Source: Flavobacterium sp. MC2016-06 (GTDB lineage: Bacteria > Bacteroidota > Bacteroidia > Flavobacteriales > Flavobacteriaceae). From it: a stretch of 64,000 bases of DNA. Made by a program: the position numbers and the translations under genes. Each line of letters begins with the position of its first letter. The stretch's first letter is position 1. Below the pieces are notes generated by a model. The model was not told the DNA's origin, made no database searches, and saw nothing but the letters and a program-made list of their open reading frames with translations. Shown piece by piece: positions 1 to 64,000 of this stretch. Location of the stretch: positions 62,001 to 126,000 of the forward strand of contig NZ_WMID02000014.1 in the NCBI RefSeq assembly GCF_009711165.2. The letters are read 5' to 3'.

Positions 1-235
1 TGACGGAAATCATTCAAAAAAAGCCACTTTAGCTTATTTTGATCTTTTATTACCAACAGTTACAAATGATTCTGTTTGGATTTTTGACGACATTCATTGG
101 TCTTTAGAAATGGAAGAAGCTTGGAAAATCATTCAAAATCATCCAGAAGTAAAAGTAACTATCGATACTTTTCAATGGGGATTTGTCTTTTTTAGACGTG
201 AGCAGGAAAAAGAACATTTTATTATTAGAGCTTAA
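1..235 (+). CDS. SAM-dependent methyltransferase, C-terminal end (partial)
   Basis: Only the last 77 codons are in the window; the reading frame is open from base 2 to the TAA at 233-235. The residues resemble the C-terminal half of the small class I SAM-dependent methyltransferases common in Flavobacteriia: DGNHSKKAT, then a hydrophobic stretch, then VWIFDDIHWS and an aromatic-rich end (GFVFFRREQ). The DGNH and FDDIHW pieces are those I recall for this family; the SAM-binding loop lies upstream of the window, so the substrate cannot be judged. The stop overlaps the stop of the convergent gene by three bases. Confidence 0.6.
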   Translation, partial: DGNHSKKATLAYFDLLLPTVTNDSVWIFDDIHWSLEMEEAWKIIQNHPEVKVTIDTFQWGFVFFRREQEKEHFIIRA

Positions 236-747
236 TTATAAAAAACATTATTAGGAATTCCCTTTTTAAATAATTCTTCGTATTCTAATAGATCATCTTT
301 TTCTTTTATTGGATAATTAAATAAAAGAAAACTATTTTGAGGTAAATTCTTTTCATAAATAACCAAATAATTAATTGTTGTATCTGGCTTTTCATCAGGA
401 ATTTGAACAAAATAACCTTCATAATTAATATTAGAAGCCCATTTATTATTCAATCTAAAATCATAATCAACCTCTCCTCTTGATTTTCCTCTGCCTGTCT
501 TATAAAAAGTTACTTTACCCTCTGTCAAAACGTAATCATTCTTTATTCTTTTTACATAATAGATTCCTCTCGAAATTTGCAAAAAGAATAAAACCATAAC
601 AAATAAAAACGCAAAAATACCAACCAGACTTTTAGACTCGAACTTCGAAAAATATTCAAAAAAATAACACAGCCTAAAAAGTAGTGCAGTAATTATGAAT
701 ATAATAAACATCTTATAAATAAAATGCAGTTCAAAAAAGGTTTCCAT
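232..747 (-). CDS. Small membrane protein of unknown function
   Basis: 171 aa. Two hydrophobic segments lie near residues 12-30 and 42-60, followed by a soluble domain of about 110 residues with alternating beta-like stretches (VLTEGKVTFYKTGRGKSRG, then VDYDFRLNNKW). The layout, two helices followed by a small beta domain opening with a 'TEGKV' strand, recalls DUF3592-type proteins, but that is only a resemblance. It is convergent with the methyltransferase, sharing three bases at the stops, and has its own AT-rich upstream region. No partner gene is evident. Confidence 0.6.
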   Translation of the reverse strand: METFFELHFIYKMFIIFIITALLFRLCYFFEYFSKFESKSLVGIFAFLFVMVLFFLQISRGIYYVKRIKNDYVLTEGKVTFYKTGRGKSRGEVDYDFRLNNKWASNINYEGYFVQIPDEKPDTTINYLVIYEKNLPQNSFLLFNYPIKEKDDLLEYEELFKKGIPNNVFYN

Positions 748-830
748 TATTTTTTTTTAATAGCTAAAATATAATTATTACTCAACAAATATTCTTTTTA
801 TACGATTATCTTTTTTTAACTTTAATGAAT

Positions 831-860
831 AAAAAAATAACAACCATTTCTGATTGCCAT
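831..860 (-). terminator. Stranded terminator copy
   Basis: Read on the minus strand this is a hairpin (stem halves 852-860 and 837-845, with G-U pairs) followed by a T-run at 831-837. It is nearly identical to the functional-looking terminator at 1483-1512, yet no intact gene ends just before it. It belongs to the decayed gene remnant at 881-955. Confidence 0.55.
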
Positions 861-880
861 TCTTTACAGTAATTCAAAAA

Positions 881-955
881 TTTTATTTTTTTAGCTTCTT
901 TATTTTATCCGTATTTTACTCCCATATTTTAAATTAAGACATAATATCTTACAAA
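881..955 (-). pseudogene. Remnant of a second copy of the 1535-2194 lipoprotein gene end
   Basis: On the minus strand, 881-955 resembles the last 20-25 codons of the lipoprotein gene at 1535-2194. The intact gene ends MGAKSEETKEAKK; the remnant reads MGVKYG, a stop, then NKEAKK, with one extra A in the final A-run. The similarity continues through the shared terminator. Upstream of this tail nothing recognisable of the lipoprotein remains, because the promoter and gene of the XRE regulator occupy that place. I infer an old tandem duplication or a recombination event that left only the tail. The alignment was done by eye. Confidence 0.5.
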
Positions 956-1016
956 AAATGTTTTTATGAAATGTTTTTTTATCTTTGAAATTTATTTTTT
1001 TTAGTGCAGATAACTT

Positions 1017-1024
1017 TATCTTTG
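1017..1024 (+). promoter_or_regulatory. -7 promoter box for the XRE gene
   Basis: TATCTTTG matches the Bacteroidota -7 consensus TAnnTTTG and lies 26 bases before the ATG at 1050. I find no well-placed TTTG -33 element: the nearest, at 984-987, is 29 bases away. Confidence 0.5.
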
Positions 1025-1049
1025 AACCTTTAGAAAAACGATACTGATT

Positions 1050-1454
1050 ATGGAACAGAAAATTCATCAAGGAAGAAACGTAAAACGCTTCAGAGAAATG
1101 CTTGGCATTAAACAGGAAGCATTGGCTTATGATTTGGGAGAAGACTGGAACCAGAAGAAAATTTCTATGCTGGAACAGAAAGACGTAATTGAAGATAATC
1201 TGCTTAGACAAATCTCTAATTCTTTGAAAATTCCTGTTGAAGCTTTTCAGAACTTTGATGAAGAACAAGCCGTGAATTTAATTTCGTGTAATTTCTCGGA
1301 TAATGCAATGTTCAATAACCGAATTGAAGTTTTTAATAACAATCCTATTGAGGAAATCAAAAAGCTTCATGAAGAAAAAATCGCTTTATTTGAGCGTATG
1401 CTGAAAGAGAAAGATGAAATGATGACAAGGCTTGAAAAATTAATTATCAAATAA
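1050..1454 (+). CDS. XRE-family helix-turn-helix regulator
   Basis: 134 aa. Residues about 8-63 form a Cro/C1-type HTH domain (GRNVKRFREMLGIKQEALAY, later ISMLEQKDVI and LLRQISNSLKIPVEAF). A charged helical tail (residues about 95-134, EEIKKLHEEKIALFERML and on) is probably a dimerising coiled coil. This is a common Flavobacteriia regulator type, often found alone; its target is unknown. It sits between two copies of the lipoprotein-gene tail plus terminator, which marks a local rearrangement. A -7 box TATCTTTG precedes it. Confidence 0.8.
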   Translation: MEQKIHQGRNVKRFREMLGIKQEALAYDLGEDWNQKKISMLEQKDVIEDNLLRQISNSLKIPVEAFQNFDEEQAVNLISCNFSDNAMFNNRIEVFNNNPIEEIKKLHEEKIALFERMLKEKDEMMTRLEKLIIK

Positions 1455-1482
1455 ATTTCAGGATCATTTCACAATTGAGCAT

Positions 1483-1512
1483 AAAAAAATGACAACCATT
1501 TCTGATTGCCAT
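1483..1512 (-). terminator. Rho-independent terminator of the lipoprotein gene
   Basis: On the minus strand the stem ATGGCAATC pairs with GGTTGTCAT (two G-U pairs) around a six-base loop, followed by seven T. It starts 23 bases after the stop of the lipoprotein gene. Confidence 0.65.
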
Positions 1513-1534
1513 TTTTAGAATTGTTACAATTTTT

Positions 1535-2194
1535 TTATTTTTTAGCTTCCTTAGTTTCTTCAGATTTAGCTCCCATTCTATTAAGAGTATACATTGGAGC
1601 AAATTTCAATTTTAAACCAGCAATCTTTCTATTATCTTCAGAAGTAAGACCTTCTTTTTCAACCGTATTTTTACGGCTGTCAAGCGCCTCATACATCATT
1701 TTTACTTCATCCCAGTCTTCACGAGAATATTTATCTTTATTATCCTCAACTGTATGAACAAATTGTTGATATACGCTATGAATATTTTGAGCATTTACCC
1801 AATCAAAATTCATATCATCTCCAATTTTTCCTTCTCCAAATAAAGCATTACGCAATTGTTGTTTTGGACTTGGTGCTGGCGGGGCAAAAACGGTGGTCAT
1901 TTCATTTTTAAATGCTTCGTATTTTGTTTTACTAGTATTAATCTTTTCTGTCTCAGCAGTATTATCTTTAATTTCAGTAAGAGCTAATTGAGCATTTTCT
2001 GCTCTTTTATTATATTCTGCATCAACGGCTGCCCAATTTGCTTTCAAATCGTCTGCCTTAACATTTTTAACCGAATCGACGTAGGTTACATATGAGTCGA
2101 TTGTTTTTTTAGCTTGTTCTTGTTTTTCGTCTTTACACGATGTAAAACTTAATGCTAACAATGCAATTCCTGATAAAATTTGTATATTTTTCAT
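1535..2194 (-). CDS. Predicted lipoprotein, helical, unknown function
   Basis: 219 aa. An SPII signal (hydrophobic LSGIALLALSFTSC, lipid-attached Cys at about residue 20) is followed by a charged Lys/Glu/Asp-rich region with helical character. Similar lipoproteins are common in Flavobacterium; I think it belongs to a DUF6565-like group but cannot confirm that from memory. It is probably anchored in the outer membrane facing the periplasm. It is monocistronic, with its own promoter at 2221-2252 and terminator at 1483-1512. A degraded copy of its 3' end lies at 881-955. Confidence 0.7.
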   Translation of the reverse strand: MKNIQILSGIALLALSFTSCKDEKQEQAKKTIDSYVTYVDSVKNVKADDLKANWAAVDAEYNKRAENAQLALTEIKDNTAETEKINTSKTKYEAFKNEMTTVFAPPAPSPKQQLRNALFGEGKIGDDMNFDWVNAQNIHSVYQQFVHTVEDNKDKYSREDWDEVKMMYEALDSRKNTVEKEGLTSEDNRKIAGLKLKFAPMYTLNRMGAKSEETKEAKK

Positions 2195-2220
2195 ATCTTG
2201 ATTATTTAATTAATAGATGA

Positions 2221-2252
2221 CAAATATAGTTAAAAATTTAAATAATTATCAA
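2221..2252 (-). promoter_or_regulatory. Promoter of the lipoprotein gene
   Basis: On the minus strand TTG (2250-2252) is followed after 21 bases by TATATTTG (2221-2228), close to the Bacteroidota consensus TTTG-N19-21-TAnnTTTG. The ATG is about 27 bases further. The rest of the gap to 2505 is AT-rich; I see no other feature in it. Confidence 0.55.
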
Positions 2253-2505
2253 TAATTATTAAATTTTTAATATTTAAAATAAAAATAATTCAATAAAAAT
2301 TAAAAAATATGATAATTATATAAAAATTATTTAAAATCATATAACAAGATTTTAGAGAATTGAGATATACTTTTTAAAGAAAACAGCTTTTAGAGAAATT
2401 ACACCTTTGAGTCTTACTTTTTTTTGTAACAAAAATCAATTCTACGCTACTTATCAATTATTGAAAAGTGTTTTGTACTTTTAAATCCAAAATTGTAAAA
2501 ACGAA

Positions 2506-3192
2506 ATGGCAAATCCATTAATTAAAATAACTAACATAAAACGAGATTTTGTTTTAGGTAATGAAATAGTTTATGTTTTAAAAGGTATTGATCTCGAAAT
2601 AAACAAAGGCGAATATGTTGCTTTAATGGGACCTTCAGGATCTGGAAAATCAACTTTAATGAATTTACTTGGCTGTTTAGACACTCCAACTTCTGGACGC
2701 TATGTTTTAAACGGAAAAGATGTCAGCCAGATGCGCGATGACGAATTAGCCGGAATTAGAAATAAAGAGATTGGTTTCGTTTTTCAGACCTTTAATCTTT
2801 TGCCAAGAACTACTGCTTTAGATAATGTAGCTTTACCAATGATATATGCCGGACATTCTAAATCGGAAAGGGTCGAACGCGCAACTGAAGTTTTAAAACA
2901 AGTTAATCTAGCCGACAGAATGGATCACCAGCCGAACCAGCTTTCTGGAGGACAACGCCAGCGTGTAGCTATTGCACGTGCTTTGGTTAATAAACCTTCT
3001 ATTATTTTGGCCGATGAACCAACTGGAAATTTAGACAGTAAAACTTCTGTCGAAATCATGAAGCTTTTTGGAGATATTCATGAACAAGGCAATACTGTAA
3101 TTCTAGTAACACACGAAGAAGATATTGCAGCATACGCACATCGAGTAATTCGTTTACGTGATGGTTTAATAGAAAGCGACACGACTAAATAA
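2506..3192 (+). CDS. ABC transporter ATP-binding protein, MacB/LolD type
   Basis: 228 aa, the usual length for this family. Walker [10 protein letters not shown] (residues about 41-49), a Q-loop ([10 protein letters not shown]), signature LSGGQRQR (about 144), Walker [12 protein letters not shown] and the switch His in VTHEEDIA are all present, so it should be an active ATPase. The TGNLDS and FNLLPR features belong to the LolD/MacB/FtsE group, whose partners are four-helix FtsX-like permeases. No permease adjoins it; the only MacB-type permease in the window is at 60062-61306, far away. The exported substrate is unknown. Confidence 0.9.
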
Positions 3193-3195
3193 TTT

Positions 3196-3313
3196 TAGAT
3201 TTCTGATTTTAGATTTTAGATTGCTTGTATTTACTTCTTATTCTTTGCAACTTTAGATTTTAAAATTAAAACATTTTTAGATTCCAAATATTAAATCTAA
3301 AATCAGAAATCTA
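3196..3313. repeat. Intergenic inverted repeat, TTTAGATT family
   Basis: A perfect 21-base inverted repeat (3196-3216 against 3293-3313, core TAGATTTCTGATTTTAGATT) encloses about 76 bases. It fills the gap between the ABC ATPase and the adenosyltransferase. Fragments of the same motif recur at 51180-51215 and 59868-59955. Confidence 0.75.
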
Positions 3314-3329
3314 CAATCTAAAATAAATC

Positions 3330-3899
3330 ATGAAAGTATATACAAAAACCGGAGATAAAGGAACAACTGCTCTTTTTGGCGGTGACCGCGTTCCTAAAGA
3401 TCATATCAGAATTGACAGTTACGGTACTGTTGATGAATTGAACTCTTATATAGGATTAATTCGTGATCAGGAAATTGATTCTCATTACAAAACTATTTTA
3501 ATAGAAATCCAAGACCGTCTCTTTACAGTTGGCGCCATTTTGGCAACTCCAGTAGAAAAAGAAGTTTTGAAAAACGGCGAACTTCGATTAAAGAATCTGG
3601 GAATAATCGATTCGGATATTGAATTATTGGAAAATGAAATTGACAAAATGGAAGAAAGTCTTCCGCAAATGACTCATTTTGTTTTACCAGGCGGCCACCC
3701 GACCGTGTCACATTGTCATATTGCGCGATGTATATGCCGTCGCGCAGAACGTTTGGCAGTACATTTAAGCCATAATGAACACGTTCCTGAAATTGCAATC
3801 ATGTACTTAAACCGACTTTCTGACTACCTTTTTGTCTTGGCACGGAAGTTGTCGTTTGACTTAAAAGCGGATGAGGTGAAATGGATACCTAGGAAATAA
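3330..3899 (+). CDS. Cob(I)alamin adenosyltransferase, PduO type
   Basis: 189 aa. It transfers the adenosyl group of ATP to cob(I)alamin to make adenosylcobalamin. The family hallmarks are the N-terminal KVYTKTGDKGTTALFGG ATP-binding segment, the VDELNSYIG stretch, and the C-terminal CHIARCICRRAERL and LNRLSDYLFVLARK helices that build the trimeric active site. It is cytoplasmic. The cofactor probably serves methylmalonyl-CoA mutase, whose accessory GTPase MeaB is encoded at 28144-29235; no mutase gene is in the window. The start ATG at 3330 directly begins the conserved N-terminus. Confidence 0.92.
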   Translation: MKVYTKTGDKGTTALFGGDRVPKDHIRIDSYGTVDELNSYIGLIRDQEIDSHYKTILIEIQDRLFTVGAILATPVEKEVLKNGELRLKNLGIIDSDIELLENEIDKMEESLPQMTHFVLPGGHPTVSHCHIARCICRRAERLAVHLSHNEHVPEIAIMYLNRLSDYLFVLARKLSFDLKADEVKWIPRK

Positions 3900-3902
3900 A
3901 TT

Positions 3903-4077
3903 TCCTATAAATTCCAATTTTTTTAAATCCCAAATTCCAACGGAAAAATTAAACAATTCTGCGAATTTAAAGTCTAAAAATAAAACTCTCATTTGGAGTT
4001 TGGAATTTAAATATTGGAGCTTAAATATTAGAATTTTTATTCCTTTTTGGAATTTGGAATTTAAATTTTGGAATTTT
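3903..4077. repeat. Intergenic inverted repeat, AATTCCAAATTCC family
   Basis: AAATTCCAA-type words in the left part face TTGGAATTT words in the right part (for example TTTGGAATTTGGAATTTAAA near 4048-4067). The same family appears at 44772-44883, 53801-53870 and 56088-56124. Nothing else is visible between the adenosyltransferase gene and the promoter at 4122. Confidence 0.7.
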
Positions 4078-4121
4078 TACACAAAACGTTCTTAATTTTT
4101 ATTAAAATAAATCAAAATTTA

Positions 4122-4152
4122 CTTGTCTTTTTCAGTAAAAAATTTATTTTTG
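4122..4152 (+). promoter_or_regulatory. Promoter of the DUF2795 gene (and perhaps secA)
   Basis: CTTG at 4122-4125, exactly 19 bases, then TATTTTTG at 4145-4152: this is the best match in the window to the Bacteroidota vegetative promoter. The ATG follows at 4174. Confidence 0.75.
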
Positions 4153-4173
4153 CACAAACTAAACAGATAACAG

Positions 4174-4395
4174 ATGTATTGGACATTAGAATTAGCATCT
4201 TATTTAAGTGATGCCCCATGGCCTGCTAACAAAGACGAACTTATTGACTACGCTATTAGAGCTGGTGCTCCATTAGAAGTAGTAGAAAACCTTCAGTCAA
4301 TCGAAGATGAAGGGGAGATATATGAATCAATGGAAGAAATTTGGCCTGATTATCCAACAGACGAAGATTATCTTTGGAATGAGGATGAATATTAA
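4174..4395 (+). CDS. DUF2795 domain protein
   Basis: 73 aa, very acidic. It matches the small DUF2795 proteins that precede secA in Flavobacteriia (MYWTLELASYLSDAPWPANK, then a helix with GAPLEVVENLQ). Its function is not known. A strong promoter lies 22 bases upstream and a terminator (4412-4442) separates it from secA, so it is probably expressed mainly as a short transcript. Confidence 0.85.
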   Translation: MYWTLELASYLSDAPWPANKDELIDYAIRAGAPLEVVENLQSIEDEGEIYESMEEIWPDYPTDEDYLWNEDEY

Positions 4396-4411
4396 AAAAT
4401 AAACCAAAGGA

Positions 4412-4442
4412 AAAAGTCTCTCGTTAAGGAGACTTTTTTTTT
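4412..4442 (+). terminator. Rho-independent terminator before secA
   Basis: AAAAGTCTC pairs with GAGACTTTT around an eight-base loop and runs into nine T. It lies 17 bases after the DUF2795 stop. Confidence 0.85.
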
Positions 4443-4485
4443 GGCTCAAAATACACATTTACATAATATAGAAATACGATAGATC

Positions 4486-7400
4486 ATGAGTTTCATAAAC
4501 AGTATTATTAAAGTCTTTGTAGGTGACAAGTCACAGAAAGATGTCAAAGCTTTACAACCTTATTTAAACAAAATTAAAACATTCGAAACTAGCTTAATGA
4601 GTTTGTCTCACGACGAATTAAGAGCTAGAACCGTATTTTTTAAAGAAAAAATAAAAGAAGCTAGAGCTGACAAAGATGCTAAAATTGCTTCGCTTAAAGC
4701 AGAAGTAGAAAACATTGAAGACATCGACAAAAGAGAAGATCTTTATGATGCTATTGATGCTCTTGAAAAAGAAGCTTACGAAATCTCTGAGAAAACTTTA
4801 TTAGAAATTCTTCCAGAAGCTTTTTCTGTTGTTAAAGAAACGTCTCGTCGTTTTAAAGACAATTCTCATATCGAAGTTACTGCAACTCCTAAAGACCGCG
4901 AATTTTCGGCTACTAAATCTTACATCGAAATTGATGGAGAAAAAGCGATTTGGGCTAACAAATGGAATGCTGCAGGTAAAGAAATTACTTGGGACATGAT
5001 TCATTATGATGTTCAATTAATTGGTGGAATGGTTTTGCACGAAGGTAAAGTTGCCGAAATGCAGACAGGTGAAGGTAAAACTTTGGTTGCAACACTTCCA
5101 TTATACTTAAATGCTTTGACAGGAAACGGAGTACACTTAGTAACTGTAAATGATTACTTAGCAAAACGTGATAGTACTTGGAAAGCACCTTTATTCGAAT
5201 TCCACGGTTTAACGGTTGATTGTATCGACAATCACCAGCCAAGTACAGAACAAAGAAAAAAAGCATACGATGCTGATATCACTTACGGAACCAACAACGA
5301 ATTTGGTTTTGACTACTTAAGAGATAACATGGCACATTCGCCAAGCGATCTTGTACAAAGAAAACACAATTATGCAATTGTCGATGAGGTCGATTCTGTA
5401 TTAATTGATGATGCTAGAACACCACTTATTATTTCAGGACCAGTTCCTCAGGGAGATCGTCATGAATTTAATGAATTGAAACCAAAAATCGAAAACCTAG
5501 TTGCACAGCAGCGTCAGTTAGCAAACGGTTTCTTATCAGATGCTAAAAAATTAATCAAAGAAGGAAATACTAAAGAAGGCGGATTCTTATTATTAAGAGC
5601 TTACAGAAGTTTACCAAGAAATAAAGCATTAATTAAATTTTTGAGTGAAGAAGGAATTAAACAATTACTTCAAAAAACCGAAAATCAATACATGCAGGAT
5701 AACAATCGCGAAATGCATAAAGTAGATGAAGCTTTGTATTTTGTAATTGAAGAAAAAAACAATCAAGTAGAATTGACTGATAATGGTATTCAATACCTTT
5801 CAGGAGATACAGATTCAGACTTTTTCGTACTTCCAGACATCGGAACTGAAATTGCTGCTATCGAGAGACAAAAATTAGACAAAGACGCTGAAGCTGAAGC
5901 TAGAGAAAGATTATTCCAAGATTTTGGAGTAAAAAGCGAGCGTATTCATACTTTAACGCAGCTTCTTAAGGCTTACGCTTTATTCGAAAAAGATGTAGAA
6001 TATGTGATCATGGACAACAAAATTATGATTGTCGATGAGCAAACTGGTCGTATTATGGATGGTCGTCGTTATTCTGACGGTTTACACCAAGCGATCGAAG
6101 CTAAAGAAAATGTAAAAATCGAAGCTGCTACACAAACTTTTGCAACTGTTACATTACAGAATTATTTCAGAATGTACAGCAAATTGGGTGGTATGACAGG
6201 TACAGCAGTTACAGAAGCTGGCGAGTTATGGCAGATTTATAAATTAGATGTTGTTGAAATTCCTACTAATCGTGGAATGTTAAGACAAGACAAAGAAGAT
6301 TATATCTACAAAACAACACGTGAGAAATTTAACGCTGTAATTGAAGATGTAACACAATTATCAGCTGCAGGAAGACCAGTACTTATTGGAACAACTTCTG
6401 TAGAGATTTCAGAATTATTAAGCCGAATGTTGAAAATGAGAGGCGTTACACACAACGTCTTGAATGCAAAAATGCACAAACAAGAAGCACAAATTGTAGA
6501 AGAAGCTGGTAAAGCCGGAGTTGTAACTATTGCAACAAATATGGCTGGTCGTGGTACCGATATTAAATTATCTCCAGAAGTAAAAGCTGCAGGAGGTTTA
6601 GCAATCGTTGGTACAGAGCGTCATGATTCTCGTCGTGTAGACAGACAGTTACGTGGTCGTGCAGGACGTCAAGGAGATCCAGGAAGTTCTCAATTTTATG
6701 TATCTCTAGAAGATAACCTAATGCGTTTATTTGGTTCTGAAAGAGTTGCTAAAGTAATGGATAGAATGGGATTACAAGAAGGTGAAGTAATTCAGCATTC
6801 TATGATGACTAAATCTATCGAGCGTGCTCAGAAAAAAGTAGAAGAAAACAACTTTGGTGTTCGTAAACGTTTATTAGAATATGATGACGTTATGAACTCA
6901 CAGCGTGAAGTAGTTTACAAACGTCGTCGTCACGCCTTATTTGGTGAGCGTTTAAAACTAGATATTGCAAACATGCTTTATGATACTTGCGAATTAGTAG
7001 TAAGCCAAACTAAAGGAACTAATGATTTTAAAACATTCGAATTTGATTTAATTCGTTATTTCTCTATCACTTCTCCAATCTCAGAAGCTGATTTTGTAAA
7101 ATTATCAGAAATTGAAATCACAGGAAAAGTATACAAAGAAACATTAGCATTCTATACCGAAAAAACAGAAAGAAGCGCAAGAGAAGCTTTCCCAATTATA
7201 AAAGGAGTTTACGAAGAGCCAAACAATCATTTTGAGCGTATCGTAGTTCCATTTACAGACGGAATCAAAACTTTGAATGTTGTTACAGACTTGAAAAAAG
7301 CGTACGACAGCGAAGGAGCACAATTAATTGCAGATTTTGAGAAAAACATCACATTATCTATTGTTGATGAAGCTTGGAAAAAACACTTACGTAAAATGGA

Positions 7401-7830
7401 CGAATTGAAACAATCTGTTCAATTGGCCGTTCACGAACAAAAAGATCCATTGCTTATCTACAAATTAGAAGCATTTAATTTGTTTAGAGGAATGTTAGAC
7501 AACGTAAACAAAGAAGTTATTTCATTCTTATTTAAAGGTGATTTACCAGCTCAAAACGTGCCTGAAATTCACGAAGCAAGAGAAGTTCGCCAAAAAGAAA
7601 ACTTCAAATTAAGCAAAGACGAAATTGTAAACAGCGAAGATATGAATCGTGAAGCTGGAGAAACACAACAACGTCAAGTTACAGAAACAATCACGAGAGA
7701 TATGCCAAAAATCAATCGTAATGACAACGTAACCGTTCAAGAAGTTGCTTCAGGCAAAACAGAAACAATGAAATACAAAAAAGCAGAAACTTTACTAGCT
7801 TCAGGAGCTTGGGTTATTGTTAAAGAATAA
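4486..7830 (+). CDS. secA: Preprotein translocase ATPase SecA
   Basis: 1114 aa, the long form typical of Bacteroidota. It drives secretory preproteins through SecYEG. The Walker A-like TGEGKT is near residue 195 and the DEAD-type box [17 protein letters not shown] near 300. The [17 protein letters not shown] and [14 protein letters not shown] motifs of the two motor domains and the C-terminal helical scaffold ([13 protein letters not shown]) are all in order. An insertion of about 100 residues follows the DEVD region (near 340-440), as in other Bacteroidota. The C-terminus lacks the zinc-binding Cys tail of proteobacterial SecA. Start ATG at 4486 begins the conserved [19 protein letters not shown]. 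Confidence 0.98.
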
Positions 7831-7845
7831 ATTCATACAAAGTTA

Positions 7846-7875
7846 AACCTAACAGGTTTTAAAAACCTGTTAGGT
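7846..7875. repeat. Perfect 30-bp palindrome after secA
   Basis: AACCTAACAGGTTTT is followed directly by its complement. The core ACAGGTTTTAAAACCTGT recurs in the hairpin at 35322-35354. It may form a cruciform, or a transcript hairpin ahead of the true terminator. Confidence 0.8.
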
Positions 7876-7887
7876 TCGCTAAATATA

Positions 7888-7926
7888 AAATCTCCAAGTG
7901 CTTTTCAGCAGTTGGAGATTTTTTTT
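7888..7926 (+). terminator. Terminator of secA
   Basis: AATCTCCAA pairs with TTGGAGATT, followed by a run of eight T. Confidence 0.85.
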
Positions 7927-8017
7927 AAAACTTAGCGAACTTTGCGGTTAAATCTTTAGATTCTCCGTTTTGATTAAAAAAAGAATAAAAAATATTCAAT
8001 CTAAAATGAATATAATG

Positions 8018-8025
8018 TATTTTTG
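8018..8025 (+). promoter_or_regulatory. -7 box at the head of the metal-acquisition cluster
   Basis: TATTTTTG fits TAnnTTTG and lies 24 bases before the TTG start of the first small Cys protein. I find no clear -33 element, so the promoter may need an activator. Confidence 0.5.
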
Positions 8026-8049
8026 CCCTCATAAACAACGAAACACGTT

Positions 8050-8427
8050 TTGAAACGCATTTTCATCATATTTATTTCCTGCATGCTATTAGTTCCCTCT
8101 TTTGGCAGTTTCTTTGTTTACACCTCTTTCAAATTAAATCAAGACGAGATTTCAAAAACGATCTGCGTACAGCGTAAAATGGTTTTTAACTCTTGTAACG
8201 GTCGATGTGAACTTCAAAAAAGTTTAAAAAAATACACCGACAACGAAAAGAAAATGCAAAACAATCTGAAAGAAAAAGCAGAAGTTGTCTACATACAAAA
8301 TACAATTCTAAACCATTTTAAAATAATAGAACCAATCGAATCAAGAGCAAAAAACTTTGCTTCATTCGATGAAAAACCTATTGCCGTTTCGAGTTCTATT
8401 TTTCACCCGCCTTCCTATTTTATATAA
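8050..8427 (+). CDS. Small Cys-motif membrane-anchored protein, copy A
   Basis: 125 aa, TTG start. An N-terminal hydrophobic segment (residues 4-24) acts as an anchor or signal. It is followed by a short motif with Cys39, Cys49 and Cys53 (TICVQRKMVFNSCNGRCELQ), then charged helices. The C-x-G-[KR]-C-x-L-x-K-x-L pattern is one I associate with small Bacteroidota proteins beside metal-uptake genes; metal binding is inferred. A close paralogue (copy B, 11540-11917) heads the second half of the cluster and has the same TTG start and the same GAAACACG(T/C)TTTGAAACG context. The TTG start is favoured because it begins the MKR signal and is conserved in both copies. Confidence 0.75.
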   Translation: MKRIFIIFISCMLLVPSFGSFFVYTSFKLNQDEISKTICVQRKMVFNSCNGRCELQKSLKKYTDNEKKMQNNLKEKAEVVYIQNTILNHFKIIEPIESRAKNFASFDEKPIAVSSSIFHPPSYFI

Positions 8428-8450
8428 TTTTTAATTACAATTTCAATTCC

Positions 8451-8490
8451 CATTGAAATAATATTTCATTGTATCAAAAAACAATGAAAT
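8451..8490 (+). promoter_or_regulatory. Two competing hairpins upstream of the MbnP-like gene
   Basis: CATTGAAAT (8451-8459) can pair with ATTTCATTG (8463-8471), while ATTTCATTGT (8463-8472) can instead pair with ACAATGAAAT (8481-8490). The two stems share their middle arm and exclude each other. There is no T-run, so it is not a simple terminator. It could influence mRNA processing or translation between copy A and the MbnP-like gene. Confidence 0.35.
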
Positions 8491-8534
8491 AGCGTCTACG
8501 CACAAAAAAATTATTATTATATAAAATTCATAAA

Positions 8535-9335
8535 ATGAAAAATACTTTATACAAAGCCCTTACGGTTATTGCATTATCTATCACACTAGTTTCATGTTCA
8601 AATGACGATAACGAAGCAGCAACAGGAAGCGGAAAACTTATATTAGAATTCGATAATGCTTTTGGAGTAAACGATTTGATTTTAAATACACAAGGCAACA
8701 AAACTTCAAACAACGAGATTTTAAAAATCAGTAGTATTAAATACATCATCAGTAATGTTGTTCTAACAAAAGTAGATGGTACGACACTTACATACCCAAA
8801 AAGTAAAAGCTATTTTATTGCTGACGAAGCTTCTGAAGACGGACATGAATTTGAACTTTCGGATATTCCAGCTGGCGATTACGTAAAAGTAAAATTCGGA
8901 ATTGGTGTAGATGAAGACCAATGGAAATTAGGTGCATCTGGACAAGGAGATTTCTTGGCGCAGGCAGACGCCGCAGGCATGTTGTGGTCTTGGGCTGCAG
9001 GTTATAAATTTCTAGCTTTCGAAGGTACTTTTACTTCTCCAACCGTTACTGCAGAAACTCCTTTTATGATCCATACTGGAAAAACGGGAACAGACTACAA
9101 CTATACCGAAGTTACACTCGATTTACCAACCAAAGCATTGGTTCGTACCACAATTACGCCAGAAGTTCATATCATTACAGATCTTTCAAAAATCATTGAC
9201 GGAACCAACAAAATTAAACTCTCAGACAACAACGCAAACGGAATGGGCGCTATGATTATGAGCGGCACCAACCTGCCTTTAATTACTCAAAACGTTGCTG
9301 CAATGTTTAGCGTAGCACACGTACACAACGATTAA
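8535..9335 (+). CDS. MbnP-family periplasmic copper-binding lipoprotein
   Basis: 266 aa. SPII signal with lipidated Cys21 (LVSC). The beta-rich domain matches the MbnP family: an N-terminal LILEFDNAFG strand, the central AAGMLWSWAAGYKFLAFEG segment (Trp151, Trp153), a late PEVHI, and a C-terminal HVHND. In methanotroph MbnP a tryptophan is oxidised to kynurenine by the dihaem enzyme MbnH, and copper then binds. Here the next gene encodes a dihaem protein, so the pair is complete. Its role is probably periplasmic copper capture. The family call is firm; the metal is inferred from the family. Confidence 0.85.
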   Translation: MKNTLYKALTVIALSITLVSCSNDDNEAATGSGKLILEFDNAFGVNDLILNTQGNKTSNNEILKISSIKYIISNVVLTKVDGTTLTYPKSKSYFIADEASEDGHEFELSDIPAGDYVKVKFGIGVDEDQWKLGASGQGDFLAQADAAGMLWSWAAGYKFLAFEGTFTSPTVTAETPFMIHTGKTGTDYNYTEVTLDLPTKALVRTTITPEVHIITDLSKIIDGTNKIKLSDNNANGMGAMIMSGTNLPLITQNVAAMFSVAHVHND

Positions 9336-9380
9336 TTTTATTTTCGGGAGCACAAAAATTCAGTTTCACAAGAACAAATG

Positions 9381-9447
9381 TCCCGCTATCCGCTATATCT
9401 TTTATGCTGAACCCCAGCACAAAAGGATATCGCTTCTATCGGGGCTA
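9381..9447 (-). repeat. TAGCCCCGAT...AGCGGGA element, copy A (short form)
   Basis: In minus-strand orientation it starts TAGCCCCGATAGAAGCGATA, passes through the hairpin CCTTTTGTGCTGG...CAGCATAAAAG, and ends ATAGCGGATAGCGGGA. It lies between the MbnP- and MbnH-like genes. Other copies: 14298-14417, 22587-22717, 36389-36463 and 61347-61415. Confidence 0.8.
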
Positions 9448-9485
9448 AGCCAGAACTTTTGTACTTCTATAAAACATACAACACA

Positions 9486-10526
9486 ATGTTCAAAATAAAA
9501 TATTTTCTATGGGTATTGGCACCATTACTTTTTAGTTGTACAGACCAAGATGATGAATATATAAACATTCCGTTAGAATTTAAAGTTCCATCCAATTTTC
9601 CTGCTTTAGCCTACAATATTGCGCTAAATCCGCCAACGGAAAAAGGATTCGAGCTAGGTAAAAAATTATTTTACGACGGACGTTTGGCTTCAGACGGAGT
9701 AGTTTCCTGCGGATTCTGCCACATACAAGCCAATGCTTTTACCCATCACGGTCACACAGTAAGCCATGGAGTAAACGATGCACAAGGCACGCGAAACACA
9801 CCAGCCATTCAAAATCTGGCGTATCAAACTGTGTTTATGTACGATGGTGCTGCAGAGCATTTAGATTTACAGCCTATAATTCCGCTTACGAGTATTATAG
9901 AAATGAACGGAGATCTAAATGCCATTTTAAAAATGATGAAAACCGATAAAGACTATCAAAAATTATTTGGGCAGGCTTTTGACGATGGCGCAATCACAAC
10001 CGAAAACATGCTCAAAGCACTTTCGCAGTTTATGGTAATGGTTACCTCGTCCAATTCAAGATTTGACAAATACAGACGTAATGAAACTGGAGGAACTTTA
10101 ACAACAGATGAATTAGCTGGTTACGATTTATTTAAATCAAAATGCGCTTCCTGTCATGCAGCAGATTTACAGACAGACAATTCGTTTCGCAACAATGGTT
10201 TAGCAGTAAACCCATTAGTAAATGATGTTGGCCGTTATAAAGTAACAGAACTCGCAAGTGATTATTACAAATTTAAAGTGCCAAGTTTAAGAAATGTTGA
10301 GGTTTCTGGACCATATATGCACGACGGGCGATTTGGAAGTTTAGAAGGTGTTTTAGATCATTATCAAAGTGGTGTTTTAGCCTCAGCAACTCTAGACCCG
10401 ATTTTAAACCAGAACGGGAAATTAGGAATCACACTTTCAGAAACAGATAAAACACAAATAATTGCCTTTTTAAAAACCTTAACAGATAAACAATATTTAA
10501 CTGATAAGCGATTTTCAGAATATTAA
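9486..10526 (+). CDS. Dihaem cytochrome c peroxidase/MauG family protein, probable MbnH
   Basis: 346 aa from the ATG at 9486, which begins a lipoprotein signal (FLWVLAPLLFSC, Cys18). An upstream TTG at 9459 would add nine residues ahead of the signal and is less likely. Two haem c sites are CGFCH (75-79) and CASCH (220-224). The family segments LGKKLFYDGRLASDG, GTRNTPAIQN and FKVPSLRNVEVSGPYMHDG are present. Sequence alone does not separate a peroxidase from MauG/MbnH-type enzymes that oxidise tryptophan. Its place directly after an MbnP-family gene argues for MbnH: modification of MbnP tryptophan before copper binding. Confidence 0.82.
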   Translation: MFKIKYFLWVLAPLLFSCTDQDDEYINIPLEFKVPSNFPALAYNIALNPPTEKGFELGKKLFYDGRLASDGVVSCGFCHIQANAFTHHGHTVSHGVNDAQGTRNTPAIQNLAYQTVFMYDGAAEHLDLQPIIPLTSIIEMNGDLNAILKMMKTDKDYQKLFGQAFDDGAITTENMLKALSQFMVMVTSSNSRFDKYRRNETGGTLTTDELAGYDLFKSKCASCHAADLQTDNSFRNNGLAVNPLVNDVGRYKVTELASDYYKFKVPSLRNVEVSGPYMHDGRFGSLEGVLDHYQSGVLASATLDPILNQNGKLGITLSETDKTQIIAFLKTLTDKQYLTDKRFSEY

Positions 10527-10538
10527 AAATAAAAAAGA

Positions 10539-11498
10539 ATGAAAAAAATAATAGTATTAGCAGCGTTTTTAATTGGTTTTTCAGCCTTTAGTGCTACAGT
10601 AAAAGACAGCATTTCAGCCTTTACCTTTCAGCGTTTAGCAATGTTAGAAGATTTTGACTGCGATGCCTGCGGTTGTTCTGCCAGCGGCGGAAGTATGGGA
10701 TTTGGCTCTATGCTGAATAATAATTTTGTCGGACTTCGTTATTTCAAACAAAGTTATTCAAGCCGCGACGGAATCTTTGCCAATTCACCTTGGATAGACG
10801 AAAACTTCAATACCATTCAAGCTTGGGCTAGAATTCCTGTTACCGAAAAAATCCAGATTTCTGCATTAGTACCGTATCATTTTAACGAAAGAAAACTAAC
10901 TGCAGGAACAGAAAACATTGAAGGTCTCGGTGATATTACTGTAGTAGGATTGTACTCTGTATACCAAACCAAAAAAGACAGTACTTTTTTTACGCATAAA
11001 CTAAATGTAGGAGCAGGTATAAAAATACCAACAGGTAAATTTACCGAAGCCAATAATCTAGGAACTGTAAACCAAAGTTTTCAATTAGGAACAGGAAGCT
11101 GGGATTATCTAGCCGTTACAGAATATGTAATTAAACATAAAAACTTAGGTTTAAACACGACATTAAACTATACGATGAAAACCGAAAACAGCAAAAACTA
11201 TCAATACGGTGATCAATTTAATTATTCAGGAACATTCTTTTATTTATTCGATTTAAAATCAGTACAAATTGTACCACAAGCAGGTTTAGCTGGCGAAGTG
11301 TATCAAACCAACAAACAACACGGATTAGACGTGCCTAATACTGCTGGCGATGTATTGTTTGGAAAATTTGGTATAGAAGCTGGAAAAGATAAATTTTCTA
11401 TTGGCGTAAATGCAATGCTGCCTATCATACAAAACCTATCAAACGGCAACATGGAAGCCAATTACAGATGGAGTGTAAATTTAAATTATACGTTATAA
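10539..11498 (+). CDS. Outer-membrane beta-barrel 'transporter' with CDACGC motif
   Basis: 319 aa. A signal peptide (MKKIIVLAAFLIGFSAFSA) is followed by a Cys cluster at 41-46 (DCDACGCSASGG) and a run of amphipathic strands typical of the phenol_MetA_deg/transporter barrels (IPVTEKIQISALVPYHF, LNVGAGIKIPTGKF), ending NYRWSVNLNYTL. The N-terminal Cys cluster could bind metal on the periplasmic side. It begins 12 bases after the MbnH-like gene, so it is co-transcribed. Role inferred: outer-membrane channel or sensor of the metal system. Confidence 0.72.
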   Translation: MKKIIVLAAFLIGFSAFSATVKDSISAFTFQRLAMLEDFDCDACGCSASGGSMGFGSMLNNNFVGLRYFKQSYSSRDGIFANSPWIDENFNTIQAWARIPVTEKIQISALVPYHFNERKLTAGTENIEGLGDITVVGLYSVYQTKKDSTFFTHKLNVGAGIKIPTGKFTEANNLGTVNQSFQLGTGSWDYLAVTEYVIKHKNLGLNTTLNYTMKTENSKNYQYGDQFNYSGTFFYLFDLKSVQIVPQAGLAGEVYQTNKQHGLDVPNTAGDVLFGKFGIEAGKDKFSIGVNAMLPIIQNLSNGNMEANYRWSVNLNYTL

Positions 11499-11539
11499 AA
11501 CATTAACTCAACAGTTAAAATCCTAAACAGAAACACGCT

Positions 11540-11917
11540 TTGAAACGATTATTAATCTTATTTCTTTCCTGCATGCTATTAGTTCCCTCTTTTGGCAGTT
11601 TCTTTGTTTATACCTCATTTAAATTAAATCAAGAAGAAATTTCAAAAACCATTTGTGTACAGCGTAAAATGGTTTTTAATTCTTGCAATGGTCGTTGTGA
11701 ACTCCAAAAAAGTTTAAAAAAATATACCGACAACGAAAAAAGAATGGAAAACAACCTAAAAGAAAAACTAGAAGTTGTTTACATTCAAAACACAATATTC
11801 AACAATTATCAGTTAATAGCACCAATCGAATCTGGGACAAACCTTTTTGCTCCTTTTGAAGAAAAACCCATTTCGGTTTCAAATTCCACATTTCACCCTC
11901 CATCCTATTTGATATAA
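11540..11917 (+). CDS. Small Cys-motif membrane-anchored protein, copy B
   Basis: 125 aa, TTG start. It is a near-duplicate of copy A (8050-8427). The first 31 residues differ at only about five positions, the Cys39/Cys49/Cys53 motif (SCNGRCELQKSLKKY) is identical, and divergence concentrates in the C-terminal third. It follows the barrel gene by 41 bases and precedes the TonB-dependent receptor. The two copies head the two halves of the cluster, so each may accompany its own set of envelope proteins. Function is unknown; metal handling is inferred. Confidence 0.75.
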   Translation: MKRLLILFLSCMLLVPSFGSFFVYTSFKLNQEEISKTICVQRKMVFNSCNGRCELQKSLKKYTDNEKRMENNLKEKLEVVYIQNTIFNNYQLIAPIESGTNLFAPFEEKPISVSNSTFHPPSYLI

Positions 11918-11927
11918 ATTTTAGTTC

Positions 11928-11957
11928 ACTTTTCAATTCAATTTGAAAGGTTTTTTC
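11928..11957 (+). terminator. Possible attenuating terminator before the receptor gene
   Basis: ACTTTTCAA pairs with TTTGAAAGGT (one G-U) around a short loop and runs into six T. Placed between copy B and the TonB-dependent receptor, it could lower receptor transcription relative to the upstream genes. Confidence 0.5.
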
Positions 11958-12010
11958 TTGGCTTAAAGCCGAAGAATACTTGATACTTTTTAAAATTTAT
12001 ATCATTTAAA

Positions 12011-14170
12011 ATGAAAAAAATATACTTTACCCTATTAATCATAGGGCAATGTGTTTTTGCGCAAAACAAAACTGTGCAGGATACAACCAAATCTCAAGAG
12101 CTTGAAAACATTTTTGTAACTGCCAATCGTACTGCCACTTTACGAAAAGAAACTCCCGTTGCCATTAGCAAAATAACAGCTAAAACCATTAACGAAACCA
12201 AAGCAACTGCAGTTTACGAAATCATCAATAAAACACCTGGAGTATTAATGGTTAATTTAGGAAACGAGCAGCACATGATGTCGATTCGTCAGCCTATGAC
12301 AACCAATGCGTATTATTTATATCTAGAAGACGGATTACCAATTCGTCCAATGGGAATCTTCAATCACAATGCATTATTAGAAATCAATCAATACAATCTG
12401 CAAAGCATTGAAGTTGTAAAAGGTCCTGTTTCGTCTTTGTACGGACCAGAAGCAGTTGGCGGCACCATCAATTTAATTTCGCTAAAACCACCAGTTGATC
12501 CCGAATTTAAATTTGGTGTACAAGGAGATAATTATGGTTATAGAAGATTTCAGGCAGCAGGCGGTGCAACAATCGGAAAAGTCGGTTTTCATATCGCAGG
12601 AATTTCAAGTCTACAGACCAACGGCTGGATGGCGTATTCAGATTACAACAAAGATAATCTAAATGCTAGAATAGATTATAACATCTCGCCTTCTACCCGA
12701 TTAATTAGCAATACCATGTACGGAAAATATTATTCTGACATGAGTGGAACGGTTAACGAAGATGCGTTTAACAACAGAACCTACAAAAGCACTTCTGATT
12801 TTACCTATAGAAAATCGGATGCTTTAAGAACTAGATTAACGTTGGAGCACGATTGGAATGATAAATCAAGCAGTTATATTACTGGATATTTACGTGATAA
12901 TAAATTAGGACAAAATCCTTCATACGGAATCAAATGGAGTGCAACTGTAAATCCAACAACGGCAACTGGTCAAGTAAATTCAAATAATTTCAAAAGTTAC
13001 GGAGCGATCGGACAGCATACTCAGAAATTCGACTTTTTAAACACCAAAATTGTAGCAGGCGCCTTATACGATTATTCTCCCGTAACCTATTGGGCTTATG
13101 TAATAGATTTAAAAGCCAATTTAAATCCGGGAGAAGCAGGAAAACAAACCGTAGACTCTTATGAAATTACTGCCGAACATCCAGACTCAAAACTAGCAGA
13201 TTATACCGCAGATATATTCAATACAGCAGGTTATGCACAAGTGAGTTTCAATCCAATCGAAAAATTAATCGTAACCGTTGGCGGCCGTTACGACAACATG
13301 AAAGTGAATTATGACAATGCATTAGACCAATCTTCAGGAAGTAAAATCTACGACAAAGTAACTTTTAAAGCGGGAGCTAATTACAATCCGTTTGAATACG
13401 CTGGATTTTACGGCAACTATTCACAAGGTTTTGCGCCTCCGGGAATTACTTCAATTTTTACAGCAAAACCTGGAACTGGAGGTACAACTGGCGTTCCTGC
13501 AGATTTTTATTATAATCTTAAACCAGCAACTTTCAATAATTATGAAATTGGCGGATGGCTTTCTTTCCTAGAAAATAAATTAAACTTCGATTACGCCATA
13601 TATTTTATGGAAGGTCAAAATGAGTTATTAAGCATCAAACTCCCAGATAATTCTACCGATTATCGTTCGGCTGGAGAAACTCGTCACAAAGGAATCGAGT
13701 TTGGCGCTACCTACAAACCATCAAAACAATTCAACATTCGCGTAGGCGGCACTTATGCACAACATACGTATATTGATTTTAAACTTTCAGACAAACCGTC
13801 AGATCCAGTTCAAAACCTAGACGGTAAAGAAATGCCAGCAGCGCCAAAATGGTCTGGAAATTCAGAAATAAGTTATTATCCTAATTGGCTTCCCAACTTA
13901 AGAACTTCAATCGAATGGCAGCTTGTTGGAAGTTATTACCAAGACCAGATTAATACTGTAAAATACAGTGGTTATAATTTGTTTAACGCCAGAATCGGTT
14001 ATCAATGGAGAAAAATTGAGATTTACGGAAACGTACTCAATCTTACCGACAAATTATACGCCTATAATGTTTCAAGAGCCAATACAACTGGCGCGCAACC
14101 TACGTACACGGCTGCAGCACCAAGAACATTTGTGTTCGGAATTCAATATAATTTTTCATTAAAAAAGTAA
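12011..14170 (+). CDS. TonB-dependent outer-membrane receptor
   Basis: 719 aa. Signal peptide (MKKIYFTLLIIGQCVFA); plug domain from about residue 35 (ETPVAISKITA, VYEIINKTPGVLM, then IEVVKGPVSSLYGPEAVGGTINLIS); a 22-strand barrel ending NLTDKLYAYNVSRAN and a final aromatic strand FGIQYNFSLKK. There is no carboxypeptidase-regulatory N-terminal domain, so it is of the siderophore/metal class rather than SusC. Cargo is unknown. Together with the MbnP/MbnH pair upstream and the PepSY protein downstream, a metal or metallophore is likely. Confidence 0.92.
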   Translation: MKKIYFTLLIIGQCVFAQNKTVQDTTKSQELENIFVTANRTATLRKETPVAISKITAKTINETKATAVYEIINKTPGVLMVNLGNEQHMMSIRQPMTTNAYYLYLEDGLPIRPMGIFNHNALLEINQYNLQSIEVVKGPVSSLYGPEAVGGTINLISLKPPVDPEFKFGVQGDNYGYRRFQAAGGATIGKVGFHIAGISSLQTNGWMAYSDYNKDNLNARIDYNISPSTRLISNTMYGKYYSDMSGTVNEDAFNNRTYKSTSDFTYRKSDALRTRLTLEHDWNDKSSSYITGYLRDNKLGQNPSYGIKWSATVNPTTATGQVNSNNFKSYGAIGQHTQKFDFLNTKIVAGALYDYSPVTYWAYVIDLKANLNPGEAGKQTVDSYEITAEHPDSKLADYTADIFNTAGYAQVSFNPIEKLIVTVGGRYDNMKVNYDNALDQSSGSKIYDKVTFKAGANYNPFEYAGFYGNYSQGFAPPGITSIFTAKPGTGGTTGVPADFYYNLKPATFNNYEIGGWLSFLENKLNFDYAIYFMEGQNELLSIKLPDNSTDYRSAGETRHKGIEFGATYKPSKQFNIRVGGTYAQHTYIDFKLSDKPSDPVQNLDGKEMPAAPKWSGNSEISYYPNWLPNLRTSIEWQLVGSYYQDQINTVKYSGYNLFNARIGYQWRKIEIYGNVLNLTDKLYAYNVSRANTTGAQPTYTAAAPRTFVFGIQYNFSLKK

Positions 14171-14177
14171 TATAAAA

Positions 14178-14276
14178 TTTAGCCACAGATTAAAATGATT
14201 AGCACAGATTAGAAAAATCATGAAAGTAAAACTTAAAAAAAAATCATTTCAAATCCTTTAAATCTGTGGCTAAAAA
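14178..14276. repeat. Intergenic inverted repeat, GCCACAGATT family
   Basis: TTTAGCCACAGATTAAA faces TTTAAATCTGTGGCTAAA about 65 bases later. Related repeats are at 57861-58020 and 58291-58417. Confidence 0.7.
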
Positions 14277-14297
14277 ATAATAAGTATTAGAAGCTAA

Positions 14298-14417
14298 TCC
14301 CGCTTTCGGCTATATCTTTTTTGGGCAAAGAAAAATTGCCCAAAAAAGGATACCGCCTCAAATAAAATTCACTGAACTCCGATTAAAAATTAATATTATG
14401 TGAAGTAATCGGGGCTA
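14298..14417 (-). repeat. TAGCCCCGAT...AGCGGGA element, copy B (long form)
   Basis: Minus-strand orientation. It begins TAGCCCCGATTACTTCAC, carries the extra block GGAGTTCAGTGAATT, then a hairpin built on CCTTTTTTGGGC...GCCCAAAAAA, and ends AGCCGAAAGCGGGA. The extra block is shared with the copy at 22587-22717. Confidence 0.8.
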
Positions 14418-14430
14418 AAAAGACCTAACA

Positions 14431-16032
14431 ATGAGTAAAGAAATAAATAGAAAAAAAGCTAAAAAAGATTCCAAAATCATCAAAAAAATTAAGCAACACA
14501 TGTACAAATGGCATCGGGTTATTGGTTTAATTACCATTATTTCTGTCATTTTCTGGACATTATCTGGTTTGATGCATCCTTTTATGGCGCATTTCTTTAA
14601 ACCCGAAATTGCACACGAAAAACTCGAACAGCAAATTATTGATAAAAATCAGCTGCATTATTCGATACAGGAAGTTTTACAAAAAAACGAATTAACGCAA
14701 TTCAAAAATTTCCGAATCGTTTCTTTTAATAATGCGACTTATTATCAAGTAAAAACTATCATTGGCCAATTATGGTATTTTGATGCTGCAACTGCCAAAC
14801 AACTAGAAAACGGAGATCAGAAATATGCCGAATGGCTTTCGCGATATTTTCTAGACGATCAAAAAAGCACCATAAAAAAGAGTGAAATTGTAACCGAATT
14901 TACAGCGCAATACAAATATGTAAACCGCTATTTACCTGTTTACAAAATATCTTTTGATCGTCCTGATGCGATGCAGGTTTATGTAGAAACTTCTTCGAGT
15001 AAATTAGCTACTTACAATCCAACTTCAAGACAAGCCTTTATTTGGTTTTTCGACACTTTCCATAATTGGTCGTTTATAGATGCGATAACCAACAACAGCA
15101 TCCGAATTATTACGATGATTTTTCTTTTGTCTATAATTGGATTTTCTGCGTTGAGCGGTATTTTAATCTATGGTTTACTGTGGAAACAATTCAAAAAAAC
15201 AGACAGTGTTCAACCTAAAAAAGGATTACGAAAATACCACCGTCAAATTGGGATTTGGGTTTCGCTTTTTACTTTAACTTTTGCTTTTAGCGGCGGTTAT
15301 CACGCCACTACAAAATGGACGCCGTATACTTTATCGCAAATGATTTACGAACCAACGTTTGCAACCAAAGAAATTCCTGTTGCTAATACTAATCTTAATT
15401 TAGATTGGAATCGTTTTCAAAACATTGGCATTATTACACTAAACGACACAACTTATTTTCGTTGTCAATTGGTTGAACAAGAAACTAAAAAATTCAAAAA
15501 ACCAAAAGCAGATCCAAATTTAAAATGGAACAAAAAAGAAGATCTAAAATCTGAAGTAATTTACATTAATGCAACAACAAATAAAATTGTACCCAATATT
15601 GATCTAGAATATGCAGAATTTCTAGCGTATTATTTTACAGACGGCGCTCCAAAAGCGGCTTGCTGCGAAATGGTCGATACTTCTGATGATGAACCGCAAC
15701 CGTCTCTAGAAAATGTAAAACTATTAGAATCTAAAGTTTTAACAGATTTTGAAAGCCGTGAATATGGTTTTGTCAACAAAAGACTTCCGGTAATAAAACT
15801 GGCATACGACACTCCAGAAAAAACAACTTATTTTATAGAAACAGCAACATCAAGATTGGCTGCAGTTATTAAAAACTCAGATAAAGTAGAAGGTTATTCT
15901 TTTGCCATTCTGCATAAATTCTTATTTATGGATTGGGCAGGAAAAAATATCCGAGATTTAACAATGGTTATAGCTGCATTAACTATTCTTGTGGTTAGCA
16001 TTTTAGGTTTTATTCTCTTTTTGAGGAAATAA
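14431..16032 (+). CDS. PepSY-domain inner-membrane protein
   Basis: 533 aa. Membrane segments lie near residues 27-48, 225-250, 272-292 and 505-530, with two large periplasmic PepSY-like regions between them. The first helix carries HRVIGLITIISVIFWTLSG and the third HRQIGIWVSLFTLTFAFSGG, the His-containing helices of PepSY-associated proteins. Such proteins sit next to TonB-dependent receptors for siderophores and are thought to reduce the imported metal. A CC pair occurs in the second periplasmic loop (AACCEM). It lies downstream of the receptor gene beyond repeat elements and is probably part of the same system. Confidence 0.8.
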   Translation: MSKEINRKKAKKDSKIIKKIKQHMYKWHRVIGLITIISVIFWTLSGLMHPFMAHFFKPEIAHEKLEQQIIDKNQLHYSIQEVLQKNELTQFKNFRIVSFNNATYYQVKTIIGQLWYFDAATAKQLENGDQKYAEWLSRYFLDDQKSTIKKSEIVTEFTAQYKYVNRYLPVYKISFDRPDAMQVYVETSSSKLATYNPTSRQAFIWFFDTFHNWSFIDAITNNSIRIITMIFLLSIIGFSALSGILIYGLLWKQFKKTDSVQPKKGLRKYHRQIGIWVSLFTLTFAFSGGYHATTKWTPYTLSQMIYEPTFATKEIPVANTNLNLDWNRFQNIGIITLNDTTYFRCQLVEQETKKFKKPKADPNLKWNKKEDLKSEVIYINATTNKIVPNIDLEYAEFLAYYFTDGAPKAACCEMVDTSDDEPQPSLENVKLLESKVLTDFESREYGFVNKRLPVIKLAYDTPEKTTYFIETATSRLAAVIKNSDKVEGYSFAILHKFLFMDWAGKNIRDLTMVIAALTILVVSILGFILFLRK

Positions 16033-16082
16033 CTACTGAGATTCTAAGGCTTTAAAATTCTAAGTTTTTTTATTAAATTCAT

Positions 16083-16147
16083 TTCTCGCAAAGACGCGAA
16101 GACGCAAAGAAAATCAAGTTATAAGCTTTGTGCCTTTGCGAGATTAT
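16083..16147. repeat. Intergenic inverted repeat, CGCAAAGACGC family
   Basis: CTCGCAAAGACGCGAAGACG faces GTGCCTTTGCGAGA. The same words recur in tandem at 38031-38178. Confidence 0.65.
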
Positions 16148-16163
16148 TTTTGACATGGATTTT

Positions 16164-16256
16164 ATTTCCTGCAAGGTTTCAAAAACCTTGTAGGTATTTC
16201 AAGTAAGAACTTAAAAAAATATACCTACAAGGTCAAAAAAAGACCTTGCAGGAAAT
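16164..16256. repeat. CCTGCAAGG palindromic element, copy 1
   Basis: ATTTCCTGCAAGGTTTC...CCTTGTAGGTATTTC is followed by its complement, ending CCTTGCAGGAAAT. A second copy (17870-17963), about 90% alike by eye, lies on the other side of the two-gene unit 16315-17852. Confidence 0.8.
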
Positions 16257-16278
16257 CTTATCTTAAAAGCTTTTTCCC

Positions 16279-16286
16279 TATTTTTG
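16279..16286 (+). promoter_or_regulatory. -7 box before the DUF2306 gene
   Basis: TATTTTTG fits TAnnTTTG, 28 bases before the TTG start at 16315. No clear -33 element is visible. Confidence 0.5.
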
Positions 16287-16314
16287 AACTTTAATTAATC
16301 CCTTATAACTAAAG

Positions 16315-16950
16315 TTGAAAAAGTACCTAAAGCCTTACTTACCGCTTCTACTGACGCTCTGTTTTAGTTATTTTTTTATATTGATGATCAAAATTACCTG
16401 TCAATATATTCCATTCAAAAACGATGCGGCATTTCTTCAAATAAAGCAGACCGAAGTTTTAGAGATTCCGTTTTACATTGTATTTTTTTACATTCATGTG
16501 TATACTGCTATTTTCGTTTTACTAGCTGGATTTACTCAATTTAGCTCAACTTTATTAAGGAAACAGCCCAGTATTCATAGAAATATTGGAAAATTTTATG
16601 TCTTTACAGTTCTCTTTTTAAGTGCTCCATCGGGCTTATTTATTGGTGTTTTTGCCAATGGAGGTTTTTATTCCAAAATATCTTTTGTAACACTTTCTAT
16701 CTTGTGGTTTTATTTTACGCTGAAAGGATTTTTACACATTAAAAACAAAAATATACTGCTTCACAAAGCTTTTATGCTGCGAAGTTTTGCTTTAACATTT
16801 TCTGCTATAACCTTACGCTTTTGGAAGGTTATTCTTATATATTTGTTTCACCCTTCGCCAATGGACGTCTATCAGATTATTGCTTGGCTGGGGTGGATTC
16901 CAAACCTATTAATCGCTGAATATTACATTTATAACCAATCAAAAAAATGA
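16315..16950 (+). CDS. DUF2306 family membrane protein
   Basis: 211 aa with six or seven hydrophobic segments. HRNIGKFYVFTVLFLSAPSG and LLHKAFMLRSFALTFSAITLR give the conserved His/Arg pattern of DUF2306 (PF10067) membrane proteins, whose function is unknown. The TTG at 16315 gives the expected MKKYLKPYLPLLL start; the next Met (residue 24) would remove most of the first helix. The stop overlaps the next start (ATGA), so the two genes are translationally coupled. Confidence 0.72.
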   Translation: MKKYLKPYLPLLLTLCFSYFFILMIKITCQYIPFKNDAAFLQIKQTEVLEIPFYIVFFYIHVYTAIFVLLAGFTQFSSTLLRKQPSIHRNIGKFYVFTVLFLSAPSGLFIGVFANGGFYSKISFVTLSILWFYFTLKGFLHIKNKNILLHKAFMLRSFALTFSAITLRFWKVILIYLFHPSPMDVYQIIAWLGWIPNLLIAEYYIYNQSKK

Positions 16951-17852
16951 AAAAACTCGTTTATTTTTTATTTGCCGTTTTACTTTTTTCTTGTAATTCT
17001 AAAGACAAAAACAACTCTAATAACGATGCTCTTACAGCTCAAAACAAAGAAATAAGAACAGACTTATATGGCTCATGGGTTGGGGATTTTCTTGCTGAAG
17101 AAAGAAATGAAGAAACAGAATCATCTGAGAACACAACAAATAAGATCAATATCTTAATTAAAAAAATAACAGCCTCTGAAGTTACAGGACAAAGTATTGT
17201 AGCTGGAAACAGCAGACCTCTTAAAGGTTTTATGAAAAAAATAGGAAACACGCTGTCTTTCACACTCAAAGAACCTGGAGATGACAAAAATGATGGTGTT
17301 TTTACTTTTGAAATAAAAAATGATACGCTAGTAGGAACTTGGACAGCTTATAATACTAAAAAAGCAGTAACCAAAAGAAGTTTTGAACTCTCTAAAAAAG
17401 AGTTTCAATATGATCCGACAGTTATGCTTTCTGAAGATAAATATGTTGACTGGCAAAATCCGAAAGTAGAAAAAGAAAAAAATGGGATACTAGCAAGTGA
17501 TACTATTCCGGAAGACAATGAAGAATATGATGAGGCTAGCGGTATAACTTTGTACAGACAAGCTTCTGAAAGTGTATATCAAATCAATTCATCAACAGAA
17601 AAACTAAAAGAAAGCCAATTAAAGAATCTAAAGAAACTCGATTTAGAAATTCTGCGAAATACCATTTTTGCCAGACATGGTCTTACTTTTAAAACCAAAA
17701 CGGTACGTCAATTTTTTGATTTTGTGGATTGGTACATTCCAGTTTCAACCAATGTTGACGATAAATTAACTGAAACAGAAAAACAAAATATTGTACTATT
17801 AAAACGTTTTGAAAAATACGCTACTGATAATTATGATTCTTTTGGAAGGTAA
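16947..17852 (+). CDS. Lipoprotein with C-terminal YARHG domain
   Basis: 301 aa. An SPII signal (FLFAVLLFSC, Cys16) is followed by an N-terminal beta domain (GSWVGDFLAEE ... GNTLSFTLKEPGDD ... GTWTAYNTKK), which looks like a small lipocalin/DUF-type barrel. The C-terminus has LDLEILRNTIFARHGLTFKT, the YARHG extracellular domain signature. The function is unknown; it is probably surface- or periplasm-facing. It overlaps the DUF2306 gene by four bases. Confidence 0.78.
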   Translation: MKKLVYFLFAVLLFSCNSKDKNNSNNDALTAQNKEIRTDLYGSWVGDFLAEERNEETESSENTTNKINILIKKITASEVTGQSIVAGNSRPLKGFMKKIGNTLSFTLKEPGDDKNDGVFTFEIKNDTLVGTWTAYNTKKAVTKRSFELSKKEFQYDPTVMLSEDKYVDWQNPKVEKEKNGILASDTIPEDNEEYDEASGITLYRQASESVYQINSSTEKLKESQLKNLKKLDLEILRNTIFARHGLTFKTKTVRQFFDFVDWYIPVSTNVDDKLTETEKQNIVLLKRFEKYATDNYDSFGR

Positions 17853-17869
17853 AAAATAACATACATTTG

Positions 17870-17963
17870 ATTTCCTGCAAGGTTTCAAAAACCTTGTAGG
17901 TATTTCATTCAAGTAAGAACTTACACAAACATACCTACAAGGTTTTTGAAACCTTGCAGGAAA
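17870..17963. repeat. CCTGCAAGG palindromic element, copy 2
   Basis: A long inverted repeat opening ATTTCCTGCAAGGTTTC and closing ACCTTGCAGGAAAC. It matches 16164-16256, including the loop words AAGTAAGAACTTA. It may also end transcripts of both converging genes. Confidence 0.8.
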
Positions 17964-17976
17964 CTTAAAAAAATCC

Positions 17977-18639
17977 TTAGCGTGGATTTTCTTCAAAATA
18001 TCGAGCTTCTATTCGTTTAATGTCTTTGATTGAACTTCTTGCCCAAGACAAACGTTTTTCGAGAATTTCTTCATCAGACAACTGCCAAGCAATATCTGAA
18101 TTGCGTAATCTATTAGTAAGATTTTGAATGATAATGGCTGCCGAAACAGAAATGTTTAAACTCTCTGTAAAACCAACCATTGGTATTTTAAGAAAACCAT
18201 CGGCTTTATCTAAAATTTCCTGCGAAAGTCCGTCGCGTTCAGTACCGAAGAATAATGCGCTTGGTTTTGTAATATCAAAATCTTCCAGCAAGCAGTCATT
18301 CTCATGAGGCGTTGTAGCAATAATTTGATATCCTTGATTTTTTAAAGTAGAAACACAATTGGTAATAGAATCAAACTGATTGATATCTACCCATTTTTGA
18401 GCGCCCATTGCAATTTCTTTATCGATTCTTTTTCCATAACGCTGTTCTATAACATTAAGTTCCTGAATCCCAAAAACTTCACAGCTGCGCATAACTGCAC
18501 TTGTATTATGCATCTGAAAAACATCTTCTACTGCAATCGTAAAATGCTTGGTGCGAGTAGCCAAAACATTTAGAAATCTTTCTTTACGGTTATCTGTTAA
18601 TATATTTTCAAGAAAAGCGAGGTAATCTAAATCAATCAT
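17977..18639 (-). CDS. trmH: tRNA (guanosine-2'-O-)-methyltransferase, TrmH type
   Basis: 220 aa, SPOUT fold. Conserved motif 1 (MHNTSAVMRSCEVFGIQELNV), motif 2 (ALFFGTERDGLSQEILDKAD) and motif 3 (IPMVGFTESLNISVSAAI) form the trefoil-knot SAM site. The order and spacing resemble E. coli TrmH, which methylates G18 in the tRNA D-loop. Other SpoU enzymes are similar, so the exact target is inferred. The C-terminal charged helices probably bind tRNA. Confidence 0.82.
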   Translation of the reverse strand: MIDLDYLAFLENILTDNRKERFLNVLATRTKHFTIAVEDVFQMHNTSAVMRSCEVFGIQELNVIEQRYGKRIDKEIAMGAQKWVDINQFDSITNCVSTLKNQGYQIIATTPHENDCLLEDFDITKPSALFFGTERDGLSQEILDKADGFLKIPMVGFTESLNISVSAAIIIQNLTNRLRNSDIAWQLSDEEILEKRLSWARSSIKDIKRIEARYFEENPR

Positions 18640-18693
18640 TATAGTTTTATTTGTCGCAAAAATACTAAAAAAGAATTGTTTGCAAAGCGGTCG

Positions 18694-19668
18694 TTAATTT
18701 CTGCCGGCCAGCTGTCCAATTAGTTTCTCGTCAAATTTTTGGTATAAATTATTGACCTTAGCAATATCTATTGTCACGTTTTCATTTATAAAAGAATCAC
18801 CCGTAAAGTCGTTCTTGCTATTTTTTGAATGCTTTTTTAAACGTTCATACATTTGGTCAACTTCTTCTATATAATAATCAGCATCAATTGCAGCAATAAA
18901 TTTTTCTAAAATAAATCTCATTCCTTCATTATAATTAAAGGCAGAAACATTGCTGTCTTTTTCATAAAAATCAGAATAAGCTTCAAAATATTTTTCGAGG
19001 ACGACTGCCCTATATTGGTAAAAATTAATTTCTTCCATTTCCTGATCGCTGATTCCAAAAATAGATGCCGGAAGTAAATTAGGCACCATATGCATTCCTT
19101 TAAGTTTCGAATGTGATTTTAATACTTCAATCGGATTTCTATAAAGTAAAACAAAAGGTAGTTCTGGAAAAATTGATCTTAATTCTGAAGCTTCAAAAAT
19201 GTGCCAAGAATCAAGTTTTACGACTAAATTTTTTTCTTCTACAAATCTTTTTTGCCCTAATAAGGCTATGACTGCTTTTAGCAAAATCCTTTTTTTATCT
19301 AAATCAAAGAGATCGCTCCTTAAAACTTGATCAATAATTGGAGCTTCTGCAACTACTATATTTTGCGGAGAAACGGCTAAAGATTGCGCCAGCATTGTAG
19401 AACCACATCTTGAGATATGAAATACAAATGCTTTTAATGCAGCAGCATCCAATTGTTCAGACCAATCTATTAGATTTTGTACAGTACTTACAACTTTATA
19501 TTTTTTTGAATTATGGGGATAAATGGCACACTTCATCAATGTTTCTTCAAAAAAAGGATCTAAATATCTTTTGTCTCCTAAATAAATCCATTCAAAATAT
19601 ACGTCTCCATCTTTTTCAATTAATTTATTGGGAATCCAATGTAAAAGAGGATGATCACTATTTTCCAT
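18694..19668 (-). CDS. Sulfotransferase-family protein
   Basis: 324 aa. The PAPS-binding loop is FHISRCGSTMLAQSL (residues about 83-97) and the 3'-phosphate motif is FVLLYRNPIEVLKSHSK, both as in the sulfotransferase superfamily. The acceptor is unknown. It lies 29 bases downstream of an adenylylsulfate kinase gene on the same strand, which would supply PAPS; the pair looks like a dedicated sulfation unit. No ATP sulfurylase or other sulfate-assimilation gene is nearby. Confidence 0.75.
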   Translation of the reverse strand: MENSDHPLLHWIPNKLIEKDGDVYFEWIYLGDKRYLDPFFEETLMKCAIYPHNSKKYKVVSTVQNLIDWSEQLDAAALKAFVFHISRCGSTMLAQSLAVSPQNIVVAEAPIIDQVLRSDLFDLDKKRILLKAVIALLGQKRFVEEKNLVVKLDSWHIFEASELRSIFPELPFVLLYRNPIEVLKSHSKLKGMHMVPNLLPASIFGISDQEMEEINFYQYRAVVLEKYFEAYSDFYEKDSNVSAFNYNEGMRFILEKFIAAIDADYYIEEVDQMYERLKKHSKNSKNDFTGDSFINENVTIDIAKVNNLYQKFDEKLIGQLAGRN

Positions 19669-19697
19669 ATCTTATTTTGTTTGTAAAGTGTATTTTT

Positions 19698-20231
19698 TCA
19701 GACACGATTAGATAAGTTATTCATAATAAACGAATACAGTTTATTGGTAGAAATTAACTCTGATTCTAAATCTGTTTTCAATGTTAAATCTGCCTTTAGC
19801 GGAACTTCGTAAACATCGCTTATTCCTGTAAAGTTTTTTATTTTATTATGATCATTATCTGGAAGTAAGGCTTGTTTATACAATCCTTTTGGATCTCTTT
19901 TTATAAGATTGTCTATCGAGCAGTCTACAAAAACTGTCTTAACAAAATTATGCTGGCTTATTTCGTTTCGCAAATCTTCGTAAGGATTTATTACAGACAT
20001 CAAAACAATAACTTCCGACTGTACAAAATCTTTTCCTACACTAAAAAGGCGTCTAACATTTTCACATCTGTCGTCTTTTGAAAAACCAAGATCTTTGCAA
20101 AGTGTTTTTCTATAAATGTCACCATCTACTATTTCTACTTTGTGTCCTTTCTTTACCAGCAAATGCTCAACATTCTTGGCCAATGTAGTTTTTCCTGAAC
20201 CCGATAAACCTGTAAATTGTATTAGTATCAT
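19698..20231 (-). CDS. cysC: Adenylylsulfate (APS) kinase
   Basis: 177 aa. It phosphorylates APS to PAPS. The P-loop GLSGSGKTT (residues 8-16), the DGD motif with an FSKDDRCENVRR region (APS binding) and the RDPKGLYKQAL ... NFTGISDVYEVP segment of APS kinases are all present. It directly precedes the sulfotransferase gene, so its PAPS probably feeds sulfation rather than cysteine synthesis. Confidence 0.85.
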   Translation of the reverse strand: MILIQFTGLSGSGKTTLAKNVEHLLVKKGHKVEIVDGDIYRKTLCKDLGFSKDDRCENVRRLFSVGKDFVQSEVIVLMSVINPYEDLRNEISQHNFVKTVFVDCSIDNLIKRDPKGLYKQALLPDNDHNKIKNFTGISDVYEVPLKADLTLKTDLESELISTNKLYSFIMNNLSNRV

Positions 20232-20398
20232 TTAAAAATATTTTTTGCCTGCAAAACCAAAGTGATAAAAATCAATATCTTGACTTTTATTTATAGTAAA
20301 AATACTAAAAAAACAAGTACGCTAATCAATTCATTTTTATAAAATGGTTATATATTTTAATTAAGAATTGATTATTTTTATTTTTTAGAAAAAACAAA

Positions 20399-21088
20399 AT
20401 GAAAAAAAAATTAGTCGTTTTAACCGGCGCAGGAATTAGTGCAGAAAGCGGTATTAAAACTTTTCGTGACAGCGATGGTTTATGGGAAGGTCATGATGTT
20501 ATGGAAGTTGCAACTCCCGAAGGCTGGCATAAAAATCAGGAATTGGTTTTAGATTTTTATAATAAAAGACGCCAGCAGCTGAAAGAGGTTAAACCAAATT
20601 TAGGACATCAAATTTTAGCCGAATTGGAACAGGATTTTGATGTACATATTATTACGCAGAATGTTGATGATTTACACGAACGCGCTGGAAGTACAAAAGT
20701 GCTGCATTTGCATGGAGAATTGCTAAAAGTACGAAGTACTCGAAACAAAAATCATATTTTAGATTGGTCGGATGATTTATTTACGGGCGATTTTGATGAA
20801 AACGGACATCAATTACGACCGCATATTGTTTGGTTTGGCGAAGAAGTTCCTGCTCTTGAAGAAGCGATTAAAATTGTTGAAGAGGCTGATTATTTTGCAG
20901 TAATCGGAACTTCGCTCCAAGTATATCCTGCGGCGGGATTAATTTCATACACCTATAGTACAACGCCAGTCTTTTATATTGATCCAAAACCAATTGCAAT
21001 TCCTAATATTAGAAATAAAGTCGAAACGATTGCAAAAATTGCATCAGAAGGTGTAGCGGTTTTAAGAGATAGACTAAATTCAATTTAA
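20399..21088 (+). CDS. Sir2-family NAD-dependent protein deacylase without zinc cysteines
   Basis: 229 aa. GAGISAESGIKTFRDSDGLW, TQNVDDLH, LHLHGELL (catalytic His) and IGTSLQVYPAAGL give a complete NAD-binding sirtuin core. The YxxR motif of SIRT5/CobB-type desuccinylases is present in LDFYNKRRQ. The protein contains no cysteine at all, so the usual zinc-binding Cys residues are missing: the module reads VRSTRNKNHILDW ... LRPHIVWFGE. Substrate range (acetyl or succinyl) is inferred. Confidence 0.88.
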   Translation: MKKKLVVLTGAGISAESGIKTFRDSDGLWEGHDVMEVATPEGWHKNQELVLDFYNKRRQQLKEVKPNLGHQILAELEQDFDVHIITQNVDDLHERAGSTKVLHLHGELLKVRSTRNKNHILDWSDDLFTGDFDENGHQLRPHIVWFGEEVPALEEAIKIVEEADYFAVIGTSLQVYPAAGLISYTYSTTPVFYIDPKPIAIPNIRNKVETIAKIASEGVAVLRDRLNSI

Positions 21089-21134
21089 AAGTACAATTGG
21101 TACTTTTGTTTACCTCTAATCGCCAAATTCTGTT

Positions 21135-21142
21135 TATATTTG
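21135..21142 (+). promoter_or_regulatory. -7 box of purB
   Basis: TATATTTG fits TAnnTTTG, 24 bases before the ATG at 21167. A TTG lying inside this box at 21140 is in frame with purB but cannot be the start if this promoter is used. Confidence 0.6.
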
Positions 21143-21166
21143 CACCTTTCGAAAAACAACATAACA

Positions 21167-22513
21167 ATGACTACTTTAAACGAATTGAATGCTATATCGC
21201 CAATTGACGGAAGATATAGAAATAAAACCCTTTCATTAGCGCCTTTTTTCTCTGAAGAAGCTTTAATTAAATACCGTGTATTAGTTGAAATCGAGTACTT
21301 TATTGCTTTATGCGAAGTGCCTTTGCCGCAGCTTGCAGACGTAAATTCAAATTTATTTGACAGCTTGCGTAACATCTACAAAAACTTTTCTACTGAAGAT
21401 GCTCTTTGGATCAAGGAAACAGAAAAAGTAACGAATCATGATGTAAAAGCGGTTGAATATTTTATTAAAGATGCTTTTGAAAAATTGGGATTATCTCAAT
21501 ACAAAGAGTTTATTCACTTCGGTTTAACTTCTCAAGATATTAATAATACTGCCATTCCGCTTTCTACAAAAGAAGCTTTTGAGCAGGTTTATATGCCTTC
21601 TTTAATTTCTTTAATTTCTAAATTGAAAGAGTTAAGTGTTGAATGGAGGGATATTCCAATGTTAGCTCGTACGCACGGACAACCTGCTTCTCCTACTCGT
21701 TTAGGAAAAGAATTTTTGGTTTTTGTAGAGCGTTTAGAAGAGCAGATGCGTTTGTTATTCAACATTCCGTTTGCTGGTAAATTTGGTGGTGCAACAGGAA
21801 ACTACAATGCACATCATGTAGCGTATCCGCAAATTGACTGGAAACAATTCGGAACTAAATTTGTTGAGGCTGGTCTTGGTTTACACCATTCTTTCCCTAC
21901 AACTCAAATTGAACATTACGATCATTTTGCAGCATTTTTTGATGCTTTAAAAAGAATCAACAATATTATTATCGATTTAGATCGTGATATCTGGACGTAT
22001 GTTTCGATGGAATATTTTAAACAAAAAATTAAAGCGGGTGAAATTGGATCTTCTGCAATGCCACATAAAGTAAACCCGATTGATTTTGAAAATTCTGAAG
22101 GTAACTTAGGTATGGCAAATGCTATTTTTGAACATTTGGCTGCTAAATTACCTATCTCAAGATTACAGCGTGATTTGACTGACAGTACTGTTTTACGTAA
22201 TATTGGCGTTCCAATAGGACACACTATTATTGCTTTTGAAGCTACTTTAAAAGGTTTAAACAAATTGCTTTTAAACAAAGATAAATTTGCTGAAGATTTG
22301 GAGAAAAACTGGGCTGTTGTTGCCGAGGCAATTCAGACTATTTTACGTCGTGAAGCGTATCCAAATCCTTACGAAGCTTTGAAAGGTTTAACGAGAACTA
22401 ATGAGGCTATTGACAAAAAAGCAATTCATGATTTTATTGCGACTTTGGAAGTTTCTGATGCTATAAAAGCTGAATTAATGCAGATAACACCTAGTAATTT
22501 CACAGGAATTTAG
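21167..22513 (+). CDS. purB: Adenylosuccinate lyase
   Basis: 448 aa. It splits SAICAR and adenylosuccinate, releasing fumarate, in purine synthesis. The family signature GSSAMPHKVNPIDFENSEGN is intact, as are TSQDINNTA and ARTHGQPASPT with the catalytic His. It is of the longer E. coli-like subclass. The start at ATG 21167 (MTTLNELNAISPIDGRY) is chosen because it begins the family N-terminus and follows the -7 box; an in-frame TTG nine codons upstream is rejected. Confidence 0.97.
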   Translation: MTTLNELNAISPIDGRYRNKTLSLAPFFSEEALIKYRVLVEIEYFIALCEVPLPQLADVNSNLFDSLRNIYKNFSTEDALWIKETEKVTNHDVKAVEYFIKDAFEKLGLSQYKEFIHFGLTSQDINNTAIPLSTKEAFEQVYMPSLISLISKLKELSVEWRDIPMLARTHGQPASPTRLGKEFLVFVERLEEQMRLLFNIPFAGKFGGATGNYNAHHVAYPQIDWKQFGTKFVEAGLGLHHSFPTTQIEHYDHFAAFFDALKRINNIIIDLDRDIWTYVSMEYFKQKIKAGEIGSSAMPHKVNPIDFENSEGNLGMANAIFEHLAAKLPISRLQRDLTDSTVLRNIGVPIGHTIIAFEATLKGLNKLLLNKDKFAEDLEKNWAVVAEAIQTILRREAYPNPYEALKGLTRTNEAIDKKAIHDFIATLEVSDAIKAELMQITPSNFTGI

Positions 22514-22535
22514 ACAAACCTAAAAATATTTTACA

Positions 22536-22567
22536 AAAAAAAGCTATCTTTAACGATAGCTTTTTTT
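22536..22567 (+). terminator. Terminator of purB
   Basis: AAGCTATC pairs with GATAGCTT across a six-base loop, followed by a T-run. Confidence 0.85.
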
Positions 22568-22586
22568 ATTTAATACAATTGGAAGT

Positions 22587-22717
22587 TAGCCCAGATTACT
22601 TCACTTAGCTTTTATTGTCATAGGAGTTCAGTGAATTACATTTAAAATGAAAAGCCTTTTACTCAAAAAACTATATTTTTTTGAGTAAAAGCTTGAAATG
22701 GAAAGCTGGATTAAGCT
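22587..22717 (+). repeat. TAGCCCCGAT...AGCGGGA element, copy E (long form, plus orientation)
   Basis: It opens TAGCCCAGATTACTTCAC, contains GGAGTTCAGTGAATT, then a central hairpin TTTTACTCAAAAAA...TTTTTTGAGTAAAA, and ends GGAAAGCTGGATTAAGCT. It matches the complement of copy B (14298-14417) in both ends and in the internal block, while the central hairpin sequence differs. Confidence 0.78.
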
Positions 22718-22738
22718 CCTGAAAAAAAACACTCTTTT

Positions 22739-24979
22739 ATGATTGCCTTAAATGCCACTGCAGAAACTACGCACCATTTACAACCTTTAATTAGCGACTT
22801 GGGATTAATCCTGATGACTGCTGGAATTGCTGTACTATTATTTAAAAAAATGAAACAGCCTCTGGTTTTGGGTTATTTAATTGCTGGTTTTTTAGCAGGT
22901 AATCATTTTGAATTTTTCCCTTCTATTTCTGAGATGAAAAGCGTTGAGGTCTGGGCTGAAATTGGGGTTATCTTTTTGCTTTTTAGTTTAGGGCTCGAGT
23001 TTAGTTTTAAGAAATTAATGAAAGTTGGCGGAACGGCTTCGATTACTGCTATCACACAAATAATTTCGATGGTTGTTATTGGCTATTTAGTCGGCCAATG
23101 GATGGGATGGGCTAAGATGGACAGTATTTTTCTTGGGGTAATTTTATCGATTTCTTCCACTACAATTATCTTAAAAACCTTTGATGAGTTGGGCGTAAAG
23201 GCTCAGAAATTTGCCGGAATTGTTATTGGTTCGCTGATTGTACAGGATATTGTCGCAATCTTGATGATGGTTTTACTTTCTACAATTGCTGTAAGCCAGC
23301 AATTTTCGGGCAGCGAATTGATGATGTCTGTTTTAAAATTGGTTTTCTTTTTAACGGCTTGGTTTCTTGGTGGTATCTTTTTTATACCAACATTGCTTAA
23401 AAAAGCCAAACATTTATTAACAGATGAAATGCTGCTTATTATCTCGCTTGCTTTATGCTTAGTTATGGTAATTTTTGCAGCAAATGTTGGTTTTTCGCCT
23501 GCTTTAGGAGCTTTTATAATGGGATCTATTATTGCCGAAACGACTCAGGCTGAACATATAGAACATTTGATAAAACCGGTTAAAGATTTATTTGGTGCCA
23601 TTTTCTTTGTATCTGTTGGAATGTTAATTAACCCAACAATGCTTTATGATCATGCGGTTCCTGTTGCTATTTTAACCTTTGTAACAATTATTGGGCAATC
23701 TGTAAGTTCTACAATTGGGGCTTTATTGGCAGGACAGCCTTTAAAACAATCTGTGCAAACGGGAATGAGTTTATCGCAGATTGGTGAATTTTCTTTTATT
23801 ATTGCAACACTCGGAATGACACTAAATGTTACGAGTTCGTTTTTATATCCGGTTGTCGTTGCCGTTTCGGCTGTTACCACTTTTACGACTCCTTTTATGG
23901 TAAAATATGCGGTACCTTTTTCGGAACTTTTAGAACGTAAGCTGCCTAAAAAATGGATTAAAAATATTAATCGTTACAGCGTAAATGCGCAAGCGATAAA
24001 ATCTGTCAGCACTTGGCAGAAAGTACTTAATGCTTACATTATTCAAATTATATTACATACTATTATTATCACGGCGGTTATTTTATTGTCGTCTAAATTT
24101 ATAGCGCCTTTAGTGGCCGATACTAGATTTGGAAACACTTTGGGTGCCTTAATTACTTTGGTTGTTATTGCTCCGTTTTTGTGGGCACTTTCGCTGCGTC
24201 GTGTGGCGGAAGAAGAGGTTGAAACTTTATGGGAAGAACGCAAATACCGCGGTGCTCTTTTGATGTTGATTTTAATTAGAATGAGCCTTGGTTTATTCTT
24301 CGTAGGTTTTTTATTGAATATCTTTTTCTCTCCTTTAATTGCTTTTATTGCCTTGATTATTGCTATTGGAGCGTATCAAATATTTCCTAAAAAACTAAAT
24401 GAGCAATATCATAAAATAGAAAATCACTTTTTGAAAAATCTAAATGATCGTGAAAACAAAAAAATTGACAGAAGATATGCTAATTTGATGCCTTGGGACG
24501 GTCACATGTCTTTTTTTGATATTGGTAAGGAATCTAATCTGGCAGGTAAAACTCTTGAAGAATTGAGAATGCGAGAGCAGTTAGGAATCAATATTGCTTA
24601 CATAAAAAGAGGTGACGTAACGATCCCAATTCCAACTAAAAATGAACGTTTATTTCCTGGTGATGAGGTTTGTATAATTGGTACGGATGCTCAAGTTACT
24701 GCGTTTACAAAATACTTGGATCAAAATGAAATTGAGGCTCCAGAAAAAGTAGAAGAATCTGATATTGTACTGCGCCAGCTTGAAGTTGCTTCTCAAGAAG
24801 AATTTATTCAAAAAAGTATTGGTCAATTTAGAACTAAAACTAACGGAATGGTGGTTGGAATTGAACGCAACGGGAATCGCATTTTAAATCCTGAATCTAG
24901 TTTAGTTTTAGAGAAAAACGACATTCTTTGGGTTGTTGGAGATAAAAAAAGAATGATCAATTTATTGAAGATGAAATAA
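22739..24979 (+). CDS. CPA2-type monovalent cation:proton antiporter with TrkA-C domains
   Basis: 746 aa. The N-terminal Na+/H+ exchanger domain (about residues 15-385, a dozen or so helices) has the LVLGYLIAGFLAG and LLFSLGLEFSFKKL motifs of KefB/KefC-like antiporters. A second hydrophobic block (about 430-550) follows. The cytoplasmic C-terminus holds TrkA-C-like ligand-binding modules (ELRMREQLGINIAYIKRG ... LFPGDEVCIIGT, and a later VLEKNDILWVVGD). It probably exports K+ or Na+ in exchange for protons under ligand control; the ion is not decidable here. Confidence 0.88.
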   Translation: MIALNATAETTHHLQPLISDLGLILMTAGIAVLLFKKMKQPLVLGYLIAGFLAGNHFEFFPSISEMKSVEVWAEIGVIFLLFSLGLEFSFKKLMKVGGTASITAITQIISMVVIGYLVGQWMGWAKMDSIFLGVILSISSTTIILKTFDELGVKAQKFAGIVIGSLIVQDIVAILMMVLLSTIAVSQQFSGSELMMSVLKLVFFLTAWFLGGIFFIPTLLKKAKHLLTDEMLLIISLALCLVMVIFAANVGFSPALGAFIMGSIIAETTQAEHIEHLIKPVKDLFGAIFFVSVGMLINPTMLYDHAVPVAILTFVTIIGQSVSSTIGALLAGQPLKQSVQTGMSLSQIGEFSFIIATLGMTLNVTSSFLYPVVVAVSAVTTFTTPFMVKYAVPFSELLERKLPKKWIKNINRYSVNAQAIKSVSTWQKVLNAYIIQIILHTIIITAVILLSSKFIAPLVADTRFGNTLGALITLVVIAPFLWALSLRRVAEEEVETLWEERKYRGALLMLILIRMSLGLFFVGFLLNIFFSPLIAFIALIIAIGAYQIFPKKLNEQYHKIENHFLKNLNDRENKKIDRRYANLMPWDGHMSFFDIGKESNLAGKTLEELRMREQLGINIAYIKRGDVTIPIPTKNERLFPGDEVCIIGTDAQVTAFTKYLDQNEIEAPEKVEESDIVLRQLEVASQEEFIQKSIGQFRTKTNGMVVGIERNGNRILNPESSLVLEKNDILWVVGDKKRMINLLKMK

Positions 24980-25008
24980 GATTTCTTTTTTAGAAGAAGT
25001 CATTAAAA

Positions 25009-25050
25009 AAGGTTCTAAGTCTTAAGAAAAACTCTTAAACTTAGAACCTT
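25009..25050. terminator. Shared terminator of the converging antiporter and peroxiredoxin genes
   Basis: AAGGTTCTAAGT (25009-25020) is complementary to ACTTAGAACCTT (25039-25050), with an inner CTTAAG...CTTAA. It sits between the two converging stops. Confidence 0.75.
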
Positions 25051-25072
25051 AAATTTTATAAGCTCAAAAAGA

Positions 25073-25711
25073 CTATTTATTTGGCTGCGGTGTCATACGC
25101 AAATATGGTTTTATCGGCGTGTGTCCTTTTGGGAATTTTGCCGGAATGTCGCTGTCTGGAACTGCAGGCGTGATTACTACATCTTCTCCGTCTTTCCAAT
25201 TGGCTGGAGTTGCTACACTGTAATTTGCCGTTAATTGCAAACTATCTATAACGCGAAGTAATTCGTCAAAATTTCTTCCTGTAGAAGCAGGATACGTTAG
25301 CGTCAATTTTATTTTTTTATCAGCACCAATTACAAATACAGAACGTACCGTAAATTTTTCGCTTGCATTTGGGTGAAGCATATCGTATAAAGTTGCAATC
25401 TTTTTATCCTCGTCTGCAATAATTGGGAAATTTACTTCTGTATTTTGAGTTTCGTTAATGTCTTTAATCCACTCTAAGTGAGAAGCTAATCCGTCTACAC
25501 TTAGTGCAATAACTTTTGTATTTCTTTTGGTAAATTCCGGAACATAATTGGCTACAGTTCCCAATTCAGTTGTACAAACAGGAGTAAAATCTGCTGGATG
25601 CGAAAATAATACACCCCAAGAATCACCTAACCATTCGTGAAAATTAATTGGTCCTTGAGTAGTTTCTGCATGAAAATCTGGAGCTATATCGCCTAATCTT
25701 AATGTTGACAT
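25073..25711 (-). CDS. 1-Cys peroxiredoxin (Prx6 type)
   Basis: 212 aa. It reduces hydrogen peroxide and organic peroxides. The catalytic motif is HPADFTPVCTTE with Cys46; this is the only cysteine, and there is the long C-terminal extension (DGEDVVITPAVPDSDIPAKF) of the Prx6 subfamily, so it is of the 1-Cys kind and needs an outside reductant. Cytosolic. It is monocistronic; no OxyR gene is nearby. Confidence 0.93.
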   Translation of the reverse strand: MSTLRLGDIAPDFHAETTQGPINFHEWLGDSWGVLFSHPADFTPVCTTELGTVANYVPEFTKRNTKVIALSVDGLASHLEWIKDINETQNTEVNFPIIADEDKKIATLYDMLHPNASEKFTVRSVFVIGADKKIKLTLTYPASTGRNFDELLRVIDSLQLTANYSVATPANWKDGEDVVITPAVPDSDIPAKFPKGHTPIKPYLRMTPQPNK

Positions 25712-25821
25712 AATTTAATTTTTTAGTTCCTCTAAAATTAACTAAAAAACACATAGAGAAAACAACTAAAATTTAAAAAAAAGTTAAAATTCTACTTTCT
25801 CTATCTAATTAATATTTTAAA

Positions 25822-26733
25822 CTAAATAAATTGCACTATAAGATACCAAACAGCAAGCGTCACGAAGGAAATTGGGATTCCAAAACCAATCATCATACTG
25901 CTTAATTTAGGTTTTAATCCGTAAGTCGAAGCTAAAATTGCACCCGTAATCATTGGAGCCATAGCCATTTCCATAAGTGTTATTTTAATAGCTTCTGAAT
26001 GTTGTTTTAAAACAAAAACATATAAAACCAGAATCGTAAAAGGCGCCAAAATTAATCTGTAAAAAAGTCCAAGACGCAAAAATTTCCAATGCTGGCTTTT
26101 TCGGTCAAACGTAAGCTGTAATCCAACAGACAATAGTGCCAGAGGCGTAACTAAACTTCCTATTTTTAATAACCCAAATTGTATGTTTTCATCAAAATCA
26201 AACTTAAAAACATTCATTAAACACGAGAAAACGAAAGTAAGAAAGGGCGGAAAGAAGAGAATCTTTTTTAAAATACTTAAACTATCCGGGCTTCCTTTAG
26301 AATAAAAAGCGGCGACAAAAACGCCTAATGTAGAAACGACAACAAATGTTCCCGGCTGATCGACCAAAATAGCTGTTTCTAATCCTTTTTTTCCAAATAA
26401 AGCTTCGATTATTGGATATCCAAGAAAAGAACTATTGCTTAATCCTGCTGTTAAAATTAAACAGCCAATAAGTTTATTAGACCAGCCTAATCGTTTTCCT
26501 AAAAAATGAAAAAACACAAAAGCGAGTATAAAAGTAATCCAGCCAGAAGCTATTGGAAATAACAATTCATTGCTCCATCTTATTTTAGGAATGTGATATA
26601 AAGTAATCGCTGGCAGACAAAAATAAATGACAACTTTGTTTAATACTTTGTATATATGGGTAGGAAACTGCTTTACTCTTTGCAGCAGCAAACCTAAAAA
26701 CAAAAAGAAGAATATTAGAATAAAGTTGTTCAT
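25822..26733 (-). CDS. AEC-family transporter
   Basis: 303 aa with about ten hydrophobic segments in two halves, as in auxin-efflux-carrier family permeases. Typical pieces are FCLPAITLYHIPKI in the first half, LTAGLSNSSFLGYPIIEAL with the polar helix break, and GSLVTPLALLSVGLQL and MAMAPMITGAILASTYG in the second half. The substrate is unknown; family members carry organic acids or amino acids. It is not clearly linked to its neighbours. Confidence 0.85.
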   Translation of the reverse strand: MNNFILIFFFLFLGLLLQRVKQFPTHIYKVLNKVVIYFCLPAITLYHIPKIRWSNELLFPIASGWITFILAFVFFHFLGKRLGWSNKLIGCLILTAGLSNSSFLGYPIIEALFGKKGLETAILVDQPGTFVVVSTLGVFVAAFYSKGSPDSLSILKKILFFPPFLTFVFSCLMNVFKFDFDENIQFGLLKIGSLVTPLALLSVGLQLTFDRKSQHWKFLRLGLFYRLILAPFTILVLYVFVLKQHSEAIKITLMEMAMAPMITGAILASTYGLKPKLSSMMIGFGIPISFVTLAVWYLIVQFI

Positions 26734-26823
26734 ATTGCGGAATCAGGACAAAAATAACGATTTATAAAACACTGAGGAATTTTAATTTTTAGTTAAAATT
26801 ATTTTTTATTCAATAAAACAACT

Positions 26824-26831
26824 TACATTTG
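26824..26831 (+). promoter_or_regulatory. -7 box of the Rrf2 gene
   Basis: TACATTTG fits TAnnTTTG, 19 bases before the ATG at 26851. The AT-rich inverted words around it (TTGTAACATATTTTATTACAG) could be an operator for self-regulation. Confidence 0.5.
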
Positions 26832-26850
26832 TAACATATTTTATTACAGT

Positions 26851-27258
26851 ATGATTTCAGGTAAGTTTGCCATAACGATTCACATTCTAACTTTACTCAC
26901 TAAATTCCCGAATGATTTTTTGTCTTCGGACTTTATTGCTGGAAGTATGAACTTAAATCCTGTTTTGGTTAGAAAAGAAATTGCAAACCTAAAAGCAAAT
27001 AATATTGTAGAAAGTAAAGAAGGTAAAAATGGAGGTACAAAATTGTCTAAAGCAGCTTCGGATATTACGTTGAAAGAAGTATTTGAAATGACTTTTGATA
27101 ATATTAATTTGGGTTACGCAAAAAATCAACCGAATCCTGATTGTCCGGTTGGAAAAAAAATCAACCAAAATTTGGCTCTATTATATGCCGAAATGAATGA
27201 AAAAGTAAGTTTACAACTGAACGGCATTACATTAGAAGATTTTTCTAATCAGTTCTAA
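26851..27258 (+). CDS. Rrf2-family regulator, YwnA-like
   Basis: 135 aa. A winged HTH of the Rrf2 family (FAITIHILTLLTKF, SMNLNPVLVRKEIANLKANN, VESKEGKNGGTKLSK). It lacks the three-cysteine iron-sulfur motif of IscR/NsrR and has a single cysteine, Cys98, in NPDCPVGKKI. That arrangement matches the YwnA-like branch and suggests a thiol switch (inferred). The gene 55 bases downstream encodes an NAD(P)-binding protein like B. subtilis YwnB, which it probably controls. Confidence 0.85.
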   Translation: MISGKFAITIHILTLLTKFPNDFLSSDFIAGSMNLNPVLVRKEIANLKANNIVESKEGKNGGTKLSKAASDITLKEVFEMTFDNINLGYAKNQPNPDCPVGKKINQNLALLYAEMNEKVSLQLNGITLEDFSNQF

Positions 27259-27313
27259 AGCTTTTTTTTAAACAAAACTGTAACATTTTTTATTACTAAT
27301 TAAATTATATATT

Positions 27314-27955
27314 ATGAAAATCGCAATTATTGGAGCAACAGGATTTGTAGGTTCCGCTATTTTAAACGAATTAACTTCTAGAAACCAAGAAATTACTGCT
27401 ATTGCTAGAAATCCAAAAACAGGATCTGATGTAAATTGGGTTGCTGCAGATATCTTTAATGTTGATGCATTGGCAGAGGTTCTAAAAGGAAATGATGTTG
27501 TAATTAACGCTTATAATTCTGGATGGACAAACCCAAATATTTATGATGATTTTATTGCTGGTTCTAAAGCAATTCAGGAAGCTGTAACTAAATCTGGAGT
27601 AAAACGTTTTATTACAATTGGCGGAGGAGGAAGCTTATTTGTTGCACCAGGTTTACAAGCGGTTGATACGCCAGATTTCCCAAAAGAATATCACGCTGGA
27701 GCAACTGCGGCAAGAGATTATTTGAACATTCTTAAAGAAGAAAAAGAGTTAGATTGGGCATTTTTTAGTCCAGCTTTTGAAATGCATCCAGGTATTACAA
27801 CTGGAAGAACTGGAAAATACCGTTTAGGTTTAGAAAATCCAGTTTTTAATGATGAGCAAAGAAGTATTTTATCTGTAGAAGATTTAGCAGTTGTTATTGC
27901 TGATGAAGCAGAAACTCCAAAACACCACCAAGTACGTTTTACTGCGGCTTATTAA
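27314..27955 (+). CDS. NAD(P)-binding oxidoreductase, NmrA/YwnB-like
   Basis: 213 aa. The N-terminal Rossmann motif is MKIAIIGATGFVGSAI. The GWTNPNIYDDFIAGSKAIQE and RFITIGGGGSL segments and the late LSVEDLAVVIADEAE match the atypical SDR/NAD(P)H-binding group that includes B. subtilis YwnB (the same length as I recall). The substrate is unknown. It is preceded by a YwnA-like Rrf2 regulator, recreating the ywnA-ywnB pairing. Confidence 0.85.
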   Translation: MKIAIIGATGFVGSAILNELTSRNQEITAIARNPKTGSDVNWVAADIFNVDALAEVLKGNDVVINAYNSGWTNPNIYDDFIAGSKAIQEAVTKSGVKRFITIGGGGSLFVAPGLQAVDTPDFPKEYHAGATAARDYLNILKEEKELDWAFFSPAFEMHPGITTGRTGKYRLGLENPVFNDEQRSILSVEDLAVVIADEAETPKHHQVRFTAAY

Positions 27956-27965
27956 TATTTTTTTT

Positions 27966-28055
27966 CGCCACGAATTACACGAATTTTCACGAATTAAAAT
28001 ATTTGCTATTAATTATGAAGTGAAAAAATTAGTGGAAATTCGTGTAATTCGTGGC
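27966..28055. repeat. Intergenic inverted repeat, CGCCACGAATT family
   Basis: CGCCACGAATTACACGAATT faces AATTCGTGTAATTCGTGGC. Related words are at 38031-38178 and 57905-58020. Confidence 0.75.
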
Positions 28056-28066
28056 AAACAAACCCC

Positions 28067-28111
28067 AACAGTTTCAAAGAAGATCAAGTCTCTTTTGAAA
28101 CTGTTTTTGTT
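28067..28111 (+). terminator. Terminator upstream of meaB
   Basis: AACAGTTTCAAA (28067-28078) pairs with TTTGAAACTGTT (28094-28105), followed by a T-rich run. It ends the oxidoreductase transcript. Confidence 0.75.
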
Positions 28112-28143
28112 TTCTGTACTTTTACAGTACCAAAAAGTACGTT

Positions 28144-29235
28144 TTGTCGAGTTCAAAAAAACAAGTAAGCAGTTTGCACGAAAAAGCTGGAATTTCTTCT
28201 CCTGAAATTACCAATGTTGTAGCCATCTCTCAAATACAGCAAAAAAGGAGACAACTTCCTTCATCTGAAGAATTAATTGCTGGAATTTTAAATGGTAACA
28301 GAACGGCTTTGAGCCGAGCCATTACTTTGGTAGAAAGCACAAATCCCGAACATACTCAAAAAGCAAATGAAGTTATAAAGGGATGTCTTCCCTACTCTAA
28401 TAAATCTATCCGAATTGGAATTACAGGTGTTCCTGGTGTTGGAAAAAGTACTTTTATTGAAGCTTTTGGAACTTTTTTGACTGCACTGAATAAAAAAGTT
28501 GCAGTGCTGGCAGTTGATCCTAGCAGTTCTCTTTCTCACGGAAGTATTTTGGGCGATAAAACCAGAATGGAAGAATTGGTTAAAAATGAAAATGCTTTTA
28601 TTAGACCCAGCGCTTCTGGAGATACTTTGGGTGGTGTTGCCAGAAAAACACGCGAAACTATTATTTTGTGTGAAGCTGCAGGTTTTGATACTATTATAAT
28701 AGAAACTGTTGGTGTGGGACAAAGCGAAACTGCGGTACACAGTATGGTTGACTTTTTTTTATTATTGAAAATTTCTGGTGCCGGCGATGAACTTCAAGGT
28801 ATTAAACGCGGTATTATGGAAATGGCAGACGCTATTGTTATCAATAAAGCGGATGGCGACAACATTAAAAAAGCCAATCTAGCGAAATTAGAATTTAATA
28901 GGGCTTTGCATTTGTTCCCTCCAAAAAAATCAACTTGGCAGCCAAAAGTTACCACTTGCAGCGCTATTACTAAAGAAGGTATTAATGAAATCTGGGATAC
29001 TATTTCGAGTTATTTTGAAATGACTAACGAGACTGGATATTTTCAAGTAAAAAGAAAAGACCAGAATCATTTTTGGATGATGGAAACGATTAATGAGCAA
29101 TTGAAGTTAAACTTCTACAATCAGCCCGAAATAATTTCACAACTTGAAGAAAACAAAAAAGCAGTGCAAAATGATGAAATTTCACCTTTTGCAGCTGCTC
29201 AAAATTTGTTGTCAATATATTTTAAAAAAATTTAA
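28144..29235 (+). CDS. meaB: Methylmalonyl-CoA mutase-associated GTPase MeaB
   Basis: 363 aa, a G3E P-loop GTPase that guards loading and integrity of adenosylcobalamin in methylmalonyl-CoA mutase. Walker A GITGVPGVGKST is near residue 91. AVDPSSSLSHGSILGDKTRM, ETVGVGQSE and the NKADGDN base-specificity motif are all present, and the C-terminal dimerisation helices follow. The TTG at 28144 is the only start that keeps the N-terminal helix; no ATG precedes the conserved region. It depends functionally on the adenosyltransferase encoded at 3330-3899. Confidence 0.93.
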   Translation: MSSSKKQVSSLHEKAGISSPEITNVVAISQIQQKRRQLPSSEELIAGILNGNRTALSRAITLVESTNPEHTQKANEVIKGCLPYSNKSIRIGITGVPGVGKSTFIEAFGTFLTALNKKVAVLAVDPSSSLSHGSILGDKTRMEELVKNENAFIRPSASGDTLGGVARKTRETIILCEAAGFDTIIIETVGVGQSETAVHSMVDFFLLLKISGAGDELQGIKRGIMEMADAIVINKADGDNIKKANLAKLEFNRALHLFPPKKSTWQPKVTTCSAITKEGINEIWDTISSYFEMTNETGYFQVKRKDQNHFWMMETINEQLKLNFYNQPEIISQLEENKKAVQNDEISPFAAAQNLLSIYFKKI

Positions 29236-29240
29236 ATCCT

Positions 29241-29304
29241 ATAAGTGATATAAGTAATTTTAAGTTTTAACGTTAAGAATTAAATGAACTTATATCACTT
29301 ATAT
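29241..29304. terminator. Bidirectional hairpin between meaB and the LTA-synthase-like gene
   Basis: TATAAGTGATATAAGT faces ACTTATATCACTTATA with about 30 bases between, placed between converging stops. Without a strong T-run, its terminator role is inferred. Confidence 0.5.
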
Positions 29305-29315
29305 GGTTTAAAATA

Positions 29316-31253
29316 CTATTTTTTGGGTCTCAATTTATACTTACTTTCTTTATATAAATTTCCTGCTGTGATAACGTGTGCTAAAGCATCTTTGGCTAAG
29401 TCTTCGTTTAATTTTACAGGAATTAAAGTGGTGTCGTTTTTGATTTCAAACTGAAGAGGTTTCAAATTTGGCTGCATAATTACAACTTGATTTTCTACTC
29501 TAAAAGCATTGATATCATTAAACTGCATTATTGATCTTCCTTGTACTTTTTGATCTAATTTGGTTAAATTTCTTCCTACCATTGGTGTTTCAAAAGGTAA
29601 TCCTAAATAGCCTAATAAGGTTGGCGGAATATCTATTTGGCTCGCTAATTTATTATAAACTGCTCCTTTTTGAACTCCTGGCCCCATTATTAATGCTGGA
29701 ATATGAAATTTATTTATTGGCACTAAATTCTTTCCGTATGTTCTTGTATTATGATCTGCAATTACAATGAAAATAGTATTTTTAAAATAAGCTTCTTTTT
29801 TAGCCATTTCAAAGAATTTTCCAATGGAGAAATCGGCATATTTCATTGCATTATTTACCGTTGCAGGTTTTTGATCGTAAGGTTTAATTCTTCCCGCAGG
29901 ATATTCAAAAGGCTCGTGATTTGAAGTCGAAAACATTAAAGAGAAGAATGGTTTATCTCCTTTTGTTTTAAAGTAATTATTAGCTTTTGTCACTAAATCT
30001 TCATCAGAATAACCCCAAGTTCCCTTGAAAGCATATTTATTTCCGTCAGATTCAAAATCAGTTTCGTCAACAATGTCCTGAAAACCATTTCCGTTGAAAA
30101 ACGAAGCCATGTTATCAAAATTGGCCATACCGCCATAAATAAAACTAGTATCGTAACCTTTTTGTTTTAAGGCATCGGCAAGCGTAAAGAAACCTTGCTG
30201 TGAGTTTCCTAATCTTACAACACTTTCAGACGGCGAAGGTAAAAATCCTGTTACAACTGCTTCAATACCGCGCACACTTCTTGTTCCTGTACAATACAAA
30301 TTGGTAAACAATACACCTTCTTTAGATAATTTATCAAATTCTGGCGTTAATGGTTTTCCTCCTAAAATTCCAACATATTCTGCTCCTAAACTTTCTTGCA
30401 GAAATATCACCAAATTATAAGGTTTTTTAACTACTGTATCTGGTTGCTGCACATGTAGAAACGGAATTTCTGCATCTGTAAAATCATTTGGTCCAGCGAT
30501 CATGTATTTTTTTACACGAGCAATCGCTTCGGCTTCATCCATTTTACCATACATTTTGGTATTTCCTTCGTTTTTAATCGAATAAGCAGCAAAGGCAACG
30601 GTATAGAATGAATTTAAACCTAAAGTATTGGTTAACTGATCTGATGAGAAAACAGCATTACTAGCATTAATTGGTCGTTTTGAAGTCAAACTTGATCGTG
30701 CTCCAAAAAACAATAAAAATGCTACTAATGGAAAAAGGATTAATTTAAATTTATATTCTGCTGGTGTTGTATGAAAAAACTTTTTCCCTTTTTTGAAAGC
30801 AAAATACAATACAACTCCCATTATGAAGAAAGTAACAATAATAGAAGTTAGATAACTTTTAAGAAGCATTCCTACTACTTCTTTTGGATAAATAAGATAA
30901 TCTAAGAAAATCTTATTCGGGCGTGTGTCGTATTGTTTTACAAAGTCTGGCGAAGCTAATTCTACAAAAAGAATTAAAAACAGAAATAAAAAACTGTAAA
31001 TAACCAAAAAGTTATTGGTGAATTTTATCCATTTACTTGGCATAAATGTAATTAATAAAGCTGGAAGAAAAGACAAATAACAAAGTAAAATCATGTCCAT
31101 ACGAAGACCGATTGGAAAAATATACCAGAAATTTGGTGTCTCTACTACTCTATCTTTAAAAATAAAAAACAAGACAATTCTACTCAAAGTAGTAATTAGC
31201 AATCCGACTGCTATGAAGTTAAAGATGGGTTTTAAAAAGCTAAATTTTTTCAT
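29316..31253 (-). CDS. LTA synthase-family sulfatase-fold phosphotransferase
   Basis: 645 aa. Five membrane helices in about the first 210 residues are followed by a periplasmic sulfatase-fold domain. The active-site parts are visible: Glu in FLQESLGAEYVGILGG, the nucleophile Thr in CTGTRSVRGIEA, and the metal ligands in VIADHNTRTYG. Gram-positive LtaS polymerises glycerol phosphate. In Gram-negative bacteria relatives transfer phosphoglycerol or phosphoethanolamine to surface glycans; which applies here is unknown. There are no neighbouring glycan genes. Confidence 0.88.
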   Translation of the reverse strand: MKKFSFLKPIFNFIAVGLLITTLSRIVLFFIFKDRVVETPNFWYIFPIGLRMDMILLCYLSFLPALLITFMPSKWIKFTNNFLVIYSFLFLFLILFVELASPDFVKQYDTRPNKIFLDYLIYPKEVVGMLLKSYLTSIIVTFFIMGVVLYFAFKKGKKFFHTTPAEYKFKLILFPLVAFLLFFGARSSLTSKRPINASNAVFSSDQLTNTLGLNSFYTVAFAAYSIKNEGNTKMYGKMDEAEAIARVKKYMIAGPNDFTDAEIPFLHVQQPDTVVKKPYNLVIFLQESLGAEYVGILGGKPLTPEFDKLSKEGVLFTNLYCTGTRSVRGIEAVVTGFLPSPSESVVRLGNSQQGFFTLADALKQKGYDTSFIYGGMANFDNMASFFNGNGFQDIVDETDFESDGNKYAFKGTWGYSDEDLVTKANNYFKTKGDKPFFSLMFSTSNHEPFEYPAGRIKPYDQKPATVNNAMKYADFSIGKFFEMAKKEAYFKNTIFIVIADHNTRTYGKNLVPINKFHIPALIMGPGVQKGAVYNKLASQIDIPPTLLGYLGLPFETPMVGRNLTKLDQKVQGRSIMQFNDINAFRVENQVVIMQPNLKPLQFEIKNDTTLIPVKLNEDLAKDALAHVITAGNLYKESKYKLRPKK

Positions 31254-31290
31254 TAAAAAGATTTAAAAATATAAAATGGATATTAAACAA

Positions 31291-31518
31291 TTACTCTTCG
31301 TAACGATTTATTTCCCTATCGTAAAATTCATTAGCCAGAACAATCAAACCTTCCATTTCAGCATTTAATTCAGCTTCATCAAGATCTTCTGCTTCTTCCA
31401 TAAACTCAACCTCATCATCTTTAAGATTGATTATAAATCTTGGATAATCTAGGTGAATGATGAAAATGTCATCAGGAAAATCAGTATTATCTCCGAGTAA
31501 AAATTTAGGTAATTCCAT
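31291..31518 (-). CDS. Small acidic Flavobacteriia-conserved protein
   Basis: 75 aa, strongly acidic in its second half (EVEFMEEAEDLDEAELNAEM). The opening MELPKFLLGDNTDFPDDIF is one I recall as conserved in many Flavobacteriia, without assigned function. No signal peptide or membrane segment. It lies 38 bases upstream of the LTA-synthase-like gene on the same strand and may be co-transcribed with it. Confidence 0.7.
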   Translation of the reverse strand: MELPKFLLGDNTDFPDDIFIIHLDYPRFIINLKDDEVEFMEEAEDLDEAELNAEMEGLIVLANEFYDREINRYEE

Positions 31519-31637
31519 ATTATTTATTTTGTATTTTTAGATTAGTTTTTTTCTGCCACTGATTACACTGATTCAAAGGATTATTTTAAAATCTTTTTAA
31601 TTCGTATAATCTATAGCCTATTTTTTACATTTCAAAT

Positions 31638-33023
31638 TTAAGTATTTGAAAATGAATTATTGATTAATTTTTTGGTTAAGTAATGAAAACGAATGTATAA
31701 AAATATTGCTGCAGAAGTTAATCCTGCCAAAAGTCCGATCCAAACACCTTGCGCTTTCCACGGTGTATATTCTGCTAAATAATACGAAGTTGGAAATCCG
31801 ATAACCCAATAGGCTACAAAAGTAATATACATTGGAATTTTTACATCTTGCAAGCCACGTAAAGCTCCCAAAACCACAACCTGAATTCCATCTGAAATTT
31901 GAAAAACTGCTGCAATTAAAAGTAATTTTGAGGCAATTGCAATTACTTCATTATTGTCTAAAAGCTGTCCTCCATTTTCCATATTCAAAAAGATATGAGG
32001 CAGGTAATTATGAAAAACAACAAAGAGAATCGCAAATAAAGTCTCTAATACAATAGCTAGTAAAAAAATTGAACGAGCCACTACAACTAACTTTTTAAAA
32101 TCATTTAATCCTCTCTGATTACTAACTCTAATCATAGAAGTTACGCTTAGTCCCATCGCAAACATAAAAGTTAGTGAAGACAAACTTAATGCAACCTGAT
32201 TTGCAGCCTGACTTGTTTTACCAATATTACCACAAAGCCAAATAGAAGCCGTAAACAATACCACTTCAAAAAGCATTTGCATAGCCGATGGAAAACCAAT
32301 ATTTATGATTTTTTTTATAGTTTCTTTTTTAATTTCATCAAAACTGAAACCTTTAAAATAACGCTTTAAATCTTCTCTTCTTGAAAGCATAATGTGCATA
32401 AACATTACCAAAAATATTCTAGAAATTACGGTTCCAAGCGCCGCGCCGATAATTCCCATTTTTGGAAAAATCCAAACGCCGTATATCAACATATAATTAA
32501 TACCTACATGCAGTACATTTGCCATAACCATAGCATACATCGAATACTTAGTCATTGACATTCCGTCTGCAAACTGTTTGTAACCTTGATACATTATTAG
32601 AGGAATCAGCGAAAATGCAACCCAGTCTAAGTAGGGTTTTGCAAGTGCAATTACATCAGCAGGCTGTTCTAGCATTTCCATTATTGGCTTTGCCAAAACA
32701 ATGACACCAAACATTACTAATCCTAAAATGGTGCATAAAAATAAACCGTGGTGAAATGCAGAACGAATTTTAGCATCGTTTTTCTCCGCATCACCTTCTG
32801 CAACAATTGGCGTAATTGCGGTCGAAAAACCAATTCCTAACGACATTGCAATAAAAATCATACTATTTCCTAAAGAAACAGCGGCCAATTCAGTACTTCC
32901 CAATTTTCCCACCATAATATTATCGACAATACCAATTAAGGTATGTCCAACCATACCTAGTATAATAGGATATGCCAGTCTTAAATTATACGAAAACTCT
33001 TTGGTGTACTGCTTTAAATTCAC
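31638..33023 (-). CDS. MATE-family efflux transporter
   Basis: 461 aa from a GTG at 33021-33023. Twelve hydrophobic segments; the first helix holds AYPIILGMVGHTLIGIVDNIMVGKLG, the typical MATE/NorM start, with the second-half repeat IGFPSAMQMLFEVV. It exports cationic drugs or metabolites using Na+ or H+. An ATG 24 codons upstream (33095) is in frame but lies before the -7 box TATCTTTG at 33044-33051, and its extra residues look non-conserved, so the GTG giving VNLKQYTKEFSYNLRLAYP is preferred. Confidence 0.88.
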   Translation of the reverse strand: MNLKQYTKEFSYNLRLAYPIILGMVGHTLIGIVDNIMVGKLGSTELAAVSLGNSMIFIAMSLGIGFSTAITPIVAEGDAEKNDAKIRSAFHHGLFLCTILGLVMFGVIVLAKPIMEMLEQPADVIALAKPYLDWVAFSLIPLIMYQGYKQFADGMSMTKYSMYAMVMANVLHVGINYMLIYGVWIFPKMGIIGAALGTVISRIFLVMFMHIMLSRREDLKRYFKGFSFDEIKKETIKKIINIGFPSAMQMLFEVVLFTASIWLCGNIGKTSQAANQVALSLSSLTFMFAMGLSVTSMIRVSNQRGLNDFKKLVVVARSIFLLAIVLETLFAILFVVFHNYLPHIFLNMENGGQLLDNNEVIAIASKLLLIAAVFQISDGIQVVVLGALRGLQDVKIPMYITFVAYWVIGFPTSYYLAEYTPWKAQGVWIGLLAGLTSAAIFLYIRFHYLTKKLINNSFSNT

Positions 33024-33043
33024 TTCTATTCTTTTTTTGTCGG

Positions 33044-33051
33044 CAAAGATA
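33044..33051 (-). promoter_or_regulatory. -7 box of the MATE gene
   Basis: On the minus strand TATCTTTG fits TAnnTTTG and lies 20 bases before the GTG at 33023. It argues against translation from the ATG at 33095. Confidence 0.6.
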
Positions 33052-33213
33052 CTCAGAAGCTTTGAATTCTCTTCTATTATCAAAAATATAAGCAAATATT
33101 AAGCATAAACAAGGGCAATCACAATATTATATAACAATTTTTAAAAATTATATAACAAAGCCCAAAAGGCTTGCGGTTACTTTTACAATATTAATAATTG
33201 AAAAAAAATTGTC

Positions 33214-33765
33214 ATGATGAAATCAAGAAATCTAAAGATGATATGCCTAGCCGCTATCGCTTTTTTATACGCCAGTACAACCTTTGCACAAGAAACTTCA
33301 ACAACAGCTAAAAGTGAAGGAGAAATTAAAAATTACGATCAAGGTTTTAGATTAGGATTTGGTTTAAACGGAGGTTTGCCAACTGACAATGCATACGATT
33401 GGTCTCTAGGTGGAGACGTTCGTTTACAATATGATTTATCAAAAAAAACATCATTAACCTTAACAACTGGTTTTACTAATTTGTTTATGGGAAAAGATGA
33501 AAACGGAGTTGAGGTAAAAGATCTTGGATTTATTCCTGCAAAAGCTGGTTTTAAAGCCTTTATCTGGGAAGATCAATTTTATGTTTTAGGTGAGGTTGGT
33601 GCTGGTTTTGCTGTTACAAACGGCTACAATGATACCACTTTTTTATGGGCGCCAGGAATTGGGTACGCTAACAAATACATTGATATTAGTGTTCGTTATG
33701 AGGACTACAACAAATTCAAAACCAACCAAGTGGCATTGCGTCTAGCGTATGGTTTTGATTTATAA
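33214..33765 (+). CDS. Outer-membrane beta-barrel protein
   Basis: 183 aa. A signal peptide (MICLAAIAFLYASTTFA, cleavage before QET) is followed by eight or so amphipathic strands (FRLGFGLNGGLPT, LGGDVRLQYDLS, TSLTLTTGFTNLF, IDISVRYEDY) and a C-terminal strand ending in an aromatic-containing VALRLAYGFDL. It resembles the small OmpA/PorT-like barrels of Bacteroidota. No ligand or partner is evident. Monocistronic, with a strong terminator. Confidence 0.8.
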   Translation: MMKSRNLKMICLAAIAFLYASTTFAQETSTTAKSEGEIKNYDQGFRLGFGLNGGLPTDNAYDWSLGGDVRLQYDLSKKTSLTLTTGFTNLFMGKDENGVEVKDLGFIPAKAGFKAFIWEDQFYVLGEVGAGFAVTNGYNDTTFLWAPGIGYANKYIDISVRYEDYNKFKTNQVALRLAYGFDL

Positions 33766-33802
33766 AAATTAGGTTATTTTATTTTTTTGTTTTTGGTAAA
33801 AG

Positions 33803-33838
33803 AACCGGCAGATTGGGAAGTCTGCCGGTTTTTTATTT
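33803..33838 (+). terminator. Terminator of the barrel gene
   Basis: AACCGGCAGA pairs with TCTGCCGGTT across an eight-base loop, followed by TTTTATTTT. Confidence 0.9.
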
Positions 33839-33867
33839 TGTAAAAAGCTTATCTTAATATAAAAGAA

Positions 33868-33899
33868 AACCCGACAGCTTTTAGAAACCTGTCGGGGTT
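33868..33899. repeat. GC-rich hairpin
   Basis: AACCCGACAG faces CTGTCGGGGTT. It may serve as a second terminator or as a copy of the AACCTGTCGSG hairpin type also seen at 35322-35354. Confidence 0.6.
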
Positions 33900-33995
33900 A
33901 ACTTTAAGAATTATCAAATTATATCTTTTTTTCATTTTTTATTTTATCTCAATACTAAAATACTCAAGTTTGAGAATCTCGTTTAAAAAAGTCAT

Positions 33996-34445
33996 TTATT
34001 TAATGGAGTCATTTTTTATTTCTTTTAGAAAGCCATCAATAATTTTTTTCTGCGATTCTACATACTCGATTTCGTAAATTAGATTAATACTGTCCATTTC
34101 TCTTTCTATTTTAAAAAACTTTGAAGTAGTAGCTCTCGTAGTATAATTCCACATAAGATTCATATCGTTGAAACGTTTATTTCGGACATATATGATTCCA
34201 TTTTCTTCAATATAATCCACGTGAGAACGACCCAAAACCCACCTTAAATGCTTATAGTAATTTGGAGGAACTTCATTTGGTTCTGCAAATTTGTAAAGAT
34301 CATTGTCAAAAAATAGTAATCGGCGGGTATCGTTTTCCTCTGCCAAAATTACAGGACGAAATTCAACATACCTATTTTGCCAATAATAATAAGCCGAAAA
34401 CAAAAGAACTAATGTGATCAATACTATAAATATTTTCTTTTTCAT
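33996..34445 (-). CDS. Membrane-anchored protein of unknown function, possible immunity partner
   Basis: 149 aa. One N-terminal membrane helix (IFIVLITLVLLFSAYYYW) is followed by a soluble domain of about 125 residues that would face the periplasm. I recognise no family. It starts four bases after the 248-aa gene and is surely co-transcribed with it. A small anchored protein tightly downstream of an orphan soluble protein is the layout of a toxin and its immunity protein; that is inference. Confidence 0.55.
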   Translation of the reverse strand: MKKKIFIVLITLVLLFSAYYYWQNRYVEFRPVILAEENDTRRLLFFDNDLYKFAEPNEVPPNYYKHLRWVLGRSHVDYIEENGIIYVRNKRFNDMNLMWNYTTRATTSKFFKIEREMDSINLIYEIEYVESQKKIIDGFLKEIKNDSIK

Positions 34446-34449
34446 TTTC

Positions 34450-35196
34450 TTATTTTAATTTAAGTATTAAATTTCCAGAAGAAGTAAATTGAAAGGTTTT
34501 GTCTAAATTTTGCTTCCACTGACTGCGCATTTCAAACGGTTTAGCCCCGCAATATTTTTCGACTAATAAAGCGTCTGAATCTCCAACGTTTCCGAAACCA
34601 TAAATAAATGCCGACGCACCTTTATGCCAATCGTATCTATCATTCCATAAATGAATTATGTGTCCTGATAACGAATAATTATCATTCCCATTATTTTTGA
34701 TTTTAAAATCACATTTTGATTTCAATGTACTATCGCCACTCGCATAATATAATTCTCCAAAAATCCCTGCTCTTACTAGTTTGTCATAATAGGTTGAAAA
34801 ATACTTACTCCTTCCTTCTTCCAGAGTCAGCAGAAAAATTCCAAGTTTAGTATCCTCGTCTTTCTCAAAACGTTCAACATTTATATTTTCTGCTGCAATA
34901 ACTTCTCTATTTTTACGAAGCCAATGAAAATCAATATTTTTTGTAAATCCTGAACCATCAAGCCACCATTGCAAACAATCAGCTGCCATATTATAATTTC
35001 TTTCTCTGGCTTTTTTAATCATTTCAATATAATTTGCTTTTAGCATCAAGGCTTTTTCTCTTTCATTTAATTGCTGATATATGCTTTTTGCCTTTAAACT
35101 CCCTGCTTCTCCCCAAAAAGGATTACCAAATAGATTATTATATTCCGAAGAATTTAAACCGTTTGTAATTCCAAATCCAAATGTGCTTGTATTCAT
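34450..35196 (-). CDS. Orphan soluble protein, possible effector with C-terminal D/Y/D/H cluster
   Basis: 248 aa. No signal peptide. The N-terminus is low-complexity (MNTSTFGFGITNGLNSSEYN); the middle is helical (QLNEREKALMLKANYIEMI, MAADCLQWWLDGSG). The C-terminal 90 residues form a beta-rich domain with HIIHLWNDRYDWHKGA and CGAKPFEMRSQW. The YDWH cluster with acidic and basic neighbours recalls peptidoglycan-directed bacteriocin domains, but I cannot name a family. Paired with a membrane-anchored 149-aa gene four bases downstream. Confidence 0.5.
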   Translation of the reverse strand: MNTSTFGFGITNGLNSSEYNNLFGNPFWGEAGSLKAKSIYQQLNEREKALMLKANYIEMIKKARERNYNMAADCLQWWLDGSGFTKNIDFHWLRKNREVIAAENINVERFEKDEDTKLGIFLLTLEEGRSKYFSTYYDKLVRAGIFGELYYASGDSTLKSKCDFKIKNNGNDNYSLSGHIIHLWNDRYDWHKGASAFIYGFGNVGDSDALLVEKYCGAKPFEMRSQWKQNLDKTFQFTSSGNLILKLK

Positions 35197-35321
35197 AATA
35201 TTTCAATTATTATAGTTTTACGACAATTTCAAATATAAGAAAAACACTATAAAATATATACATATCAAGTATAAAAATGAATAACAGACTTTGTAAAAAA
35301 AAATTAAATCCTGTATACAAA

Positions 35322-35354
35322 AAACGCGACCGGTTTTAAAAACCTGTCGCGTTT
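35322..35354. terminator. Hairpin after the PPK2 gene
   Basis: AACGCGACCGGTTTT faces AAAACCTGTCGCGTTT. It lies 44-76 bases after the PPK2 stop on the minus strand and has A/T runs on both sides. Confidence 0.6.
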
Positions 35355-35397
35355 GACTTTAAAAATTATCTAATTATCAAATTACCACATTATCAAA

Positions 35398-36276
35398 TTA
35401 TTTCTCACCCAATTCTTTCTTATACATTTCAAAATTGGCTTTTATTTTTTCATCCAATTCAGGTTCTTTAATATCGGTATGTTTCTTCATTTCTTCCCAA
35501 ATGATTTTGGCTACAATATAACGTGCCATTTCTTTATCATCGGCAGGAACAATATACCAAGGCGCATTTTCAGTCGAAGTTTTATTGATAGCTTCTTCAT
35601 AATATTCTTGGTATTTATCCCAAGATTCGCGCTCTTTTAAATCTCCAGGAGAAAATTTCCAATTGTGTTTTCCTTCTTCCAAACGGCGTAACAAACGTTG
35701 GCGTTGTTCTTCTTTGCTCAAATGCAGAAAAAACTTCATTACAATAGTTCCGTTTTGTGTAATATGCTTTTCAAAATTATTGATTTGTTCAATTCTGTTC
35801 TCCCAAAAAGCAGGCTTAATATCATCAACCGAATTAATTCCCGGAAGATTTTCTGCAATAATAAATTCTGGATGCACGCGTGTTACCAAAACATTCTCAT
35901 AATGTGTTCTGTTAAAAATCGCAAACTTTCCTTTTTCTGGAAGCGCAACATAATGTCGCCACAAATAATCATGTTCTAATTCCGTTGAGTTTGGTGTTTT
36001 AAAACTATGCACCACAACCCCACGCGGATTAAATTCTTTAAAAACTTCGCGAATCAAACTGTCTTTTCCAGAAGTATCCATTCCCTGCAGACAAATCAAA
36101 ACGCCATATTTATTATGTGCATACATTACATCTTGCAAATCGCTCAGTTTCGCCTGAACCTTGTCTAGTTTCTCTACTTTTTCGTCATCATCAGCTTTTA
36201 CATCCAACAAAGTTGGAATCTTTTTTAATTTTATTTTTTCAACAACTTTAAAATCATTTGGATCTATCGATTTCAT
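35398..36276 (-). CDS. Polyphosphate kinase 2 family nucleotide phosphotransferase
   Basis: 292 aa. It uses polyphosphate to phosphorylate nucleotides. Walker A-like GMDTSGKDS is near residue 66, the lid module has LRRLEEGKHNWKFSPGDLKER, and IFNRTHYENVLVTRVHP holds the Walker B-like and Arg residues of the PPK2 fold; YIVPADDKEMAR follows. The start is set at the ATG at 36276 (MKSIDPNDFKVVEK); a TTG three codons upstream is possible. Cytosolic; whether AMP or ADP is the acceptor cannot be read by eye. Confidence 0.9.
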   Translation of the reverse strand: MKSIDPNDFKVVEKIKLKKIPTLLDVKADDDEKVEKLDKVQAKLSDLQDVMYAHNKYGVLICLQGMDTSGKDSLIREVFKEFNPRGVVVHSFKTPNSTELEHDYLWRHYVALPEKGKFAIFNRTHYENVLVTRVHPEFIIAENLPGINSVDDIKPAFWENRIEQINNFEKHITQNGTIVMKFFLHLSKEEQRQRLLRRLEEGKHNWKFSPGDLKERESWDKYQEYYEEAINKTSTENAPWYIVPADDKEMARYIVAKIIWEEMKKHTDIKEPELDEKIKANFEMYKKELGEK

Positions 36277-36388
36277 ATACTTCAATTTTAATCATATTAG
36301 TAAATATACTACTTTTACGAAGCATATTCCTGCTATTCATTGCAATACTTTTTCAATAAATTGTTTTTTTCTAAGCCACAACAAGAGC

Positions 36389-36463
36389 TTCCGCTGGTCG
36401 CTTTGTTCTGCCAGAAAAAATACAATTTCTTTTCAAAGTATTTTCATTACTATCAGGGCTAGG
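36389..36463 (-). repeat. TAGCCCCGAT...AGCGGGA element, copy D (degenerate)
   Basis: Minus-strand orientation. It opens TAGCCCTGATAGTAATGAAA (compare copy C, TAGCCCCGATAGTAATGGAA) and closes GCGACCAGCGGAAGCT. The central hairpin is lost or replaced. Confidence 0.55.
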
Positions 36464-36504
36464 TATTGGTTTTCAAAAGAACACTATTTACATAAGAACT
36501 ATTA

Positions 36505-37170
36505 ATGACTAAGAAATTTTTAATTTTATTATTCCTCTTTACATCATTTATTGGAAACACTCAAATAAATCAAAAAGCTAACACCGATGTATTAACTTCA
36601 AATTTCATTAAAGAACTACAAAGCCAAAAAATAGATACGATTTGTGTCTATAAAAGTTATTGTGTTGGTTCTATAATGACTTATGACGAACCTTTAATTG
36701 GTGATAAAGAAACTTGTATTGACGATTTAACAAACAATCCTATTTATGTATTCTGGAAAGAACAAGGAAAGACTTTTTTAACCAAAATTAATTACTGCTG
36801 GGAATTTTCTAAAATTAATATTTCTCAAGATGTTTTTTGGAAAATTTACACTTCAAATAAAACGCTTTTTGATAATGAAGAAATTAAACGATTTGAATAT
36901 AAACCACCTAGTTATCATAATAAGAGAACAACACATTATGTGGTAGATGTAGATCATTCGTGTCATCGAAATTTAAAATTATATTTTAATGGTAATTTAA
37001 TTGAAAAGAAATTTGATGATTTTGTTTTACAGGAAAAAAACGGCACAGAAACAAATATTAATTATACTCACAACACAACCTTAAAAAGTAAACAATTAAT
37101 TGATATTCTAAAAAAAATAACTTCAGACACTGAAAAAAATAATCAGTTTAAAAAAGTAAAATCAAGATAA
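36505..37170 (+). CDS. Secreted protein of unknown function
   Basis: 221 aa. A signal peptide (FLILLFLFTSFIGNTQ) is followed by a soluble domain with five or so cysteines (ICVYKSYCVG, ETCIDD, NYCWEF, HSCHRN), which may form disulfides in the periplasm. No family recognised. It runs into the 37187-38026 gene after a 16-base gap. Confidence 0.6.
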   Translation: MTKKFLILLFLFTSFIGNTQINQKANTDVLTSNFIKELQSQKIDTICVYKSYCVGSIMTYDEPLIGDKETCIDDLTNNPIYVFWKEQGKTFLTKINYCWEFSKINISQDVFWKIYTSNKTLFDNEEIKRFEYKPPSYHNKRTTHYVVDVDHSCHRNLKLYFNGNLIEKKFDDFVLQEKNGTETNINYTHNTTLKSKQLIDILKKITSDTEKNNQFKKVKSR

Positions 37171-37186
37171 CAATAAGTATTCATTC

Positions 37187-38026
37187 ATGGAAAAATTCAC
37201 ACTAGAAATATTATTTCAAATCATCGGAATCGGTTCGGCATCAGGATTATTCTTCAACAACAATTCACTTTATGTTATTGGCGATAACAGCGGCTTCTTG
37301 TACGAATACAATATGCAGGATAAACAATTAAACCAGCATGCTTTAATTGACAATCCGACACAGAATATTGCAAAAAATCTAAAACCCGATTTTGAGTCTT
37401 TAACGCATCACAATGATACTTTATATGTTTTTGGTTCTGGTTCTACAGAAAACCGAAATAAAATGATTGAATTCGATCTCAAAAACAAAACCGTTTTACA
37501 AAAAAACAATCTTGTCGATTTATACGGTTTAATGCAGAGTTTCGGCGAAATAAAACCGGAAGACTTTAATTTAGAAGGCGCTATTTTTGATGGCGAAAAT
37601 TGGTATTTATTTAATCGTGGTAACGGAATTTCAAACAAAAATACCATTTTTACGATTCATGCTAAAAAACTGGATCAAGAATTTGCTCTTATTGCTGTCA
37701 ATTATAAATTACCTAAAATAAAAGGCATTCGTTCTAGCTTTACTGATGCTATTCTAGTCGACGACAAAATCTATTTCCTTGCTACTGTTGAAGATACCAA
37801 ATCTACTTATGACGACGGCGAAATCTTAGGAAGCTTCATCGGACGCATTGATCTTAAAACAATGAAAATAGATTTCACTCAAAAAATAACTTCTTCCAAT
37901 AAATTCGAAGGTTTGACTTTGTATAAAAAAGAAAACGGAAAAATCGAATTTTTACTTTGTGAAGATAATGATACAGATGTTTTAGAAACTAAGATTTTTA
38001 AATTGAGTCTTTCTTTAAAAAACTAA
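37187..38026 (+). CDS. DUF6929-like beta-propeller protein
   Basis: 279 aa. Repeated strand blocks such as SASGLFFNNNSLYVIGDNSG, LTHHNDTLYVFGSGS, GAIFDGENWYLFNRGNG and DAILVDDKIYFLATVED give the four-strand rhythm of a propeller. I think this is the DUF6929 family of Flavobacteriia; its function is unknown. No clear signal peptide, so it is likely cytoplasmic. Probably co-transcribed with the secreted protein upstream. Confidence 0.62.
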   Translation: MEKFTLEILFQIIGIGSASGLFFNNNSLYVIGDNSGFLYEYNMQDKQLNQHALIDNPTQNIAKNLKPDFESLTHHNDTLYVFGSGSTENRNKMIEFDLKNKTVLQKNNLVDLYGLMQSFGEIKPEDFNLEGAIFDGENWYLFNRGNGISNKNTIFTIHAKKLDQEFALIAVNYKLPKIKGIRSSFTDAILVDDKIYFLATVEDTKSTYDDGEILGSFIGRIDLKTMKIDFTQKITSSNKFEGLTLYKKENGKIEFLLCEDNDTDVLETKIFKLSLSLKN

Positions 38027-38030
38027 GCTT

Positions 38031-38178
38031 TTTTTACCGCAAAGACGCAAAGAGTTTTTATAATTCGTAAAATTTGTGTAATTCGTGGCAGAAAAGAATA
38101 CTAAGTTTTTTGCCGCAAAGGCACAAAGACGCCAAGGGTTTTTATAATTCGTGAAAATTTGTGTAATTCGTGGCAGAA
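38031..38178 (+). repeat. Two tandem degenerate repeats (CCGCAAAGACGC + AATTCGTGGC)
   Basis: Unit 1 (about 38036-38093) and unit 2 (about 38111-38177) each run from (A/G)CCGCAAAG through GGGTTTTTATAATTCGT-like words to TTTGTGTAATTCGTGGCAG. They combine the CGCAAAGACGC family of 16083 and the AATTCGTGGC family of 27966. The rest of the gap to 38385 shows only a GC-richer hairpin word (GTCCT...AGGAC) near 38203-38244. Confidence 0.7.
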
Positions 38179-38385
38179 AGACATATCTTATTGTCAATCT
38201 TGTGTCCTGTTGCTAGTGAGATTGCTTCGTTCCTCGCAAGGACAAGATTGAGGTTAATTCATACACCAAAACAAACATCACTAAATCAGTGCTTTATAAA
38301 ATAATTTAAATTATTTTTACTTTTATTTAATCATTGTCCCAACCTTTTTATCTTTTTATCTCTCTATATAAGAAAGACAACTATT

Positions 38386-38922
38386 GTGATAAACGAAACT
38401 GTAATTTCTAACTGCAAAAAAATGAACCGCGATGCACAGCGTCAGGTTTATGAGTATATGGCTCCAAAGCTGTATCGCCTTTGCAAGCGATACCTAAAAA
38501 AGGAAGAAGAAATTGAAGAGGCTATGGCCGACGCTTTCTATACCATATTTACGAAAATAGAACAGCTAAAAGAAATTCTAGCTTTTGAAGCTTGGGCTAG
38601 AAAAATAACCGTGAACCATTGTTTGGCTGCGATCAAGAAAAATACCAATTTCAACATGTATCTTGATGATGTCAAATTACTATCGCAACCTTTTACTGAC
38701 GAGATCAATCATTTAGAAGAAGAAGATTTACTCAATTTATTAAACCACATTCCAGACGGCTGTAAAACTGTTTTTAACCTTTTTGTTATTGAAGGTTTTG
38801 GACACAAAGAAATTGCAGCTATGCTCAACATTTCTGAAGGCACTTCAAAATCACAATTGAATGCCGCTAAAACTAAGCTGAAGGATTTAGTAAATAAATT
38901 GTATTATCAAAAAGCAAAATAG
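38386..38922 (+). CDS. ECF-type RNA polymerase sigma factor
   Basis: 178 aa from a GTG. Region 2 (QRQVYEYMAPKLYRLCKRYL, EEAMADAFYTIFTKIEQ, then FEAWARKITVNHCLAAIKK) and region 4 (IPDGCKTVFNLFVIEGFGHK, then EIAAMLNISEGTSKSQLNAA) are complete. It heads an operon with the anti-sigma gene two bases downstream, followed by VWA, mini-plug and SIMPL genes. By analogy with other ECF factors it answers an envelope signal; the signal is unknown. Confidence 0.93.
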   Translation: MINETVISNCKKMNRDAQRQVYEYMAPKLYRLCKRYLKKEEEIEEAMADAFYTIFTKIEQLKEILAFEAWARKITVNHCLAAIKKNTNFNMYLDDVKLLSQPFTDEINHLEEEDLLNLLNHIPDGCKTVFNLFVIEGFGHKEIAAMLNISEGTSKSQLNAAKTKLKDLVNKLYYQKAK

Positions 38923-38924
38923 TC

Positions 38925-39896
38925 ATGGACAATCAAGATAAAATATTCGATAAATTTAAAGACGCTGCGCACAACGCAGAGAGTAAAGACTTTCTGGGAA
39001 TGGAAAAAGTCTGGTCACGCGTTGAAGAAAAACTTGACAAAAAAGAAGACAAAAAAACAATTGCTTTGTGGAAGAAAATTGCAATTGCTGCTTCTTTATT
39101 ATTAGTTATTTCTTTAGGTTCTCAATTCATAAAAACTGATAAAAATATAAATACAGAAACTACCAATAAAGTGGTAATCACAGAAACAGCAAAAGAAGCA
39201 ATTCAAGAATCTGAATCACAAAAAGATAAAGTTGCCGTTTCTCAAGATTCTGGAATAATTTCAAAAACCGAAGCTGACAAAATTCTAAACAATCCAATTA
39301 ACCTAAAACCAACTGTTGCTGCAAATGAAATCAGAGTTGAAGCTAATACAATGAATGCTGAACCACCAACTCCCGTATATTATGAAAGAGCCGCACCTTC
39401 TGTAGCATCAATGTCTTCTGGATATCTAAACATGAGCGATACTATTTCTACAGGAAAAGACAAAGCTTTTACTGACGCTGAATTATCAAAATCTCTAAAA
39501 AAAGACTCTTATCGAATTGCTGACGCTGAAACAGAAACGCAAAAAGATAAAAAGAATGCGCCACTGATTATCATGAATGGTAAAGCACTTACTCATAGCG
39601 ATGATGCTAAAAGAGATAAAATGATGCAGAAAGAGATTCCTAATTTAGATCCAGAAAATGTAGAATCTCTAGTTGTATTAGACCAGCCTTTGTACATTAT
39701 TGACGGGAATTATTATTCTGAAGAAGATTTATTTGGTAAAAACCCAAAGAGTCCTTACGCACCTTTAAACAAACAGGAAATAAAAACCATTACAATTCTT
39801 CAAGATACTGAAGCCACAGAAAAATATGGTGAAAAAGGAAAAAAAGGAGTTGTAATTATTACTACAAAAGCAGGAAAACCAGCTTCGCAAAAATAG
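38925..39896 (+). CDS. Anti-sigma factor with C-terminal TonB-plug-like modules
   Basis: 323 aa. A cytoplasmic N-terminal part (about 1-43) is followed by one membrane helix (about 44-62, IALWKKIAIAASLLLVISLG) and a periplasmic region. That region holds two plug-like pieces: a weak one (APLIIMNGKALT ... LDPENVESLVVL) and a full one ending the protein (PLYIIDGNYYSEEDL ... IKTITILQDTEATEKYG, then GEKGKKGVVIITTKAG). The position right after the sigma gene and the topology fit an anti-sigma factor. The plug-like end could be the sensing domain; this is inferred. Confidence 0.8.
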   Translation: MDNQDKIFDKFKDAAHNAESKDFLGMEKVWSRVEEKLDKKEDKKTIALWKKIAIAASLLLVISLGSQFIKTDKNINTETTNKVVITETAKEAIQESESQKDKVAVSQDSGIISKTEADKILNNPINLKPTVAANEIRVEANTMNAEPPTPVYYERAAPSVASMSSGYLNMSDTISTGKDKAFTDAELSKSLKKDSYRIADAETETQKDKKNAPLIIMNGKALTHSDDAKRDKMMQKEIPNLDPENVESLVVLDQPLYIIDGNYYSEEDLFGKNPKSPYAPLNKQEIKTITILQDTEATEKYGEKGKKGVVIITTKAGKPASQK

Positions 39897-39993
39897 CTGT
39901 AAAATCAAAATCTTAAAATCTTTGTCAAAGTTTTGGGGACTTTGGCAAGGATCTAAGATAAAAATCCAAACATTAATTTAAAAACGTATTATC

Positions 39994-42084
39994 ATGAAAA
40001 GTCTAAAACTTATTTCATCAGCCATTACTATGCTTATATGTTTCGTAACCGTGGCGCAAGAAAGAACTATTACAGGTAAGGTAACAGATAATAGTGCCAT
40101 AGCTCTTCCGGGAGTAAACATTTACATTAAAGCATCAAAAATGAAGGTTACCGCCGCTACCGATTTTGATGGAAAATATACCATTAAAGCTCAAAAAGGA
40201 GATGCTCTTGTTTTTAATTATATAGGATATGATACACAAACTATAATTCTAGATGAGCAAAAAATCATCAATGTGAAGATGACTGAATCTTATCAAAATT
40301 TGCAAGAAGTTGTAACTGTTGCTTATGGAACTAGTCGTTCTTCGCGTGCCGAAAGAAAAAAAGCCGCAATGGCGGCTCCGCAAATATCAGAAATTAGAAA
40401 TCAATACGTTCCTTCAACTGTAGCAAAAGACGAACCTTTGTATATCGTAGATGGAGTTCCGCTGAAATCTCAGCAGTTTGCAAAAATTAATCCTAATGAT
40501 ATTAAAAATGTGAGCATATTAAAAAATGATCCAAACTCATCAATTCATAGTGGTTTAAATAATACTGGAACTATTATTATTACTACAAAAAATGAAATTT
40601 ATAAAAATCTCACAGAGAATGAAATCAACCAAAAATTAAATATCATTACTCCAATTGAGGAAGATGTAAATAGTGAAGATTATGATTCTTTTGTAGAAAA
40701 TACTTTTGAGAGTCCGAAATCTTCTCCTCTATCTACTTTTTCTATAGATGTTGATAATGCTTCTTATACTAATATCAGACGTTTTATAAACAACGGACAA
40801 ACGGTTCCTAAAGATGCCGTACGTGTTGAAGAAATGGTAAATTTCTTTAAATACAGTTATCCACAACCAAAAGATCAACATCCGTTTTCTATAAATACCG
40901 AATTAAGTGATTCTCCTTGGAATCCGCAAAATCAAATTTTAAGAATTGGTCTGCAAGGAAGAAATATTCCAACTGAAGAACTGCCTGCTTCCAATTTTGT
41001 TTTCTTAATAGATGTTTCGGGTTCGATGAGCGATTATAACAAACTGCCTTTGCTAAAAAAATCTATGGAAATATTAGTAAATGAACTTCGCGACAAAGAC
41101 AAAGTAGCAATTGTTGTGTATGCGGGCGCCGCGGGATTGGTTTTAGAATCGACTTCTGGTGACGAAAAAGAAACAATAATTGATGCTTTAGATCACTTAA
41201 AAGCTGGAGGAAGCACAGCTGGAGGCGCTGGAATTGAATTGGCTTATAAAATTGCTGCTGAAAATTTTATAAAAGATGGAAACAATAGAGTTATTCTAGC
41301 AACTGACGGCGATTTTAATGTTGGAGGCTCTTCCAATACTGATATGGAAACCTTGATTGAAGAAAAAAGAAAAACGGGTGTTTTCTTAACTTGTCTGGGT
41401 TATGGAATGGGAAATTATAAAGACAGTAAAATGGAAGTTTTGGCTGATAAAGGAAATGGAAATTATGCTTACATCGATGATATTCAGGAAGCAAATCGTT
41501 TTTTAAGCAAAGAATTTAAAGGTTCTATGTTTGCTATTGCGAAAGATGTAAAAATCCAGATTGAATTTAACCCTAAACAAGTTCAAGCTTACAGATTGAT
41601 TGGTTACGAAAACAGAAAACTACGTTCAGAAGATTTTAAAAATGATGCCATTGATGCAGGAGAATTAGGAAGCAATCATACCGTTACGGCTTTATACGAA
41701 ATTATTCCTGCTGGAGTTAAAAGTGACTTTTTGAATAACCAGCCTGATGCTTTAAAATATACTAAAGTACAGGAAAGCAGTAATAATTATAATAATGAAT
41801 TGGCCACTATAAAATTCCGCTACAAAAAACCAGACGGAGACAAAAGTATTGAAATGGTAAAAGTTGTTGAGAATAAAGCTATTTCATTACAAAATGCTTC
41901 AAATGATTTTAAATTCAGCACAGCAGCAGCTTGGTTTGGATTAAAACTTAGAGATTCAAAATTTATTACTAATAAATCTTCTGAAGACATTATAAAATTA
42001 GCAAAACAAGGATTATCAAAAGATTCTGGAGGTTACAAATCTGAATTTATTCGTCTGATTAAGAGCTCGAAAACAGCTCAATAA
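39994..42084 (+). CDS. YfbK-type VWA protein with carboxypeptidase-regulatory and plug-like N-terminus
   Basis: 696 aa. Signal peptide (1-21). CarboxypepD_reg-like beta sandwich (about 23-105, RTITGKVTDNSAIALPGVNI, ATDFDGKYTIKAQKGD). A TonB-plug-like stretch (about 140-200, DEPLYIVDGVPLKSQQFAKI ... TIIITTKNE). The YfbK/DUF3520 arrangement follows: STFSIDVDNASYTNIRRFIN, then the VWA domain with MIDAS DVSGSMS near 340, and a C-terminal DUF3520-like part (KFSTAAAWFGLKLRDSKF). A secreted or envelope metal-dependent adhesion or scaffold protein; the SusC-like N-terminus is unusual in a VWA protein. Confidence 0.85.
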   Translation: MKSLKLISSAITMLICFVTVAQERTITGKVTDNSAIALPGVNIYIKASKMKVTAATDFDGKYTIKAQKGDALVFNYIGYDTQTIILDEQKIINVKMTESYQNLQEVVTVAYGTSRSSRAERKKAAMAAPQISEIRNQYVPSTVAKDEPLYIVDGVPLKSQQFAKINPNDIKNVSILKNDPNSSIHSGLNNTGTIIITTKNEIYKNLTENEINQKLNIITPIEEDVNSEDYDSFVENTFESPKSSPLSTFSIDVDNASYTNIRRFINNGQTVPKDAVRVEEMVNFFKYSYPQPKDQHPFSINTELSDSPWNPQNQILRIGLQGRNIPTEELPASNFVFLIDVSGSMSDYNKLPLLKKSMEILVNELRDKDKVAIVVYAGAAGLVLESTSGDEKETIIDALDHLKAGGSTAGGAGIELAYKIAAENFIKDGNNRVILATDGDFNVGGSSNTDMETLIEEKRKTGVFLTCLGYGMGNYKDSKMEVLADKGNGNYAYIDDIQEANRFLSKEFKGSMFAIAKDVKIQIEFNPKQVQAYRLIGYENRKLRSEDFKNDAIDAGELGSNHTVTALYEIIPAGVKSDFLNNQPDALKYTKVQESSNNYNNELATIKFRYKKPDGDKSIEMVKVVENKAISLQNASNDFKFSTAAAWFGLKLRDSKFITNKSSEDIIKLAKQGLSKDSGGYKSEFIRLIKSSKTAQ

Positions 42085-42108
42085 AAATTAACTACAGAAA
42101 TCTATATC

Positions 42109-42498
42109 ATGAAAAACGTAAAACTTATTTCATTCGCTTTTTTTATGCTTAACTGTTTTATAGCTACTGCACAGGAGGAAAAAAAATCATCGGAAACAAA
42201 AACAGTTTCGCAGCCATTTTCTAAATCAAAAGATACAATTGCAGCTGTAAAAGTTCCTTCTGTTAATGTACAACTTTCAACTCCCAATAATAAAGTAATA
42301 ATATGTGCACCATCCAAAAGTTCACTTTTAAATCCGCCTTTAACCATTTTAGATGGAGTTATAATAAATGCTAAACAATTTTCTGAAATCAACGCAAAAA
42401 ACATTGAAAGCGTTAAAGTTTTAAAAGGAGTTGACGCAACATCACTTTACGGAAGTCAAGCTGTAGACGGGGTCATTATCATGACAACAAAAAAATAA
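42109..42498 (+). CDS. Mini TonB-plug-like secreted protein
   Basis: 129 aa. A signal peptide (LISFAFFMLNCFIATAQ) and a short Ser/Lys linker are followed by a stand-alone plug-like module: PPLTILDGVIINAKQFSEIN, NIESVKVLKGVDATSLYG, SQAVDGVIIMTTKK. No barrel follows, so it cannot be a receptor by itself. Its signal peptide resembles that of the VWA protein upstream, and the module matches the C-terminus of the anti-sigma factor. Confidence 0.75.
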   Translation: MKNVKLISFAFFMLNCFIATAQEEKKSSETKTVSQPFSKSKDTIAAVKVPSVNVQLSTPNNKVIICAPSKSSLLNPPLTILDGVIINAKQFSEINAKNIESVKVLKGVDATSLYGSQAVDGVIIMTTKK

Positions 42499-42514
42499 TT
42501 AAATCCCTTATTTT

Positions 42515-43213
42515 ATGAAAATACTACTTTTTATTCTATTCTTATTTATTACGTTAAATGGTTTTTCTCAAGAAAAAAATCAAACTGACAAACCTTACAT
42601 TGATGTTTCTGGTCAGGCTGACACTTTAGTAATGCCAAATAAAATCTGGATAACAGTTTTACTAGCAGAAAGAGATTTTAAAGGAAAGAAATCTGTTGAA
42701 GATGCCGAGAATGAAATGATTAAAAAATTACAGGAAATCGGCATTGATACAGAGAAAAACTTGTCTATGAATGATATGACCAGTAACTATAAAACTTATC
42801 TGCTAAAACAAACGGATATTTTTAAAACAAAGTCCTATTCTATTATTGTTACTGATGCTAAAATGACATCTAAAGTGTTTTTAGGACTAGAAAGTATTGG
42901 AATCTCTAATGTTCAGATTGAGAAAATTGAGAATTCTGACGCGAAGAAAATTCAGCTTTTAATTAATGGCAAAGCCACAGAAAATGCCAGACAAATTGCA
43001 GAAAGTTATAGTAATCCTCTACATCAAAAAATTGGAAACGCTTTACAAATAAGCAGTATGCCTAATTACTCAAATCAATTAGCAGGAAGAGTTTCCGGCG
43101 TTACAATTAGAGGAATAAGCAGTCTTAACAAGAATGAAAATTATGAACCTAATATTAAATTTGAAAAAATCAAGATTTCAAGTTCAATTCAAGTGCGATT
43201 TCTATTAGAGTAA
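42515..43213 (+). CDS. SIMPL (DUF541) domain protein with SusC-like motif
   Basis: 232 aa. A signal peptide is followed by a SIMPL domain: YIDVSGQADTLVMPNKIWIT, VFLGLESIGISNVQIEKIE, and ARQIAESYSNPLHQKIGNAL. Near the end, where family members are variable, it carries YSNQLAGRVSGVTIRGISSL, which reads like the 'NALAGRVSGVxIRGxSS' motif of SusC-type plug domains. It then closes with the normal SIMPL strand NIKFEKIKISSSIQVRF. Periplasmic; function unknown. Last gene of the sigma operon, before the hairpin at 43287. Confidence 0.78.
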   Translation: MKILLFILFLFITLNGFSQEKNQTDKPYIDVSGQADTLVMPNKIWITVLLAERDFKGKKSVEDAENEMIKKLQEIGIDTEKNLSMNDMTSNYKTYLLKQTDIFKTKSYSIIVTDAKMTSKVFLGLESIGISNVQIEKIENSDAKKIQLLINGKATENARQIAESYSNPLHQKIGNALQISSMPNYSNQLAGRVSGVTIRGISSLNKNENYEPNIKFEKIKISSSIQVRFLLE

Positions 43214-43286
43214 ATCAGAAATTTAAAATTTTATTAATGCTGCACAGCTTCTAAGAATAGCTTATTAATTGAGGTTATATTATATT

Positions 43287-43320
43287 TGGTCTTTCTCAAA
43301 ATTGAGGAAGACCATTTTAT
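43287..43320 (+). terminator. Terminator of the sigma operon
   Basis: TGGTCTTTCTCAA pairs with TTGAGGAAGACCA over 13 bases (one G-U), with a two-base spacer, then TTTTATT. A TATATTTG word overlapping its left side (43281-43288) could instead be a -7 box for the next gene. Confidence 0.6.
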
Positions 43321-43343
43321 TAAATTAACTTTAAATCATTTTA

Positions 43344-43931
43344 ATGAATCCTATTTTAAATCAAAATTTATTTCTTGTAAAAGAGCACGTTGGTATGTTT
43401 AAAGCGGCTAACAATTATGATATTTACGATCCAGAAACGAATCAAATTATTATGAATTGCCGAGAAAACAATCTTGGTATTTTTACAAAAATATTTCGTT
43501 TTACCGATTATAAAAGAATGACTCCTTTTGATGTTGAAATTTCTACTCCCTCTGGAGAGAAATTAATCAGCGTAAGACGCGGTGTTTCATTTTTTCGTTC
43601 GACTGTAGAAGTTCTTGACGAAAAAGATCGTTTGGTTGGAACTTTCAAACAAAAGTTTTTTTCTATTGGAGGAAAATTCGAAATTCTAGATAAAAATGAA
43701 AAGCCCTGTGCAACACTTCAAGGAAAATGGACGGGCTGGGATTTTAAATTCTCTTACGAAAACAAACAGCTTGCTCAAGTAAATAAAAAATGGGCAGGAA
43801 TAGGAAAAGAGTTTTTTACAAGTGCAGATAATTATGTTCTTCAAATCGAAGAAACTGTGCCAGCAGACAGCGCACTGAGACAATTAATCCTTGGAGCTGT
43901 AATGTGTATTGATATGGTTCTAAAAGAATAA
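43344..43931 (+). CDS. Phospholipid scramblase/LURP-one-related protein
   Basis: 195 aa. It has the tubby-like repeated strand pattern of scramblase-family proteins: FLVKEHVGMFKAANNYDIYD, then LISVRRGVSFFRSTVEVLDE, FSIGGKFEILDKNEKPCATL and QIEETVPADSALRQLILGA. There is a weak hydrophobic end. In bacteria the role is unknown; membrane association is likely. It is not clearly in an operon with its neighbours. Confidence 0.75.
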   Translation: MNPILNQNLFLVKEHVGMFKAANNYDIYDPETNQIIMNCRENNLGIFTKIFRFTDYKRMTPFDVEISTPSGEKLISVRRGVSFFRSTVEVLDEKDRLVGTFKQKFFSIGGKFEILDKNEKPCATLQGKWTGWDFKFSYENKQLAQVNKKWAGIGKEFFTSADNYVLQIEETVPADSALRQLILGAVMCIDMVLKE

Positions 43932-44043
43932 AAAAGTTGTTAAACTTAGATTAAGAAAATACCCGAAAGCATCATTTTAGCAATCAAAAGAATTATTTTT
44001 GTGTAACTATGAATGATGCTTTCTGCATTTGAAAAATACTATC

Positions 44044-44760
44044 ATGACAGATTTAAAAAATAAAAATGCTCTAATTACTGGAGCAGGAAAAGGAATTGGA
44101 AAAGCTATTGCTATTGCTTTGGCAAAAGAAGGTGTAAACGTAATTTTAGTTTCTAGAACGCAGGCAGATGTAGACCAATTGGCAGCAGAAACGACTGCTT
44201 TGGGTGTAAAATCTTTGGCTTTATCTGCAGATGTTTCTGATATCAATTCTATAAATACAGCGGTTGAAAAAGCTTTTACTGCATTTAAAAATATTGATAT
44301 TTTAATTAACAGCGCTGGAATTGCTTCTTTTGGAAAGTTTCTAGAATTAGAACCTGAAGCTTGGGAAAGAATTATTCAGGTAAATTTAATGGGAACCTAT
44401 TATACAACCCGCGCCGTTATACCTAATATGATTGAAAGACAAACGGGTGACATTATTAATATTTCGTCGACTGCCGGTTTAAACGGAAATGCATTAACAA
44501 GTGCTTACAGTGCTTCTAAATTTGCTGTTTTGGGCCTAACGGATTCTTTGATGCAGGAAATGAGAAAACACAATATTCGTGTGACTGCTTTAACACCAAG
44601 TACGGTTGCAACGGATATGGCTAAAGATTTAAACTTAACCGATGGAAATCCTGAAAAAGTTATGCAGTCTGAAGATATGGCAGAATTGATTATTGCACAG
44701 CTGAAACTAAACCGCAGAGTTTTTATTAAAAACAGCAGTATTTGGTCTACGAATCCTTAA
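44044..44760 (+). CDS. Short-chain dehydrogenase/reductase, FabG-like
   Basis: 238 aa from the ATG at 44044 ([20 protein letters not shown]); an in-frame TTG five codons earlier is less likely. Classical SDR: the TGAGKGIG nucleotide loop, NSAGIA, the catalytic Ser of ISSTAGLNG and the YSASK pair, and VSRT after strand 2, suggesting NADPH preference. FabG-like 3-oxoacyl reductases are the nearest recognisable group; the true substrate is unknown. Confidence 0.88.
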
Positions 44761-44771
44761 ATTGAAAACAT

Positions 44772-44883
44772 AAATTCCAATATTTTAAATTCCAAATTCC
44801 AATAACTGGATGAAATTTCGATGACAATTGAATTTAATGGGATTTCGAGTATTGGGATTTGGAATTTAAAATATTGGAATTTC
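44772..44883. repeat. Intergenic inverted repeat, AATTCCAAATTCC family
   Basis: AAATTCCAATATTTTAAATT at the left is mirrored by AATTTAAAATATTGGAATTT at the right, around an inner AAATTCCAAT...ATTGGGATTT. Confidence 0.8.
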
Positions 44884-44898
44884 TAAAAAAACATTAAA

Positions 44899-45405
44899 AT
44901 GGAAGAATATTTAAGACAATTAATTGCCATAGAGTTTACAGATAAAAAGGAAATTTTTACTGGATTTCTTATTGATTACTCTGATGATTGGATTTTACTG
45001 AGAAATAATCCTGTTGATTATATTTTGGATGGTTTTATAATTCTAAAAAATAAAAACATCGAAGCCGTTCATAGAGATCAAGATTTAGCTTTTACAGAAA
45101 AAGTAATTCGATTAAAAGGTTTAAAAACAAATTCAGAAGATATTATTCCGATACGAGATTTGGCTTCTATTGTAAATTTTATCACCGATAAATACGGCAT
45201 TTTTCAGATTGCAAAAAAATCTTCAAAATCTGCTTATTTAGGAAAACTAATAGAACTTAACGACGAAGAACTTACGATTGATTTCCTAGACACGAAAGGC
45301 CAATTTGGCGGTGAATTGAGTTTTAATCCAGAAAAGATTAGAGTTATTGAGTTTGATACTGATTATATTAATTCTTTGAAATTGGTGATTCAGGAAGAGA
45401 AATAA
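44899..45405 (+). CDS. Cytoplasmic protein with two small beta-barrel-like repeats
   Basis: 168 aa. Two similar stretches each look like a five-strand SH3/Sm-type barrel: FTGFLIDYSDDWILLRNN with DGFIILKNKNIEAV, and YLGKLIELNDEELTIDFLD with LSFNPEKIRVIEF. A helical linker joins them. The pattern 'G-x-[LI]-x-x-x-x-[DE]-x-[WIL]' recalls Sm/Hfq-like folds, but no family is recognised. Ends in a strong bidirectional terminator. Confidence 0.62.
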   Translation: MEEYLRQLIAIEFTDKKEIFTGFLIDYSDDWILLRNNPVDYILDGFIILKNKNIEAVHRDQDLAFTEKVIRLKGLKTNSEDIIPIRDLASIVNFITDKYGIFQIAKKSSKSAYLGKLIELNDEELTIDFLDTKGQFGGELSFNPEKIRVIEFDTDYINSLKLVIQEEK

Positions 45406-45416
45406 TTTTTTTTCAA

Positions 45417-45458
45417 AACAACAAAAGCCCTTTTTTAAAGGGCTTTTGTTGTTTTTTG
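45417..45458 (+). terminator. Strong terminator
   Basis: AACAACAAAAGCCCTTT pairs with AAAGGGCTTTTGTTGTT, followed by a T-run. Confidence 0.88.
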
Positions 45459-45509
45459 TCATCCTATGTTTGCAGAAGTAGATACGTAAGAAGTTTTAGT
45501 ATTACGAGA

Positions 45510-45542
45510 AGCTTTGTCAAAGTTTTAAACTTTGACAAAGCT
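45510..45542. repeat. Perfect palindrome downstream of mtaB
   Basis: AGCTTTGTCAAAGTTT faces AAACTTTGACAAAGCT. A looser copy (TCTTTGTCAAAGTTTTGG...ACTTTGGCAAGGA) is at 39919-39952. It may end the mtaB transcript from the minus strand. Confidence 0.7.
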
Positions 45543-45555
45543 AAAGACACATAGT

Positions 45556-46890
45556 TTATGCTTCTGCCAGTTTATTTATAAACTCTAAACGAACACTTCC
45601 GTCTTCGTCTATTTTAGTCAAATTAATATCTTGCAAAGTATTTACTAATTCTGGATTCCAAGGTGTTTTTACTTTTACGTAGTTTTCTGTAAAACCGTGA
45701 ATGTAACCTTCTTTATTTTCACTTTCGAATAAAACGGTTCTGTTTGTTCCTAATTGGCTTTCGTAAAAAGCACGACGTTTTTTAACCGATAATCCTCGAA
45801 GCATTTTACTGCGTTTTGCTCTTACGTTTGCAGGAACAATTCCAGACATGTTTGCTGCTTCTGTATTGTCTCTTTCAGAATAGGTAAATACGTGCAAGTA
45901 TGAAATATCCATTTCATTTAAGAAATGATAGGTTTCAAGAAAATGCTCGTCTGTTTCTCCAGGGAAACCAACAATAACGTCAACACCAATACAAGCGTGC
46001 GGCATTACTTTGCGAATTTTATTGACACGTTCTGTATATACTTCACGTAAATAACGACGTTTCATTAATTTTAAAATGTCATTACTTCCTGATTGTAATG
46101 GAATATGAAAGTGCGGTACAAATGTTCTGCTTTTAGACACAAAATCAATCGTTTCATTTTTCAATAAATTAGGTTCAATAGACGAAATACGCAAACGCTC
46201 AATTCCCTCTACTTTATCTAAAGCCTGCACTAAATCTAGAAAAGTATGTTCGTGTTTTTTATTTCCAAACTCTCCTTTTCCGTAATCACCAATATTTACT
46301 CCTGTTAAAACAATTTCTTTAATGTTTTGAGTCGAAATTTCTTTAGCGTTCTGTAATACGTTTTCGAGTGCATCACTTCTAGAAATCCCTCTCGCCAGTG
46401 GAATTGTACAATAAGTACATTTATAATCGCATCCGTCTTGAACTTTTAAGAAAGCACGAGTACGATCACCAATAGAATAACTGCCTACATAAAAATCAGC
46501 TTCAGCAATTTCGCAGGAGTGTACTTCACCCATATCGTTTTTGCTTAAGTCATGAATATAATCGGTAATTTTAAATTTTTCTGTTGCACCCAAAACCAAA
46601 TCTACGCCATCAACTGCTGCTAATTCTTCTGGTTTTAATTGCGCGTAGCACCCAACTGCAGCCACAAATGCTTTTTCGTTGAGTTTCATTGCTTTTTTTA
46701 CAACCTGTTTAAACTGCTTATCTGCATTTTCCGTAACCGAACAGGTATTTATTACATATATATCGGCAACTTCTTCAAAATCAACACGATCAAAACCTTC
46801 ATCGTTAAAGTTTCTCGCAATTGTAGAAGTTTCCGAAAAATTCAGTTTGCAGCCAAGCGTATAAAAAGCAACTTTTTTTCTATTTTCCAT
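45556..46890 (-). CDS. mtaB: tRNA t6A37 methylthiotransferase MtaB
   Basis: 444 aa, a radical-SAM methylthiotransferase that makes ms2t6A at position 37 of ANN-reading tRNAs. The N-terminal UPF0004 domain has the three cluster cysteines (TLGCKLN, NTCSVTEN, AAVGCYAQ). The radical-SAM motif CDYKCTYC is near 153-160 and CIGVDVIVGFPGETDE follows. A C-terminal TRAM domain binds tRNA. Monocistronic. Confidence 0.95.
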   Translation of the reverse strand: MENRKKVAFYTLGCKLNFSETSTIARNFNDEGFDRVDFEEVADIYVINTCSVTENADKQFKQVVKKAMKLNEKAFVAAVGCYAQLKPEELAAVDGVDLVLGATEKFKITDYIHDLSKNDMGEVHSCEIAEADFYVGSYSIGDRTRAFLKVQDGCDYKCTYCTIPLARGISRSDALENVLQNAKEISTQNIKEIVLTGVNIGDYGKGEFGNKKHEHTFLDLVQALDKVEGIERLRISSIEPNLLKNETIDFVSKSRTFVPHFHIPLQSGSNDILKLMKRRYLREVYTERVNKIRKVMPHACIGVDVIVGFPGETDEHFLETYHFLNEMDISYLHVFTYSERDNTEAANMSGIVPANVRAKRSKMLRGLSVKKRRAFYESQLGTNRTVLFESENKEGYIHGFTENYVKVKTPWNPELVNTLQDINLTKIDEDGSVRLEFINKLAEA

Positions 46891-46950
46891 GGGAATAAAC
46901 TACGTTTTAAGTAGTAAGATATTATATTTACATCTCTTTTAAAGAGTTTG

Positions 46951-46958
46951 CAAATTTA
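46951..46958 (-). promoter_or_regulatory. -7 box of mtaB
   Basis: On the minus strand TAAATTTG fits TAnnTTTG, about 60 bases before the mtaB ATG. No good -33 element is seen at the usual distance. Confidence 0.45.
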
Positions 46959-46959
46959 C

Positions 46960-47394
46960 ATACAATATTCTTTAAAATAAAATCAATAATGCACTATATA
47001 TCAATATTTTGCAGTAAACACCCATTTAATTGTCTGTAGAAAAACTTTTTTTTTAACCAGACGGTCACTAAATAAATTATTAGAATGAAAAAGCAGTAAA
47101 ACAATTCAATAAGAATTAAATGACAAAAAATCGATTAAAAGCAAATATTATCGATTAAATACATTTTTTTAGTGATTAAATTCAAATTTTCTTACATTTA
47201 ACCCAATTTAGATTTTTTTATTGGTATAAAAAATAAGTTTCAGAAATTTCTAATTAAAAAATATTAATTTTATTCAACAAAATGATCACAACAATTTTGA
47301 ATTTCCATCGTTATGTTGTTGCTTTGTTATTGTAAAAGATGGGCAAGCCGAAACCCATAAAATGTAGGCGAAAAATTAAAATTACAAACTCCAA
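46960..47394. other. Gene-free AT-rich stretch
   Basis: About 435 bases between mtaB and the secreted 173-aa gene. It is extremely AT-rich up to about 47285. The last part (47325-47375) is GC-richer, with GATGGGCAAGCCGAAACCC and a nearby TAGGCG. I could fold no convincing riboswitch and see no coding potential. Confidence 0.5.
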
Positions 47395-47916
47395 ATGAAA
47401 GTATTTCTACCCGCGATCTGCCTCATGTTCTTAACCGTTTTCAGTTCGCAAGCACAGACAAATAATGCTGCAAACGCAAATCCATTTCCATCTATTAGTA
47501 CATTAACCAATTGGGCGAGCTTAAACAATCAATCACAATTTGATATTGCTATTCGTGCCGTTGGGTTTAAGTTTGAAGTAAAAGAGCCAGGAGATGGTTC
47601 TACAGCTTTTACTTATATTCGTAAAGTAACAGTAAATGAGGTGAACTATACTGATAGAATTGTTTACAGAATTACAAACAATAACTCTGCAAGTATTATT
47701 TCTTTAGTAACTGCTTCTACAGATTTAGTAAGCTTGTACACACCGCAATTGGCAACTTTTAAAAACAACAATTGCAAAACAGAAATGTCTAAAGACAAAA
47801 ACACAACTTGTACTTGTTACGAGAGTGCAAATTTTGCAATCGATCTTTGTGATGAGCGTGTAAAATTGACAATGGGTGACGGAAATAAATATTTTGTTTC
47901 TGTAGCTAAAAAATAA
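47395..47916 (+). CDS. Secreted protein of unknown function
   Basis: 173 aa. A signal peptide (MKVFLPAICLMFLTVFSSQA, cleavage before QTNN) is followed by a compact domain (FDIAIRAVGFKFEVKEPGDG, YTDRIVYRITNNNSASIISL). Four cysteines near the end (NNNCKTEM, TTCTCYES, DLCDER) probably form two disulfides. I know no family. It has a long (about 430-base) upstream region, so it may be under special control. Confidence 0.6.
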   Translation: MKVFLPAICLMFLTVFSSQAQTNNAANANPFPSISTLTNWASLNNQSQFDIAIRAVGFKFEVKEPGDGSTAFTYIRKVTVNEVNYTDRIVYRITNNNSASIISLVTASTDLVSLYTPQLATFKNNNCKTEMSKDKNTTCTCYESANFAIDLCDERVKLTMGDGNKYFVSVAKK

Positions 47917-47961
47917 TAACTAAGAATACTTTCAATTTCAAATATTAAAAGGAGCTGTTTT

Positions 47962-48003
47962 CCAAATCTTCGCAAACTTACAAGTTAAGTTACAAAGATT
48001 TGG
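47962..48003. terminator. Hairpin between converging genes
   Basis: CCAAATCTT faces AAGATTTGG, with an inner AACTTACAAGTTAAGTT hairpin. It lies between two converging stops. No clear T-run. Confidence 0.5.
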
Positions 48004-48021
48004 GATACATTTCTTAGGTTA

Positions 48022-48552
48022 TTATATCGCGTTTGGATTTTTAAGTTCATACCAAACTTCTAATTCGTCTTCGTACTCAAACGAATTCACGTAACGAAAA
48101 CCCAATTTTTCAAGTGCTTTTCTTGAATTTTTATTTCCTTCATCTGCGTAGGCATAAAGAGCCTCAACATTCATGTTATTAAAAGCATAATCAATAAAAG
48201 CCAATCCGGCCTCTGTTGCATATCCTTTTCCCCAATGTTTTTCTATAAATCGATAACCAATTTCATAAAAGTCTTTATGATTATTGATTTCATTGGTAAT
48301 AAATTTTATTCCAGACCAACCTAAAAATTCATTGGTTTCTTTTAAAACAACCGCCCAGCGTCCAGTTCCAAAAGTGACATATTGCTGTTGAATATTTTTA
48401 ATTTGAGCAATACTTTCTTCAATTGCTTTAACGGGCTTCTTGCCTAAAAAAAGATGCACATTTGGATTAGAATCCAACTCAAACATACCCTCGGCATCAG
48501 AAAGAAGTAGTTCTCTCAAAATTAAACGTTCTGTTTCAATTGATTTCTTCAT
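48022..48552 (-). CDS. GNAT acetyltransferase, RimJ/RimL type
   Basis: 176 aa. Typical RimJ/L opening TERLILRELLLSDAEGMFEL, the acetyl-CoA loop YRFIEKHWGKGYATEAG, and the end ALEKLGFRYVNSFEYE. The target (protein N-terminus or small molecule) is unknown. It starts four bases downstream of the Cof-type phosphatase gene, so the two are co-transcribed. Confidence 0.85.
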   Translation of the reverse strand: MKKSIETERLILRELLLSDAEGMFELDSNPNVHLFLGKKPVKAIEESIAQIKNIQQQYVTFGTGRWAVVLKETNEFLGWSGIKFITNEINNHKDFYEIGYRFIEKHWGKGYATEAGLAFIDYAFNNMNVEALYAYADEGNKNSRKALEKLGFRYVNSFEYEDELEVWYELKNPNAI

Positions 48553-48556
48553 TGTT

Positions 48557-49360
48557 TTAGTTTAAAATGTAGCGTTGTACAACTTCGGCAACACCATCAT
48601 TATTATTTGATGCCACAATAACATCTGCTCTATCGCGCAATTCTGGCGTCACGTTATCTACCCAAACACCTAAACCAGCATATTCAATCATTGTCAAGTC
48701 ATTTCCTGCGTTTCCTACTGCAATAATTTCACTTTGGTGAATGTTTAGCTTTTCTGCCAAAAGCTTCAAACTTGCCGCTTTATCGATGCCATTTTGAGCC
48801 GCCTCTAAAAAGAAAGGTTTAGACATTGCAATACTCAAATCTGGCATTGCAACTTTTAAATCTTTTTCTACTTTCTTTAAATACGAAGGTTCTTCCAGTA
48901 AAATACATTTTACTGCTGGTCTGTCTACTGCTTCTTTAAAACTCGGAACTTTACGATGAGGGATTCCTGTTATTTCTTTTTCGATTTCGATATACTCAGA
49001 ATCTGCTTCACTTACAATTTCGCCATCGAGATACGTAATAATGACCGTTTTCATTTTCACGCTGTAATCATACAAATCATGAATCTGCTTTTGAGTTAAT
49101 TGCTGCTCAAACAAAATAACATCATCTTTTACCGTGCTGATTATTGCTCCATTAAATGAAATTATATACGAATTATTTAGATCTAATTCTAATTCTTTAG
49201 CATAAGCTGTCATTGCAGAAGTCGGACGACCAGAAGCCAAAACAACATAAACTCCTTTTGCCTGAGCTTCTAGAAGTACTTTTTTATTTAAAGCCGAAAT
49301 TTTATGATCGTCTGTCAACAAGGTATCATCCATGTCGAGCACTAGCATTTTATATTGCAT
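48557..49360 (-). CDS. Cof-type HAD-IIB phosphatase
   Basis: 267 aa. HAD motif I is LDMDDTLLTDD (Asp nucleophile), motif II is in VLASGRPTSA, and motif IV is AVGNAGNDLTMIEYAG. The IIB cap domain lies between. It hydrolyses phosphosugars or similar small phosphates; the substrate is unassigned. YidA-like. Confidence 0.9.
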   Translation of the reverse strand: MQYKMLVLDMDDTLLTDDHKISALNKKVLLEAQAKGVYVVLASGRPTSAMTAYAKELELDLNNSYIISFNGAIISTVKDDVILFEQQLTQKQIHDLYDYSVKMKTVIITYLDGEIVSEADSEYIEIEKEITGIPHRKVPSFKEAVDRPAVKCILLEEPSYLKKVEKDLKVAMPDLSIAMSKPFFLEAAQNGIDKAASLKLLAEKLNIHQSEIIAVGNAGNDLTMIEYAGLGVWVDNVTPELRDRADVIVASNNNDGVAEVVQRYILN

Positions 49361-49421
49361 TTTTATTTATTTTCAATCACAGCAACAGTTTTTAGCAAAC
49401 TGAAACCTATAACTTTTTATA

Positions 49422-49640
49422 TTAAATACTCATTCTAAAATCTTCAATAACAGGATTTGCTTTTGCAAAATCTGTTTCTTGAATAAAAACTTCTACCGCT
49501 AAATCTGTTTGTCCAAAACCAGCTAATCTTGCCGATTGAATATTGTCTTTTTTTGTAGTTTCTACTCCAGCTTCTTCTAATCTTTCTTTTAAAGCAATTG
49601 CCAAAACTTCACTTCCTGAAAATACTTTCATTAATCCCAT
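49422..49640 (-). CDS. DUF2007 family protein
   Basis: 72 aa. It matches the small 'putative signal transducing' DUF2007 fold: VFSGSEVLAIALKERLEEAG, then a variable loop and LAVEVFIQETDFAKANPVIED. Such domains are GlnB-like in shape; function unknown. It lies between the Cof phosphatase and the alpha/beta hydrolase on the same strand. Confidence 0.82.
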   Translation of the reverse strand: MGLMKVFSGSEVLAIALKERLEEAGVETTKKDNIQSARLAGFGQTDLAVEVFIQETDFAKANPVIEDFRMSI

Positions 49641-49665
49641 AACATTCTATTTTTATGATTATTCT

Positions 49666-50481
49666 TTATTCTAATATTATTTTCAATTGTTTTTGAAAAT
49701 CTTCATTTTCATTCATCCCAATATGTCCCTGCCCTTTTAAGGTATAAAAATGCCCTTTTGATTTTAATAATTCACTCAATCGAACTGAATTATTGTACGG
49801 AATTAATTGATCATCACTTCCGTGAAAAATATAAATGGGTGCTTTTATTTTTGGCAGATATTCAAAAGTATCTAAGCGAAACTTTTTCATGAAATTTGGA
49901 AAAAAAGGCACTCTGCTGCTCGATAATTCAGTAAAACTATAATATGGCGACTGCAGTATTAAAGCTTTTGGTTTATTCTCTGAAGCCAAAATCGCTGCTA
50001 ATCCTGAACCAATAGAATATCCTGCAATAATGATTTTATTTTCTGGATATCTTTTGCATAATGTTTTATAAACCGCAACGACATCTTTATTCAGCTGTTC
50101 TTCATTTTCAATTTGACCTTCGCTTTTACCAAAACTTCTATAATCCAAAATAAAAATATCATATCCTAGATTGGTGTAAACTCCAGCAATTTTTCCCCAA
50201 TTTTCTAATGTTCCAGCATTGCCATGAAGGTAAAAAACCAAGCCTTTAGATTTTTCTGCTTTAAACAGCAATCCATTTAGTTTTACACCATCAAAAGATT
50301 TGATATTTAATTCTTCAAATTGATGATGATACTCAAATTGGTAATTTTTGGGAAGTGCAGCACTTTGAAAAACCATTCCAACTTGATTGAAATATACATA
50401 GGAAACAATCAACCCATAAATAACAACGAAAAACACTAAAAGTACAATCATTAAAAATTTAAGCGTTTTAAGTATTTCCAT
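49666..50481 (-). CDS. Membrane-anchored alpha/beta hydrolase
   Basis: 271 aa. One N-terminal membrane helix (about 8-30), then an alpha/beta hydrolase domain: oxyanion segment FYLHGNAGTLENWG, nucleophile elbow IIAGYSIGSGLAA, acid in IFHGSDDQLIPY, and His in GQGHIGMNE. It resembles the BEM46/YfhR group. Substrate unknown. It lies 27 bases downstream of the DEAD-box gene. Confidence 0.88.
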   Translation of the reverse strand: MEILKTLKFLMIVLLVFFVVIYGLIVSYVYFNQVGMVFQSAALPKNYQFEYHHQFEELNIKSFDGVKLNGLLFKAEKSKGLVFYLHGNAGTLENWGKIAGVYTNLGYDIFILDYRSFGKSEGQIENEEQLNKDVVAVYKTLCKRYPENKIIIAGYSIGSGLAAILASENKPKALILQSPYYSFTELSSSRVPFFPNFMKKFRLDTFEYLPKIKAPIYIFHGSDDQLIPYNNSVRLSELLKSKGHFYTLKGQGHIGMNENEDFQKQLKIILE

Positions 50482-50508
50482 ATAAAATTCATTATTTCAA
50501 CTGAATTA

Positions 50509-51168
50509 TTATTCCTCAATCTGATCTTCTTCTTCGTCAAGTTCCGCTTCGCCTTCTTCATCCATATCAAAAAGATAAGGTTCAAGCAAGAATTTTTCAG
50601 CTAAAATTTCGATACGTTCTGTTAGTTGTTCTGCAAAAATAATACGTTGTGTTTTCGCAATACTATTCGAGATACGCATAATTTTCGTTTCGTGACGTAA
50701 TTTCAAAATCGGATCGGCATCATCTAGAATAAACATTTTTAAACGATTTATGTTATAACCTGCGGTTGTAAACATATCGTTAAGTTTATTTGGCGTACCA
50801 ATTAAAACGTCAATTCCAGTTGAAATATAATTTTTATCGTAGTCCATATCTCCTTTGTCATGAACTCCGTAAACTTCTAAATTGGTATATTTTCCGTACT
50901 TCTCAAAAAGTGCTACCATTTCAAGCACTTTAGGTTTGTCTTCAACAATAATTAAAGCACGTGGCGATTCTTCGGTTTTTCCTGCCAATTGCTGAATCAC
51001 ATTCAATACAATTGTAGTAGATTTTCCGCTTCCTGCTGGAGAAAGTATAATACAATCTGCACCGCTTTTTATGGTCGAAAAAGTTTCCAACTGCAATATA
51101 TTAGGCTCCGTTAAACCGTTTTCGATTAAAGCGTTTTGTAGCTTCTCGTTTATTTTTTTTAGTTTCAT
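50509..51168 (-). CDS. Single-domain DEAD-box-like protein
   Basis: 219 aa, only half the length of a helicase. The first RecA domain is recognisable: a Q-motif-like PNILQLETFSTIKSG, motif I SPAGSGKST (43-51), motif Ib GTPNKL (124-129) and motif II DDAD (149-152) in place of DEAD. Motif III (SAT) is replaced by FAEQ, and the whole second RecA domain is absent; a very acidic tail ends the protein. It may bind ATP and RNA but should not unwind RNA alone. The 3' end is not frameshifted: no second-domain sequence follows. Confidence 0.8.
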   Translation of the reverse strand: MKLKKINEKLQNALIENGLTEPNILQLETFSTIKSGADCIILSPAGSGKSTTIVLNVIQQLAGKTEESPRALIIVEDKPKVLEMVALFEKYGKYTNLEVYGVHDKGDMDYDKNYISTGIDVLIGTPNKLNDMFTTAGYNINRLKMFILDDADPILKLRHETKIMRISNSIAKTQRIIFAEQLTERIEILAEKFLLEPYLFDMDEEGEAELDEEEDQIEE

Positions 51169-51223
51169 TTTAGAATTTTATAGTTCTGATTTTAGCCTTT
51201 AGATTAAAATCTAAATCAAATCA

Positions 51224-52387
51224 TTATTTACTTGCGAACATTTTCACGTCCGTTTCTGAGATTTCGTTTCCTCCTAAGATAATCAATCTTTCTACTACAT
51301 TTCGAAGTTCACGAATATTTCCTGTCCAATCGTATTCCTGCAATAATTTTATGGCCTGCGCCGAAAATACTTTAACAACATTTCCGTGCTCTGATGCAAT
51401 TTTCTCAGTAAAATGAGTAATTAAAGCCGGAATATCGTCGCGTCTTTCATTCAATGGCGGCACTTTAATTAAGATTACTGCCAATCTGTGGTACAAATCT
51501 TCACGGAAACGACCTTCGGCAATTTCTGTTTTTAGATCTTTATTGGTAGCCGCCACAACACGTACATCTACTTTTATATCTTTTTCGGCACCAACTCTCG
51601 TAATCATACTTTCTTGCAGCGCGCGCAATACTTTGGCTTGCGCCGAAAGGCTCATATCACCAATTTCATCTAAGAAAATAGTTCCTTTATCAGCCGCTTC
51701 AAATTTTCCTGCGCGATCTTTCACTGCAGATGTAAAAGCACCTTTTACGTGTCCGAACAATTCACTTTCGATCAATTCACTAGGAATTGCCGCACAGTTT
51801 ACTTCGATTAAAGGAAAATTACAACGTTCGCTTTTTTCATGTAATTGATGCGCTACTAATTCCTTTCCAGTTCCGTTTGGTCCCGTAATTAAAACTCTAG
51901 CTTCGGTTGGAGCCACTTTATCAATCATTACTTTAATATGACTAATAGGCTCGCTGTCGCCAATCATTTCGTAATTTTTACTAACTTTTTTCTTTAAAAT
52001 TTTATTCTCAACTACGAGTTGTTTTTTATCTAAAGCATTACGAACGGTATTTAATAAACGGTTTAAATCTGGCGGTTTTGAGATATAATCAAAAGCTCCC
52101 AAACGCATGGTATGAATTGCCGTTTCCATATCGCCGTGACCAGAGATCATTACCATAGGAATTTCGGGTTTTATTTTTTTTGCTTCTTCTAAAACCTCAA
52201 CTCCATCTAATTTTGGCATTTTAATGTCGCACAAAACCAAATCGTAGTCGTTATTTTTTATTTTTTCAAGTCCAGCAGCACCATCTTCAGCTTCATCTAC
52301 CTGATATGCATCATTTTCTTCTGATAAAATTTTTACCAAAACTCTTCTAATAGATGCTTCGTCTTCTATAATTAATATTTTACTCAT
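51224..52387 (-). CDS. Sigma-54 activator response regulator lacking a DNA-binding domain
   Basis: 387 aa. A receiver domain (phospho-acceptor Asp54 in VLCDIKMPKLDG) is followed by a sigma-54 AAA+ domain: Walker A GPNGTGKE, the sigma-54 contact loop GAFTSA, Walker B GTIFLDEIGDMS and the arginine finger region GRFREDLYHRL. The protein ends at VERLIILGGNEISETDVKMF, where NtrC-type proteins would continue to a Fis-type HTH; none is present. It could activate sigma-54 promoters from solution, like other HTH-less activators. No histidine kinase is adjacent. Confidence 0.9.
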   Translation of the reverse strand: MSKILIIEDEASIRRVLVKILSEENDAYQVDEAEDGAAGLEKIKNNDYDLVLCDIKMPKLDGVEVLEEAKKIKPEIPMVMISGHGDMETAIHTMRLGAFDYISKPPDLNRLLNTVRNALDKKQLVVENKILKKKVSKNYEMIGDSEPISHIKVMIDKVAPTEARVLITGPNGTGKELVAHQLHEKSERCNFPLIEVNCAAIPSELIESELFGHVKGAFTSAVKDRAGKFEAADKGTIFLDEIGDMSLSAQAKVLRALQESMITRVGAEKDIKVDVRVVAATNKDLKTEIAEGRFREDLYHRLAVILIKVPPLNERRDDIPALITHFTEKIASEHGNVVKVFSAQAIKLLQEYDWTGNIRELRNVVERLIILGGNEISETDVKMFASK

Positions 52388-52475
52388 TCTTTTTTAGGTT
52401 CTAAGCTGTAAAGGTTTAAAGAATCAAAGACAAAATCTTTGCTTCTTTGTAATTCTACATCTTTGTTACTTCAAA

Positions 52476-53792
52476 TTAATATTTAAGCCATTTGTACAAT
52501 TCTTTCCAAGTTGGTTTCTTTCCGTACATTAAAATACCAACGCGGTAAATTTTTGCTGCAAACCAAACAACAAGAAAAAAGGTAGCAAACAATAATGATA
52601 CCGAAATCGCAATTTGCCACCACGGCACGCCAAACGGAAGTCGCATTAACATGACTATTGGCGAGGTTAACGGAATCATCGAAAACACTACTGCAATATT
52701 TCCGTGCGGATCATTTACAACAGTAAAAAAACCAATGTATACACTTAAAATAAGCGGCATAATAATAGGCAGTAAAAATTGCTGTGAATCGGTTTGATTG
52801 TCTACAGCAGCTCCAATTGCAGCATAAAATGAACTGTATAAAAAGTAACCTCCAATAAAATAAATTACAAATCCAATTATGATGCTTGCAATAGGCAGAT
52901 TCCATAATTCGGCAATATACATTTGTGCTGTTCCCGAGAATTCTTGTTGTGCAGAATGCATCATTTCTGGCGAAATCCTAGCTGTTGGACCAACATTTAC
53001 GCCAAAAAATACCGAAGCTGCAAACATTAATCCGAGACCGATTATAGCCCAGATTAAAAATTGTAATAATCCTGCAAGTGAAGTTCCAACGATTTTACCA
53101 ATCATTAACTGAAATGGTTTTACTGATGAAATAATGATTTCGATAATTCTATTAGTTTTTTCTTCAATTACGCTTCTCATTACCATATTTCCATAAATGA
53201 TAATAAACATCATGATAAGATAGCCAAATGCACCGCCAATTGCAATTTTTATTTCATTTAAGCCTTTTAGACTTTCTTCTCCTGATGCTTTTGCTAAATG
53301 AATATTGACATTGGCTTGGGCTTTTTGAATGGCTAATGTGTCTAGTTTTGCCTTTTCGAGATTGATTTTTGTAATTTTTGATGCAATAACATCCTGCGTA
53401 TTTTCGATAAAAGAAATACTTGGACTGTTATTTGAAATATAGTCGACTTTACTTTCTAATTCTTTAGAAGTATTGGTGTTAGGAATTACGATTAAACCAC
53501 TAAAGTTTTCTTTTGCAATACTGTCTTTTAATGCTTTTACATCAATTTCAGACAGGTTTAGATATTTGTATTCGCCGCCTTTTTTATTGAGTTTTACAAA
53601 ATCGCCTGCAAACAAACCTGTTTCGTCATGAATTGCAATTCGTTTGGTTTCGGCTTTCATTGAACTTAAATAACCGATAAATCCAGCAATTGCAACAAAC
53701 AATATAGGACTTAAAAAAGTCATAACAACGAAAGACTTATTGCGGACTTTGGCAATAAATTCTCTTTTTATAATTAATGATACAATGCTCAT
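52476..53792 (-). CDS. ABC-2 type permease, NatB-like
   Basis: 438 aa. One N-terminal helix (LSPILFVAIAGFIGYLSSM), a large periplasmic domain (about 45-170), then five or six helices including IIEIIISSVKPFQLMIGKIVG, the ABC-2 motif that contacts the ATPase. It is paired with the NatA-like ATPase gene 78 bases upstream, and the two should form a Na+ or small-molecule exporter. Confidence 0.88.
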   Translation of the reverse strand: MSIVSLIIKREFIAKVRNKSFVVMTFLSPILFVAIAGFIGYLSSMKAETKRIAIHDETGLFAGDFVKLNKKGGEYKYLNLSEIDVKALKDSIAKENFSGLIVIPNTNTSKELESKVDYISNNSPSISFIENTQDVIASKITKINLEKAKLDTLAIQKAQANVNIHLAKASGEESLKGLNEIKIAIGGAFGYLIMMFIIIYGNMVMRSVIEEKTNRIIEIIISSVKPFQLMIGKIVGTSLAGLLQFLIWAIIGLGLMFAASVFFGVNVGPTARISPEMMHSAQQEFSGTAQMYIAELWNLPIASIIIGFVIYFIGGYFLYSSFYAAIGAAVDNQTDSQQFLLPIIMPLILSVYIGFFTVVNDPHGNIAVVFSMIPLTSPIVMLMRLPFGVPWWQIAISVSLLFATFFLVVWFAAKIYRVGILMYGKKPTWKELYKWLKY

Positions 53793-53800
53793 AAATATTT

Positions 53801-53870
53801 AAATTTTCAAATTCCAAATTCCAAATTTAAAAAGCTCTAAATTGGAATTTGGAATTTATTCTTTGGAATT
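53801..53870. repeat. Intergenic inverted repeat, AATTCCAAATTCC family
   Basis: AAATTCCAAATTCCAAATTT faces AAATTGGAATTTGGAATTT. It occupies the whole gap between the natA- and natB-like genes. Confidence 0.8.
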
Positions 53871-54800
53871 TTAATTTTTACTTTCGGTTACTGTTTGAAT
53901 AAAAATATCGTTTACACTTGGAATTTTTTCTACAAAATGTGTTACCTGCCCGCGTTGTGCTAAGAGATGTAATAACTCGTTTGGCGTCGCATTTCCTATT
54001 TCAATCTCTAATTTCAAATCGTCATTTAATGATTTAAAATTAGCTGGCGAAACGGTAAATTTTTGTGTAATGTCGTACATCAAACCTTCAACATTACTGG
54101 TTAGAATTCCGACTTCAAAACTATTTTTTCTAAACTGGCGTTTTACGTCACCAACTTTTCCTTCTATTAATTTATTCGATTTGTGAATTAAAGCAATATG
54201 ATCGCAAAGTTCTTCTACACTTTCCATGCGGTGCGTGGAGAAGATTATTGTTGCGCCCTGCTCTTTCAGTGCTAAAATTTCATCTTTAATTACATTGGCA
54301 TTTACGGGATCAAAACCAGAAAACGGCTCATCAAAAATTAAAAGTTTTGGTTTGTGCAGCACACAAACTACAAACTGAATTTTTTGTGCCATTCCTTTAG
54401 AGAGTTCTTGAATTTTCTTGTTCCACCAGCCTTGAATTCCTAAACGATCAAACCAATATTCTAACTGTACTTTGGCTTCGGCTTTAGACAAACCTTTCAT
54501 TTGTGCCAAATACAAGCACTGCTCGCCTACTTTCATAGTGCTGTACAAACCTCTTTCTTCGGGAAGATAACCAATGGTCTGCACGTGTTTTGGCTGTAAT
54601 TTTTCTCCATCTAAAATTACTTCGCCACTGTCTGGCAGTGTAATTTGATTTATAATTCTGATAAGGGAAGTTTTTCCAGCTCCATTAGGACCTAATAGTC
54701 CATAAATGCTTCCTTTTGGTACATTTAATGAAACTTCGTTAAGCGCTACATAATCACCGTATTGTTTTACGACTTTATGTACTTCGAGTAAGTTGCTCAT
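53871..54800 (-). CDS. ABC transporter ATP-binding protein, NatA-like
   Basis: 309 aa. Walker A GPNGAGKTS, a Q-loop region YLPEERGLYSTMKVGEQ, signature LSKGMAQK, Walker B LLIFDEPFSGFDPVN, and switch His in FSTHRMESVEE. The C-terminal extension (DUF4162-like) is typical of NatA-type exporters. Partner permease directly downstream. Confidence 0.92.
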   Translation of the reverse strand: MSNLLEVHKVVKQYGDYVALNEVSLNVPKGSIYGLLGPNGAGKTSLIRIINQITLPDSGEVILDGEKLQPKHVQTIGYLPEERGLYSTMKVGEQCLYLAQMKGLSKAEAKVQLEYWFDRLGIQGWWNKKIQELSKGMAQKIQFVVCVLHKPKLLIFDEPFSGFDPVNANVIKDEILALKEQGATIIFSTHRMESVEELCDHIALIHKSNKLIEGKVGDVKRQFRKNSFEVGILTSNVEGLMYDITQKFTVSPANFKSLNDDLKLEIEIGNATPNELLHLLAQRGQVTHFVEKIPSVNDIFIQTVTESKN

Positions 54801-54894
54801 GCTGTTTTTAGAATTTTCTGGGTCACTTTGACCATTGTGGTCTAACGTCTGTAAAAGTAAATAATTAGAAGCGAATCTTTGTAATAATACGCAA

Positions 54895-54930
54895 AAAACC
54901 CATCCTAATATTTACATTAGGATGGGTTTT
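54895..54930 (-). terminator. Terminator of dnaJ
   Basis: On the minus strand AAAACCCATCCTAAT pairs with ATTAGGATGGGTTTT, followed by further T. It lies 35 bases after the dnaJ stop. Confidence 0.88.
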
Positions 54931-54964
54931 CTATTTATTTAAACATTTTGAAAAAAAGTTTAGC

Positions 54965-56077
54965 TTATGAAAACATATCTTTTACTTTCTCAAAAAATGA
55001 TTTTTCTGATTTCTCAGGATTCGGAACAAAGTGTTCGTCGGTAAGCGCATTTTCAAAAAATTGTTTTTGCTCTTTATTCAACGTTTTTGGTGTCCAAACA
55101 TTTACGTGAACTAACAAATCGCCGCTTCCGTAACCGTTTATACTTGGAATTCCTTTTCCTTTTAATCTTAAAATTTTTCCAGACTGAATTCCTTCTTCTA
55201 ATTTAATACGAACTTTTCCGTTGATGGCTTCGATATCTTTAGAAACTCCTAAAACTGCTTCTGGGAAACTGATGTATAAATCAAAGTGAACATTTTCTCC
55301 TTCTCTTTTCAAGAATTCGTGCTCTAATTCTTCGATTGCAACAATCAAATCACCTGGAATACTGTTTCCTGGAGCATCATTTCCTTTTCCAGAAACTTTA
55401 AGCTGCATTCCGTCAACAACTCCAGCAGGTATTTTAATAGATACTGTTTCGTCTTCTAGAATCATTCCTTGAGAATCTGCCTCAGAAGGTTTTTTATCTA
55501 AAATTTGTCCAGAACCACCACAAGTTGGGCAGGTAGATGCAGATTGCATTCTTCCTAAAATAGTGTTTGTTACACGCATTACTTGTCCTTGACCATTACA
55601 AGTCGAACACGTTTTGTATGTAGCACCTTTGGCTTGAACTTTACGTTTTACTTTTACTTTTTTCTCTACTCCATTTGCAATCTCTTCTAAAGTCAATTTA
55701 ACTTTAATTCTAAGATTACTTCCTTTAGCGCGACGAGGACCACCTCCGCCTCCGCCGAAACCTCCAAATCCTCCGCCAAAAATGTCGCCAAATTGGCTGA
55801 AAATGTCATCCATATTCATACCGCCATGACCACCACCGCCAAATCCGCCAGAACCATCAAATGCTTGATGTCCGTATTGATCGTATTTCGCTTTTTTGTT
55901 CGGATCACTTAAAACTTCATAAGCTTCTGCCGCCAATTTAAAGTTTTCTTCTGCCTCTTTGTCGCCTGGGTTTTTATCCGGGTGATATTTTAGCGCACTT
56001 TTTCTGTACGCTTTTTTAATTTCGGCAGCATCAGCACCTTTTGAAATGCCTAGTATTTCGTAAAAATCTTTTTTCAT
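54965..56077 (-). CDS. dnaJ: Chaperone DnaJ with a half-size zinc domain
   Basis: 370 aa, co-chaperone that stimulates DnaK. The J domain has HPD at 32-34; a Gly/Phe region follows (about 74-117). The central zinc domain has only two CxxCxGxG motifs (CSTCNGQG at 157, CPTCGGSG at 183) instead of four, so only one zinc centre should form. The C-terminal client-binding domains are intact (SIKIPAGVVDGMQLKVSGKG). It is transcribed after grpE; dnaK is not nearby. Confidence 0.95.
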   Translation of the reverse strand: MKKDFYEILGISKGADAAEIKKAYRKSALKYHPDKNPGDKEAEENFKLAAEAYEVLSDPNKKAKYDQYGHQAFDGSGGFGGGGHGGMNMDDIFSQFGDIFGGGFGGFGGGGGGPRRAKGSNLRIKVKLTLEEIANGVEKKVKVKRKVQAKGATYKTCSTCNGQGQVMRVTNTILGRMQSASTCPTCGGSGQILDKKPSEADSQGMILEDETVSIKIPAGVVDGMQLKVSGKGNDAPGNSIPGDLIVAIEELEHEFLKREGENVHFDLYISFPEAVLGVSKDIEAINGKVRIKLEEGIQSGKILRLKGKGIPSINGYGSGDLLVHVNVWTPKTLNKEQKQFFENALTDEHFVPNPEKSEKSFFEKVKDMFS

Positions 56078-56087
56078 AATTTAGGTT

Positions 56088-56124
56088 AAATTCCAAATCT
56101 AAAATTCCAAATTCCAATTCTTAA
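56088..56124. repeat. AATTCCAAATTCC family fragment between grpE and dnaJ
   Basis: AAATTCCAAATCTAAAATTC and CCAAATTCCAATTC words: one arm of the repeat family, without a full mirror arm. Confidence 0.55.
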
Positions 56125-56154
56125 CAATTGATTTTCAGAATCTCATTTGCATTT

Positions 56155-56733
56155 TTAGTTTCCGATAACCACTTTAGGGAAACGAATAATTTTGTCTCCT
56201 AATTTGTATCCTTTTTCGATAACATCAACAATTTTACCCTTCAATTTATCAGAAGGTGCGGGAATTTGAGTAATTGCTTCAGCAAAATCAGCATTAAAAG
56301 CGTCACCCGCTCTTACTTCAACTTGCTCTAAACCTTTAGCCACTAAAGTGCTTTTTAGTTTTTCGTGAATTAACTCAACTCCTTTTTTCAGATTTTCATC
56401 TTCAGATTTGCTGATTTCTACATTTGCTCTGTCAAAATCATCTAAAACAGGAAGCATTGCTAACAAAACTTCTTGATTTGCTGTTTTAAATAAATCGATA
56501 CGCTCTTTTGAAGTTCTTTTTTTGTAATTCTCAAATTCGGCAAATAATCTCAAAAACTTATCTTTTTCTTTTGCCAAGTCTTGAGCCAATTGCTCTTCAA
56601 CACTTAATTCTTCAACAATTAACTGTTCACCGTTCGCGTTTGTCTCTAACGTTGCGTCATCTAATTCCTGATCAAATTCTGTATTTTCCGTAGTCATATT
56701 ACTTTTATTTTTAAAAATATTTTTAAACTTCAT
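56155..56733 (-). CDS. grpE: Nucleotide exchange factor GrpE
   Basis: 192 aa. It releases ADP from DnaK. The N-terminus is acidic and disordered. A long helix follows (EEQLAQDLAKEKDKFLRLFA, EFENYKKRTSKERIDLF), then the C-terminal beta domain (FAEAITQIPAPSDKLKGKIV, EKGYKLGDKIIRFPKVVIGN). First gene of the grpE-dnaJ unit. Confidence 0.95.
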   Translation of the reverse strand: MKFKNIFKNKSNMTTENTEFDQELDDATLETNANGEQLIVEELSVEEQLAQDLAKEKDKFLRLFAEFENYKKRTSKERIDLFKTANQEVLLAMLPVLDDFDRANVEISKSEDENLKKGVELIHEKLKSTLVAKGLEQVEVRAGDAFNADFAEAITQIPAPSDKLKGKIVDVIEKGYKLGDKIIRFPKVVIGN

Positions 56734-56756
56734 TTTTTATTCTTTCTGTTGGATTG

Positions 56757-56789
56757 CAAAAGTGCTGCCAAATCTTTTTAAATGTCAAA
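56757..56789 (-). promoter_or_regulatory. Promoter of grpE-dnaJ
   Basis: On the minus strand TTTG (56786-56789), 21 bases, then CACTTTTG (56757-56764), one base off the TAnnTTTG consensus. No CIRCE inverted repeat is seen. Confidence 0.5.
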
Positions 56790-56953
56790 TTGTCACTTTG
56801 TCAGAAATACAGGTTCTTTCTAAAACTATATTTTTTCTGCAAAATAATTCTAAAATCCCAAAAGTAATACATCAACTAGATCATTTCAACATCAGTTCGT
56901 TAAAAAAATAAACATGTCGATATTTTTTTAACTAATAAATTAACAAAGACAAG

Positions 56954-56983
56954 TTTGTTTTTGTAAGAATATTATTATTTTTG
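56954..56983 (+). promoter_or_regulatory. Promoter of the WGR-like gene
   Basis: TTTG (56954-56957), 18 bases, then TATTTTTG (56976-56983). The ATG lies 87 bases further. Confidence 0.65.
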
Positions 56984-57070
56984 TCAAATAATTTTCAACG
57001 CTAAAACTTTGTCTGCATTTTAAATTCAATTGTATTCAACTCTTTTACTGTTGCCAAAAAATTAAACATT

Positions 57071-57568
57071 ATGATTAGATTATATAAAGTAATGCACGAC
57101 AAGCTACATTATTGGGAAACTTGGAGTAAAGACGAAACAACTGCAATTGTCTATTGGGGAATTGTTGGTTATCTTGGAGAATACAAAGAAATTAAAAGTG
57201 GTATTTTTACCAACGTAGCAAGAACAATTCAAAACCAAATTAATGCCAAATTAAGAGATGGTTATGAAATGTTTGATAACGACAATCTTTTGTTATTGGA
57301 AATTGAATACAAAATTACCGATTTTGAAACCACGAAGGAATTGCATAAACGCCACCGCCTTGAAGAAAAACTAGACAATCTATTGAGTTTAACAGGCCTT
57401 GGACATAATAATGGTGGTAATTCTGGTGAAGAAACTATGGAGGTTGAATGTGCTGTTATTGATTTTGATATGGCTAAAAAAGCAATTGAAAAAGAACTCA
57501 AAAACACTGAATTTGATGACTACAAAATTATTTATCAAAGAGATAATAAAAAAGCTTTTCAAAATTAA
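57071..57568 (+). CDS. Small protein with WGR-like N-terminus
   Basis: 165 aa. Residues about 3-60 resemble a WGR domain: RLYKVMHDKLHYWETWSKDE, then AIVYWGIVGYLGEYKEI with the Trp-Gly pair and Gly spacing. A second segment, LTGLGHNNGGNSGEETMEVE then CAVIDFDMAKKAIEKELKNT, recurs in hypothetical Bacteroidota proteins I have seen but has no named function. It is cytosolic and stands alone under its own promoter. Confidence 0.65.
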   Translation: MIRLYKVMHDKLHYWETWSKDETTAIVYWGIVGYLGEYKEIKSGIFTNVARTIQNQINAKLRDGYEMFDNDNLLLLEIEYKITDFETTKELHKRHRLEEKLDNLLSLTGLGHNNGGNSGEETMEVECAVIDFDMAKKAIEKELKNTEFDDYKIIYQRDNKKAFQN

Positions 57569-57763
57569 GATACTTTTGATACCTGTTAGTCAAAATTATT
57601 ATCATTTCATCTAAAAAAATTAGTATAATTTTAAGACTATTACGTTTTAGTTTAAACTATATTTGGATTCCAAAATAGAAACTAAATTATTACCTATCAA
57701 AATTGAATTTAAGGGTTAGCCTCGGCTTCATAAATAATTATTAATTCAAATTTACCTTATATT

Positions 57764-57801
57764 AAAAAAAAGCTTCGCCTGTTACAGACGAAGCTTTTTT
57801 T
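57764..57801. terminator. Hairpin with runs on both strands
   Basis: AGCTTCGCCTG and CAGACGAAGCT pair with one mismatch around TTA, with an A-run before and a T-run after. It is closely related to the tRNA-Trp terminator at 58021-58050. Confidence 0.7.
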
Positions 57802-57860
57802 ATATTTTTATTTTTTACTCTAGATTTTACAGATTAAAAGGATTCTTTCTGTATTTTTTT

Positions 57861-58020
57861 TGCCACAGATTTCACAGATTAAAAGGATTTCTGCTGTATA
57901 TTTTCGCCACGAATTTCACGAATTAAAATCTTTTTAATCTGTGGCTGAAAAAAAATGTAATTCTTTTAATTCAATTTAAAGCAAAACAAATAATTTGTGG
58001 AAATTCGTGAAATTCGTGGC
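57861..58020. repeat. Two interleaved inverted repeats
   Basis: Order of arms: GCCACAGATTTCACAGATT (57862-57880), CGCCACGAATTTCACGAATT (57905-57924), TTTTTAATCTGTGGC (57931-57945), GAAATTCGTGAAATTCGTGG (58000-58019). Arms 1 and 3 pair, and arms 2 and 4 pair, giving a crossed topology. The stretch 57569-57763 before it shows nothing recognisable. Confidence 0.7.
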
Positions 58021-58050
58021 AAAAAAAAACTTCGTCTATTTCAGACGAAG
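58021..58050 (-). terminator. Terminator of tRNA-Trp
   Basis: On the minus strand CTTCGTCT pairs with AGACGAAG, followed by nine T. It begins 14 bases after the tRNA 3' end. Confidence 0.8.
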
Positions 58051-58064
58051 CTTTTTATTTATCG

Positions 58065-58135
58065 CACGGGCGGAGGGATTCGAACCCCCATCAACGGTTT
58101 TGGAGACCGCTATTCTACCCTTGAACTACGCCCGT
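58065..58135 (-). tRNA. tRNA-Trp (anticodon CCA)
   Basis: The minus strand folds into a full cloverleaf: acceptor ACGGGCG/CGCCCGT with discriminator G, D arm with GTTCAAGGGTAGAAT, anticodon stem GCGGT/ACCGT (one G-T pair) holding the loop CTCCAAA, and T arm GGGGGTTCGAATCCCTC. CCA is not encoded. 71 bases. Confidence 0.95.
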
Positions 58136-58290
58136 AAGTAGAGCCACAAATTAAACAGTTTTTTTCTTTATCTGCAATATTATTTCACGAAGATTTTAAA
58201 AGAATTAAGCTGATGTGTGCCGATTTTTCTACTAAAACCTGATACTTAAACCTTTGCCAAAAATTATTTTTTTATAATCTTTTCACTTTT

Positions 58291-58417
58291 TTTTGCCACA
58301 GATTAAAATGATTAAAATGATTTTTTCTCTTAAATACTGTCTTTAAATCCTTTACACGGATTTCACAAATCTTCATGATTCAAATCCGTTTAATCTGTGG
58401 AATCAGTGGCAAAAAAA
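58291..58417. repeat. Intergenic inverted repeat, GCCACAGATT family
   Basis: TTTTGCCACAGATTAAAATG faces GTTTAATCTGTGG...GTGGCAAAA. It fills the gap downstream of hisS. Confidence 0.65.
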
Positions 58418-58430
58418 GTTGCAGTTAGAT

Positions 58431-59858
58431 TTAAACTAGTAAAGCATTTTTCAATCCTTCAAAATCAACAGAAATCTGTTCGCCACTTACTAAATTTTTA
58501 AGCGAATAAGAATTTGAAGCAATTTCTTGATCGCCTGCAATTACTGCAAATGGAATCAATCGTTTGTCTGCATATTGAAATTGTTTACCCACTTTTACAG
58601 TGTCTGGATAAAGCTCTACTTTTATATTTTCTTTTCTCAATTTCTGAATTGCCTGCGAAGCATATAAAGCTTCTGCGTCTCCATAATTTATAAATAAAGC
58701 TTTAGAAGTTGCCGCAACTGTTTCTGGAAACAAGTTTAATTCTTCTAAAACCAAATAAATTCTATCTAATCCGAAAGAAATTCCAACACCGCTCATATTT
58801 TTCAATCCAAAAATACCAGTCAAATCATCGTATCTTCCGCCACCGCCGATAGAACCAATCGAAACTGTTTTTGGTGCTGCTACTTCAAAAATAGCTCCAG
58901 TATAATAATTTAAACCACGTGCCAAAGTTACATCAAGATCTAAAGTTGCAGTAGACAATCCTAAAGTCGCAACATTATCACAGATAAATTTAAGTTCCTC
59001 CACTCCTTTCATTCCTTCTTCAGACGAAGCTAGTAAACTAGAAAGCTGGCTTATTTTATCAGCAAAAGTTCCAGAAAAACTAAACAACGGCTGTACTTTT
59101 ACCAAAGCATCTTCTGCAATGCCTTTTCCGATCATTTCTTTCTTTACACCGTCTTCACCAATTTTATCTAGTTTATCTAAAGCAACCGTAAAATCAATCA
59201 ATTTATCCGAAGCTCCGATTACTTCTGCAATTCCAGATAAAATTTTTCTGTTATTGATTTTAATCGTTACACCTTCTAAACCTAAAGCTGTAAAAACAGT
59301 ATCGTACAATTGAACTAATTCTACTTCCTGCCATAAAGATTTCGAACCTACAACATCGGCATCACATTGAAAAAATTCTCTATAACGTCCTTTTTGTGGG
59401 CGATCGGCTCTCCAAACAGGTTGAATTTGATATCTTTTAAAAGGAAATTCAATTTCATTTTGGTGCTGCACAACGTATCTTGCAAACGGAACTGTTAAAT
59501 CGTAACGCAATGCTTTTTCAGAAATTTTCCCTGTAAATTTATTTAACTCAATTCTTTGGTTAAGATCAATGGTTTCAGCAGAATTTACTTGTAATTCCCC
59601 TATAGATTCAGGCAGTTCAATTTTATTTTTATTAAAGAAAAAGTTTCCTGAGTTTAATATTTTAAAAATCAAACGATCACCTTCTTCACCATATTTACCC
59701 ATTAAAGTATCTGAATTTTCAAATGAAGGTGTTTCTATTGGCTGATATCCAAATTTCTCAAAATTACTTTTTATAGTTTGAATAATATATTGACGTTTTG
59801 ACACCTCTGCAGGCGAAAAATCTCTTGTTCCTTGTGGTATGCTTGGTTTTGAAGCCAT
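58431..59858 (-). CDS. hisS: Histidyl-tRNA synthetase
   Basis: 475 aa, class II synthetase charging tRNA-His. Opening KPSIPQGTRDFSPAEVSKRQ; motif 2 with FKRYQIQPVWRADRPQKGRY; the histidine-specific LARGLNYYTGAIFEV and GGGRYDDLTGIFG; motif 3 GVGISFGLDRIYLVLEE; and the C-terminal anticodon-binding domain from about 385. An insertion of about 30 residues near 65-100 (FFNKNKIELPESIGEL) makes it somewhat longer than the E. coli enzyme. Confidence 0.96.
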   Translation of the reverse strand: MASKPSIPQGTRDFSPAEVSKRQYIIQTIKSNFEKFGYQPIETPSFENSDTLMGKYGEEGDRLIFKILNSGNFFFNKNKIELPESIGELQVNSAETIDLNQRIELNKFTGKISEKALRYDLTVPFARYVVQHQNEIEFPFKRYQIQPVWRADRPQKGRYREFFQCDADVVGSKSLWQEVELVQLYDTVFTALGLEGVTIKINNRKILSGIAEVIGASDKLIDFTVALDKLDKIGEDGVKKEMIGKGIAEDALVKVQPLFSFSGTFADKISQLSSLLASSEEGMKGVEELKFICDNVATLGLSTATLDLDVTLARGLNYYTGAIFEVAAPKTVSIGSIGGGGRYDDLTGIFGLKNMSGVGISFGLDRIYLVLEELNLFPETVAATSKALFINYGDAEALYASQAIQKLRKENIKVELYPDTVKVGKQFQYADKRLIPFAVIAGDQEIASNSYSLKNLVSGEQISVDFEGLKNALLV

Positions 59859-60061
59859 CTTTTTTATTTTAGATTGTTGATTTTAGATTTTAGATTTCTT
59901 TTGAAACCTATAATTCAAAAAGCTTTAAAAATTAATTTATTCTAGATTTTAGATTCTCTCTATAATTCTAAGGGACTGCAAATATCTCATTTTTTAAAAT
60001 AAATATCATCAGTTCGAAAACAAACTTGTAACAAAAAACGTATTTTCGTGACAAATTGGTC

Positions 60062-61306
60062 ATGATGCTAAAACTATTTAAAGAAAATATCCGAATTGCG
60101 TTTGGTTCAATCAAAACGCAAATCTTACGTACCATTCTTACCGTATTAATTATTGCTATTGGAATTACTGCACTGGTAGGAATTCTAACAGTTGTAACGG
60201 CATTAGAAAATACTATTTCTACCAATTTTGCTTCAATGGGAGCTAATACTTTCAACATTAATCAATACGAAAACAAAGTTCGAAACCGAGGCGGAAATGA
60301 ACGTGAGATTATAAATCCGATTATTTCTTATCCGGAAGCGGTTGCTTTTAAAAACAAATACAAATATCCTTTTACCGAAACTTCTCTTTCATTTACAGCA
60401 ACTTCAAAAGCAGAGGTTAAATATTTAGACCAAAAAACAGATCCAGAAATTACGGTTGTTGGTGTTGATGAACATTTTATAGGGAACTCTGGTTTAGAAG
60501 TGAATTTAGGCAGAAGCTTTAATCAATTTGATATTGAAAACAATACCTATTCCTGCGTAGTTGGATCAGATTTTGAAAAAGGTTTATTGAAAGACATTAA
60601 CCCGATTGACAAAATTATTTCGATTCGCGGTGCACGTTTTAAAGTAATCGGCGTTTTAAAAGAAAAAGGATCAACTTTTGGAAACAGCCAGGATTTACGT
60701 GTTCTTATTCCAATACAAGTAGCGCGTTCTTTATTTACAGCTCCAAATATCAATTACACCATGAGTGTAATGGTTTCTAAAAAAGAACTTTTAGACGAAG
60801 CTGTAGACAACGCTACAAGTACTATGCGAAGAGTGAGAAAATTAAGTCCTGTTCGCGACAATAATTTTGCCATTGGTCGCAGTGATGATTTAATCAACAG
60901 AATTTTAGGAATCACCAAATATTTAGGCTGGGCCTCTTGGATTATCAGTATTATAACTATTCTAGGTTCTTCTATTGCCTTAATGAATATTATGATTGTT
61001 TCGGTTACAGAACGTACTCGAGAAATTGGCGTTCGTAAAGCTTTAGGTGCAAAAAGAACTACTGTAGCGACTCAGTTTTTTATAGAAACGCTGTTAATTG
61101 GACAAATTGGCGGTGTAGTTGGAATTATATTGGGAATCCTTCTCGGATTTGTAATTTCAGCTGCTATGAGTTTATCATTTGTGATTCCATGGATGGCCAT
61201 CTTTGCTGCAGTTACCACTAGTTTTATTGTCGCAGTAGTTTCAGGTTTATATCCTGCAATAAAAGCTTCAAAATTAGATCCTATCGAAGCCTTACGTTAT
61301 GAGTAA
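60062..61306 (+). CDS. MacB/FtsX-type ABC transporter permease
   Basis: 414 aa from the ATG at 60062. One N-terminal helix ([20 protein letters not shown]), a periplasmic MacB-core domain (about 50-270), then three C-terminal helices with the FtsX pattern ([40 protein letters not shown]). A partner ATPase is not adjacent; the MacB/LolD-type ATPase at 2506-3192 is a candidate. Substrate unknown. An in-frame TTG two codons upstream (60056) is not needed. Confidence 0.88.
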
Positions 61307-61346
61307 TTTTTAGAAGCAGATCATTTCTCTTCTATTAAACCTTTAG

Positions 61347-61415
61347 TCCCGCTATTCATTCCAATCTTTTGCGCCGAACACCGGCACAAAAGGATTTCCA
61401 TTACTATCGGGGCTA
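61347..61415 (-). repeat. TAGCCCCGAT...AGCGGGA element, copy C (short form)
   Basis: Minus-strand orientation: TAGCCCCGATAGTAATGGAA, hairpin CCTTTTGTGCCGG...CGGCGCAAAAG, then GAATGAATAGCGGGA. The hairpin is the best preserved of all copies. Confidence 0.82.
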
Positions 61416-61468
61416 GATTAGGTGTTTTTCGTTTCAAAAGTCATTTACAAACCTAAAAAACGCATTTA

Positions 61469-62332
61469 CTAAACTTTAGAAACCTTGCCGAAAATCATTC
61501 TGTCGTTGTCGTAAATATCTTTGCGTAATTCGATATTTTCAAAACTCATATCTTCTAATAAATTAGTCATTTCTTTTCCAAGATATTGATTAATTTCAAA
61601 ATACAATTGTCCCTTTTCTAAAAGACCTTTTTGAGCCAAAGAAGCAATTTTTTTATAAAAAATCAAGGCATCATTATCGTCTACAAAAAGAGCTAAATGC
61701 GGCTCATAATCCAGCACATTTTTTTTGATTTCTTCTTTTTCTAAATTCCTCACATAAGGCGGATTAGAAACAACAATATCACAACCGCATTTTAATGCTT
61801 CCATTTCAAGAACATCTTGGAGCATAAAGGTAACTTCTACATTATTGTTTACAGCATTTCGTTTAGCCGTTTCGATTGCTTTTCTAGAAACATCAATAGC
61901 ATAAACTGATGCATTTGGAAGATTTTTAGCCAGCGAAATAGCGATACAGCCACTTCCTGTGCCAATATCTAAAATTTTCAGCTTTTTAGCTTTATCGATA
62001 GAGGCGTTTTCGTTAATAATCCACTCTACTAATTCTTCCGTTTCTGGTCTCGGGATTAGAACATTTTCATTTACTTCAAAATCCAATCCGTAAAAACTAG
62101 TTTTACCCAATATATACTGAATAGGAACTTCTTTTTTTAACTGCTCCAAAATTGAATCCCAAAGCACAAAATCAGATTCATCAAAAACCAATTCGTGATT
62201 CAGAGCCAAATCAATTTGTCTAAGTTTATGTTTATCTTCTAAAATTAAATAGAAAAAACTCTCCGCTTCATAGGCATCGTAAAAAGGTGACAATTCTTTA
62301 ATAAATTGGGTACGATATTGTTTGATTTTCAT
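61469..62332 (-). CDS. prmC: Release factor glutamine methyltransferase PrmC
   Basis: 287 aa. It methylates the GGQ glutamine of peptide release factors RF1 and RF2. An N-terminal helical substrate domain (about 1-90) is followed by the SAM fold: ILDIGTGSGCIAISLAKNLP, the catalytic NPPY in VVSNPPYVRN, and IPRPETEELVEWI ahead of the fold, all diagnostic for PrmC/HemK. It lies in a minus-strand pair of genes with an acetyltransferase upstream. Confidence 0.95.
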   Translation of the reverse strand: MKIKQYRTQFIKELSPFYDAYEAESFFYLILEDKHKLRQIDLALNHELVFDESDFVLWDSILEQLKKEVPIQYILGKTSFYGLDFEVNENVLIPRPETEELVEWIINENASIDKAKKLKILDIGTGSGCIAISLAKNLPNASVYAIDVSRKAIETAKRNAVNNNVEVTFMLQDVLEMEALKCGCDIVVSNPPYVRNLEKEEIKKNVLDYEPHLALFVDDNDALIFYKKIASLAQKGLLEKGQLYFEINQYLGKEMTNLLEDMSFENIELRKDIYDNDRMIFGKVSKV

Positions 62333-62425
62333 TTCGAGTATTTGAACATTAATTTTTAGCCAAAGCCAACAGCAATCTACAACAATAAGTCTTACACAAA
62401 CAAAATATGTTACAATTTTTTAGTT

Positions 62426-62911
62426 CTATAAAACTTTCAGCATCCAAACAGGGCAAGAACTATGCCCAGTGTTTCCCATTGGTGCATCTAAATATTCAAA
62501 TCCTGATTTTTTATACAGTTTTTGAGCAGCATGCATAAATGGCATTGTTTCGATATAACATTTTTTAAAACCAAAACCCTTGGCTTGCTCTAAACATTTT
62601 TCCATCATTTTACTACCAATTCCTAAACCTCGCGTTTCTGGCAGAAAATACATCTTTTGCAATTCGCAAATTTCAGAAGCCTCATTTTCTAAAGGTGCAA
62701 CTCCCGCGCAGCCTACAACTTTACCTTCACTTTCAACTACAAAATAGGCAGATTCAGGTTTACTATATTCTTCAAACATTAAATCTAAATAGGGATCTTC
62801 ATATGCTGTTCCTACTTTCGGAATTTCCATTTCGTCAAAAACCGATCGTATCAATTTAGCAACTGCCTGATTGTCTTCTTTTTTAATTGTTCTAATGATC
62901 CAATTTTCCAT
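62426..62911 (-). CDS. GNAT-family acetyltransferase
   Basis: 161 aa. The acetyl-CoA-binding segment MYFLPETRGLGIGSKMMEKC and the end KLYKKSGFEYLDAPMGNTGH are typical GNAT. The C-terminal HSSCPVWMLK pattern is shared with MarR-associated GNATs of Bacteroidota as I recall them; the substrate is unknown. A -7 box TACTTTTG lies at 62936-62943. Confidence 0.85.
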   Translation of the reverse strand: MENWIIRTIKKEDNQAVAKLIRSVFDEMEIPKVGTAYEDPYLDLMFEEYSKPESAYFVVESEGKVVGCAGVAPLENEASEICELQKMYFLPETRGLGIGSKMMEKCLEQAKGFGFKKCYIETMPFMHAAQKLYKKSGFEYLDAPMGNTGHSSCPVWMLKVL

Positions 62912-62935
62912 TATTTTTTATTCTTCTTATATATA

Positions 62936-62943
62936 CAAAAGTA
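62936..62943 (-). promoter_or_regulatory. -7 box of the acetyltransferase gene
   Basis: On the minus strand TACTTTTG fits TAnnTTTG, 24 bases before the ATG at 62911. The divergent ribD promoter is about 50 bases away. Confidence 0.5.
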
Positions 62944-62994
62944 AAAATAGTTTTCCGATAGTTTTCTTAACTCGACCGTAAACTCAAAAATAAC

Positions 62995-63002
62995 TACTTT
63001 TG
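62995..63002 (+). promoter_or_regulatory. -7 box of ribD, very close to the start codon
   Basis: TACTTTTG fits TAnnTTTG but lies only four bases before the GTG start at 63007. With the usual 5-8 bases to the transcript start, the mRNA would begin at or next to the GTG, giving a leaderless message. Confidence 0.5.
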
Positions 63003-63006
63003 TAGT

Positions 63007-64000
63007 GTGAATATACATGAGAAATACATAAAACGCTGCATCGAACTGGCCAAAAATGGTTTAGGAACTACATATCCAAACCCAATGGTGGGAAGTGTAA
63101 TTGTTTACGATGGCAAAATTATTGGCGAAGGCTGGCATAAAAAAGCTGGTGAACCACATGCAGAAGTAAATGCGATTAGAGCTGTAAAAGATAAATCGCT
63201 CTTAAAAAAGGCGACTATTTACGTAAGCTTAGAACCTTGCAGTCATTTTGGAAAAACGCCTCCATGCTGTGATTTAATCATTGAACATAAAATCCCGAAC
63301 GTTGTCGTAGGAACTGTAGATCCTAACGAGAAAGTTGCTGGAAGAGGAATAAAAAAAATAATAGAATCTGGCGCCAGTGTAACTGTTGGTATTTTAGAAG
63401 AGCAATGTAATGAGCTGAACAAACGCTTTTTTACTTTTCACCAGCACAAGCGTCCTTATATTATATTGAAATGGGCAGAAAGCCAAGACGGTTTTTTGGC
63501 ACCCGAAAAAGAAATCGATCAGGAACGAAAACCGGTTTGGATTACCAATTTATATTCTAGACAATTGGTACATAAATGGCGCAGTGAAGAGCAGGCTATT
63601 TTAGTGGGAACGCAAACTGTTATTGATGATAATCCGAAATTAAATACTCGAGATTGGAGCGGTAATAATCCTGTACGTGTTGTTTTAGACCAAAATAATA
63701 GAATTGACAAAGACAGTTTTATTTTTGATGACAGCGTTAAAACCATTATAATTACAAAATCGGAAACAAGGAGCGAAAAAGAAAACACTACCTTTGAAGT
63801 AATTGATTTTTATCAAAATATAATACCGCAAATCTTAGAAGTTTTGTATCAAAATCAAATACAATCTATAATTATAGAAGGCGGTTTACAAACTTTACAA
63901 ACCTTTATTGCTACTAACATTTGGGATGAAGCCCGCATTTTTATCGGCAATGTTACCTTTAATAAAGGAACAAAAGCTCCTGCTGTATCAGGAAACAAAA
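63007..64000 (+). CDS. ribD: Bifunctional riboflavin deaminase/reductase RibD (partial, cut by window end)
   Basis: 331 codons are visible from a GTG. The N-terminal deaminase domain has PHAEVNAI (zinc His and catalytic Glu) and LEPCSHFGKTPPC (zinc cysteines). The reductase domain begins near residue 150 (YIILKWAESQDGFLA) with ILVGTQTVIDDNPKLNTRDW and IIIEGGLQTLQTFI. It carries out two successive steps of riboflavin synthesis. The GTG gives VNIHEKYIKRCIELAKNG, the family N-terminus; the next in-frame ATG lies within the conserved core (PNPMVG). Its 3' end lies beyond 64000. Confidence 0.95.
   Translation, partial: MNIHEKYIKRCIELAKNGLGTTYPNPMVGSVIVYDGKIIGEGWHKKAGEPHAEVNAIRAVKDKSLLKKATIYVSLEPCSHFGKTPPCCDLIIEHKIPNVVVGTVDPNEKVAGRGIKKIIESGASVTVGILEEQCNELNKRFFTFHQHKRPYIILKWAESQDGFLAPEKEIDQERKPVWITNLYSRQLVHKWRSEEQAILVGTQTVIDDNPKLNTRDWSGNNPVRVVLDQNNRIDKDSFIFDDSVKTIIITKSETRSEKENTTFEVIDFYQNIIPQILEVLYQNQIQSIIIEGGLQTLQTFIATNIWDEARIFIGNVTFNKGTKAPAVSGNK

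Follow-up and report, generated by a model that had tools for sequence, protein, structure and literature searches.

The MbnP-MbnH pair of methanotrophs is said to have been described by Manesis and colleagues in 2021, and little is, to our knowledge, known of copper control in the Bacteroidota. Closer to the locus described here are systems headed by small leader peptides, and in the passages of the literature on which we draw, MbnPH-like genes are reported behind leaders of the CruR type, known from Bordetella pertussis (PMC9426467, PMC12914433, PMC13038864). For the cutF-cutO system of Rhodobacter capsulatus, the corresponding passages state that the proline end of CutF causes no arrest by itself, and that Bacteroidota make up 19% of the list of CutF-like proteins, or 40% after normalising (PMC9973294). 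A 2025 survey of leaders ending in RAPP or RGPP gives, in the part of it cited here, no example in Bacteroidota before genes classed as copper-related, with the TonB class occurring throughout Gram-negatives (PMC12992588).

Here we analyse part of a 64,000-nucleotide stretch of the genome of Flavobacterium sp. MC2016-06 (the window), in which positions 8050 to 16032 hold seven open reading frames, all on the plus strand. The region probably serves copper acquisition and handling, with each of its modules headed by a member of a small protein family, named smC here for both small Cys-motif proteins, that would act as a nascent-chain copper sensor.

Organization of the locus

An earlier note on this DNA had listed the genes of the region, and all seven were found again, with family matches for the MbnP, dihaem, receptor and PepSY proteins (Table 1). 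Its wider interpretation, a complete envelope route for copper, is partly supported. Copper itself is well supported, on the grounds that MbnP has its WxW, Met and His, that MbnH follows MbnP, that copper genes lie behind smC and that the receptor and PepSY genes form a pair like crtA-crpH. The single route gives way to two halves that occur apart, and the small Cys-motif proteins, far from being minor members, each head one half and resemble copper-sensing leader peptides.

Table 1. Predicted features of the locus, in window coordinates
Feature	Position	Strand	Remarks
Promoter element TAnnTTTG, Bacteroidota-type (presumed)	8018..8025	+	TATTTTTG, upstream of smC1
smC1	8050..8427	+	125 aa, TTG start; CxxxC at residues 49-53; Pro-Pro at 120-121; predicted copper-responsive leader peptide
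RNA helix 5' arm, smC1	8417..8428	+	spans final codons and stop; 12 pairs with 8516-8527
RNA helix 3' arm, MbnP leader	8516..8527	+	ends at -8 relative to MbnP ATG
MbnP-family lipoprotein	8535..9335	+	Met149, Trp151, Trp153, His180
MbnH-like dihaem protein	9486..10526	+	haem motifs CGFCH and CASCH; Tyr293
Outer-membrane barrel	10539..11498	+	N-terminal Cys tag CDACGC, in a low-confidence stretch of the model
smC2	11540..11917	+	second predicted leader peptide; layout as smC1
RNA helix 5' arm, smC2	11910..11924	+	spans final codons and stop; 15 pairs with 11990-12004
RNA helix 3' arm, receptor leader	11990..12004	+	ends at -7 relative to receptor ATG
TonB-dependent receptor	12011..14170	+	plug with GNEQHMMSIRQP and FNHNAL
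PepSY_TM protein	14431..16032	+	His28, 49, 211, 270, 291, 495 conserved

The separation of the halves is seen among 78 Flavobacterium loci, viewed over no more than 8 kb to either side and in some cases cut by contig ends. Both halves are present in the gene order of the window in 15 of these, 46 have the receptor half and lack the MbnP half (44 of type sTY and two of type ssTY), MbnP occurs without the receptor in 16, and one is otherwise arranged; in one collection of matches the best 80 of 84 were kept, giving 77 loci. The gene arrangements make it likely that the locus consists of two separable modules, smC1-MbnP-MbnH-barrel and smC2-receptor-PepSY, each under a predicted copper switch of its own.

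Proteins of the two modules

The lipoprotein matches the MbnP family PF20243 (E 4e-42; 144.7 bits against a cut-off of 27), as had been proposed, and falls below the cut-off of TIGR04052, MbnP_like_WxW (38.7 bits against 140). The two tryptophans already singled out as sites of modification are the WxW pair of MbnP, and together with Met149 and His180 they align with 7l6g in a weak match (E 0.061); we take the combination of WxW, Met and His to be the MbnP copper site of Manesis (2021). Across 60 aligned rows, representing 57 distinct proteins, Met149 is kept in 55, Trp151 in 58, Trp153 in 56 and His180 in 59, these and the other conservation counts taking in the window and a few overlapping loci.

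The next gene after MbnP is MbnH in 56 of the 57 distinct cases. The dihaem protein of the window scores 164 bits with the Pfam family CCP_MauG, and of six NCBIfam families TIGR04039 (MbnH) scores highest with it, at 211.4 bits against 181.8 for the MauG family, but below the TIGR04039 cut-off of 362.85. Its best solved relative, narrowly, is the "Di-heme enzyme" 6e1c (E 1.2e-39), presumably MbnH, followed by a cytochrome c551 peroxidase (3.5e-37). Tyr293 aligns with a Tyr of 6e1c and is a Tyr in 62 of 70 rows, the Met of CcpA lying beside an alignment gap; in MauG a Tyr takes the place of the Met near the second haem, and Tyr293 may be its counterpart. Conversion of a Trp of MbnP to kynurenine by MbnH would be expected of such a pair.

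The outer-membrane barrel matched no Pfam or NCBIfam family in profile searches, and its model forms a beta-barrel with 14 strand segments, in keeping with its first description as a CDACGC-bearing barrel. The receptor exceeds the Pfam cut-offs for Plug and TonB_dep_Rec. Its top NCBIfam family is TonB-siderophore (171.8 bits, under the cut-off of 223.5), and the OprC/NosA TonB-copper family TIGR01778 is absent from the 23 families found at E<=1e-3; among its solved relatives the best are for the most part siderophore receptors, with no chain named CrtA or BfrG in the PDB search. The last gene product matches PepSY_TM (60.9 bits, cut-off 28.8), and its six listed His are kept in nine of nine rows, the window included. 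The receptor would carry a copper chelate. It had been suggested that the cargo is foreign or unknown, there being no methanobactin precursor; none is visible at the locus, but on a different contig of the genome a family scan finds a gene for an MbnB-family enzyme next to a Cys-rich ORF, so a foreign cargo is not required.

The smC family

The two smC proteins of the window share 102 of 125 residues (82%) and 316 of 378 bases, and neither matches a Pfam or NCBIfam family at E<=1e-3. A homology search found smC in 158 of 395 Bacteroidota genomes. All 64 distinct members examined carry CxxxC together with Pro-Pro within the last 14 residues, and indeed within the final ten; of 335 other ORFs with lengths of 80-200 aa, 10 show an end of this kind. 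The two motifs are separated by 66.3 +/- 1.8 residues (range 61-70), and by exactly 66 in all 93 Flavobacterium members; Phe stands two places before Pro-Pro in 51 of the 64 and His or Arg directly before it in 52. Of 74 distinct frames recovered with queries stripped of the C-terminus, 73 end in Pro-Pro, whereas among 1176 background frames 50 do, so the proline end is not an artefact of the search.

Cys39, Cys49 and Cys53 are invariant in 30 aligned members. The AF2 model (pLDDT 67.5) shows an N-terminal helix and no predicted structure beyond residue 71, and the C-terminal half is little conserved while its length up to Pro-Pro is nearly fixed. The N-terminal hydrophobic helix, as modelled, may serve as a signal or anchor through which smC is exported. 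As judged from sequence, smC thus combines the features of CruR/CutF-type leaders: an N-terminal helix, a Cys motif, a terminal Pro-Pro, a fixed spacing and copper genes downstream. None of 30 smC matched DUF2946 (PF11162) at E<=10, a search in which few matches above 0.1 survive the HMMER filters; the profile search likewise gave no DUF2946 in the window's own genome, and no RAPP or RGPP ending occurs among the 64 distinct smC.

smC is not in every case plainly the first gene: a same-strand gene lies upstream of it in 48 of 64 cases, within 50 nt in 12, smC2 included. In the window smC1 comes directly after secA, recognized by its SecA domains, and a gene of 1113-1114 aa occupies this place in six further loci.

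Genes behind smC

The genes downstream of smC are often MbnP-MbnH, TonB-copper-like receptors, SCO1, PCuAC and PepSY genes, and some neighbours of smC are not concerned with copper. Neighbour counts come from 80 loci, 40 from the smC list and 40 from the MbnP list, and are a biased sample because the loci were picked from these lists. Of 118 MbnP places, from which three rows below the family cut-off were left out, at least 44 have smC within 1.5 kb upstream, with 0.02 expected by chance if genomes of 4 Mb are assumed; the count is a lower bound because it used 150 smC places from 110 of the 158 genomes. For distinct MbnP, smC is directly upstream in 28 of 57, about half being without it.

Twenty receptors lying first or second behind smC were chosen for diversity, ten from 26 smC-adjacent receptors (close relatives of the window excluded) and ten from 16 further loci. 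TIGR01778 was the best family in 14 of the 20, none of which exceeds its cut-off, and in one of ten receptors not behind smC, two of these ten being without any family.

Where MbnP lacks smC, other proline-ended Cys leaders were considered as alternatives and rejected, as they precede 3 of 29 such genes and 10 of 275 background genes. One of the three (locus L050) is smC itself. In another Bacteroidota genome (locus L179) a DUF2946 peptide ending in RGPP stands before MbnP, in the place of smC.

Promoter element and RNA helix

We take TAnnTTTG to be the Bacteroidota-type promoter consensus. It occurs within 150 nt upstream of 28 of 64 smC genes, with 7.85 expected from shuffles, and before 4 of 60 MbnP, 4 of 70 MbnH, none of 30 barrel and 4 of 44 TBDT genes; none lies within 300 nt upstream of smC2.

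The end of smC can pair with the region before the next start. For neither helix of the window did any of 100 shuffles give one as long. A usable pair of smC and next gene was available for 58 of the 64 distinct smC, the others being out by gap, strand or length, and their helices average 10.1 pairs against 4.8 in shuffles, while control gene pairs give 5.15 against 5.09 (n=100). A best helix at p<=0.01 was found for 13 of 58 smC leaders and 3 of 60 controls, and in 42 of the 58 no helix goes below p=0.05. Flavobacterium leaders average 17.6 pairs against 4.3 (n=62) and 12.1 against 4.1 (n=31).

Helix 1 is 90.4% paired across 55 sequences, with two-sided changes in only 2 of 15 pairs. Over three helices there were 50 two-sided cells against 25 in shuffles, but slid controls reached 53, and covariation was set aside as support since the 55 leaders did no better than these. 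Ten leaders gave two-sided changes in 5 of 15 pairs (8 of 500 shuffles; score 0.185 against at most 0.071 for slid helices), a joint alignment of both leader types was discarded because the MbnP leaders were misaligned, and covariation among close relatives is weak. The predicted pairing therefore rests on the shuffle and control-pair tests and not on covariation. Intrinsic terminators stand behind 4 of the 64 smC, where shuffles predict 4.15, and thus give no support to simple intrinsic attenuation. By the +15 rule for ribosome coverage, only about 6 nt of the first 5' arm and 3 nt of the second would lie under a ribosome halted at Pro-Pro.

Proposed mechanism and alternatives

The mechanism proposed here draws on gene content, family matches, conservation of motif and spacing, promoter enrichment, copper neighbours and helix enrichment, all read from sequence, and from these we infer that smC is exported, binds copper and pauses, in which direction the pause works, what chemistry MbnH performs and what the cargo is. 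While smC is being made and fed through the Sec channel, F-H-P-P, four residues before the end, would pause the ribosome at the moment when CxxxC, 66 residues earlier, has just arrived in the periplasm. Under copper scarcity the pause would last, the ribosome hindering the helix between the end of smC and the pre-start region, and MbnP-MbnH or receptor-PepSY would be made. Copper on CxxxC would end the pause; smC would be finished and discarded, the helix would close and the downstream genes would be turned down, with Rho a possible further player, as for CruR. The receptor would import the copper chelate, PepSY_TM would reduce it or support delivery, and MbnP would hold Cu(I) once MbnH had turned Trp151 into kynurenine.

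On balance we lean towards regarding smC as a copper sensor of Bacteroidota that works through the nascent chain, with F[HR]PP as an arrest motif peculiar to it, a stop-to-start helix and no detectable DUF2946 kinship, and that governs copper acquisition in about 40% of the sampled Bacteroidota genomes and swaps with CruR before MbnP. That smC is an ordinary copper-binding protein or chaperone, periplasmic and anchored to the membrane, within one integrated route such as the earlier note proposed, would agree with the hydrophobic helix, the three invariant Cys and the copper neighbours, but seems unlikely given a C-terminal half without predicted structure and poorly conserved yet nearly fixed in length, RNA pairing into the next start region, and the separate occurrence of the two halves of the locus. 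It is highly improbable that smC is an arrest peptide of the SecM/VemP kind monitoring export or redox: the signal or anchor helix, the proline end and the secA neighbourhood described above would suit this, but secA is upstream of smC and not downstream, copper genes follow smC in many lineages and CxxxC is invariant.

A different objection concerns the receptor-PepSY half, which might be an iron-siderophore uptake pair whose substrate is unrelated to the MbnP half, as the receptor's top NCBIfam family and its solved relatives would indicate. That this half is led by a copy of smC 82% identical to the first, and that the other smC-led receptors are mostly TonB-copper-like, make it distinctly unlikely; the copper receptor CrtA of Bordetella also comes, according to the passage cited, with PepSY_TM and a leader peptide (PMC12914433).

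If smC is a copper sensor, it would flag copper genes across the genome (receptors, SCO1, PCuAC, MbnPH), set the widespread MbnP-MbnH pair in a regulatory context, that of copper acquisition, and place kynurenine-type copper proteins under ribosome-based copper control. Against the 158 genomes with smC, DUF2946 occurs in 11 of the same 395, and this suggests that many Bacteroidota use another leader-peptide ending. The family would then be a convergent or far-diverged solution to the problem that CruR solves.

Comparison with known systems

As in the MbnP-MbnH system of methanotrophs (PF20243, TIGR04039), MbnP is followed by MbnH and has WxW, Met and His, but the window locus shows no methanobactin genes, misses the NCBIfam cut-offs and adds a Cys-tagged barrel; its MbnP has a single Cys, in the lipobox, whereas the name of 7l6g gives four. 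The barrel shares the fold of FapF and COG4313 channels (5o67 and 4rl8; Foldseek E 1e-10 and 1e-9) at 12-15% identity, differing in its N-terminal CDxCGC tag, and the PepSY_TM protein resembles CrpH/FoxB in its family match and conserved, predicted membrane His.

To judge from the passages cited, smC shares with cutF-cutO the CxxxC, a C-terminal proline motif and, as predicted features on the smC side, a signal sequence and a stem-loop between leader and next start, but there copper turns a multicopper oxidase on, whereas the acquisition genes behind smC would go off (PMC9973294). The cruR-crtA-crpH system, on the same footing, has in common with smC a small Cys-motif leader (in smC, predicted to be exported) with a near-terminal Pro-Pro and nearly fixed Cys-to-Pro spacing (PMC9426467, PMC12914433, PMC13038864), followed by genes for a TonB receptor and a PepSY_TM protein, as at smC2 (PMC12914433, PMC13038864). 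Compared with CruR, smC has CxxxC for CXXC, a spacing of about 66 for 45 residues, and F[HR]PP in place of RAPP, RAPP and RGPP being shown to arrest; it differs also in being without a DUF2946 match, in its A+T-rich intergenic region and in its Bacteroidota host.

Organization of the locus

The seven genes that the earlier note had read as one complete copper route are real, all lie on the plus strand and together cover 8050-16032. Two of them, which it treated as minor, encode small CxxxC proteins with a Pro-Pro end (smC1 and smC2), and this duplicated, predicted leader peptide, overlooked by that first reading, is the most informative part of the finding.

Genes of the locus, in order, and the genes that flank it
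Feature	Positions	Strand
secA	4486-7830	
smC1	8050-8427	plus
MbnP	8535-9335	plus
MbnH-like dihaem protein	9486-10526	plus
Cys-tagged barrel	10539-11498	plus
smC2	11540-11917	plus
TonB receptor	12011-14170	plus
PepSY_TM protein	14431-16032	plus
DUF2306 membrane protein and YARHG-domain protein	16315-17852	

Among 78 Flavobacterium loci, made up of the window and 77 that were fetched (contig ends truncate some of them), smC-receptor-PepSY is found in 44, both modules in window order in 15, smC-MbnP-MbnH-barrel in 14 and another arrangement in five. The supposed single route is by this organization a neighborhood of two modules, although the predicted switch that they have in common still speaks for a common signal. 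With secA just upstream of smC1, a putative arrest-type peptide comes after secA, the opposite of the secM-secA order; a gene of 1113-1114 aa stands at the same position in six further loci (L082-L085, L089, L126). The two genes that follow the locus show no sign of belonging to it.

The smC family

At E<=1e-3, smC1 and smC2 match nothing in Pfam or NCBIfam, and profile searching places smC in 158 of 395 Bacteroidota genomes. The nearest relatives, taken from the best 80 of 84 matches, lie in 77 named loci, 75 of them from Flavobacterium, one from [Flexibacter] sp. and one from a Flavobacteriaceae bacterium, which points to a Flavobacterium-like host. The 64 distinct members share a hydrophobic stretch near the N-terminus, a Cys, the CxxxC (mostly CNGKC or CNGRC) and a Pro-Pro that lies 1 to 8 residues short of the C-terminus, commonest as FHPP or FRPP, while the region between CxxxC and Pro-Pro varies in sequence at nearly constant length. 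The Pro-Pro end is also found in 17/17 smC from 16 further non-Flavobacterium loci, picked from the profile matches over the 395 genomes, and since queries deprived of their C-terminus still retrieved it in 73 of 74 cases, the motif is no artefact of the search. Tandem smC pairs precede a single receptor in three loci (L220, L263, L200).

In both window leaders the end codons of smC and its stop pair with the bases right before the next start, through 12 and 15 uninterrupted pairs, and hairpins lie inside both helices. Over 58 smC loci this pairing is twice that of shuffled sequences, and it is not raised in 100 control gene pairs. Uninterrupted helices at p<=0.01 occur in 13/58 smC leaders versus 3/60 controls, and in several lineages such helices differ in sequence and occupy roughly equal positions; 42/58 leaders have no uninterrupted helix at p<=0.05. 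The effect is strong in 93 Flavobacterium leaders, and covariation of the helix among close relatives gave a mixed result. Promoter elements are enriched upstream of smC (28/64). A same-strand gene lies within 50 nt upstream of 12/64 smC, window smC2 among them, and as the 300 nt upstream of smC2 contain no promoter element, transcription of the second half probably runs on from the first, with smC2 as a second gate.

Proteins of the two modules

The 266-aa protein matches the MbnP profile PF20243, as had been proposed; the family occurs in 97/395 Bacteroidota genomes (96 above cut-off). Its Met149, Trp151, Trp153 and His180 are conserved in 55, 58, 56 and 59 of 60 Bacteroidota rows, and they have aligned counterparts in 7l6g, a solved relative that is matched weakly (E 0.061). 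These would be the residues that reportedly form the copper site, in which the first Trp is turned into kynurenine (Manesis et al. 2021, PNAS). MbnH directly follows MbnP in 56/57 distinct cases. For the dihaem protein the MbnH family gives the top score, below its cut-off, and the lead over CcpA-type peroxidases in PDB comparison is small. Its Tyr293, kept in 62/70 rows, is presumably consistent with the MauG/MbnH type. The MbnPH part of the locus belongs to an already known kind of system.

The barrel model is good (pLDDT 80.4; residues 18-52, including the Cys tag, below 50), and its predicted fold is that seen in FapF and in COG4313 channels. Across 29 sequences Cys41 and Cys44 do not vary. 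A PF13557 protein stands directly behind smC in two related loci (L191, L196). The PepSY_TM protein has six His conserved in 9/9 rows. The receptor plug is Met/His-rich, a feature common to other smC-led receptors standing before PepSY genes; an NCBIfam scan gave the window receptor no match to TIGR01778, the TonB-copper family.

The genome of 6.17 Mb carries one MbnP and two smC by profile searches. On another of its contigs, away from this locus, a gene for an MbnB/TglH/ChrH enzyme (PF05114, 357 bits) adjoins a Cys-rich 195-aa ORF and a DUF2063 gene (L174:6719-9059), a possible metal-peptide cluster.

Genes behind smC

Neighbors were counted in 80 fetched loci, half picked for MbnP and some overlapping, together with the window. 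The next gene is on the same strand in 59/64 cases: MbnP in 25, a TonB receptor in 17, a barrel in 4, MbnH and smC in one each, and others in 11. Downstream of smC there are also SCO1, YHS and superoxide dismutase (L132), a receptor then SCO1 and PCuAC (L190), a receptor then PepSY_TM (L043, L195), a receptor then a CusB-like protein (L093), YtkA-like proteins (L091, L096, L189, L199) and, farther downstream, cytochrome oxidase subunit I (L097). A 264-307 aa protein is interposed between smC and a TonB-copper-like receptor in L046 (8802-9725), L086-L088, L091 and L096; it is YtkA-like in the last two and has no family match in L046. Non-copper neighbors also occur, namely an AraC-type regulator (L100), a methyltransferase (L037), a DJ-1 protein (L101) and a Crp-type regulator (L201), and no family was found for a 622-aa protein near smC in L051.

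TIGR01778 is the best family for 14 of 20 receptors placed first or second behind smC and chosen for diversity, none scoring above cut-off. In a comparison set of ten receptor-like proteins that do not follow smC, it is best once, in L135, near an MbnH-like gene, and two have no family. The copper reading of the earlier note is likely.

Comparison with CruR and CutF

PMC9426467 describes CruR of Bordetella as a DUF2946 peptide with CXXC and, 45 residues on, RAPP three residues before the end; its gene comes first, ahead of those for a TonB receptor and for a PepSY_TM protein. Its arrest is lifted by copper, Rho ends transcription, and its homologues have MbnPH-like genes among those downstream. 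Within that operon, the receptor CrtA is an importer of copper chelates (PMC12914433), and CrpH, the PepSY_TM protein, supports haem-copper oxidases (PMC13038864). CutF has CxxxC, a proline end and a stem-loop covering the next start, and PMC9973294 counts 5,334 CutF-like proteins, with a Bacteroidota share of 19%. Our literature search found nothing on an smC-like family in Bacteroidota except this list, which does not prove absence in print. A survey of RAPP/RGPP peptides (PMC12992588) lists Bacteroidota with the groups that lack them ahead of copper-related genes, but has the TonB class throughout Gram-negatives.

DUF2946 is rare here, in 11/395 Bacteroidota genomes (5 above cut-off), and in L176, L178 and L181 a TonB receptor comes after a peptide of this type that ends in RAPP or RGPP. 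In a distant Bacteroidota genome (L179) one ending in RGPP (1444-1860) stands directly before MbnP (2117 onward). Unlike CruR, smC has neither a DUF2946 match nor RAPP, but its features fit the way in which CruR and CutF work, and it is probably a new form of the CruR/CutF-type leader.
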